Counted from the first letter of the stretch, positions 1 to 37,575 are shown. The stretch is DNA of 37,575 nucleotides from Planctomycetota bacterium (GCA_026693065.1 JAPLNA010000310.1:1-37575), one strand, 5' to 3'. Made by a program: numbers and translations. Notes: generated from the sequence alone by a model not told the origin.

Positions 1-77
1 AGGTCGGACAGAGCCGCCAGTTGTTGGGAGTGGGAAAAACCTTGATGCGATTTCGGACGGGTGACGATCCCGTTCAT
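1..77 (-). CDS. Partial CDS running off the left window edge (MNGIVTRPKSHQGFSHSQQLAALSD...), unknown product
   Basis: On the minus strand, ATG at 77-75 is preceded by a strong Shine-Dalgarno AAGGAGG (plus-strand cctcctt at 84-90); open to the window edge. Too short for the ORF track. Confidence 0.4.
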   Translation of the reverse strand, partial: MNGIVTRPKSHQGFSHSQQLAALSD

Positions 78-145
78 GTCAGGCCTCCTTGCCTACGAGT
101 AATGGATCGTTCACACCCATCCTCATCGACAAGGCAGGCCTTTCT

Positions 146-469
146 TTATTGCCCCCTCAGGCTTAACCTCGGGCCATTGTATGCTGTCACCCGATTTCGT
201 CCGATGTCCGGGCTGGGCGTGACGAGGTTGCCCGTCAAGGCCGAGTATAGCGCACGCCCGTCGGTCTGGATGTGATTCCCGAACGACATCCGGCCCTTGT
301 ACAACTGCCCGACGATTCCCGTGAATCCGCTCGAATCGCCGGTGGCGTCCAGGGTGTTCCACACGGCGTTGACGCTGTGGATTTCCCCCGTGGGGCTGTA
401 GATGAAGTGGTCCATCACCTCCTTGGCGTCATCCAGAACCATCGTGACGCTGCCCGACGGGTCGGTCAA
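146..469 (-). pseudogene. Rhs/YD-repeat core remnant
   Basis: Translation MTDPSGSVTMVLDDAKEVMDHFIYSPTGEIHSVNAVWNTLDATGDSSGFTGIVGQLYKGR...ALYSALTGNLVTPSPD resembles the Rhs-associated core (D.SG.V...D..G...GFTG..Y...RYYDP.LGRF.TPDP) but is short and degenerate, with no upstream continuation. Confidence 0.45.
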
Positions 470-786
470 GTCTATTCAGTTGTCAACTCACTTGCAGGCG
501 CGCCTCATCGCGCCGCCAACCGACCGATCGTACACTCCAGCGCCGGGGCCTTCAAAGCCTATTCCACCCCGGGTCCAGGCGGCTACCTACGCTCTCATCA
601 ACCGTCCCGTTGCGCTGGTGATTTCAATTCGCCCTTCGCCGTGTCGGAAAGCTTGAACAATCTGACCGATCTGCGCGCTTATTCGGTTGCTTTGGCAAGG
701 GAGGGAGGCAAGAATCGTTTCCCATGCGTCCTCGATCCCCGGGGGCGCGAGTCGAAGTGCGATGCCTGTCTGTCGAGGAGAATCAC

Positions 787-3204
787 ATGTCCAAACGGCT
801 GATGGTGGCGGCGGCACTGGTTCTGGTTCTCTCGGCGGCGGCGATGGCACGCGACGCCCAGTTCAACTTCGTGCCCTGGCCCCAGTCCGTCAAGGCCCAG
901 AGCGGCACTTTGACGCTGACGGCCTCGAGCAAGATCGTGGCCGCCGAGGCCTCGCTCAAGCCGTTGGCCCAGGTGCTCTCGGGCGAGATCTACATGATGA
1001 GCGGGCTGCGGTTGGCGACGGGGACGGGGGCCGGGGCCGCCGGGGACATCGTGCTGGCCCTGGACGCGGCGATGAAGAAGCCCGCCGCGTATACCGTCGC
1101 GGTGACCGATCGGGTGGCCGTCACGGGCGGGGCGTACGTGGGGGCCGCCCACGGCACGAGCCTCCTGCTCCAGGCCCTCCAGCCGGGCAAGGGCGCCCTG
1201 CACGTGCCGCGCCTCGCCGTCGAGGACGCCCCGTACTCGGAGTATTACGGCGCGATGGTGGACATCGCCCGCCAGAACAACTCGCTGGAGGAGCTTCGCG
1301 GCGTGGTGGACATGATGCGGGTCTACCGCCTGCGGTTTCTGCAACTGCACATGAGCGACGACCAGGCCTGGACGTTCCCCTCGAAGGCCTACCCGCAACT
1401 GGGCAAGAGCAACTGGGCCACCCGCGGCGGGCCCGTGCCCAAGGTCTACACCGCCGATCAGTGGAAGGAACTCGTCCGCTACGCCGACGAACGCGGGGTG
1501 ACGTTCGTGCCCGAGATCGAGACGCCCGGGCACAGCGGGGCGGCCCGGCGGGACCTGCCGGAGGTCTTCGGGCCCGACGTGGCCGTCATGAACATGACCA
1601 ACCCCAAAATGTACGACGGGCTGGACACGATCCTGGGCGAGGTCGCCGACGTGTTCGCCAGCAGCCCGTACATTCACATCGGCTGCGATGAATGCAACAT
1701 CGAGCCCATCAGCCGGGACGCCAACTCGAAGGCTTTCCGCGAGGCCAACGGGCTCAAGGACGGCAACGACCTGTTCGCCTGGCACATCGCGAAGGTGGCC
1801 GGCCTGGTGAAGAAGCACGGCAAGAAGACGATCGTCTGGCAGGACGCCCCCATCACCGACCGCGTGCCCAAGGACGTGATCGTGATGGTCTGGCACATCG
1901 ACGGCAACAACGGGGCCACCGCCGACTACGTCAAACAGGGCCACCCCGTCATCCAGGTCACCTGGACGCCGTGCGTGTACCAGCCTGTCAAGGACGTGTA
2001 CGAGTGGAACGCCTGGCAGAAGGAATGGCCCGAAGGCGGGCCGATGCTGGGCGCGCAAATGGTGCTCTGGGAACTCTCGGGCCGATCGGCGGTGCCGTTC
2101 CTGCGGTACAAGGCGGCCCCTCGCGGCGAGCGGGTGTGGAACCCGTACACCGGGCTGCCCTACGCCGACTTCGCCCGGCGTCTCGAGGCCGCCGACGCCA
2201 TGCTGGACCTGGCGACGTGCGGCATCGTCGTCGAGGAAAAGGGCCTGATGCACACCCTGCACGACTGGCTCGCCGAGGGCGGCAAGGGGGACGAGGGCTC
2301 GGGCATCCTGCCCAAGTTCGCCTTCGGCGAGAGTTCCACCGTGACGTTGAAGACCCCCGTGCCCGGGGCCGTCGTCCGCTACACCACCGACGGCGAGGAT
2401 CCGACGGCCCAGTCGCCCGCCTGCACGGGCGCGGTGAAGCTGCACCCGGGCAAGGACAACAAGATGACCCTCAAGGCCCGGCTCTTCGACGCCGAGGGCA
2501 AGCCCGCCGGCGCCCCCTGGAGCCGCGAGTATTACCGCAAGCCCGTCGCGGGCGTCGTCACAGGGCCGGTGGCCTCCGGCGACCGCATCGCCGAGCCCGT
2601 CACCGTCACCCTCAAGGCCGCCATGAAGGGGGCGATCCGCTACACGATGAACGGCTCGGCCCCCACGGTCGCCTCGCCCTCCTACACGAGCCCGATCAAG
2701 GTCGACAAGACCGCCACGGTGGTCGCGGCCCTGTTCGTGGCCGACAAGCAGGTCGGCGAGAGCTGGAAGCAGACGTTCAACTGGGTAGCCGTCGTGAAGA
2801 GCCTGACCACGGGCAAACCCGTGACGACCTCGGCGACCGAAGGCGGGTACGCCGCGGAGAACGCCGTCGACGGCGTCGTCGAACGCGACCGCGCCTGGTG
2901 GGCCGGGCCTTATCCCCAGTGGCTCCAGGTGGACCTCCAGGCCCCGCACAAGATCAACAAGATCGAGGTCTTCCCCTTCTGGGACGGCGGGCGGGTGTAT
3001 CAGTACAAGGTCGAACTGTCCCTGGACGGCAAGACCTGGACGCAGGTGGTGGACATGAGCAAGAACGCCAAGCCCGCCGTCGCCGAGGGCGACAGCCACA
3101 CCTTCGCCCCCACCAGCGGGCGCTACGTCCGGATCACCATACTCAAGAACAGCGCCAACGTCGGCGTGCACCTGGTGGAACTGCGGGCCTTCGAGGCCAA
3201 GTGA
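787..3204 (+). CDS. Secreted GH20-type beta-N-acetylhexosaminidase with two chitobiase C-terminal-like repeats and a C-terminal F5/8-type C (discoidin-like) domain
   Basis: Signal peptide MSKRLMVAAALVLVLSAAAMA; N-terminal GH20b-like FVPWPQSVK...; catalytic Asp-Glu in YIHIGCDECN; repeats VRYTTDGEDPT and IRYTMNGSAPT; discoidin-like C-terminus. Start chosen at 787 after RBS gaggag. Confidence 0.9.
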   Translation: MSKRLMVAAALVLVLSAAAMARDAQFNFVPWPQSVKAQSGTLTLTASSKIVAAEASLKPLAQVLSGEIYMMSGLRLATGTGAGAAGDIVLALDAAMKKPAAYTVAVTDRVAVTGGAYVGAAHGTSLLLQALQPGKGALHVPRLAVEDAPYSEYYGAMVDIARQNNSLEELRGVVDMMRVYRLRFLQLHMSDDQAWTFPSKAYPQLGKSNWATRGGPVPKVYTADQWKELVRYADERGVTFVPEIETPGHSGAARRDLPEVFGPDVAVMNMTNPKMYDGLDTILGEVADVFASSPYIHIGCDECNIEPISRDANSKAFREANGLKDGNDLFAWHIAKVAGLVKKHGKKTIVWQDAPITDRVPKDVIVMVWHIDGNNGATADYVKQGHPVIQVTWTPCVYQPVKDVYEWNAWQKEWPEGGPMLGAQMVLWELSGRSAVPFLRYKAAPRGERVWNPYTGLPYADFARRLEAADAMLDLATCGIVVEEKGLMHTLHDWLAEGGKGDEGSGILPKFAFGESSTVTLKTPVPGAVVRYTTDGEDPTAQSPACTGAVKLHPGKDNKMTLKARLFDAEGKPAGAPWSREYYRKPVAGVVTGPVASGDRIAEPVTVTLKAAMKGAIRYTMNGSAPTVASPSYTSPIKVDKTATVVAALFVADKQVGESWKQTFNWVAVVKSLTTGKPVTTSATEGGYAAENAVDGVVERDRAWWAGPYPQWLQVDLQAPHKINKIEVFPFWDGGRVYQYKVELSLDGKTWTQVVDMSKNAKPAVAEGDSHTFAPTSGRYVRITILKNSANVGVHLVELRAFEAK

Positions 3205-3232
3205 CCGCCCCGTAGTCCCCGAGGACAAGAGC

Positions 3233-4530
3233 ATGCCCCGCCACGCCGCGGCGATCTTTTGCCTGGCCGGACTGGCCGCCTCGGCGGCCGCGGGAGATCG
3301 CGTCAGTTACCTCGATAACGGCGCCGTCCGCCTGGGGGTGAACCTGGACCTGGGCGGCTCGATCACATGGCTGTCCGCGGCGGGCGGTGAGTCGCTCGTG
3401 AACAATCACGACTGGGGGCGGCAGATCCAGATGTCGTTCTACAGCGGGCCCGTGCCCTTCGCCCCGCACGGCAAGAAGCCCGCCCCGGCGTGGGAGAAGC
3501 TCGGCTGGAACCCGATCCAGTCGGGGGACTGCTTCGGCCGCCGCGCCCGGGTCGTCGAGCACCGCAACGACGGAAAGGCGATATACGTCAAGTGCGTGCC
3601 GATGCAATGGCCCCTGGATAACGAACCGGGCGATTGCCTCTTCGAGAGTTGGATCGAGCTGAAGGGCGCCGCCGCCGGCGTCCGCTGCCGGCTGACCAAC
3701 GCCCGACTCGACAAGGGGCAGTACCCCGCCCGCGGCCAGGAACTGCCCGCCGTCTACACCACCGGGGCCTACTGGCGGCTGATGACCTACACGGGCGAGA
3801 AGCCCTTCACCGGCGAGCCCCTCGTGCGGATCGACCGCAAGCTCACCGAGGGCGGCTGGGCCCACGGGCGGGCCAGCGAGAGTTGGGCGGCCCTGGTCAA
3901 CGACAAGGAATTCGGCCTGGGAGTGTATTCCCCGGGCAACACCGACTTCATCGGCGGATTCTACGGCACGCCCAACGGGCCCGGCAGCGATCCGACGGGC
4001 TACATCAGCCCCGTCCGCCGCGAGATCCTCGATCACGACATCGTGTACGAGTACCGCTACACGCTGGTGCTCGGTTCGCTCAAGGACATCCGCCGGTGGG
4101 TGTACGACAACGCCCCCCGGCCTGGCGGTTCCAGTCCGATCGCCAGCACTGGAGCTACGACAACGCCTCCGACACCGGCTGGCCCATCCGCGGGGAATTG
4201 AACGTGCGGCTGGACCGGGACGATCCGCAACTGCTCTCGCCGGGTTTTTCCTGCCCTGCCGAGGCCGCCCCCAAACTGCGGATCGAGGCGGCGTTCCGCA
4301 CCGCCCAGAAGACCGCCCAGGTGTTCTGGCGGCAAGGCGACAAGCCTTTCGCCGCCGACCGATGCCTCGACGTGCCCATTATCGGCGACGGGCGAGAGCG
4401 GGTGTACGAGGTGAACCTCGCCGCCCATCACCAATACAAAGGCATAATCACCGGCCTGCGGATCGACCCGGTCGCCTCGGCGGAGAAGGACGCCTTCGTC
4501 CGCGTCAAGGCGATCTCGCTGGGCCGATAA
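3233..4530 (+). CDS. Hypothetical secreted protein (possibly galactose-mutarotase-like fold) with an apparent -1 frameshift near 4113-4118
   Basis: ORF 3233..4201 (frame 2) and ORF 3634..4530 (frame 1) join coherently at the C6 run 4113-4118: one extra C gives NAPPAWRFQSDRQHWSYDNASDTGWPIRGELNVRL... Confidence 0.65.
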
Positions 4531-4554
4531 AGGCCGGCCTGAGGAGATGCGAAC

Positions 4555-7500
4555 ATGACCATGCGTTTGAAGAACGCCCTGGCGGCGGGTTTGTTTCTGG
4601 CGATGGGAGCGCAGGTGGCGTTGGCGGCGGACTTCTACGTGGCCCCGACCGGTAATGACGCCGCCGCCGGCACGAAGGGCAAACCGTTCGCCACGGTCGC
4701 CCGCGCCCGGGACGCCGTCCGCGAGAAGATCGCCGCCGGAATGAAGGCCGACGTCGTTGTCGAGATTGCCCCCGGCCGGTACTTCCACTCCGAGCCGATC
4801 CGCTTCGACGAACGCGACGGAGGGCGGGACGGGCACGCGGTGATCTATCGCGGCTCGGCCCGGGAGGGTGTCAAGCTCTACGGCGGGCAGCAGGCGACCC
4901 AGTGGGAGAAGCACAAGGACGACATCTGGCGGGCGCCGATCGCCAAGGGCAAGGCGCTGTACCAGCTCATCGTGGATGACCAGCCGGCTGTCATGGCCCG
5001 CTTCCCCAAGTTCGGCGACGGCTACAGCATGAGTTGGTGCGAAGGCGGCAAGGTGCCCGAGGCCTGGCGCGGGTGGGACTACACCGACGCCCAGATCATC
5101 GGCTTCCTCACCCCCAACTGGTTCGGCGACACGGTGAAGGTCACCGCCGTCAACCCCACGACCGGACAGATCAGCACCGCCGGCGGCTCGCCCTATTTCG
5201 GCGGCATGGGCGCGCGTCGCTACATCCGCGGCCTGCTGGGCCTGCTGACGGAGCCCGGCGAGTGGTGCCCCCAACGCAAGGAAGGCTACCTGTACTACTG
5301 GCCCGCCGCCGGCGAACCCAAAGACCACGTGGTGGTCGTGCCGTTCCTCAGGCGGCTGCTCGACGTTCGCGGCTCGGCCCCGGACAAGCCCGCCCAGAAC
5401 ATCCGGTTCGAGTCGCTCGAGCTGATCGGGGCCGACTCGTGGGAGTTGCTGGGCAACCCGCCCATGGGCATCCTGGACGACGGCAACGCCGAGGCGATCC
5501 TGCGGGTCGAGAACGGCCGCAAGATCGCGCTGGCCGGCTGTAAGGTTCTCGGCTCAGGCTGGGTGGGGGTGCTGTTCTGGCATTTCGCGCAGGATTGCGA
5601 GGTTTCCGACTGCCTGATCAATCACTCCGGATACGACGGCATCGCCGCCTCCGGCTTCAACCCCGGCGCGCCGCCCTTCAAGACGCCCATGGAGGCCGAC
5701 GGAAACTTCGGGCACAAGATCTACAACAACGCGATCCTCAACAGCGGGCAGCACTCCGGGCACGGGGCGGCGATCCAGTTCTGGCAGAGCGGGCGGAACA
5801 CCGTCGAGAACAACTACATCCGCCGCGCCCCGCGGTACGGCATCAGTTACAACTGCTGGCCGTGGAATAAGGGCGACAAGATCTACGGCATCGAGGTCAC
5901 CGACGAGAACCAGCACCAGTTCCGCTACGCCAGCGGCATCGTGCTCCGCTACAACGACGTGGGCCTGGTCTGCCGCGACAGCAGCGACTTCGGGGCGCTG
6001 CAATGCTGGTGGCCCGGGCGGGACAACGTGTGGGAGTACAACGCCGTGCACGACGTCCACGCGGACGTGGACTGGGACGGCTGGGCGCACGGCGTGCACC
6101 CTGACGACGGCGTGGACTACTGGACCATGCGAGGCTGCGTGTTCTACTTCCTCCAGGGCGGCAACGCCACGGGGGCCTGGATGCTCAAGGGCCAACACCA
6201 GGTCGCGGACAACAACGTCGTCGCCGACAGCCGCATGAACCGCGGCGTGACGGCGGAGCCCTACGGCCGGTCCGTGTTCGACGTCACTAACACCCACAAC
6301 ATCTTCTCCTGCGACGTGAAGGACTACTACACCGGCGGCGGCAAGGAGATGGTCAAGGAATTCGACAACAACGTTTTCTGGCCGGCCTCGCCGAAGGTAG
6401 AAGGCTACCGCACCTGGGGGGCCGAGAAACACTCGGTGTGCGAAGACCCGCAGTTCGTCCTGAAGAACAAGCCCTGGGACCGCACCTGGAGCGATTACGA
6501 CCTGAAGGCCTCCTCGCCCGCGCTCAAGCTGGGCTTCAAGCCCATTCCGATGGACAAGATCGGCCTGCGGACGAAGGAGTTTCCCTTCGACCTGGGCGCG
6601 ATCGAGCGGCGGTCGGCGAGGAGCAAGATCCAGGCCGAGGACAATGACCGCATCTATCACGCCCGCAACCAGGGCAGCACGCACGTGTACCACATCGAGC
6701 CGGGGGCGTGGCTGAAGTTCGAGAACATCGACTTCGGCAAGAAAGCCCCCAAGAAGATCGTGGCCAGCGTGGAGTACCCGCAGGGGCAGAAACGCTACGG
6801 GGCCGACATCGTCGCCACCCCGCTCCGCGAGCTGCCCAACGAGAACTGGCGGGTGATCGACCGATGGGAAGTCAGCCCGTCGTACAAGATGGCCGGCAAG
6901 AAGGGGCCCGAACTCTTCGACGTGGCCTTCGAGCCCGAGACCGCCCCGGAGAAGGTGGCGTGGAAGCCGTTCCTCAAACCCACGATCTCCAAGGGCGGCG
7001 TCGTTTCGCCGGTGGGCCTGGCCGACCTGGACATCATCAATGGCGAGGGGCAGGAGAATTCCTGCGCGTACCTGCGGGCCTCGCTGTACGCCGAGAAGGC
7101 CGTCCCCCACCAGTTGCCCATGATCGCCGACCAGGCCTCCGGGCTGAAGGTCTGGGTCAACGGCAAGCAGGTCATCAGCGAGAACAACGCCGGTCGCAAG
7201 GCCAACGTGGTGCCCATCCAGGCCGGGTGGAACACGATCCTGGTGAAGGTCAACCAGTCCGACGCGTCGTACAAGCCGCTGACGGAAGGCCAGGGGAATT
7301 TCTGGTGCCGCCTGGGCTTCGACCAGGCCGACCAGATGGGCCGCGCCCTGAGTGTTCCGGGCCTGCCGCTGGAGGAAAAGCCCGCCGCCGCCCAGGCCGC
7401 CACCGGCGTGGCGATGGAAGTCCGCCTGGACTCCGTCGAGGGCAAGGTGCTCGGCACGTTCCGCCACGGGCAAAGCGAAGTCGACGCCGACGCCCGCGTC

Positions 7501-7575
7501 ACCGGCGTGCACAACGTGTACCTGGTCTTCCCGGCCGAGGGCGTCAAGAGCGTCAACTGGTTCCGCTTCGAGTAG
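4555..7575 (+). CDS. Secreted right-handed parallel beta-helix protein (GH141/pectate-lyase-like fold) with C-terminal accessory domains
   Basis: Signal peptide; DFYVAPTGNDAAAGTKGKPFATVARARDAVR N-terminal motif typical of right-handed beta-helix proteins; N-rich rungs (ENNYIRRAPRYGISYN); C-terminal carbohydrate-binding/PA14-like region. Confidence 0.8.
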   Translation: MTMRLKNALAAGLFLAMGAQVALAADFYVAPTGNDAAAGTKGKPFATVARARDAVREKIAAGMKADVVVEIAPGRYFHSEPIRFDERDGGRDGHAVIYRGSAREGVKLYGGQQATQWEKHKDDIWRAPIAKGKALYQLIVDDQPAVMARFPKFGDGYSMSWCEGGKVPEAWRGWDYTDAQIIGFLTPNWFGDTVKVTAVNPTTGQISTAGGSPYFGGMGARRYIRGLLGLLTEPGEWCPQRKEGYLYYWPAAGEPKDHVVVVPFLRRLLDVRGSAPDKPAQNIRFESLELIGADSWELLGNPPMGILDDGNAEAILRVENGRKIALAGCKVLGSGWVGVLFWHFAQDCEVSDCLINHSGYDGIAASGFNPGAPPFKTPMEADGNFGHKIYNNAILNSGQHSGHGAAIQFWQSGRNTVENNYIRRAPRYGISYNCWPWNKGDKIYGIEVTDENQHQFRYASGIVLRYNDVGLVCRDSSDFGALQCWWPGRDNVWEYNAVHDVHADVDWDGWAHGVHPDDGVDYWTMRGCVFYFLQGGNATGAWMLKGQHQVADNNVVADSRMNRGVTAEPYGRSVFDVTNTHNIFSCDVKDYYTGGGKEMVKEFDNNVFWPASPKVEGYRTWGAEKHSVCEDPQFVLKNKPWDRTWSDYDLKASSPALKLGFKPIPMDKIGLRTKEFPFDLGAIERRSARSKIQAEDNDRIYHARNQGSTHVYHIEPGAWLKFENIDFGKKAPKKIVASVEYPQGQKRYGADIVATPLRELPNENWRVIDRWEVSPSYKMAGKKGPELFDVAFEPETAPEKVAWKPFLKPTISKGGVVSPVGLADLDIINGEGQENSCAYLRASLYAEKAVPHQLPMIADQASGLKVWVNGKQVISENNAGRKANVVPIQAGWNTILVKVNQSDASYKPLTEGQGNFWCRLGFDQADQMGRALSVPGLPLEEKPAAAQAATGVAMEVRLDSVEGKVLGTFRHGQSEVDADARVTGVHNVYLVFPAEGVKSVNWFRFE

Positions 7576-7603
7576 CTCCCCCGGCAGGACGAGGCCCAGA
7601 ACC

Positions 7604-9865
7604 ATGTATAACCGCACACTCGTGACCGTGGCCCTTTGGAGTTCTCTGATCCTGCCCGGGCTGGCGGGGGCCGCGGCGGAACCGGAGCCCTGTTTCGTGC
7701 CCTGGCCCAAGAGCCTGCAGATGGCCGGCGGCGACCTGGCGTTGACTTCCTCGGCCCGGATCCTGGCCGCCAGCGACGACCTGGTTCCGCTGACGACGAT
7801 TCTGGCCGATGAGCTTTTCGCCCAGACCGGCCTGCGGCTGGCCACCGGCAAGGGCGCCGGCGGCGCGGGCGACATCGTCCTCCGGCTCGACCCGGCCCTG
7901 GAGGGCGAGGCCTACGAGCTGATAGTGCAGGACCGCGCGACGGTCGCCGGCGGCGGCTACGCCTCCGTCGCGATGGGCACGGTGACGCTCCTGCAGGCGA
8001 TGACGTTCGAGAAGGGCGTCGCGGCCCTGCCCCGCCTCACCGTCAAGGACCAGCCGCGATACGGCTACCGCGGGCTGATGATCGACGTGGCCCGCTCGCC
8101 CCACTCGCTCGACTCGCTCCGCCAGGTGGTGGAGCTCTGCCGGCTCTACAAGGTGCGGTATCTGCACCTGCACCTGACCGACAACGAGGCGTTCACCTTC
8201 CCCTCCACCGCATTCCCGGCCCTGGTCTCCAGGAACAGGACGTACAAGCTGGACGAGCTCAAGGCGCTGGTGACGTTCGCCGACCGGCGTGGCGTCACCC
8301 TCGTGCCGGAGCTCGAAGCCCCGGGCCACTGCGGCGCGATGCAGGGCGCGATGCCCGAGACGTTCGGCCTGATCGGCCCCGACGGTAAGCCGGTCAGGAT
8401 CAACTGCCTGAACTTCATGAATCCCAAGGCATACCCGGCCCTGGACACGCTCGTGGGAGAGATGTGCCAGGTGTTCCAGAGTTCCCCCTACGTCCACGTC
8501 GGCAGCGACGAGGCCTGGCTGGGGCAGATCGGTCCGCGTCCCGAGACGGCCCGGTATCTCAAGGAGAATAACCTCGAGAACGTACACGAGCTCTACATGC
8601 AGTACATTGTGAAGATGAACGAGATTGTCAAGAAGCACGGCCGGCGGACGATCGTGTGGGAGGGCTTCGGCGGAACGGGCGGCAGGAACTTCAAGATCCC
8701 CACCGACGTGATCGTGATGGAGTTCGAGGTGCGGTACAACCCGCCCGGGAACCTCATCCGGAACGGGTACACCGTCATTAACGCCTCGTGGACGCCGATG
8801 TACGTCGTCAACGGAAAGCAGCATGCGCCCGAGAACATCCTCGACTGGGACGTCTACCGGTTCGGGCAGGTCTCCCGCGCGTGGGACAAGACGCACTGGG
8901 CGAGGGTCGAGCCGACCCCGCTGGTCGCCGGCGCGCAGATGTGCGCGTGGGAGCAGCCCGAGTGGCGGGAGATCCCCAGCCTGCGCCGCCGCGTCGCGGC
9001 GATGGCCCAGCAGGTGTGGAACCCCGGCGCGCCGGGCGGCTACGGGGCCTTCGCCGGGCGGCTGGCAGCCTGCGACGCCCTGCTGGACAAACTGCTCTAC
9101 GGCTTCACGCTGGACGTGTCGCCAGGTCCCAGGCCCAAGGGCGAGTGCGCGTACGTCTACAAGAAGGCCGCGTCGGTCTCGGCCACGCCGTTGGCGCCGG
9201 GCCTGACCGTCCGCTACACCATGAACGCCCAGGAGCCGACCGCCGACTCGCCGCTGTGGGAACGCCCGCTGGAGATCACCGAGAAAGACGGCGTCAACCA
9301 CGACCAATCCAACTCGCCCAGGTCGCTGCGGACCGTCATTCGGGCCGCCGCATTCCGGGGCCGGCAGCCCGCCGGCGCGTCGCGCGTGCTGTTCCTTGAC
9401 AACTACGACTATCTCGCCCGCCTGACCGGAATGGTGCGGTTGAAAATCTACGAGAATCCCGCGGGCGACATCGAGCGCCCGGACCTGTCGAAACTCAAGC
9501 TGGTGCGAGAGACCGTCGAGCCGCACGTGTGGCCCAACGCGGTGCAGGACCTGCCCGCCCGCTCGGTGCTCGTGTACGAGGGCCGGATCGACGTGCCCTC
9601 CGACGGTTCGTTCGAATGCCGGCTTCGCAGCCACGGCGGCGGGGCCCGGCTATACGTCAACGACCAGCTTGTGTGCGACCGCAGCGGCAAGAGCGACTGG
9701 GGCGCGACCGAGGGATCGGTGACGCTTTCCAAAGGCACCGCCGGTTTCAGGGCCGAGTGCTACCAGGCCGACGCGGGCATGTACTTCAGCCTCGCGATGG
9801 GCGGGCCTTCGCTGAAGAAACCGGTGGAATGGAACAGGTTGTTGATTCCCGTGGACAGGAAGTAG
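7604..9865 (+). CDS. Secreted GH20-type beta-N-acetylhexosaminidase with C-terminal PA14-like domain
   Basis: Start at 7604 (MYNRTLVTVALWSSLILPGLAGA); FVPWPKS; catalytic YVHVGSDEAW; chitobiase-like VRYTMNAQEPT; PA14-like YEGRIDVPSDGSFECRLRSHGGGARLYVNDQLVCD. Confidence 0.88.
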   Translation: MYNRTLVTVALWSSLILPGLAGAAAEPEPCFVPWPKSLQMAGGDLALTSSARILAASDDLVPLTTILADELFAQTGLRLATGKGAGGAGDIVLRLDPALEGEAYELIVQDRATVAGGGYASVAMGTVTLLQAMTFEKGVAALPRLTVKDQPRYGYRGLMIDVARSPHSLDSLRQVVELCRLYKVRYLHLHLTDNEAFTFPSTAFPALVSRNRTYKLDELKALVTFADRRGVTLVPELEAPGHCGAMQGAMPETFGLIGPDGKPVRINCLNFMNPKAYPALDTLVGEMCQVFQSSPYVHVGSDEAWLGQIGPRPETARYLKENNLENVHELYMQYIVKMNEIVKKHGRRTIVWEGFGGTGGRNFKIPTDVIVMEFEVRYNPPGNLIRNGYTVINASWTPMYVVNGKQHAPENILDWDVYRFGQVSRAWDKTHWARVEPTPLVAGAQMCAWEQPEWREIPSLRRRVAAMAQQVWNPGAPGGYGAFAGRLAACDALLDKLLYGFTLDVSPGPRPKGECAYVYKKAASVSATPLAPGLTVRYTMNAQEPTADSPLWERPLEITEKDGVNHDQSNSPRSLRTVIRAAAFRGRQPAGASRVLFLDNYDYLARLTGMVRLKIYENPAGDIERPDLSKLKLVRETVEPHVWPNAVQDLPARSVLVYEGRIDVPSDGSFECRLRSHGGGARLYVNDQLVCDRSGKSDWGATEGSVTLSKGTAGFRAECYQADAGMYFSLAMGGPSLKKPVEWNRLLIPVDRK

Positions 9866-9867
9866 TC

Positions 9868-10014
9868 TCGCTGGGGCGATGGGAGGTGCTCGAATCGGCC
9901 GGGCCCAGCGCCCCGCGGGGCGAGGCGGCCGTCAGCTTCCGGCGCGTGGGCGCCGGCGCCGCCCTCTGCGTGGGCACCTTCCTCACCCCCCAGAATACCG
10001 CGGCGGTCATCGCG
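9868..10014 (+). pseudogene. Possible C-terminal remnant of a GH42-like beta-galactosidase (trimerisation-type segment)
   Basis: Frame-1 translation RWEVLESAGPSAPRGEAAVSFRRVGAGAALCVGTFLTPQNTAAVI resembles the GH42 pattern W.EVLEP..AE...(F)GAG.A.YVGT.L; no upstream coding partner in that frame; lies directly after the GH20 stop and runs into the convergent gene. Confidence 0.35.
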
Positions 10015-11902
10015 GCAGGGTCGCGGCGTCGAGGGCGGCGGGCCAGCCGCCTTCAGCGTTCACCGTGGCGATGATCTCTTTCAGGAGGGCGTCGTAGCCC
10101 TTGGGTTTGGCCGGGTAACTGTGTTCGATGTTGACGAACTGCATGCCCGAGCCTTTCTGCATGACGGCGGAACAGGGCGCCCAGATGACCTCGTCGCGGT
10201 GGATCTGGTTGTCGACGACGTCGTCCATGTAGAGCGCCCAGGCCATCGACTGCCCGCTCGTCTTGTGGATCAGGTTTTTCCGCCAGAGGTTGTTATCGCC
10301 GCAGCACCAGGCGTACAGGGCTCCGCCGTCGACCATGGTCGTCATGAACTCGCTGACGAGGTTGTACTCGACCTGGTTGTCCCCCGAGTGCAGCCAGCCC
10401 TTGAAGCTCGCGCGAGTGAAGGGCTTGTGCCCGTTGACGTCGTTCCAGCGGATCTGATACTGCGACTGCGTGTTGCCGTAGCAGTCGGCGCAGTCCATCC
10501 TCGAGGGATCGTTGGCCTGCTCGAAGGACGCCCCCACGATGACCACGCCGGCGTAGGGCAGGCGGCGAAGGCAGTTGCCACGGATGCGATTGCCCCCGCT
10601 GCCGTAGAGCGTCACCGCCGCCGAGTGCATGTACTCCAGGCCGGAGTCGTGGACGTAGTTCCGCTCGACGGCGTTCCGCTTGTTCACGTCCACGGCCCCG
10701 GGGCCGTAACCGCTCAGTTGCACCCCCCCGCTGGCCAGCCAGGCCATCTCGTTGCGGACGACCCGGTTGCCCTGGGCGTAATGGTCGAGCACGAGGGCGT
10801 AGCCGCCCGAATGCAGGATGCGGTTACCCTCGACGAGGCAGTCCCGCGCGCCCTGGAGGTAGATCGTCGCGTCGGTGTTCTCGCTGTTGCGTTTGAGCCA
10901 CTCGTCCGGCCAGCGGTCTTCGGCCAGGCGGTCGGTGTACTGGAACGTCAGGCCGCGAATCTCCACGTGGTGGACCTGTTGTTTCCACCCCTGGGCCTCC
11001 TCGTCGCCCTGGAGGCGGACCAGTTCGTACAGGGCCGGGGCCTCGACGGTCTTGCCGGTCATCGTGCCGTCGGGGGGCCAGTAGTAGACTCGCCCGGCGG
11101 CGGAGTCGACCACCCACTCGCCGGGCTGGTCCAGGACGGTCAGGGCGTTGCGGAGGTTGAAGGCCCCGCCGCCAAAGGCGAAAAGATTCCCGGGGTTCTG
11201 CCCGGTGTTCTTCCCGTGCATGCGGGCGGTGTTCCGGGCCGCGTCGATGTCCTTGAGAACGACGAGGCTGTTCCACCAGGTGGCGGTAATGACGTCCATT
11301 TCGACCTGGCCGTCGCCGGGCAGGTTCTCGAGCACGCCGGGGGGGAACGTGGCCAGCCGTCCTTCCGGCGCCGCCGGACCGGCAGACGCCAGGCGAGGCC
11401 AGTCCGTCGGCCACCGGGTGCTCGGGGTGGTCCGGGCGTTGGGTTCGCCGCGCCCGTCCACGTACAGATAGTGGAACCGCCAGCCCTTGGGGACGTCGGC
11501 GACCCAGAGCTTGCCCGCGGCCTTCGGGTTCGCCGCCGGGGGCGGGGCGTCCAGCTTCTTCCAGCCGGCGATCGGACGAACGCCGGTGATCACGGCCGTC
11601 TCGCCCTCGGGGGCCGTGTACACCACCGGCGAGCCGGCTTCGCCGGAGTCCTGGGGGGTCAACGTGAACGTCTTGTCCAGGTTGTACCGCCCGGCCCGGA
11701 GATAGACGCTCACGCCGCCGGGGGGCAGAGGGTTCTTCTTGCGTTGGCGGATGGCGTCGCGCGCCCGCTCGAGGGTCGCCAGTGGCTTGTCCTTCGTGCC
11801 GGGGTTGGCGTCATTTCCGCTCGGGGAGACATACAGATCACTTGCGTGGGCCGTCAGGCCCGTCATCATCCACAACACGGTGGCCATGGCGGCGAGTCTC
11901 AT
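10007..11902 (-). CDS. Secreted right-handed beta-helix protein (GH141-like)
   Basis: Signal peptide MRLAAMATVLWMMTGLTAHA; DLYVSPSGNDANPGTKDKPLATLERARDAIRQRK; beta-helix rungs (YLQGARDCLVEGNRILHSGGYALVLDHYAQGNRVVRNEM). Confidence 0.82.
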   Translation of the reverse strand: MRLAAMATVLWMMTGLTAHASDLYVSPSGNDANPGTKDKPLATLERARDAIRQRKKNPLPPGGVSVYLRAGRYNLDKTFTLTPQDSGEAGSPVVYTAPEGETAVITGVRPIAGWKKLDAPPPAANPKAAGKLWVADVPKGWRFHYLYVDGRGEPNARTTPSTRWPTDWPRLASAGPAAPEGRLATFPPGVLENLPGDGQVEMDVITATWWNSLVVLKDIDAARNTARMHGKNTGQNPGNLFAFGGGAFNLRNALTVLDQPGEWVVDSAAGRVYYWPPDGTMTGKTVEAPALYELVRLQGDEEAQGWKQQVHHVEIRGLTFQYTDRLAEDRWPDEWLKRNSENTDATIYLQGARDCLVEGNRILHSGGYALVLDHYAQGNRVVRNEMAWLASGGVQLSGYGPGAVDVNKRNAVERNYVHDSGLEYMHSAAVTLYGSGGNRIRGNCLRRLPYAGVVIVGASFEQANDPSRMDCADCYGNTQSQYQIRWNDVNGHKPFTRASFKGWLHSGDNQVEYNLVSEFMTTMVDGGALYAWCCGDNNLWRKNLIHKTSGQSMAWALYMDDVVDNQIHRDEVIWAPCSAVMQKGSGMQFVNIEHSYPAKPKGYDALLKEIIATVNAEGGWPAALDAATLPR

Positions 11903-11933
11903 TCGGATGCTCCTTTTCGCGGGCGCGCGTGGG

Positions 11934-12854
11934 TCAGCCTTTGACCGCCCCGCTGGTGAGGCCGGCGACGAATTCCTTCTGCAGGGCGAAGAACAGCACC
12001 GCCGGCGGGATGATCGCCAGAAGCGTCCCGGCCATGTACGTGCCGTAGTGCTGAACGTACAGGCCGAGCGACTGGTTGAGAACCACGGGCAGCGTCAGCT
12101 TGCTCTGGGTCTGGAGGAAGACCTGGGGCCCGACGAAGGCGTTCCACGCGCCCAGGAAGGCGATGAGGCAGAAGGCGGCGCTCATGGGTCGCACGAGGGG
12201 CATGACCACGTGGAGGTAGATGCCGAACTCGCCCGCGCCGTCCATGCGGGCGGCCTCGATCAGGCTGTCCGGGACGGCGGTGATCGCCTGGCGGAACAGG
12301 AACATGCCGAACACGTTGACCGCCCCGGGCACGAGCAGGGCCCAGTAGGTGTCCATCCATCCCAACTGATAGATCATCCGGTAGACGGGGGCCAGGAACA
12401 GCATGCCCGGCATCATCATCGTCGCGAGCATGAAGGCCATGAGCAGCTTCTTCGCCCGGAAGCGGAACTTGGCCAGGGCGTAGCCGCCCAGCGAGCAGAA
12501 GAACAAGGGGATGATCGTCCCGGCCCCGGCCAGGAACAGCGAGTTGACGATGTATTCCCAGAAATAGACCGTGCCCTGGGCGGTTTGCTGGCCCGAGAAC
12601 AGGTCGCGGAAGTTCTGGAGGTTCACCGTGTCCGGCGACCAGTCTCGAACCGGCGGGAGGAAGGTGAACTGCATCAGGACGTCCTTGTCCTTGAACGCCG
12701 AGCACACCAGCCAGACAAACGGCGACAGCACCAGGCCCGACGCGACGGCCAGCAGGAGATACCTGGCGTACACGGTCGACGCCTTGCGCCGCGCCAACCG
12801 CAGGGCGACGTAGACGGCCGCCGCCGCGAGAATCATCCCGTGCCATGCGTTCAT
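11934..12854 (-). CDS. Carbohydrate ABC transporter permease (MalG-type)
   Basis: Multiple TM segments, EAA-type motif DSLIEAARMDGAGEFGIYLHVVMPLVRP, C-terminus FVAGLTSGAVKG. Confidence 0.9.
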   Translation of the reverse strand: MNAWHGMILAAAAVYVALRLARRKASTVYARYLLLAVASGLVLSPFVWLVCSAFKDKDVLMQFTFLPPVRDWSPDTVNLQNFRDLFSGQQTAQGTVYFWEYIVNSLFLAGAGTIIPLFFCSLGGYALAKFRFRAKKLLMAFMLATMMMPGMLFLAPVYRMIYQLGWMDTYWALLVPGAVNVFGMFLFRQAITAVPDSLIEAARMDGAGEFGIYLHVVMPLVRPMSAAFCLIAFLGAWNAFVGPQVFLQTQSKLTLPVVLNQSLGLYVQHYGTYMAGTLLAIIPPAVLFFALQKEFVAGLTSGAVKG

Positions 12855-12860
12855 CGCATT

Positions 12861-13763
12861 CTACTCCCGGGCCGCATGCGAGATCCTCAACTGGGCCAGG
12901 CTGATGACGGCGATAATCAGGGCGAGAATCCACCCGACGGCCGAACCGGTGCCCAGGTCGCCGGCGGCGAAGGCGGTATTGTAGAGATACCCGACGATCG
13001 TGAGCCCGCTGTTCTTGGGGCCGAAACCTTTCAGCAGGGCGTAGGGCAACTCGAATAACTGGTACGACCCGATGGTGCTCATGACGACGACAAAGACGGC
13101 CACGGGCTTGATCGAGGGCAGCGTCACGTGCCAGAAGACCCTCCAGGGCCCCGCGCCGTCCACGGTGGCGGCCTCGACGAGGTCTTTCTCGACGTTTTGG
13201 AGAGCCGCCAGGAAGTAGATCATGTTGAACCCGACGTAGAGCCACAGGCTCGTCACGATCAGGGCGGGCATCACGAGCGAAGGGTTGCTGAGCCAGCGTT
13301 CCTCCAGCCCCCACCCGATCAGGGCCTGCAGGAACTGGTTGAACATGCCGTAGCGGGGCATGAAGATGACCGAGAAGATCACGCCGACGAAGATCTGCCC
13401 GACGAGGTTGGGGCTGAACAGGAGGAGGCGGAAGAAACCTTTCAGCCGGCTTCGGCCCGCGTTGAGCATCAGGGCCAGCCCGAGCGCCAGGGGCAATTGC
13501 ACGAAGACGGACACGAGGGCGTAGACCGTGGTATTCCAGAGGGCGGTGTAGAAGTCCGGGTCGCTCAGGACGAAGCGGAAGTTGTCGAGCCCGACCCAGA
13601 CGTGGCTTCGGGGCCCGTTGGTCTGCTGGAACGCCAGCAACACCGCGTTGATGAACGGGTAGACGAAGAACACCGCCGTCAGGGCCAGGTAGGGCGCGAG
13701 GAACACCCACGGCGTCCATCGCGCCGACCGGCCGCCGGCGGGTCGCTTGCGGAGATCGTTCAT
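12861..13763 (-). CDS. Carbohydrate ABC transporter permease (MalF-type)
   Basis: Start at 13763 (MNDLRKRPAGG...WTPWVFLAPYLALTAVFFVYPF); EAA motif KDLVEAATVDGAGPWRVFWHVTLPSIKP; 4-nt overlap with the upstream SBP gene. Confidence 0.9.
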   Translation of the reverse strand: MNDLRKRPAGGRSARWTPWVFLAPYLALTAVFFVYPFINAVLLAFQQTNGPRSHVWVGLDNFRFVLSDPDFYTALWNTTVYALVSVFVQLPLALGLALMLNAGRSRLKGFFRLLLFSPNLVGQIFVGVIFSVIFMPRYGMFNQFLQALIGWGLEERWLSNPSLVMPALIVTSLWLYVGFNMIYFLAALQNVEKDLVEAATVDGAGPWRVFWHVTLPSIKPVAVFVVVMSTIGSYQLFELPYALLKGFGPKNSGLTIVGYLYNTAFAAGDLGTGSAVGWILALIIAVISLAQLRISHAARE

Positions 13764-15145
13764 CGGGCCCCCTCCCGCGACCCGGGGGCCTCCGGGCGGA
13801 GGAACACGTTTCGCTGCATTACCGTCCGGACGTACTGGGCGCAGCGGGCCAATTCCCGATCGATGAAATCCCTCAGGCCTTCGTCGCCGTGCTTGTCGAA
13901 GTACTCCGCGGCGTTCAGGTAGGCCTCGGTGAGCTTCGCCCCGGCCAGTTGGGTGTAGGGGCTGACGTAGCAGGCGGGGATGCGGGGCGCCAGGCCCGCG
14001 TAGAGCCGCCCGATCGGCTGACCCGAATAAAAGGCCCGCGGCTCGTCGAAGGCGGGCATGTCCCAGGAGTCTTTCAAGGCCGAAAGAATGCTCGTGTCCC
14101 GGAACCGCTCGCCCAGTTCCTCCTTCTTCAGGTAGAGGAACTTGGCGAACTCCCAGGCCAGGTCCTGGTTCCGGCAGGCCTTGGTGATGGCCAGGCCCGT
14201 GCCGCCCCAGGTGCTGGTCCGGCGGCCGCCGGGGGCCCACGCCGGCAGGGGCATCAGGGCCACCTGGCCCGACAGGTTGGGCACGTCCAGCTCGAACTGC
14301 TTGCTGCGCCAGTCCGGGCAGACGAAGAACAGCACGAGCCCGTCATTGACGGCCTTGGCGAGGCTCTGCCCCCACCCGGCCTCGAAGCCGATGCGATGGG
14401 GCCCGCGCATCACGTGCAGATACCAGAGGATCGTATCGGCCGTCAGGGGGGTGTCGAACGTCACGCTCCCGCCCGCGTCGAACAGGCCCCCGCCCCGCTG
14501 GAGAAGGAGCATCTGGAGAAACTCGCCTCCCTTGCTGTCCAGGTCGATGGCGTAGCGGTCGGGAATGCCGTCGCCGTCCAGGTCCTTGGTGATGCGCCGC
14601 CCCATGGCCGTAAAGTCGTCCCAGGTCTTCAGATCGTCGACCTTGATCCCCAGCCGATCGATCAGATCACGCCGGTAGAAGAGCATGACGGGGTGCACGT
14701 CGTGCGGGAGGGCGAAGACGTGCCCGCGGCTGGACCATACGCTGAACCGCTCTTCCACCATGCGCCCGTAGAGCCCCTCCTTGCGAAGCCGGTCGGTCAA
14801 GTCCACGAACCCGACCTCCTCCAGCGGCCCGCGAGTGAAGTAGCCCATCGTGGAGATCAACAGTTCGACCATATCCGGGACCTCGGCGCCGGTCAGCATG
14901 GCCGACTGCAGCCGGCTGGTAAAGGCGTCGTAGCCGAGCATCTGCAACTGGATCTTGACGTGATGCGTCTTCTCGAACTCGGCGATGGCCTTGCGATAGG
15001 CCGCCACGTGATTGTCCGCGAAGATGCAGAACACCAGGTCCGGGCGCTCCGTCGTCCGCCCCGTACGGAGGGCGACGATGACCGACGCGCTGAGCAGCGT
15101 CAGCACGAGGATCCAGAAAGGCGCCTTGCCATAGGGAAATGTCAT
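13760..15145 (-). CDS. Sugar ABC transporter extracellular solute-binding protein, N-terminally membrane-anchored
   Basis: Single N-terminal TM segment (FWILVLTLLSASVIVAL); SBP family-1-like sequence (AIAEFEKTHHVKIQLQ...TSRLQSAMLTGAEVPDMVEL; WGGTGLAITKACRNQDLAWEFAKFL). Confidence 0.85.
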   Translation of the reverse strand: MTFPYGKAPFWILVLTLLSASVIVALRTGRTTERPDLVFCIFADNHVAAYRKAIAEFEKTHHVKIQLQMLGYDAFTSRLQSAMLTGAEVPDMVELLISTMGYFTRGPLEEVGFVDLTDRLRKEGLYGRMVEERFSVWSSRGHVFALPHDVHPVMLFYRRDLIDRLGIKVDDLKTWDDFTAMGRRITKDLDGDGIPDRYAIDLDSKGGEFLQMLLLQRGGGLFDAGGSVTFDTPLTADTILWYLHVMRGPHRIGFEAGWGQSLAKAVNDGLVLFFVCPDWRSKQFELDVPNLSGQVALMPLPAWAPGGRRTSTWGGTGLAITKACRNQDLAWEFAKFLYLKKEELGERFRDTSILSALKDSWDMPAFDEPRAFYSGQPIGRLYAGLAPRIPACYVSPYTQLAGAKLTEAYLNAAEYFDKHGDEGLRDFIDRELARCAQYVRTVMQRNVFLRPEAPGSREGAR

Positions 15146-15228
15146 CCTAGCTCCGGTGCCGCGGGCTCGATATCACGGTCCGCCATGCGGCCATCCTACG
15201 GGCGGACCTCCGGGGCGGTCAAGGCCGC

Positions 15229-16113
15229 TCAGCCTTTGACGGCCCCGCTGGTCAGCCCGGTGATGAAGAATCGCTGGCCCAGGAGAAACAGGAGCAGGAC
15301 GGGGACGGTGGAGACCAGGGCCGCCGCCATCAGGTAGGTCCACTCCATCTCCGTCCCCCCGCTCATCGAGGCGATCGTCGCCCCGGCGATGACCTTCTGG
15401 AGCACGTCGAACTGGCTGGCCGGGTCGGTAATGAGCATCGGCCAGAGGAACGCCTCCCACCCGCCCAGGAAGCTCAGCACCGCGACGGTCGCGACGGCCG
15501 GGGCGGCCGTGGGGATCATGATGCGGAAGAGGATGCTGACCCACCCGGCCCCGTCAACGACGGCGGCCTCGACGAGCTCATCCGGCACGCGACAGAAGAA
15601 CTTCCACATCAGCAGCACCCCGAACGCACTGGTGGACATGGGCAGGAGCAGGCCCGGGAGGGTGTCGGCCAGCCCCAATCGCGTCACCGTCAGGTACAGC
15701 GAGACCATCATGCCCTCGAAGGGCACCATCATCGTGACCAGGAGCACAGGCAGGATGACCCGCTTGCCGGGCAGTTTCATCTTCGCCAGCGCGAAGCCCG
15801 CCATGCAGTTGAACAGCACGTTGAAGATCGTCGTGAACGCCGCCAGCAAGGCCGTATTGAGCAGCACCTGCCCCATGCGGAACTGCGGGCTCTGGAAAAG
15901 TTGCCCGAACGCGCGGAAGGTGATCTCCCCGGCCGGGGGGATCCACTCCATGGGCTGTTTCATCCACTGGGCCTGGGAGATGATCGAGCCCCTCGCCATC
16001 CAGAGCAGCGGGAAGCCGAAGAACACCGCCCCGCCCGCCAGGGCCAGGGCATAGAGGCTGCGGGCGAGGATTCGCCGGGGCCCGCGGCGGGTTGGACGGA
16101 GCGCCCGCGTCAT
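15229..16113 (-). CDS. Carbohydrate ABC transporter permease (MalG-type), second set
   Basis: Start at 16113 (MTRALRPTRRGPRR); EAA motif DELVEAAVVDGAGWVSILFRIMIPTAAP; C-terminus FITGLTSGAVKG. Confidence 0.9.
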   Translation of the reverse strand: MTRALRPTRRGPRRILARSLYALALAGGAVFFGFPLLWMARGSIISQAQWMKQPMEWIPPAGEITFRAFGQLFQSPQFRMGQVLLNTALLAAFTTIFNVLFNCMAGFALAKMKLPGKRVILPVLLVTMMVPFEGMMVSLYLTVTRLGLADTLPGLLLPMSTSAFGVLLMWKFFCRVPDELVEAAVVDGAGWVSILFRIMIPTAAPAVATVAVLSFLGGWEAFLWPMLITDPASQFDVLQKVIAGATIASMSGGTEMEWTYLMAAALVSTVPVLLLFLLGQRFFITGLTSGAVKG

Positions 16114-17003
16114 TCGAACCTCCGCGAGAGCCGGTTCATCCCCAGCGTCGCCAGCAGGATGATGACCATCAGGGCGAAGCTGATGGCGTTGGCCAGCCCC
16201 AGTTCGCCCGTCTGGAAGGCGGTGGTGTAGGCCTTCAGGGCGATGGTCTGGGTGTCGTACCGCCCGCCGGTGAGGACGAACATCGGCTCGAAGACGCGGA
16301 AGGCCCCGATGCTCGAGAGCGTGGCCACCATCGCCAGCACGGGGGCCACCGAGGGCACGGTGATGTGGGCGAACCGCGCCCACCGCCCCGCGCCGTCGAC
16401 GGCGGCGGCCTCGTGAAGCTCCCGCGGCACGTCCTGCAACGCCGCCAGAATGATGATGGAGAAGAACGCCGTGCTCTTCCACAGCGTGATGAAGATGATC
16501 GTCGGCATCGCCCAGCGCGAATCCCACAGCCAGGGCACCGGCTGCGGGTCGAACCCCATCGCGCTCTGGAGCGAGGTGAGCAGGGCGTTGACGGGCCCGG
16601 CGGCGCCGCTGTGGAAGATGAACCGGAACACGCTGACGGCCACGATGCCCGAGACCGCCACCGGCACGAAGTAGATCGAGCGGATGAGTTTCATCCCCCG
16701 GAACGTGCGGTTGAGCAGCAGGGCCACGCCCAGCGATATCGCCAGGTTCAGCGGCACGAACAGCACCAGGTAGTACAGCGTGTTGACGAAGGCGCCCAGG
16801 CACTCGCGGTCGCGGACGATCTGGAGGTAGTTGTCGAAGCCCACGAAGTGGGCGTTGAGGAAGCGGCTGCACTGGGTGAACGACAGGGCCAGGGCGATCA
16901 GCGTGGGCACGAACACGCAGACGGTCAGGACCGTCGCGGCGGGGGTCATAAGGATCCAGCCCGTGGCGGCCTCGGAGGCCCGTCGTCCGGCCAGTCGGCC
17001 CAT
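16110..17003 (-). CDS. Carbohydrate ABC transporter permease (MalF-type), second set
   Basis: Start at 17003 (MGRLAGRRASEAATGWILMTPAATVLTVCVFVPTLIALALSFTQ); EAA motif RELHEAAAVDGAGRWARFAHITVPSVAP. Confidence 0.9.
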   Translation of the reverse strand: MGRLAGRRASEAATGWILMTPAATVLTVCVFVPTLIALALSFTQCSRFLNAHFVGFDNYLQIVRDRECLGAFVNTLYYLVLFVPLNLAISLGVALLLNRTFRGMKLIRSIYFVPVAVSGIVAVSVFRFIFHSGAAGPVNALLTSLQSAMGFDPQPVPWLWDSRWAMPTIIFITLWKSTAFFSIIILAALQDVPRELHEAAAVDGAGRWARFAHITVPSVAPVLAMVATLSSIGAFRVFEPMFVLTGGRYDTQTIALKAYTTAFQTGELGLANAISFALMVIILLATLGMNRLSRRFE

Positions 17004-18316
17004 CAGCGTCTCCCCTGCACGAAATGCCGGTGCGTGCGCCAATAGTCGTCCACGGCGTTCTGCATCTGGGCGGCGGCGGCCTTGACGACGGCGCCCACGT
17101 CCGCGTCCGCGCGGGGCATCACCGGGTCGAGCACGAGGTTGGCGAACCGCCCGTACCACAACTCGCCGATGAAGGGCACGAGCGGGTTGTTGCGCCCGGC
17201 GAGCATCGCCTCCTTCATCGCCGCCAGGTGGGGGTGGTCGGCGGCGAAACCGGACAGCTCGAACGTCCGCAGGTTCGCCGGCGGGGAGCCGGTCTGGTCG
17301 GACCAGGCCCGCTGCACCTCCGGCCTCGTCGCGTAAGCCATGAACCGCCACGACAGGCCCTGGTGGCGCGAGGCGGCCGGAATCGCCATGTGCTGCCCGC
17401 CGTAGAAACCGAAGCGGAACTTCCCCGCCGGCAGCGGCGCCAGGGCCCACTTACCCTTGTAGGCCGGGTAACTCTCGTCCAAAAAGCCCAGGGCCCAGGA
17501 GCCGTCGATCATCATGGCCGCCCGCCCGGCCGACCACATCTCGCTGACGGGCGTGCCGCGAGTCAGGGCCGGGTCGCAGACCTTGTGAACGTGGACCAGG
17601 TCGTGGACGAACTGCACCGCCCCGATCACCTCGGGGGTGTCGATGGTGACGCGGCGGCAGTCGGGGCTGAGCACGTCGCCGCCGTTCTGCCACATCCACG
17701 CCCACATCCAGAAGGGCCCCTGGGGCTCGAGGGCCAGCGGGTACTTCATGCCGAGTTTGTCCTGGAGGGTGCGGCAGACGGCCAGCAGTTCCTCCCACGT
17801 TCGCGGCGGGCCCACGCCCGCCCGGGCCAGCAGGTCCGTGCGGTAATACAGCCCGCCGTATCCGCCGTACCAGGGGATGGAATAGCAGACCTTGCCCACG
17901 TATCCGTCGGCGACCATGCTGGGGGGGAAGTCACTCTGGCGGTAGGCCGCGTCGTCGCGGATGTACGCGTCGAGGGGCGTCAGCAGGGCGTCCTGGTTCA
18001 AGGCGGCGATCACCCCGTCGTCGGCGACGAACACGTCGGGCGCCCGCCCGCCCAGCAGCCGCGTGGTGAGCATCCCCAGAAAGTGCCCCTGGTTAATGTC
18101 GGCGACGACGCGAACCGCAACGTCGGGGTTGTCTTTCTCGAACCCGTCGGCGACCCCTCGCCAGAACCGCTGCGTCCGGGCGGCCGATCCGCCCCCGGCG
18201 TAGGTCCAGAACTCGATGGCCGTCTTGCCCGCCGGCGGCGGCTGGGGGCGGCGAAACAGGCCCAGCCCCGCGAAGGCCGCCACGCACCCCGCCAGCAGAA
18301 GCAATGCCTGTTTCAT
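17003..18316 (-). CDS. Sugar ABC transporter solute-binding lipoprotein
   Basis: Start at 18316 (MKQALLLLAGC..., lipobox LAGC); IEFWTYAGGG...FEKDNPDVAVRVVADINQGHFLGMLTTRLLGGRAPDVFVADD. Confidence 0.88.
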   Translation of the reverse strand: MKQALLLLAGCVAAFAGLGLFRRPQPPPAGKTAIEFWTYAGGGSAARTQRFWRGVADGFEKDNPDVAVRVVADINQGHFLGMLTTRLLGGRAPDVFVADDGVIAALNQDALLTPLDAYIRDDAAYRQSDFPPSMVADGYVGKVCYSIPWYGGYGGLYYRTDLLARAGVGPPRTWEELLAVCRTLQDKLGMKYPLALEPQGPFWMWAWMWQNGGDVLSPDCRRVTIDTPEVIGAVQFVHDLVHVHKVCDPALTRGTPVSEMWSAGRAAMMIDGSWALGFLDESYPAYKGKWALAPLPAGKFRFGFYGGQHMAIPAASRHQGLSWRFMAYATRPEVQRAWSDQTGSPPANLRTFELSGFAADHPHLAAMKEAMLAGRNNPLVPFIGELWYGRFANLVLDPVMPRADADVGAVVKAAAAQMQNAVDDYWRTHRHFVQGRR

Positions 18317-18367
18317 CGCCTGCCTTCCCGTCCGGTCGCCGGGCGCCATGCCGCCCGACGCGACGCC

Positions 18368-18396
18368 ATTCTACGCCCGCCGGCGGTCTGACGCAA
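18368..18396 (-). promoter_or_regulatory. Candidate sigma70-type promoter for the ABC importer operon
   Basis: Minus strand TTGCGT (18396-18391) - 17 nt - TAGAAT (18373-18368), about 50 nt upstream of the SBP start codon. Confidence 0.4.
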
Positions 18397-18407
18397 TCGA
18401 ACAGCAA

Positions 18408-18419
18408 TTTCCCGGGAAA
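18408..18419. promoter_or_regulatory. Perfect 12-bp palindrome TTTCCCGGGAAA between divergent promoters (candidate operator)
   Basis: Direct sequence reading; lies between the minus -35 (18391-18396) and the plus -35 (18436-18441). Confidence 0.35.
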
Positions 18420-18435
18420 CCAGCCCGGATTCCGC

Positions 18436-18464
18436 TTGACGGAATGCGACGGCAGGTATATATA
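18436..18464 (+). promoter_or_regulatory. Candidate sigma70-type promoter for the PEP-CTERM gene cluster, overlapped by inverted repeat ATTCCG-CTTGA-CGGAAT (18429-18445)
   Basis: TTGACG (18436-18441) - 17 nt - TATATA (18459-18464). Confidence 0.5.
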
Positions 18465-18535
18465 TGATGGAGACTCAAGTAGCGGTCGGCAATTCTAATG
18501 TGGTCATCGGTCGTTCCTTTACAGGGAGAGCGAAG

Positions 18536-19594
18536 ATGCGCGCACATCTGGCAACAATCCTGGCCGTAGGGGTGCTGGGTGGTTTCGGTTCGATGGTCTG
18601 GGCCTACAACCTGGTCGACGTGACCCCGGGGGCGGCCAACCCGCCCGGGGCCTCGACGCCTGCCCTCCCGCCTCCGTATGACACCATGGGCCTGGCCAAC
18701 GTGCTTTCCCCGGCCGTAACACCGGGCGTCACAACCACATCGGTCAATCTGTTCGGCTTCGACTGGGTCTATCAGAACAACGATCTCAACACCTTGCCCA
18801 CGACCAACACGTTAAACGACGAGCATGCCCCCGCCACGGGAGCGCCCAATGACATCGACGGCATCATCTTCTGGACGAACGGGTACCAACGGGTGTCCTT
18901 CTCGGGCCTGTCGGCCAACGTACAGAATATCCGTGTCTGGGGCGATAACGGCGACCGAATCGCCTGTCAGGTAACTGTTTACAGCACGACCGCGACTCTG
19001 GCCGGCGCCGACCTACTGGATCCGACCAAGTACAGCAACGTGGCCCTGGCGACGACGGCCGTGTCCTACACCGGCGACCCTTGGCCGTCCTTCGGCGGCT
19101 GGCAAGGCATCAGCGACAGCCCGTGGTATCAGGATTTTGCCGTTGCCACGGCCGCCGGCACCACGAGCATCCTGTTGGACTTCGGCTACGGGTCCACGGG
19201 GACCACCTCCCACACCCCCTCCCCGACCCCCGCGATTTACTGGTCCCGCCTGTATGAGATCCAGGCCTTCGGCACGGCCGGGGCCTCCTGGCCCAACTAC
19301 CTCGATGGCGACTTCAACAAGGACGGCGAGGTCGGCCCGGAAGACTTCGGCATCCTGAAGGACAACTTCGGCCTCGACAGCCTGCCCTTCGGCAACCACG
19401 AGAGCTGGACGCTGGGCGACGCCAACGACGACGGTGAGATCGGCCCGGAAGACTTCGGCATGCTGAAGGACAACTTCGGCCTCGACGGCGGACCCACCGG
19501 TACGTATCCCCTGTCGAACGTGCCCGAACCGGCCACCCTGGCCCTGTTGGGCCTGACCCTTCCGATCTTGCTGAAACGAAGGCCCAAGGCCTGA
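18536..19594 (+). CDS. PEP-CTERM sorting-domain protein with dockerin-like Ca-binding loop pair (copy 1)
   Basis: Start at 18536 (MRAHLATILAVGVLGGFGSMVWA); GDFNKDGEVGPEDFGILKDNFGLD...GDANDDGEIGPEDFGMLKDNFGLD; VPEPATLALLGLTLPILLKRRPKA. Confidence 0.85.
   Translation: MRAHLATILAVGVLGGFGSMVWAYNLVDVTPGAANPPGASTPALPPPYDTMGLANVLSPAVTPGVTTTSVNLFGFDWVYQNNDLNTLPTTNTLNDEHAPATGAPNDIDGIIFWTNGYQRVSFSGLSANVQNIRVWGDNGDRIACQVTVYSTTATLAGADLLDPTKYSNVALATTAVSYTGDPWPSFGGWQGISDSPWYQDFAVATAAGTTSILLDFGYGSTGTTSHTPSPTPAIYWSRLYEIQAFGTAGASWPNYLDGDFNKDGEVGPEDFGILKDNFGLDSLPFGNHESWTLGDANDDGEIGPEDFGMLKDNFGLDGGPTGTYPLSNVPEPATLALLGLTLPILLKRRPKA
19295..19540 (+). repeat. Dockerin-like/PEP-CTERM cassette, copy 1 of 5 (~242 bp near-identical DNA)
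   Basis: Visual alignment with the cassettes at 20337, 21520, 22819 and 24138; only scattered substitutions. Confidence 0.85.
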
Positions 19595-19640
19595 TATACG
19601 CAGAACCTGTTCCCTGAACCACCGTTCGGAGGAGAACCAG

Positions 19641-20639
19641 ATGAAATGGGGCAATCGAATCCTCGGACTGGCCTTGTTGGCCATGGTGTCTGTCGCGGGC
19701 CCCGCCCACGCCCTGATCAGCGTGGATTTCGTCGTCGGCACGTGGCAGGACCTCTCCGGCAGCAGCGGCGCCTGTTCGGGCGACACGACGACTACCGGCA
19801 CGGAGAAGAACACCGAGGGCATCGTTTTCACCGGGCAGGTGGGCCTCTGGAACGCCTTTGGCCTCGGCGCCTACACTAACGGCTGGGCCCACCAGAGCGG
19901 GTTCCTGAACGACGGAACTGGCGCCTCCACAACCGTCAAACTGGCGATGGGATCGGCCACCGGGGTAAGCGATGCGGGTTCTTGGCTTTGCGCTCCGAAT
20001 GAAGCACCGCCCGACTCCATCAAACAACTGCGGAACGAGTCGGCCTATATCTATTGTCCGTATGTTAACAACGTCAACCACTTTGCCTGGGCTTTCACCG
20101 GCCTGCAGGCCAACGCGTCCTATGATCTCGTGTGGTTCGGTCGGATCGAAGACGCCCTCAGCAACGTGGCCAATGGCGTATCGGGCTCTCGCGATTCCGA
20201 AGGCGACTGGAACTGGACCGGCCTCACCGCCGACGCCGACGGCACGATCGCCGGCGTTTTCACGGGCAATTCGAACAACCACAACGGGGGCCTCTATGGC
20301 GCCCAGATCGCCTCCGTCGGCGGCCCCGTCTGGCCCGACTACCTCGCCGGCGACTTCAACCTGGACGGCGAGGTCGGGCCGGAGGACTTCGGCATCCTGA
20401 AGGACGGTTTCGGCCTCGACAACCTGCCCTTCGGCAACCACGAGAGCTGGACGCTGGGCGACGCCAACGACGACGGCGAGATCGGCCCGGAGGACTTCGG
20501 CATGCTGAAGGACAACTTCGGCCTCGACGGCGGACCCACCGGCACCTACCCGCTGTCGACGGCCCCCGAACCGGCCACCCTGTTTGTCATCTTCGGCGCA
20601 GCCGCTCCGATGTGGCTGAAACGAAGGCCCAGGGCCTGA
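19641..20639 (+). CDS. PEP-CTERM sorting-domain protein with dockerin-like loop pair (copy 2)
   Basis: Signal peptide MKWGNRILGLALLAMVSVAGPAHA; same C-terminal cassette; APEPATLFVIFGAAAPMWLKRRPRA; RBS ggagga. Confidence 0.85.
   Translation: MKWGNRILGLALLAMVSVAGPAHALISVDFVVGTWQDLSGSSGACSGDTTTTGTEKNTEGIVFTGQVGLWNAFGLGAYTNGWAHQSGFLNDGTGASTTVKLAMGSATGVSDAGSWLCAPNEAPPDSIKQLRNESAYIYCPYVNNVNHFAWAFTGLQANASYDLVWFGRIEDALSNVANGVSGSRDSEGDWNWTGLTADADGTIAGVFTGNSNNHNGGLYGAQIASVGGPVWPDYLAGDFNLDGEVGPEDFGILKDGFGLDNLPFGNHESWTLGDANDDGEIGPEDFGMLKDNFGLDGGPTGTYPLSTAPEPATLFVIFGAAAPMWLKRRPRA
20337..20579 (+). repeat. Dockerin-like/PEP-CTERM cassette, copy 2 of 5
   Basis: Near-identical DNA to the other four copies. 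Confidence 0.85.
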
Positions 20640-20727
20640 GTGGAAACCCACCCCTTGCCCCGGGAGACGCCCGTGTCTGTCGGGGCGGAGGCGAAGGGCG
20701 TTCGTCGGCCCCACAAAAAAGTTTGTG

Positions 20728-20760
20728 TTTTCCCCCCATACGTAGAAGGGCGGGTATAAT
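20728..20760 (+). promoter_or_regulatory. Candidate promoter: TTTTCCCCCC ... TATAAT upstream of PEP-CTERM copy 3
   Basis: TTTTCCCCCC at 20728-20737 and TATAAT at 20755-20760; the same arrangement precedes copies 4 and 5. Confidence 0.45.
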
Positions 20761-20844
20761 CGCCGTTGGTGAACCTCCGGAACCCTCTGGCCTGAGCGGG
20801 GAGAGCGGAGGCCGTTTCTAGACCACATGTCGAAGGAGAATCGC

Positions 20845-21822
20845 ATGAAGAAGGGCCATTGGATCTCTGGATTAGCCTTGCTGGCCTTGGTGTTTGTCGC
20901 TAGTCCCGCCTACGCCTTGATCAGCGTCGACTTCGTTGTCGGCCAGTGGTATAATCTGACGAGCAGCGGGGTCTGCTCGGGCGACACGACTACCACCGGG
21001 ACGGAAAAGAACACCGCTGGCATCATTTTCACCGGCCAGGTCGGCCCGTGGAACGCCTTTAACATCGGGTTCTACACTTACGGATGGGCCCATCAGAGCG
21101 GGTTCCTGAACGACGGTGCCGGCAACCCGACGACCGTCGAACTGGCGATGGGATCGGCCACCGGATTACCCGATCCGGGCAATTGGGCATGCACTCCGAA
21201 TGAGGCGCCGCCCGACTCCATCAAGCAACTGCGGAACGAGTCGGCCTATCTTTACGGCGATATGTTCACGGGCGACCACTATGTATGGAGCTTTACCGGC
21301 CTGGAGCCCAACGCCGCGTATCAGTTGGTATGGTTCGGTCAGGGCGGCGGCACCAGCAACGTAGCCAATGGCGTGGCAGGCGTTAAAGATTCCGAGAATG
21401 ACTGGAACTGGGATAGCGTCACCGCCGACGCCGCCGGCACGATCCTGGGCACCTTCACGGGCTGGAGAACGCCGGGCCTCTATGGCGCCCAGATCGCCGC
21501 CGTCGCCCCCTCCTGGCCCGGCTACCTCGAAGGCGACTTCAACCTGGACGGCGAGGTCGGGCCGGAGGACTTCGGCATCCTGAAGGACGGTTTCGGCCTC
21601 GACAGCCTGCCCTTCGGCAACCACGAGAGCTGGACGCTGGGCGACGCCAACGACGACGGCGAGATCGGCCCCGAAGACTTCGGCATGCTGAAGGACAACT
21701 TCGGGCTCGACGGCGGACCCACCGGCACGTATCCCCTGACCAACGTCCCCGAACCGATGAGTCTGCTGACACTTATGGGCGCAGGGGCCGCGACGCTTCT
21801 CAAGCGGCGACCCAAGGCCTGA
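20845..21822 (+). CDS. PEP-CTERM sorting-domain protein with dockerin-like loop pair (copy 3)
   Basis: Start at 20845 after RBS GAAGGAG (an in-frame ATG at 20827 lacks an obvious RBS); MKKGHWISGLALLALVFVASPAYA; cassette; VPEPMSLLTLMGAGAATLLKRRPKA. Confidence 0.85.
   Translation: MKKGHWISGLALLALVFVASPAYALISVDFVVGQWYNLTSSGVCSGDTTTTGTEKNTAGIIFTGQVGPWNAFNIGFYTYGWAHQSGFLNDGAGNPTTVELAMGSATGLPDPGNWACTPNEAPPDSIKQLRNESAYLYGDMFTGDHYVWSFTGLEPNAAYQLVWFGQGGGTSNVANGVAGVKDSENDWNWDSVTADAAGTILGTFTGWRTPGLYGAQIAAVAPSWPGYLEGDFNLDGEVGPEDFGILKDGFGLDSLPFGNHESWTLGDANDDGEIGPEDFGMLKDNFGLDGGPTGTYPLTNVPEPMSLLTLMGAGAATLLKRRPKA
21520..21762 (+). repeat. Dockerin-like/PEP-CTERM cassette, copy 3 of 5
   Basis: Near-identical DNA to the other four copies. 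Confidence 0.85.
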
Positions 21823-21976
21823 CCCCCGACAACCCCCGGCGCCAGGCACGGTGCCGGGGTGGATCCTGGGTCATATCGCCGCGGCCGGCGGGAATCCGCC
21901 CGGCCCGGACGAGTTGGACTATCGCGGGCGAATCCGTTCGTGACAAGTTGGGTATTGGCTGCAAGAAATACCTGAG

Positions 21977-22010
21977 TTTTTCCCCACAAAAGCGAATTCT
22001 GTGGTAGTAT
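21977..22010 (+). promoter_or_regulatory. Candidate promoter: TTTTTCCCC ... TAGTAT upstream of PEP-CTERM copy 4
   Basis: TTTTTCCCC 21977-21985 and TAGTAT 22005-22010; same arrangement as copies 3 and 5. Confidence 0.42.
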
Positions 22011-22021
22011 CGTGGGCTGTT

Positions 22022-22053
22022 ACCTCTTTCACTTGAGCGGTGAGAGTGGAGGT
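22022..22053 (+). promoter_or_regulatory. 5'-leader hairpin of PEP-CTERM copy 4
   Basis: ACCTC-TTTCAC-[TTGAGCG]-GTGAGA-gtg-GAGGT: 11 bp (one U-G) with a 3-nt bulge and 7-nt loop, placed just after the candidate -10. Confidence 0.4.
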
Positions 22054-22086
22054 TTGGTTTTGGGTCATTATTTTGAGGAGAATCAC

Positions 22087-23121
22087 ATGAGAGTTCGCAA
22101 TTGGGTTCTCGGTCTGGCCTTGCTGGCCTTCGTATGCATGGCCGGGTCCGCCCAGGCCGTCGTCAGCGTGGACTTCGTTTACAACGGATACGATGTGAGT
22201 GTTGGCGTCACCAGCCCGTGTTCGGGCGACACGGTCCTCACCCCCGGCGAGACGATGACGAACGCCGACGGCATCATCTTCACCGGCCAGAGCGGTCCGT
22301 GGAATGCCGTGGCCGTGGGCGGGAACAACTCGGGGAATAACTCGGCCGGCACGCTGGGCCTGCTCGACGGCACGGGCGGGGCCAGTGGCATGAATTTCCT
22401 GATGGGCGTAGCGGCCGACGCGGGCAGCGGCGGCTGGCGCAATAACTGGAGCGCGGCCATCTCCAGCGGGAGCACCGGCGAGACCCTCCGGAATCCCCCC
22501 CCTTACGACTATACGACCGCGTCCGAATGCCCCTATCTCTACGATGGCGTCCTCACCGGTCCGTCCTACTCGTGGGCCTTCACGGGGCTGACGCCCAACG
22601 CGGCCTATAAGATCGCGTTCTTCGGCAGCGGGTCCGAGGCGGCCACCAGCCACACAGCCAATGGCGTCGCCGCCGTACTCGACTCCGAAGGCGACTGGAA
22701 CTGGGATAGCGTCACCGCCGACGGCACCGGCCAGATCCTCGGCGTCTTCACGGGCACGGCCTGCCCGGGCCTGTTCGGCGTGCAGATCGCCGCGGCTGGC
22801 GGCGGCCCCGTCTGGCCCGACTACCTCGCCGGCGATTTCAACAAGGACGGCGAGGTCGGCCCGGAAGACTTCGGCATCCTCAAGGACAACTTCGGCCTGG
22901 ACAGCCTGCCCTTCGGCAACCATGAGAGCTGGACCCTGGGCGACGCCAACGACGACGGCGAGATCGGCCCGGAAGACTTCGGCATGCTGAAGGACAACTT
23001 CGGTCTGGACGGCGGGCCCACCGGCACGTATCCCCTGACCAACGTCCCCGAACCGATGAGCCTGCTGACCCTCCTGGGTGTGGGCGTCCCGATGCTCCTG
23101 AAGCGGCGGGCCAAGGCCTGA
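22087..23121 (+). CDS. PEP-CTERM sorting-domain protein with dockerin-like loop pair (copy 4)
   Basis: Start at 22087 after gaggag RBS (MRVRNWVLGLALLAFVCMAGSAQA); cassette; VPEPMSLLTLLGVGVPMLLKRRAKA. Confidence 0.85.
   Translation: MRVRNWVLGLALLAFVCMAGSAQAVVSVDFVYNGYDVSVGVTSPCSGDTVLTPGETMTNADGIIFTGQSGPWNAVAVGGNNSGNNSAGTLGLLDGTGGASGMNFLMGVAADAGSGGWRNNWSAAISSGSTGETLRNPPPYDYTTASECPYLYDGVLTGPSYSWAFTGLTPNAAYKIAFFGSGSEAATSHTANGVAAVLDSEGDWNWDSVTADGTGQILGVFTGTACPGLFGVQIAAAGGGPVWPDYLAGDFNKDGEVGPEDFGILKDNFGLDSLPFGNHESWTLGDANDDGEIGPEDFGMLKDNFGLDGGPTGTYPLTNVPEPMSLLTLLGVGVPMLLKRRAKA
22819..23060 (+). repeat. Dockerin-like/PEP-CTERM cassette, copy 4 of 5
   Basis: Near-identical DNA to the other four copies. 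Confidence 0.85.
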
Positions 23122-23150
23122 TCTGAAGCCCCCCCATCAACCGGTACACC

Positions 23151-23195
23151 GACAGAACCACGGCGACGATCCGTCGCCGTGGTTCTGTCGTTTTT
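23151..23195 (+). terminator. Rho-independent terminator downstream of PEP-CTERM copy 4
   Basis: Perfect 18-bp stem GACAGAACCACGGCGACG-atc-CGTCGCCGTGGTTCTGTC followed by GTTTTT. Confidence 0.9.
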
Positions 23196-23219
23196 GGCCC
23201 GCCCGGCTGAAAATCCCGG

Positions 23220-23256
23220 TTTTTTCCCCCACGCCCACGCCGCGCGGGAGTATAAT
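23220..23256 (+). promoter_or_regulatory. Candidate promoter: TTTTTTCCCCC ... TATAAT upstream of PEP-CTERM copy 5
   Basis: T6C5 at 23220-23230 and TATAAT at 23251-23256, just downstream of the terminator. Confidence 0.5.
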
Positions 23257-23268
23257 CCGATCGTGATA

Positions 23269-23300
23269 GTTACCCCTTCATCCGGAGTGAACGGGGTGAT
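23269..23300 (+). promoter_or_regulatory. 5'-leader hairpin of PEP-CTERM copy 5
   Basis: GTTACCCC-TTCA-[TCCGGAG]-TGAA-c-GGGGTGAT stem with a 1-nt bulge and 7-nt loop, at the same relative position as the copy 4 hairpin but with different stem sequence. Confidence 0.42.
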
Positions 23301-23329
23301 TTGTTGACACCATGTCGAAGGAGACACCA

Positions 23330-24439
23330 ATGAACAGAACCACATGGGTACTTGGATTGGCTGCGGCCGTTCTGGTTGTGTCGGCCCCGGCGTTCGCTGA
23401 CGTCGTTCCCATCAGCGGATACATTCCCATCAACGATACCGTTGGCGCCGGCAACACCGGGCAGTTGGTGGGCGAGACGACAACCGCCTGGTGGAGCCAG
23501 GGTTTTTCGGTTCCTCTCGACCTCAACGGCAACACGCTCATTGTGGACAGCGGCGGCGGCAACATGCCCTTCAGCGTGGCGGCGCCCGTCACGGGAAGCG
23601 GCACGGTGAGTTTCCAGTCCGTCGTCTGGTGGAGCTATGGGAATGACAACTTCGAAACCGTGTCGGCTTCCATTGCCGCCACGGCCACCACGAACATCGT
23701 CTTCGGGCGGGTTCTGCTCGCCAACACGACCGGCCCGGCCATTCTCGGCAACATCAACGTGGGCACCAATACGAGCCAATCGGCTCGGCTCACCTGGGGC
23801 GCCAGCAACCAGTTCAGCCCCACGTCGGCCATCACGGTTCTGACCACCACGCTGACGGGCACGGAGTGGCCCGGCGGGTCGGAGGGCGACCCCCCCGTCC
23901 CGGTTTATCCAGACCCCACTCACTATCTGAACTTCCTGGATCTCGCCGGGTACAGCGACACGGTGGCCGCGTTGACCCTGGGCACTAACGTGCAGGTCCG
24001 CACCGGCACCGGCGGGGTGCTGACGACCAGCAGCCTGATCGTCGGCGGCGTGCCCCTGGGCGCCGGCACCTATACCTCCTCCAATTCCGCCTTCGTCACA
24101 GGCAGCGGCAGCGTGGTCGTGGGCGCCGGCTGGCCCGGCTACCTCGACGGCGACTTCAACCTGGACGGCGAGGTCGGGCCGGAAGACTTCGGCATCCTGA
24201 AGGACGGCTTCGGCCTCGACGGCCTGCCCTTCGGCCAGCATCAGAGCTGGACCCTGGGCGACGCCAACGACGACGGCGAGATCGGCCCGGAAGACTTCGG
24301 CATGCTGAAGGACAACTTCGGCCTGGACGGCGGGCCCACCGGCACGTATCCCCTGACCAACGTCCCCGAACCGATGAGCCTGCTTGCCCTCCTGGGCGTG
24401 GGCCTTCCCATGCTCCTGAAGCGGAGGGCGAACGCCTGA
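23330..24439 (+). CDS. PEP-CTERM sorting-domain protein with autotransporter-beta-strand-like passenger and dockerin-like loop pair (copy 5)
   Basis: Start at 23330 (MNRTTWVLGLAAAVLVVSAPAFA); YLNFLDLAGYSDTVAALTLGTNVQVRTGTGGVLTTSSLIVGG; cassette; VPEPMSLLALLGVGLPMLLKRRANA. Confidence 0.85.
   Translation: MNRTTWVLGLAAAVLVVSAPAFADVVPISGYIPINDTVGAGNTGQLVGETTTAWWSQGFSVPLDLNGNTLIVDSGGGNMPFSVAAPVTGSGTVSFQSVVWWSYGNDNFETVSASIAATATTNIVFGRVLLANTTGPAILGNINVGTNTSQSARLTWGASNQFSPTSAITVLTTTLTGTEWPGGSEGDPPVPVYPDPTHYLNFLDLAGYSDTVAALTLGTNVQVRTGTGGVLTTSSLIVGGVPLGAGTYTSSNSAFVTGSGSVVVGAGWPGYLDGDFNLDGEVGPEDFGILKDGFGLDGLPFGQHQSWTLGDANDDGEIGPEDFGMLKDNFGLDGGPTGTYPLTNVPEPMSLLALLGVGLPMLLKRRANA
24138..24380 (+). repeat. 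Dockerin-like/PEP-CTERM cassette, copy 5 of 5
   Basis: Near-identical DNA to the other four copies. Confidence 0.85.
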
Positions 24440-24446
24440 CCCGGCG

Positions 24447-25247
24447 TCAGTCGCGGGGCCGTTGGACCGTCTCCAGGTCCAGAGGCTTGAGCTTCCCGCC
24501 CGGCCCGACGAGGTTCAGCGACTGATACCCCGCCCCGCCGCAGCGGACGACCTTGACCGCGTGCTTTCCCGCGGCCAGCCGGGCCGTGCCCACATCCTGC
24601 CCCCAGTCCGTCGCCGTCCGGTCGATCAGCAGCTTGCCGTCCACGAACAGCCGGCTCGTCCCCCCGCACGATCGCAGCCGGAAGGTGTACTCGCCCTCGC
24701 CGGCCAGGCTGGTCAGGCCCTCCCACGTGCAGACCAGGTGCGACGGAAAGTGCACCTGGTGCATGTCGGTCAGGAGCAAACCGGCGGCCGTGCCGGCGTA
24801 CAGCCGCCCGAGCCCCGAGAGGTCGTCCGGGGCCTTCTTCCACTTCGCGTCGGCCTGATACAGCGTGAACGTCCAGACCTGCGGCATGCGGTCGAGCAGG
24901 TTGTACTCATAGGCGGCCATCCGCGTGAAGCCCACCGGGCGGTCGCCCTTGAGGCCCCCGTCGATCGCCAGGCGAATGTCGCCCGCGCCGGCGGGCCCGC
25001 CCCCGGGCGCCAGGCGAACGTTGCAGGCCAGCTCGATCTCTTCGGACACAATGGCGGCCAGGGGCTCGAGCGTCTTGTCGGCCGTCACGATCCGGCCCTT
25101 CGCCGTCAGGACAAGCCGGCCCTGACCGGGCTGGATGCTCTTGGGCCAGGGCACGACGGATGGGGCCTCCTGCGCCCTCGCCGACGCGGCGACCACGCTC
25201 CCGACGAGAAGGACGCACGCCAACTGCCAGACCGGGCGACGAGGCAT
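24447..25247 (-). CDS. Secreted GH20 N-terminal-domain protein fused to a PA14-like domain, no GH20 catalytic barrel
   Basis: Start at 25247 with RBS GGAG; signal peptide; VVPWPKSIQPGQGRLVLTAKGRIVTADKTLEPLAAIVSEEIELACNVRLAPGGGPAGAGDIRLAIDGGLKGDRP matches the GH20b region of the neighbouring hexosaminidases, then PA14-like GEGEYTFRLRSCGGTSRLFVDGKLLIDR; no DE catalytic motif. Confidence 0.75.
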   Translation of the reverse strand: MPRRPVWQLACVLLVGSVVAASARAQEAPSVVPWPKSIQPGQGRLVLTAKGRIVTADKTLEPLAAIVSEEIELACNVRLAPGGGPAGAGDIRLAIDGGLKGDRPVGFTRMAAYEYNLLDRMPQVWTFTLYQADAKWKKAPDDLSGLGRLYAGTAAGLLLTDMHQVHFPSHLVCTWEGLTSLAGEGEYTFRLRSCGGTSRLFVDGKLLIDRTATDWGQDVGTARLAAGKHAVKVVRCGGAGYQSLNLVGPGGKLKPLDLETVQRPRD

Positions 25248-25293
25248 GGTAAACTCCTGCACGGGGTCGTACGGGGCTCGCGGGCGCGGGCGG

Positions 25294-27141
25294 TTATTTC
25301 TTCTTCTTCGGAACGGCCCCTTCGCGGTTGTACTCGCGAACGAAGGTCCCGGCGACGGGCCTGCCCGCGTCGTCGAAGAGCCGGGCCTTGAGGGTGAACT
25401 TGTCCAGCTTCGCCCCGGCCAGCTTGATGGGCCTGGCGTACGCGGGCGAGTTCTTCACCGGGTCCTTGCCGTCGAGGGTGTAACGGATAACCCCGCCGGG
25501 CACGGCCTTCTTGAGCACGAGGGCGCTGGCGGCGTTGAAGGTGAAGGGCGGCATAATGCCCGAGCCCTCATCCCCCTTGCCCCCGTCCTTGAGCCAGGCG
25601 TCGAGGTCCTGGACGAGCCCGGTTTCCTCGGCGTACAGGCCGGTCGTCAGGCGGTCGAGGGCCCGATCGCAGGCCCCCTGTCGCGGGGCGAAGTCGTCGT
25701 AGGTCTTGCCCGAGAACGGGCTCCAGGCCTTCTCGTTCCGCGGGGGCGACTTGTATCGCAGCTTGGGCAACGCCTCGCCCCCGGGCCGCTCCCACAGCAA
25801 CATCTGCGTGCCCAGCATCAGCTCGGGCTTCATCCCCTCCTGCCAGGCGTTCCACTCGTACACCGCCTGCACGGGCTGATACACGCACGGCGTCCAGGTG
25901 ACCTGGATGACCGGATGCTCCTGGTTCATGTAGCTGGCCGAGTTGCCGTTGTTGCCGTCGATGTGCCAGACCATCACGATCACCTCTTTGGGCACGCGCT
26001 CGGCGATCGGAGCGTCCTCCCAGACGATCGTGCGTTTCTTGTACTTCTTGAGGATCTCGGCCATCTTCCCGATGTGCCACGCGAACAGATCATGGCCGCT
26101 GGTGATCGCGTTGGTCTTGATGAACTCGGCCGGGGCGTTCTTGAACGCGCCGTCCAGGCTCGTCTCGTCGCAGCCGATGTGGATGTAGGGCGTGGTCTTG
26201 AAGACCTGGCAGAGCTCGCCCATGATCGTGTCCATGGCCTGGTAGAACTTCGGGTTGGTCGGGTTCATCGAGCCGTGGTCCGGGCCGAAGATCTCCGGAC
26301 AGCACCGCATGCCGGCGCTGTAATGCCCCACCGTCTCGATCTCGGGCAGGATGTTCACTCCGCGTTCGTCGGCGAACTTCGCCAGGTCCTGCCATTCGGC
26401 CAGGCTGGGCAGTCGCGGGGTGGGCCCGCCGTGGGCGGCGGAGTTCCGCGTGCCCAGCTTGGGGTAGGCCTTCGAGGGGAACGTCCAGGCCTCCATGTCC
26501 GTCAGGTGCAGGTGCAGGTACCGCATGCGGTAGAAGTGCATCATCAGGATGACCGACTTGAGATCCTCCATCGAGTTCTCCTGCCGCGCGATGTCCACCA
26601 TCGTGCCGGTGTACTCGGAGTGGGGCTTGTCGGAGACGGTCATCTTCGGGACGACCGTGCCCTTTTTCGCGTCGCGTGTGACGGCCTGCAGCAGCAGCGT
26701 CGTGCCGTGCACCGCCCCGATGTATCCGCCGCCCTTGATCTCGACGCGGTCGGTGACGGTGACGGTGTAGGCCTCTTCATTCTTAAGCGAGGCGTCCAGC
26801 CCCAGGACGATGTCGCCGGCCTGGGCGGGGGCGGGCTCGATCGCGAGCCTCTGGCCCGAAACCATGAACAGCTCGCCGCGGAAGATCTTCGCCAGGTTCG
26901 CCAGCGACTTGTCCGTCGCGACGATCCGCCCGGTCCCGGTCAGGGGCATCTCGCCCGCCCCGAGCGTGAACGACTGCGGCCAGGGAACGAAGTTCGCCGC
27001 CGGCGCCGCCGGAGCGGTCGTCGGTTCCTCCGCCGGGGCGGTGGTGGTTTCCTCCGAAGGGGTATCGCCCGGCTCCTGCCCCCACGCCGCCCAAGGCCCC
27101 AATACGAAGAGAACCGCTACGACGAGGACGTGTGATCGCAT
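25294..27141 (-). CDS. Secreted GH20-type beta-N-acetylhexosaminidase
   Basis: Start at 27141 (MRSHVLVVAVLFVLGPWAAWG); FVPWPQSFTLGAGEMPLTG; catalytic YIHIGCDETS; chitobiase-like VIRYTLDGKDPV; high similarity to the protein at 787-3204. Confidence 0.88.
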   Translation of the reverse strand: MRSHVLVVAVLFVLGPWAAWGQEPGDTPSEETTTAPAEEPTTAPAAPAANFVPWPQSFTLGAGEMPLTGTGRIVATDKSLANLAKIFRGELFMVSGQRLAIEPAPAQAGDIVLGLDASLKNEEAYTVTVTDRVEIKGGGYIGAVHGTTLLLQAVTRDAKKGTVVPKMTVSDKPHSEYTGTMVDIARQENSMEDLKSVILMMHFYRMRYLHLHLTDMEAWTFPSKAYPKLGTRNSAAHGGPTPRLPSLAEWQDLAKFADERGVNILPEIETVGHYSAGMRCCPEIFGPDHGSMNPTNPKFYQAMDTIMGELCQVFKTTPYIHIGCDETSLDGAFKNAPAEFIKTNAITSGHDLFAWHIGKMAEILKKYKKRTIVWEDAPIAERVPKEVIVMVWHIDGNNGNSASYMNQEHPVIQVTWTPCVYQPVQAVYEWNAWQEGMKPELMLGTQMLLWERPGGEALPKLRYKSPPRNEKAWSPFSGKTYDDFAPRQGACDRALDRLTTGLYAEETGLVQDLDAWLKDGGKGDEGSGIMPPFTFNAASALVLKKAVPGGVIRYTLDGKDPVKNSPAYARPIKLAGAKLDKFTLKARLFDDAGRPVAGTFVREYNREGAVPKKKK

Positions 27142-27301
27142 GACGGGCTCCTGAATGGCCGCGCCTCCGGTATCTCTCGCCCGGCCGCCGCGGACACAAG
27201 CCCATTGTACCCTCCCCCCGCCCGCCCGCAAGCTCGCAGGGCGGGCGCCATGGCTTGCGGGGCCGCCTCCACCACGTCGGGGGTCGCGCCGCGGCCGCGG
27301 G

Positions 27302-27469
27302 TACGGGAGAAAGGGATTCAGGGATTACCAGATTAGGCGATTGAAACATAAAGAGAATGGACAGGAAAGAAGGCCTGGCCCCATGGTTGTGACCGGACGT
27401 TACTGGACGCCACCGGTCTGGTTCCTTCTCTTCCGTATCATTGTCATCCCTGAATCCCTTTCTCTCGTA
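27302..27469. repeat. 168-bp element bounded by 24-bp inverted repeats (23/24 match)
   Basis: Left TACGGGAGAAAGGGATTCAGGGAT (27302-27325), right ATCCCTGAATCCCTTTCTCTCGTA (27446-27469); inner GACCGG...CCGGTC hairpin. Confidence 0.7.
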
Positions 27470-27540
27470 TCTGCTTACGCCAGTGTGCCCTCGGCCGGGC
27501 CTGAGGATCACTCAATGCCGACGGAGGCGAGTTTCGATTC

Positions 27541-27569
27541 TTGCCCTCGACAAAGTTTGCCCGTAGGAT
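27541..27569 (+). promoter_or_regulatory. Candidate sigma70-type promoter for the 27630 gene
   Basis: TTGCCC (27541-27546) - 17 nt - TAGGAT (27564-27569). Confidence 0.3.
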
Positions 27570-27629
27570 TCCGGTTCGACGCCGGGCCCAAAGCCGGCGA
27601 GGTGAACCAACTCGTAAGGATGGTGACCG

Positions 27630-30600
27630 ATGGCCCATGGCAAGGACTTCGTCAAGCTCAACATGGCAGACTACCCCGGGCAGGACCTGTACCGCGCCAG
27701 TCTGCTGGCCCAATCGCCGCTGGCGAAGGGGCCCATTCAACTGGACCGATGGAAAGCCGCCACCGGCCTGGACGGGCTGGGGGCCGGGGGCCTGATGGAC
27801 AACCGCCGCGCCCGCGTCCTCGTGGGCGCCACCGCCACCCACCTGTGCGTGGGCGTCATCAGCGAACTGCCCCCCGACGGGGCCCTGGTGACCGATCGCG
27901 TGGACCTGCTCGACGACGACTGCCTGGAGATCTGGCTGGCCCCGGGCGAGGGCCAGCCGCTGGGCATCGTGTTGAATTCGCGGGAGCGTCTGGAGTATCG
28001 GGCGATGGACGGGGCCCCCTGCCCCGGGGCCGCCGGGGCCTGCCAGGTAATCCACGCCCTGCACGAGGGCATGTGGCACTGTCAGATCGAGGTGCCCCTG
28101 GAGGTCTTCACCGCCGCCGGTCGGGCCGTCGACAGCCTCTGGCGGCTCGACGTGGTGCGGCGATTCCAGCGTCCGTCGGCCCGGGCGGGCCTGGCCGCCC
28201 CCAACGGGCAACTGCCCCGCTTCCAGTTCGTCGCCGCCCCGCAGCCCGTCGTGCAACTGAACTACCTCGAAGACCCCGGGCGCGCCGGGTCCCTCGGCGT
28301 CGCTCTGGATCTCTTCAACCCCACGGACAAGCCCCTGACCCTCGCCGCCGGCATCGGCCTGGTGCGGGACCGGATGGAAGACATCTTCAATCGCGAGGAC
28401 TGCACCGTGCCGCCCGGCCAGACGCATCGGGTGCTGGTATACTCCGAAGGCCTGGCGGCCCGGGAGTTCTCCGCGCATTCGTTCGTACGGGACGCGGCGG
28501 GGAAATACATATACTCCCGCGTGCAGACGTATCGCCCGCACCAGTTGGCCCGCTGGACGCAGGAAGAGGCCGCCAAGGCCCCGCTCGATCTGCAATTCGC
28601 GTACTGGCCCTACCACAACCGCATGCGTGTGCTCGCCGACGTTTCCGGCCTGCCCGCCGCCGCGCGGCTGGAACGCGTGGACGTGCAGGTCCGCTCGCGG
28701 GCCGACGGCAAGGTCATCCACAGCCTGTCCCTGCCGGCCTCGCGGTTCGAGGCCGGGCGATGCGAGGCCGCCTTCGACCTGCCCGCCCTCGAGGGCGACT
28801 ACCAGGTCGTCGCCACGGCCACGGGGCCCGGCACGCCCGCCGAACCGGTCGTGAAAGACTTCGTCCGCCGGGTGTACCCGTGGGAAAAGCTCGGCCTGGG
28901 CGCCAGCCGCAAGGTCTATCCGCCCTTCGAGCCGATCGTCAGCCGCGGGGCCACCCAGAAACTGGCCCTGAAGGAGTACGACCTGAACGACCAGGGCCTG
29001 CTCTCGCAGGTCCGGGCCGGGCACGTCGACTACGACGAAGTGTGCGACCTGCTGGCCGGGCCGATGCGGTACGTCGCCGTCATCGACGGCAAGACGGTGC
29101 AGGCTTCGGCGAGCCCGCTGGAGTACCTCGAGCGGGCGGACGACCGCGTGTTGGCCCGCGGGCAGGTGACGCTGGGGCCCCTGGCCCTCAAGCCCGCCTG
29201 CACGCTGGAATACGACGGCGTGCTCCGCGTCGACCTGGGCCTGGGCGCCAGCGGCGGCCGCACCGTCGAGCAACTGGTGCTGGAGATCCCCCTCAACGCC
29301 GCCCACGCCGGGCTGATCAACGCGATGAGCACCCGCTTCCGCGACGCGATCAAGGCCCACCCCCTCCCGGCCGGGGAGGGTGTCGTCTGGTCGGCGGCGG
29401 ACCTGCCCCCGGTGGGCTGGCCCGAGAACTTCTGCACCTATGTCTTCCTGGGCGACCCCAACCGCGGGCTGTGCTGGTTTGCCGAGAACGACGCCGGCTG
29501 GTCGTGGGACGGGGCCAAACCCAATCTCGACGTCACCCGAAAGGGCGGCATCGTGACCCTCCGCGTGTACCTGATCAACAAGCCGCTGGTGGTCGAGGCC
29601 CCGCGGACAATCACGTTCGGGCTGCAGGCGGCCCCGGTGAAACCCCGGCTGCCCGGCTGGCGGCACCGCTGGTACACGGAGAACTGGAACGTCGTCGGGT
29701 GCGACCAGCACTGGCTGGGCTGGGGCTGCTGCGGCAGCGTGCATCCGCCGCACGGAGACCTGCGGCTGTGGGAGTTCTTCCGCCGGGGCAACGAGGAGAA
29801 GCTCTCCGACGAGGCGGTCGAGCAGGCCATCGCGATCGGGCGGGTGCACTTCGAGCCCTTCGGCGAGGGCGCGGTGCGGGGCTTCGAGGAGGCCGCCCGG
29901 CTCAACCTGCGGGACCGCTACGGCAAGAAGATGATCTTCTACTACAACCGCTGCTCGACGGCGGCCGACGAGGAACTCCAGACCTTCATGGACGAATGGG
30001 GCATGGAGGACTACAACGGCCACTGGCGGGGCGTCAACCAGCGATACGAGATCGGGGTCATTCCCGGCGAGTCGTTCATCGACTACTCGCTGTATTGGTA
30101 CGGCAAGAGCTTCGACGTGGCGGGCAACCGGGGGGTGTACGTGGACAACGTGTTCTTCAGTTCGGTCCGCAACCGGATGGCCAGCGCCGCCTACCGCAAG
30201 GCCGACGGGTCTATCATGCCCTCCACCGGCGTGTGGGGGCTGCGCGACCTGGCCAAGCGGACCTTCGTCTACATGGGCGAGCGGGGCATGGAGCCGATGC
30301 ACATGGTGCACATGACGTCGGTGGAGGCCCTGCCGCTCAATTCGTTCTACACCATCCAGTACGACTGGGAGTGGCGCCGCGGCGAGGGCGACGTGCACGA
30401 CCGCTTCGACCGCGACTACCTCAAGCTCGTCACCAACGGCGAGCACGTGGGGGTCTGGCCCGTCGTGCTGCACGAACTGGGCCCGCTGTCGGCGGAGTAC
30501 TGGACGCTCAAGACCTTCGAGGGCGTCGGCATCGTGCACGAGCTGATTGTGGACCCGTACTTCTGGCACGGGCGCCCGCTCAACGAAACCGACGTCGCCG

Positions 30601-30953
30601 ACCGGAAACTGTACGACACGTTCCGCAAGCCCGTGCACGACCTGGTGGCCCGGCCGGGCGTGCAGGCGTACCGCTACTGGGACTCGCGCCCGCAGCCCGT
30701 GCGGGCGAGCGACGCCGACCTGCCCGGCATCGTCTACTCGCTCAAGGGCCGCGAGGCGATCTTCGCGATCACCAGCTACGCCCCCGACGACCGCCAGGCC
30801 GATATCGCCATCGACCCGGCGGGCCTGGGCTTCCCGGGCCCCTATCGCGTGACGGACGTCGAGACGGGCCAACCCGTGCCCGTGACGGGCAACCGCATGA
30901 AGGTGGCCCTGGCCCGGCACGACCTGAAGATGTTCCGCCTCCTGCCGGTGTAG
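27630..30953 (+). CDS. Large putative glycoside hydrolase (GH123/DUF6067-like candidate) with N-terminal CBM9/DOMON-like domain; no signal peptide
   Basis: N-terminal DRVDLLDDDCLEIWLAPGEGQP...WHCQIEVPLEVF resembles CBM9-like sugar-binding domains; central WYTENWNVVGCDQHWLGWG...FYYNRCSTAADEELQTFMDEWGMEDYNGHW looks like a TIM-barrel hydrolase. Family assignment tentative. Confidence 0.55.
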   Translation: MAHGKDFVKLNMADYPGQDLYRASLLAQSPLAKGPIQLDRWKAATGLDGLGAGGLMDNRRARVLVGATATHLCVGVISELPPDGALVTDRVDLLDDDCLEIWLAPGEGQPLGIVLNSRERLEYRAMDGAPCPGAAGACQVIHALHEGMWHCQIEVPLEVFTAAGRAVDSLWRLDVVRRFQRPSARAGLAAPNGQLPRFQFVAAPQPVVQLNYLEDPGRAGSLGVALDLFNPTDKPLTLAAGIGLVRDRMEDIFNREDCTVPPGQTHRVLVYSEGLAAREFSAHSFVRDAAGKYIYSRVQTYRPHQLARWTQEEAAKAPLDLQFAYWPYHNRMRVLADVSGLPAAARLERVDVQVRSRADGKVIHSLSLPASRFEAGRCEAAFDLPALEGDYQVVATATGPGTPAEPVVKDFVRRVYPWEKLGLGASRKVYPPFEPIVSRGATQKLALKEYDLNDQGLLSQVRAGHVDYDEVCDLLAGPMRYVAVIDGKTVQASASPLEYLERADDRVLARGQVTLGPLALKPACTLEYDGVLRVDLGLGASGGRTVEQLVLEIPLNAAHAGLINAMSTRFRDAIKAHPLPAGEGVVWSAADLPPVGWPENFCTYVFLGDPNRGLCWFAENDAGWSWDGAKPNLDVTRKGGIVTLRVYLINKPLVVEAPRTITFGLQAAPVKPRLPGWRHRWYTENWNVVGCDQHWLGWGCCGSVHPPHGDLRLWEFFRRGNEEKLSDEAVEQAIAIGRVHFEPFGEGAVRGFEEAARLNLRDRYGKKMIFYYNRCSTAADEELQTFMDEWGMEDYNGHWRGVNQRYEIGVIPGESFIDYSLYWYGKSFDVAGNRGVYVDNVFFSSVRNRMASAAYRKADGSIMPSTGVWGLRDLAKRTFVYMGERGMEPMHMVHMTSVEALPLNSFYTIQYDWEWRRGEGDVHDRFDRDYLKLVTNGEHVGVWPVVLHELGPLSAEYWTLKTFEGVGIVHELIVDPYFWHGRPLNETDVADRKLYDTFRKPVHDLVARPGVQAYRYWDSRPQPVRASDADLPGIVYSLKGREAIFAITSYAPDDRQADIAIDPAGLGFPGPYRVTDVETGQPVPVTGNRMKVALARHDLKMFRLLPV

Positions 30954-31053
30954 CGAATTCCGTAGGCACACGCCCCGCTGATGAGGTAGGCTGATGGCGT
31001 GTCGCGCCGGCGGTGGCCTGCGCGCATACAAAACAACTCTGCGAGGCACCGAC

Positions 31054-32652
31054 ATGAAACACCTGGCGATCGTATCGGTCCTGTCCCTGACGCTGATCGG
31101 CGGCACGTGCGCGATGGACCCCCCGGCCCGGGAGCCCGTCGTCATGCCACCCGGGTTCGCCACCGGGCCCGGCGCCGTCCTGGTCGAGAGACCCGCCTTC
31201 AAGGTCCCCGGCGAGGACATGGGCCTGTGCGACCCGGCGAAGATGCGCGAGAAGGCCCTGGCCGCCGAGGCCAAGGAAGACTGGGACACCGCCCTGACCT
31301 ACTGGGAACGCGTGATCGACCGCTGCGTCGCCACCCGCGCCCAGCGGGCCGAGGCCTTTGAGTGCATCACGAGCTTCCGGCCGAAGGTCAAGCCCCTCAA
31401 CACCGACCCGGCCCGGGCTAAGGGCTGGCCGACCATCGTGGCCATCTTCAAGAACGTGGACTACACCTACGAGTTCAAGGGCCAGAAGCACCGGTTCCTC
31501 TCCCAGATGAACAAGGACGATATCGCCGACATTCACATGAAGGTGGAGGCGTTCGGGCGGTACGTGTTCACGTTCTCCGACGGCATCCTGCGGATCGATC
31601 CGACGTTCGTGGAGATCGACGAGGCCGTCCCGCTGGCCGGGAACGAGGGGTTCTTCATGACGTCGGAGATCGCCCTGCCGCACATCGTCAAACACATGCC
31701 CAAGGGCAGGCGGTTTGAGCACACGCTGGTGTACGCGAAGATGCAGGGCAAGGACGGGGACGGCAAGCCGTGCATCCTCGGGGCGCCCTACATCGCCGAC
31801 ACCGGCGGCGGTGGGCCCGACGGGGCGTCCTTCATGGACTACCCCTACTACCACAAGGACTACTGCGGCCAGCCCGGCGAGGTCGAGCTCCACGAGTTCC
31901 TCCACCCCATCGACCGCCAGGTGAACGACGTGATGGGGTATACCGACGACGTGACGCGGAACCCCGACTACGGCCCGGGCGACTCGTTCTTCCGGGGCGT
32001 CAAGGGCGAGGTGGGCATGGTCTCCTGCTACGAGCACGTCTTCCGCGTGCGGTACACGAGGCTGATGTGGAGCGAACTGACCCAACTGGAGCCCAAGGAC
32101 TTCTTCTGGGGCGGGCCCAACCTGAGCGACTGGCTCGCGCTGGGACCTTTTATCGCCCCGGCCGGCAAAGACGCACTCGACGAGGCCTTCATCCCCGAGG
32201 ACAAGGTCGCCCCGCACGAGGGCGCCGACCAGGCCGGGCGGAAGTGGACCCACGTCCGCAGCCTCCGCGGCGTGCTCGACCTGGACGCGGTCTTCCCCAA
32301 CCAGCCCGTCGGCGCGGTGGCGTACCTGACGGCCGGGCACCGCATCTGCGGACAATACACCCTGGCCCTGGGCGCCAACGGCGGCGTGAAGGCGTTCCTG
32401 AACAACAAGCCGGTCGAGACGTTCAAGGGCTCTCGCGACTTCGCGTTCAACTCGCTCCGGACGAAGATCTCCTTCCTACCCGATTACGTGGAGAACCTCC
32501 ACGTCTTCAAGGTGCAGAAGTCCGACAAGGGGTGGAAGTTCCAGGCCCGCGTCGGCGGCGGGGAGACGCTCTCGATGCCCTGGGGGGCGCAGCACCCGCT
32601 CATCGGAGCGGTCGAGCCCAAGGTCGAGCCGAAGGGCGAACCGCAGAAATAG
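31054..32652 (+). CDS. Secreted zinc-metallopeptidase-like protein (HEFLH), unknown family
   Basis: Start at 31054 (MKHLAIVSVLSLTLIGGTCA); HExxH motif HEFLH at 31891-31905 (EVELHEFLHPIDRQVND). Confidence 0.55.
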   Translation: MKHLAIVSVLSLTLIGGTCAMDPPAREPVVMPPGFATGPGAVLVERPAFKVPGEDMGLCDPAKMREKALAAEAKEDWDTALTYWERVIDRCVATRAQRAEAFECITSFRPKVKPLNTDPARAKGWPTIVAIFKNVDYTYEFKGQKHRFLSQMNKDDIADIHMKVEAFGRYVFTFSDGILRIDPTFVEIDEAVPLAGNEGFFMTSEIALPHIVKHMPKGRRFEHTLVYAKMQGKDGDGKPCILGAPYIADTGGGGPDGASFMDYPYYHKDYCGQPGEVELHEFLHPIDRQVNDVMGYTDDVTRNPDYGPGDSFFRGVKGEVGMVSCYEHVFRVRYTRLMWSELTQLEPKDFFWGGPNLSDWLALGPFIAPAGKDALDEAFIPEDKVAPHEGADQAGRKWTHVRSLRGVLDLDAVFPNQPVGAVAYLTAGHRICGQYTLALGANGGVKAFLNNKPVETFKGSRDFAFNSLRTKISFLPDYVENLHVFKVQKSDKGWKFQARVGGGETLSMPWGAQHPLIGAVEPKVEPKGEPQK

Positions 32653-32744
32653 CTTCGCGGCGGGCTTTCCGCGCCCGATACAATACCACGAACCCGATGC
32701 GGGCCCGACGGCCGCCCGCGAACACTTAAAACGAGGTGACGGCT

Positions 32745-34139
32745 ATGACGATCCACGTGAGCGCCCTAGTGAGCACGGCGGTAGCGGCGATGGCGGCGTT
32801 GGCGTTCCCGGCCTACCCGGCGAGGGCGGCGGACGATATCGCCGTCACCAACTTCAAGAACGGCGAAGTCATCCGCTACACCGTCCCGCTGCTGATCGGC
32901 ACGCTCGCCGACGCGGCGGCCGAAAAAATCACCGTCGTCAACGAGTCGTCCAAACGCGACACCCGCGAGATGATCGGGCAGGCGTACAAGGGCCGCTTCA
33001 AGGCCCTGGCCGACCTGGTCCCGGGCGAGAATAGGCTCGTCCTGACCGCCGGCGATAAGACCGCCAAATTCTCCCTCGTCTACAAGCCCCAGACCAACCC
33101 CTACATCTTCCGGGCCGTCTACATCACCGACAAAACCGGCGACATCGGCTACGACGACCCCAAGGGCGACAAGCCCGACGCCGTGGGCAAGCTCGGGACG
33201 GCCATGCTGCTGATGCAGAGCTTCTCGGCCGAGGCGATGAACGACAAGGGGTACGGCCGCAAGACCTTCAACATCGATCTCGACAAGAACGGGCGGTGCA
33301 AGGTGTTCCTGGTCAAGGGTCCGCAGGAGCCCGGGGCGTGGGAGAAGAACGGCGTGGACCAGGGCGCGATGAACAAGGCCATTCACAACCAGGCCCGCCA
33401 GGACAAGGCCAGTTACCTCGTCATCCTGGGCCGGGGGTGCGGCTACACCGCCGTCGGCGGGGGCGGGACGGCCCTGTTCGGGGGCAAGTGCATTTACTCC
33501 TGGCCCAGCAGCGTGAAGGAAGCCCAGGCGGCGTTCATAGACACCACGCCGATCGACGGGGCGAAGTTCCACGTCGACTCCTCCGCCGGCAACGTCTACT
33601 GGGGCAACACCACCACCTGCCTGGGCGCCTGCCTCCACGAGATCGTTCACACCTTCGGCGTGCCCCACAGTTCCGACGGCTTCTGCGTGATGACCCGCGG
33701 GTTCGACTACTTCGGCCGCCGGTTCACGCTGACGCAGGCGCCGGCCTCGGCCGGAGGCACGCCCGGGGAGTTCAAGAAAGACGAAGAGGCCCGCTTCTGC
33801 GACGTGACGGCCGCCAACGTTTCCTGCGCCAAGCAGTTCGCCCTGGACGCCCGGGCCTGGCACAACGGGCACATCACGATCAAGTACGAACCCAAGGCCG
33901 ACGCCATCGTCGCCGAGGCCGACCTGGGCATCCGCTTCCTCGGGCTGGAAGTGCCCTACGCCAACCCCGGCGCGGACTACTGCCTCACGATCGACCCGGC
34001 CAAGCCCGCACCCAAGAGAATGGTCGTGCCCGCCAAGGAGTGGGCGCGATTCGAGGGCAAGCCCTTCCAGGTCCGCGTCATCGACTCCGACGACAACTGC
34101 GTCGTGGACCGCGACCCGCTCAAGGGCAAGCCGAAATAA
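32745..34139 (+). CDS. Secreted metzincin-like metallopeptidase
   Basis: RBS acgagg before ATG 32745; signal peptide; HEIVHTFGVPH (HExxHxxGxxH) at 33636-33668 followed by Met-turn-like CVMTRGFDYF. Confidence 0.65.
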   Translation: MTIHVSALVSTAVAAMAALAFPAYPARAADDIAVTNFKNGEVIRYTVPLLIGTLADAAAEKITVVNESSKRDTREMIGQAYKGRFKALADLVPGENRLVLTAGDKTAKFSLVYKPQTNPYIFRAVYITDKTGDIGYDDPKGDKPDAVGKLGTAMLLMQSFSAEAMNDKGYGRKTFNIDLDKNGRCKVFLVKGPQEPGAWEKNGVDQGAMNKAIHNQARQDKASYLVILGRGCGYTAVGGGGTALFGGKCIYSWPSSVKEAQAAFIDTTPIDGAKFHVDSSAGNVYWGNTTTCLGACLHEIVHTFGVPHSSDGFCVMTRGFDYFGRRFTLTQAPASAGGTPGEFKKDEEARFCDVTAANVSCAKQFALDARAWHNGHITIKYEPKADAIVAEADLGIRFLGLEVPYANPGADYCLTIDPAKPAPKRMVVPAKEWARFEGKPFQVRVIDSDDNCVVDRDPLKGKPK

Positions 34140-34154
34140 CCCGCCGGGCGGCGG

Positions 34155-35354
34155 CTACTTCTTCGAGGCGTGCCGGGCCAGGTCGTACGCCGTCTCACGC
34201 CAGACGATCTTGCCCTTGAGCCCCACTTTCACCATCGCCTTGACCAGCAGGGCCGCGACGATCAGGCACGCCGCCGGGTACGTCAGCCCGTACGGCCACC
34301 GCGACTTCAGGTGGTGGGAGAATCTCGCCGCCATGACGAGCTGGGCCAGGAGGCTCACGGAGCCGATGATCGCGGCGGCGTGCCACCAATTGCCCGGGGC
34401 GGCCCCGGCGGCGACCATGCCCCACCCCAGGCCCGCCGTCGCCGCCGGCGTCAGTCCGCGCCCGGTCAGCACCAGCAGCACCTTGCTCAGCCCCAGCACG
34501 CTGCGGAACGCCCCGATGAAGATCCGCTCCCACCCGCGGACGATCTGCGCCAGCGACGAATACATGCGGACGGTGAACAGGTCGGCCGTCGGAGCCACCT
34601 GCAGGTTCAGCCCCCGCCCCTTCACCAGCCGGGCGATGTCCATATCCTCGATCAGCGAGCCCCGCACCGCCTCGTGCGTGCCGATGGCCTGGTAGGCCTC
34701 GCGGCGGATCAGCATGAACATCCCGTTGGCGAAGGCGACTTTCTTCCGCGGGTTGCTCACGCTGCTCGGGCGGAACCAGATCATCAGCACCCCGCTCAGG
34801 ATCGGCAGCAGGTAGCGTTCCCAGAAGCTTTCGTACCGGTGTTCGGGCATGAGGCTGAGCATGTCGGCCCCGGTGTCGAGGGCGTATTGCATCGCCAGGC
34901 GCAGCGTGCGGGGGAACGCTTGGCGGCAATCGGCGTCGTGCATGAGGATCCACTCGCCCCCGGCCCGCTCGATGCCGCGTTGCATCGCGTGGTTCTTCCC
35001 GCACCAGCCCTCGGGCAGGTGCTCGACGTCCACGACCTTCAGCCGGGCGTCTTTTCGGGCCAGCTCGTGCACGATCCGCCCGGTGGCGTCGGTGGAGCGG
35101 TCATTGACGACGATGAGTTCCAGCCCGGGGTAGTCCTGCTCCAGCAGCGACGTGAGGCAGGCCTCGATGTTGGCCTCTTCGTTCCGCGCGGGCACGACCA
35201 GGCTCAGCGCGGGCCAGTCCGTCCGCGTCAGCGCATAGTCGGCCTTCAGGTGGAACATCGCCCGCCAGACGCGAAGGGCCAGCAGGTTGCGGACGACCCA
35301 TTCCAGGCCCACGCCGGCGGCCAGGAACGTCACGATGACGGCGAATGTCTGCAT
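34155..35354 (-). CDS. Family 2 glycosyltransferase, membrane-associated (HpnB-like)
   Basis: LSLVVPARNEEANIEACLTSLLEQDYPGLELIVVNDRSTDAT, DADCRQAFPRTL, LIEDMDIARLVKGRG; N- and C-terminal hydrophobic segments. Confidence 0.85.
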   Translation of the reverse strand: MQTFAVIVTFLAAGVGLEWVVRNLLALRVWRAMFHLKADYALTRTDWPALSLVVPARNEEANIEACLTSLLEQDYPGLELIVVNDRSTDATGRIVHELARKDARLKVVDVEHLPEGWCGKNHAMQRGIERAGGEWILMHDADCRQAFPRTLRLAMQYALDTGADMLSLMPEHRYESFWERYLLPILSGVLMIWFRPSSVSNPRKKVAFANGMFMLIRREAYQAIGTHEAVRGSLIEDMDIARLVKGRGLNLQVAPTADLFTVRMYSSLAQIVRGWERIFIGAFRSVLGLSKVLLVLTGRGLTPAATAGLGWGMVAAGAAPGNWWHAAAIIGSVSLLAQLVMAARFSHHLKSRWPYGLTYPAACLIVAALLVKAMVKVGLKGKIVWRETAYDLARHASKK

Positions 35355-35378
35355 GATGCCGCGGGTATCCTCAACGGG

Positions 35379-36701
35379 TTAACCGGAATTCCTGGGGAAA
35401 CTGATGCCGCCCGACGGGCAGACGGCCACGCGATGGCGTCCGCCGCCCAGCAGCGAGTCGGCGGCGGCGAGGGCCTGCTCCGTGGTGGCGTACAAGCCGA
35501 TGCCGGGGAACCGCACCCCGTCGGCGACGAGCTGGGGGGAGACCATCAGGATCGGGTTCCGCGCCAGCAGTTGGGTCGCCAGCAGGAGGAACCACTGCGA
35601 GTCGCCCGCCAGCCGCCGCACGAGCGGGCCCAGCAGCGAACAGATCGCCTCGGGCCCCAGCGCCCGCACCAGCCGCCGCGTCCACAACGGACTCAGCGGC
35701 CAGGGCATGGACTTCATTTCGTTCAGCCCCGTGGGGCAGCGGGCCAGGCAGATCACCACCCCCCCGGCCCGAGCGGCCCAGCAGGTGTTGGGGATGCACT
35801 TGAAACACTGCCACAGGTCGTGGTCTCGCGGGTGGGCGTTGGTGATAAGGATATCGGCCGGGGCGTCCTGGGAGAACCCGCACGCCTCGCCGCACGTCCG
35901 CGCCAGTTGCCGGTGAACGGCCAGCGGCTCGCCCGCCGTCGCCCACACGGGCAGATCCCGCCCGTCGAGGAGATACTGCACGCTGAAGGTCGCCCCGTGG
36001 CGGGCGTCGAGGAGTTGCCCCGCCCGGTCGATGACCGCCCGCATGGGGTTGGCCTCCAGGCCCACCAGCGCTCGCGGCTCGCCCCGGCGAAGGCCCGTGC
36101 GATGCAACGCGCGAATGCTCGCCAGTTCCCCGCACCCGGGGAAGTACATCTTGTACCCCCCGCCGAACCCCGCCTGAAGGTGCGGCGAGACGGAGGAGAC
36201 GAGAATCCGCAGGTCCGCGTCGGCGACCCCGGCGTCGATCATCGCGCGGACGGCGCCGGCCCGCCCGACCTCGACGTACTTCGAGGCGTCATGCCAGGGG
36301 TTCATTCGCCACGCGATGCCCGCCGCCGCCGGGCCCAGCTTCGCGCGGGCCTGGGCCTCGCCGATCGCCGGGTGCATCCCGCCGGCGATGACGATCTCCA
36401 TCCGCGAGTCGGCAATGCCCCCCTGGTGGACGTCCTTCAGGACGATCGCGAGGATGTCCGCCAGCGGGCTGTGCCGGGTGAGGTCTTCGACAACCAGACA
36501 AATGCGTCCCCCGTGGACGTCGCGCAGGCGTTGGGCGAGCGTGGGCCCGGCCAGGGGTTGTTGCAGGGCGGCGGCCAGGCGGCTCCGCCAGTCGGCCGGG
36601 GCCGGGGGCAGGCGAGGCTCGGCCGGCGGGAGCAACGTCCACTCGCCCGGGATCGAGATCGCCAGTTCGCCCTCGCCCCATGGGACGCGGAGGTCCGGCA
36701 T
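35379..36701 (-). CDS. LarA/DUF2088-family protein (nickel-dependent lactate racemase-like)
   Basis: Start at 36701 (MPDLRVPWGEGELAISIP); VEDLTRHSP; IVIAGGMHP; VSPHLQAGFGGGYKMYFPGCG resembles the conserved LarA His/Lys region. Confidence 0.75.
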   Translation of the reverse strand: MPDLRVPWGEGELAISIPGEWTLLPPAEPRLPPAPADWRSRLAAALQQPLAGPTLAQRLRDVHGGRICLVVEDLTRHSPLADILAIVLKDVHQGGIADSRMEIVIAGGMHPAIGEAQARAKLGPAAAGIAWRMNPWHDASKYVEVGRAGAVRAMIDAGVADADLRILVSSVSPHLQAGFGGGYKMYFPGCGELASIRALHRTGLRRGEPRALVGLEANPMRAVIDRAGQLLDARHGATFSVQYLLDGRDLPVWATAGEPLAVHRQLARTCGEACGFSQDAPADILITNAHPRDHDLWQCFKCIPNTCWAARAGGVVICLARCPTGLNEMKSMPWPLSPLWTRRLVRALGPEAICSLLGPLVRRLAGDSQWFLLLATQLLARNPILMVSPQLVADGVRFPGIGLYATTEQALAAADSLLGGGRHRVAVCPSGGISFPRNSG

Positions 36702-37555
36702 CAGGCCCCTCCCCCGGGGCCCTTGGTTCCCATGCGGGCCACGACGACGTGGTAGACGCCCAGCGGCTCGGGGTAGACCTCGAACCCCTCGAACCCCGCC
36801 GGGGTCAGCAGTTTCTCGATCTCTTCCGGACTTCGGTGGATCATGTGCAGCCCGAACACGCGGCGGAGGAACCGGTCGGTGCCGTGGCGCAGCGAGATGC
36901 TGTTGAACACGATCGCCGCCCCGGCGGGCATGACGGGCCGCAGGGCCTGGGCGATGGCGGCGATCTGCTCGTCGGTGATGTACTCGAAGATGCCGATCGT
37001 CTTGACGATGCTGACCTGGCGGTCGATCTGCGGGGCGACGTCGCGGACGTCGCCCTGGATGAACGTCATGCGGTCTCGCAGCCCCATCTCGGCGGCGTGG
37101 CGGCGGCCGAACTCGAAGGCGTCGCCGGACAGGTCCACCAGCGTCGCGTCGGCCTGGCGTTGGGCGAGGGTCAGGGCGTCGGCGGTAATCATGCCGGGCC
37201 CGGCCCCGAGGCACAGCAGGTGAACGGGCTCGTGGTCGATCTCGTCGATCAGGTTGGCGATCAGCCGCCCGGCGAGTTTCCGCCGGTTCCGCAGGGCCAT
37301 CGGGATCGTCCCCCCGGCCACCAGAAGACGGTCCCATCGCTTGGCGGGGGTGCCCTGGTAACTGATCACCATGCTCCGCCACCCGCCGGGGTTGGCCCAA
37401 TTGGCCTCGGCCAAGTCGCTGTGGCCCCGACCCAGCCATGTCTTCCACCACGACACCGGCAGCCGGTTGGCCATGGGGTTGACCACGAGCTTCTTGGCCA
37501 GCCGGGCCAGGAAGTTCGGCCGCTCGAACTCGATGCCTTCCATCGTCAGACTCAC
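36701..37555 (-). CDS. Class I SAM-dependent methyltransferase-like protein
   Basis: VHLLCLGAGPGMITADAL (motif I), ATLVDLSGDAFEFGRRHAAEMGL, RMTFIQGDVRDVAP, SIVKTIGIFEYITDEQI. Confidence 0.75.
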   Translation of the reverse strand: MSLTMEGIEFERPNFLARLAKKLVVNPMANRLPVSWWKTWLGRGHSDLAEANWANPGGWRSMVISYQGTPAKRWDRLLVAGGTIPMALRNRRKLAGRLIANLIDEIDHEPVHLLCLGAGPGMITADALTLAQRQADATLVDLSGDAFEFGRRHAAEMGLRDRMTFIQGDVRDVAPQIDRQVSIVKTIGIFEYITDEQIAAIAQALRPVMPAGAAIVFNSISLRHGTDRFLRRVFGLHMIHRSPEEIEKLLTPAGFEGFEVYPEPLGVYHVVVARMGTKGPGGGA

Positions 37556-37575
37556 GTGAGTCTCCTGTCTCGCCG

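Follow-up and report, generated by a model that had tools for sequence, protein, structure and literature searches.

A dockerin/PEP-CTERM cassette shared by varied exported proteins of a Planctomycetota genome: a probable recombination-homogenised docking handle

Results

An array of five genes with a common 3′ segment

The window (the whole stretch of DNA analysed here, 37,575 nucleotides from Planctomycetota bacterium, GCA_026693065.1 JAPLNA010000310.1:1-37575) carries an array of five same-strand genes at 18536-24439. Each has a signal-peptide-like start, a variable front, a near-constant 225-nt segment (the cassette) and a PEP-CTERM tail; the sequence-only reading, which described five PEP-CTERM genes with a nearly identical back segment, had placed them correctly. 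Copy 1 (18536..19594, plus strand) encodes an exported protein whose front, akin to those of C72_3946, C72_5124 and C428_937, is followed by the cassette and PEP-CTERM. Copies 2 (19641..20639, plus), 3 (20845..21822, plus; open frame from 20827) and 4 (22087..23121, plus) have fronts of one family, also found in C255_7250, which are 49-70% identical over aligned front codons. The first third of the copy 4 cassette matches copy 1. Copy 5 (23330..24439, plus; open frame from 23312) has an unrelated front. The front alignment thus bears out the earlier assignment of copies 2-4 to one family and of copies 1 and 5 to others, but the proposal that copy 5 carries an autotransporter beta-strand passenger is unsupported, as its front has no Pfam match. 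PATR repeats are present in another cassette protein, on contig C297. Likely starts with ribosome-binding sites were located at 18536 (copy 1), 20845 (copy 3) and 23330 (copy 5), which corrects the earlier annotation.

The cassettes, all on the plus strand, lie at 19307..19531 (copy 1; dockerin repeats A and B, linker and PEP), 20349..20573 (copy 2), 21532..21756 (copy 3), 22831..23055 (copy 4) and 24149..24373 (copy 5). They span 75 codons each, with nucleotide identities of ~0.89-0.95 in the computed pairs. The two loops (DFNxDGEVGPED and DANDDGEIGPED), the GGPTGTYPL linker and the PEP-CTERM tails were all found where they had been read. In copy 1 the rest of the PEP-CTERM tail (19532..19594, plus) comprises a membrane helix and KRR; equivalents follow every cassette, and the tails evolve separately from the cassettes.

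The array was also said to lie next to secreted GH20 enzymes. One GH20 gene, beta-hexosaminidase-like, does adjoin it (25294-27231, minus strand), but this gene has no cassette; a different GH20 (C297, L052) bears one.

Several of the cassette genes are preceded by a TTGAC/TATAAT-like promoter of their own and have an inverted repeat, rich in GC, in the leader. Such regions occur in the window at 20770-20825, 22020-22060 and 23265-23300, and upstream of C375_6310, C428_937 and C72_3946 (L044, L046 and L034). One example of the repeat, CGCCCGACATCGGGCCGGGCGG, is found in both C375 and C72_3946 and, nearly unchanged, in C428. These leaders may share a hairpin; an Rfam scan of the window gave no family.

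The cassette is a dockerin-like module fused to a sorting signal

Over its ~225 bp, the cassette fuses a dockerin-like module of two repeats to a PEP-CTERM signal. The two calcium loops are of dockerin type and retain D1, N3, D5 and D12; LPFGNHESWTLGD connects them, and GGPTGTYPL and then the PEP motif come next. Among the calcium ligands of the two repeats, positions 1, 5 and 12 are near-invariant and position 3 is mostly N or D. Most of the 56 genomic matches to Dockerin_1 (PF00404) exceed the curated cut-off. When the five window proteins were scanned alone, they scored 17.6-21.7 bits, just under the cut-off of 22.9; three of the five exceeded it in the genome scan. The solved structures nearest to the cassette include the CelS dockerin, and AlphaFold models of copy 3 and of the cassette were of low confidence (pLDDT 37.8 and 47.7).

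The edges of the module are sharp. Mean column identity over 33 copies is ~0.30 up to 30 nt ahead of the cassette, 0.50 and 0.67 across WP.YL, and 0.82-0.97 through the 225 nt; it falls from 0.63 to 0.43 in the membrane helix and to 0.27-0.31 beyond the helix and stop. The end of the module therefore coincides with the end of the reading frame. No flanking repeats were seen around the cassette in this profile, and searches for its relatives in viral contigs and plasmids were empty, so a mobile-element origin has no support. Scans of other genomes returned closest relatives that are only 57% and 46% identical (in an Omnitrophota bin and an archaeal bin), and a search for DUF4430 found nothing.

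Fifty-nine genes carry the cassette dialect on varied fronts

In the genome (5.68 Mb in 441 contigs, 93% complete), we found 62 matches to the cassette dialect, which resolve to 59 genes with 38 clusters of fronts. All Dockerin_1 matches fall among these genes. Type A copies, with an SW.LGD linker, number 46; PEP-CTERM follows in 43 of them, and a contig end cuts two of the other three. The 13 type B genes are without this linker, and about half of them are without PEP-CTERM. A scan of 20 fronts recognised LamG-like domains, a serine hydrolase, a trypsin-like protease, a phosphoesterase, one GH20 (in the GH20/PATR protein) and one weak beta-helix, while the remaining fronts had no Pfam match. 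As an architecture, then, a common handle for different passengers is supported.

Contigs are broken within or at the edge of cassettes at the ends of C72 and C398 and the start of C281 (L034, L054 and L049), which suggests that the true copy number is probably above 59. Because some copies have exact stretches of up to 141 nt in common and the assembly is in 441 pieces, misassembly may affect a small number of joins. An origin of the copies in contamination was considered and set aside: most cassette contigs agree with the window in GC and tetranucleotide profile, C94, C77 and C428 being least alike. LEPR-like N-terminal motifs (LEPRLLLSG and variants) occur in C258, C157 and C101.

An exosortase is present, and a cohesin was not detected

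Sorting by exosortase, as proposed from the sequence, gains support from the rest of the genome. It encodes one clear exosortase (PF09721, E 2.3e-53; TIGR02602, 154.8 bits against a cut-off of 105.55), which adjoins a polysaccharide-export gene and a PrsT-like TPR gene. The PEP-CTERM matches number 136, compared with 59 dialect genes, so most PEP-CTERM proteins are without the cassette. The window proteins have the PEP motif, hydrophobic helix and basic cluster; copies 3 and 5 pass in the TIGR02595 genome scan, and the other three show the pattern below the cut-off. By analogy with the exosortase (EpsH) system of Haft et al. 2006 (PMC1569441), this combination argues for sorting to the envelope or matrix. 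Proteins that lack PEP-CTERM carry this dialect too, which suggests a role for the dockerin part apart from sorting.

The cellulosome-like scheme suggested earlier gained no support. No cohesin in the 93%-complete genome exceeded the profile cut-off (best E 0.6), nor did a relative's cohesin sequence used as a query find a match. The same search was positive in two dockerin-bearing relatives, G001 and G053. It found none in G019, G014, G058 and G044 and none above the cut-off in G037, all of which carry dockerins; cohesins are thus undetected in most of the dockerin-rich relatives. The studied genome has no detected cohesin-bearing scaffoldin, its dockerins are not mainly on plant-cell-wall enzymes, and most fronts have no enzyme domain. 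Single proteins with both cohesin and dockerin matches, in G001 (C434, L161) and G053 (C226, L162 and L165), are candidate adaptors.

In homologous neighbours, cassettes appear younger than their fronts

Divergence along homologous neighbouring genes is not uniform: old fronts are joined to young cassettes, with the jump in identity located at the cassette edge. In the closer pairs, dS is 0.50-1.12 in fronts and 0.10-0.42 in cassettes. The respective values are 0.50 and 0.16 for window copies 2/3, 0.92 and 0.29 for copies 3/4, 0.64 and 0.17 as well as 0.82 and 0.17 for C72 pairs, and 0.69 and 0.10 as well as 0.91 and 0.12 for C211 pairs. Two pairs show the reverse, with a cassette more diverged than the front (C258/C335, 0.20 in the front vs 0.76 in the cassette; C159/C362, 0.38 vs 0.68), as expected from cassette replacement. 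Tails also switch independently, since the C72_2637 and C72_3 cassettes are 96% alike and their tails saturated.

Synonymous sites are conserved as well. Where residues are identical, the same codon is used in a fraction of 0.79, above both the 0.46-0.52 expected from other genes and every one of 500 within-copy synonymous shuffles (0.69, maximum 0.70). Moreover, for the same residue, different codons are fixed at different positions of the cassette. The PHI test rejects the absence of recombination (P<=0.005). Likeness is greater between copies that share a contig (0.922 vs 0.891, P<0.001). A test of the longest identical run was mixed (maximum, P 0.295, no signal; mean, P 0.005).

The five window cassettes form a mosaic at 13 informative sites. 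Block 1 (sites 12-59) is common to copies 1 and 4, with copy 5 joining at two sites, block 2 (92-185) to copies 4 and 5, and block 3 (207-209) to copies 3, 4 and 5. Blocks 1 and 2 occur in all four combinations (four gametes), and the blocks do not track the front families (2, 3 and 4; 1; 5).

At the level of sequence comparison, the dS differences, position-specific codons, PHI test, window mosaics and genome-wide copies together support spread and homogenisation by recombination between dispersed copies, as the sequence-only reading had proposed. Its enzymology would be ectopic gene conversion, with capture of the cassette by new fronts. Our data include no sister species with the cassette, so conversion that still continues can be told only partly from spread in one recent burst. 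Among the genomes sampled, strong homogenisation at the DNA level is specific to this one; pooled-repeat codon tests in the others revealed little.

Two beta-helix-like proteins (L060:3164-5017 and L056:1413-2981) have fronts that are 93% identical and dockerin linkers that differ, one being the type-A-like SLPCDSHESW; this looks like a cassette exchange.

Each dockerin-rich genome has its own dialect

Dockerin-rich relatives each have their own version of the repeat: VDLDDFVILKQNFG in G037, VNVGDLGILAANYG in G044, VNFKDYIVLE.NFG in G014 and VGIADLGALADNYG in G013, with VGPEDFGILKDNFG in the studied genome. The dialect of the latter was found in no other genome of the 398 searched in its class (a set that includes it), the best match elsewhere being 51% identical. 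With relatives' copies chosen by similarity to the studied cassette or best Dockerin_1 score, within-genome minus between-genome identity peaks at positions 13 (0.59), 17 (0.57) and, with 0.56 apiece, 10 and 11; at calcium ligands 1, 5 and 12 it is close to zero. Dockerin recognition residues reported in the literature are at positions 10, 11, 17, 18 and 22 (PMC3413522); among sets of four non-invariant positions, that of 10, 11, 17 and 18 falls within the top 1.5%.

In type B copies the dialect residues at positions 9, 10, 11, 14, 17 and 18 are retained (identity 0.84), with codon identity of 0.68, compared with 0.82 in type A and 0.53 expected. In G037, where DNA homogenisation is weak, L10 and K17 are each found in 42 of 42 copies, L10 being written with four codons. 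The constraint on residues is thus seen with little homogenisation of DNA, which fits a recognised surface. Intramolecular packing, especially at position 13, could lie behind part of it, and the dialects could come partly from recent expansion within each lineage. The C terminus behind the dockerins of G044 (L142-L147) has another pattern, SLCSGLGLPMIAG and a hydrophobic stretch, with a cysteine; this is possibly a further sorting signal.

Discussion

We consider it probable that the cassette serves exported proteins as a docking handle, specific to this genome and homogenised by recombination. Two calcium-binding dockerin repeats and a PEP-CTERM signal would together act as one shuffled C-terminal unit. 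Ectopic gene conversion between dispersed copies and capture by new fronts would spread it and keep it uniform, while selection would hold the dockerin surface in a single genome-specific dialect, a step supported by the type B copies, which keep the dialect with far less DNA homogenisation. The signal peptide would export the protein and the single exosortase found, judging by its family, would process the tail. The product, a front domain with a uniform dockerin plug, would then stay in the exopolysaccharide matrix or at the envelope. Its dockerin face speaks for docking; the plug may bind, in a calcium-dependent manner, a common partner other than a recognisable cohesin, or other plugs. Of the earlier interpretation, recombination, sorting and the shared handle are retained, and the cellulosome-like part is not.

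Much of the likeness among copies could simply reflect youth. A recent duplication of one cassette gene, whose 3′ end many fronts then acquired, might account for it, with neither continuing conversion nor docking, and with the repeats serving as a stiff stalk before the anchor. The copies are indeed 86-97% identical to one consensus, their dialect was found in none of the other genomes of the 398 searched, and the greater likeness of PEP-CTERM tails within than between species has been explained by recent paralogous expansion (Haft et al. 2006, PMC1569441). Yet the front duplications are old (dS 0.5-1.1) and their cassettes young, which means that cassette exchange postdates duplication; the mosaics and the PHI test reveal exchange among copies, and dialect residues are fixed even in copies and genomes with little DNA homogenisation. 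We regard this account as rather unlikely, though with a real chance of being correct.

Constraint on codons and amino acids of a highly expressed module, with no recombination, is a very improbable cause. Codon use in the cassette is itself biased, and a usage-only model based on the cassette predicts a same-codon fraction of 0.69, but the observed value lies beyond all shuffles, codons are position-specific, window copies are block mosaics, and type B copies retain residues with fewer of the codons. Hardly better are the chances of a true cellulosome-like or planctosome-like system whose scaffold cohesins are missing from the assembly or too diverged to recognise. The many Dockerin_1 matches above the cut-off, the structural proximity of CelS, the cohesins of G001 and G053 and the proposal of planctomycete cohesin-dockerin complexes (PMC6461901) speak for such a system; the negative cohesin searches in this genome and five relatives and the scarcity of enzyme domains speak against it.

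The cassette proteins resemble the PEP-CTERM/exosortase system (PMC1569441) in their signal peptide, C-terminal PEP motif, membrane helix and basic tail, in the many diverse proteins per genome, in an exosortase adjoining polysaccharide-export and TPR genes, and in tails more alike within species. Unlike in that system, a dockerin module of ~60 residues is welded to the signal here, and it is more conserved than the PEP-CTERM tail, down to synonymous sites. Type I and II cellulosome dockerins (PF00404; PMC3413522, PMC5590126) have in common with the module a pair of 12-residue calcium loops bearing D1, N3, D5 and D12, residues at 10, 11, 17 and 18 that vary by species, and Phe20-Gly21, which is reported for type II. 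The module differs in having Gly in place of Asn at position 9, in the PEP-CTERM that follows, in the lack of a detected cohesin or scaffoldin, and in passengers that are mostly not recognisable enzymes. Like the planctosome proposed for freshwater planctomycetes (PMC6461901), it places planctomycete dockerin proteins outside cellulose degradation, but the cohesin-bearing anchor and adaptor proteins of that model were not detected here.

Within-species likeness of PEP-CTERM tails and species-specific dockerin recognition are already known. The fused dockerin/PEP-CTERM module, its DNA-level homogenisation with mosaics, and the cohesin-less dialects are what this analysis adds; a full-text search, with most subscription journals outside its scope, returned no literature joining dockerins with PEP-CTERM or, in this sense, with gene conversion.

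Dockerins without cohesins are widespread and unexplained. The 59 dialect-uniform genes, some homogenised in DNA and others mainly in residues, separate recombination from selection, and the dialect residues point to what a partner should read. More tentatively, and with less confidence than for the cassette itself, we propose that cohesin-less, dockerin-rich bacteria of the planctomycete type may each use a private dialect, read by a non-cohesin surface receptor or by one another, so that some 60 proteins would be mounted via one plug, kept uniform here by gene conversion. The genome also shows a bacterial C-terminal sorting module that is swapped among proteins in an exon-like manner.
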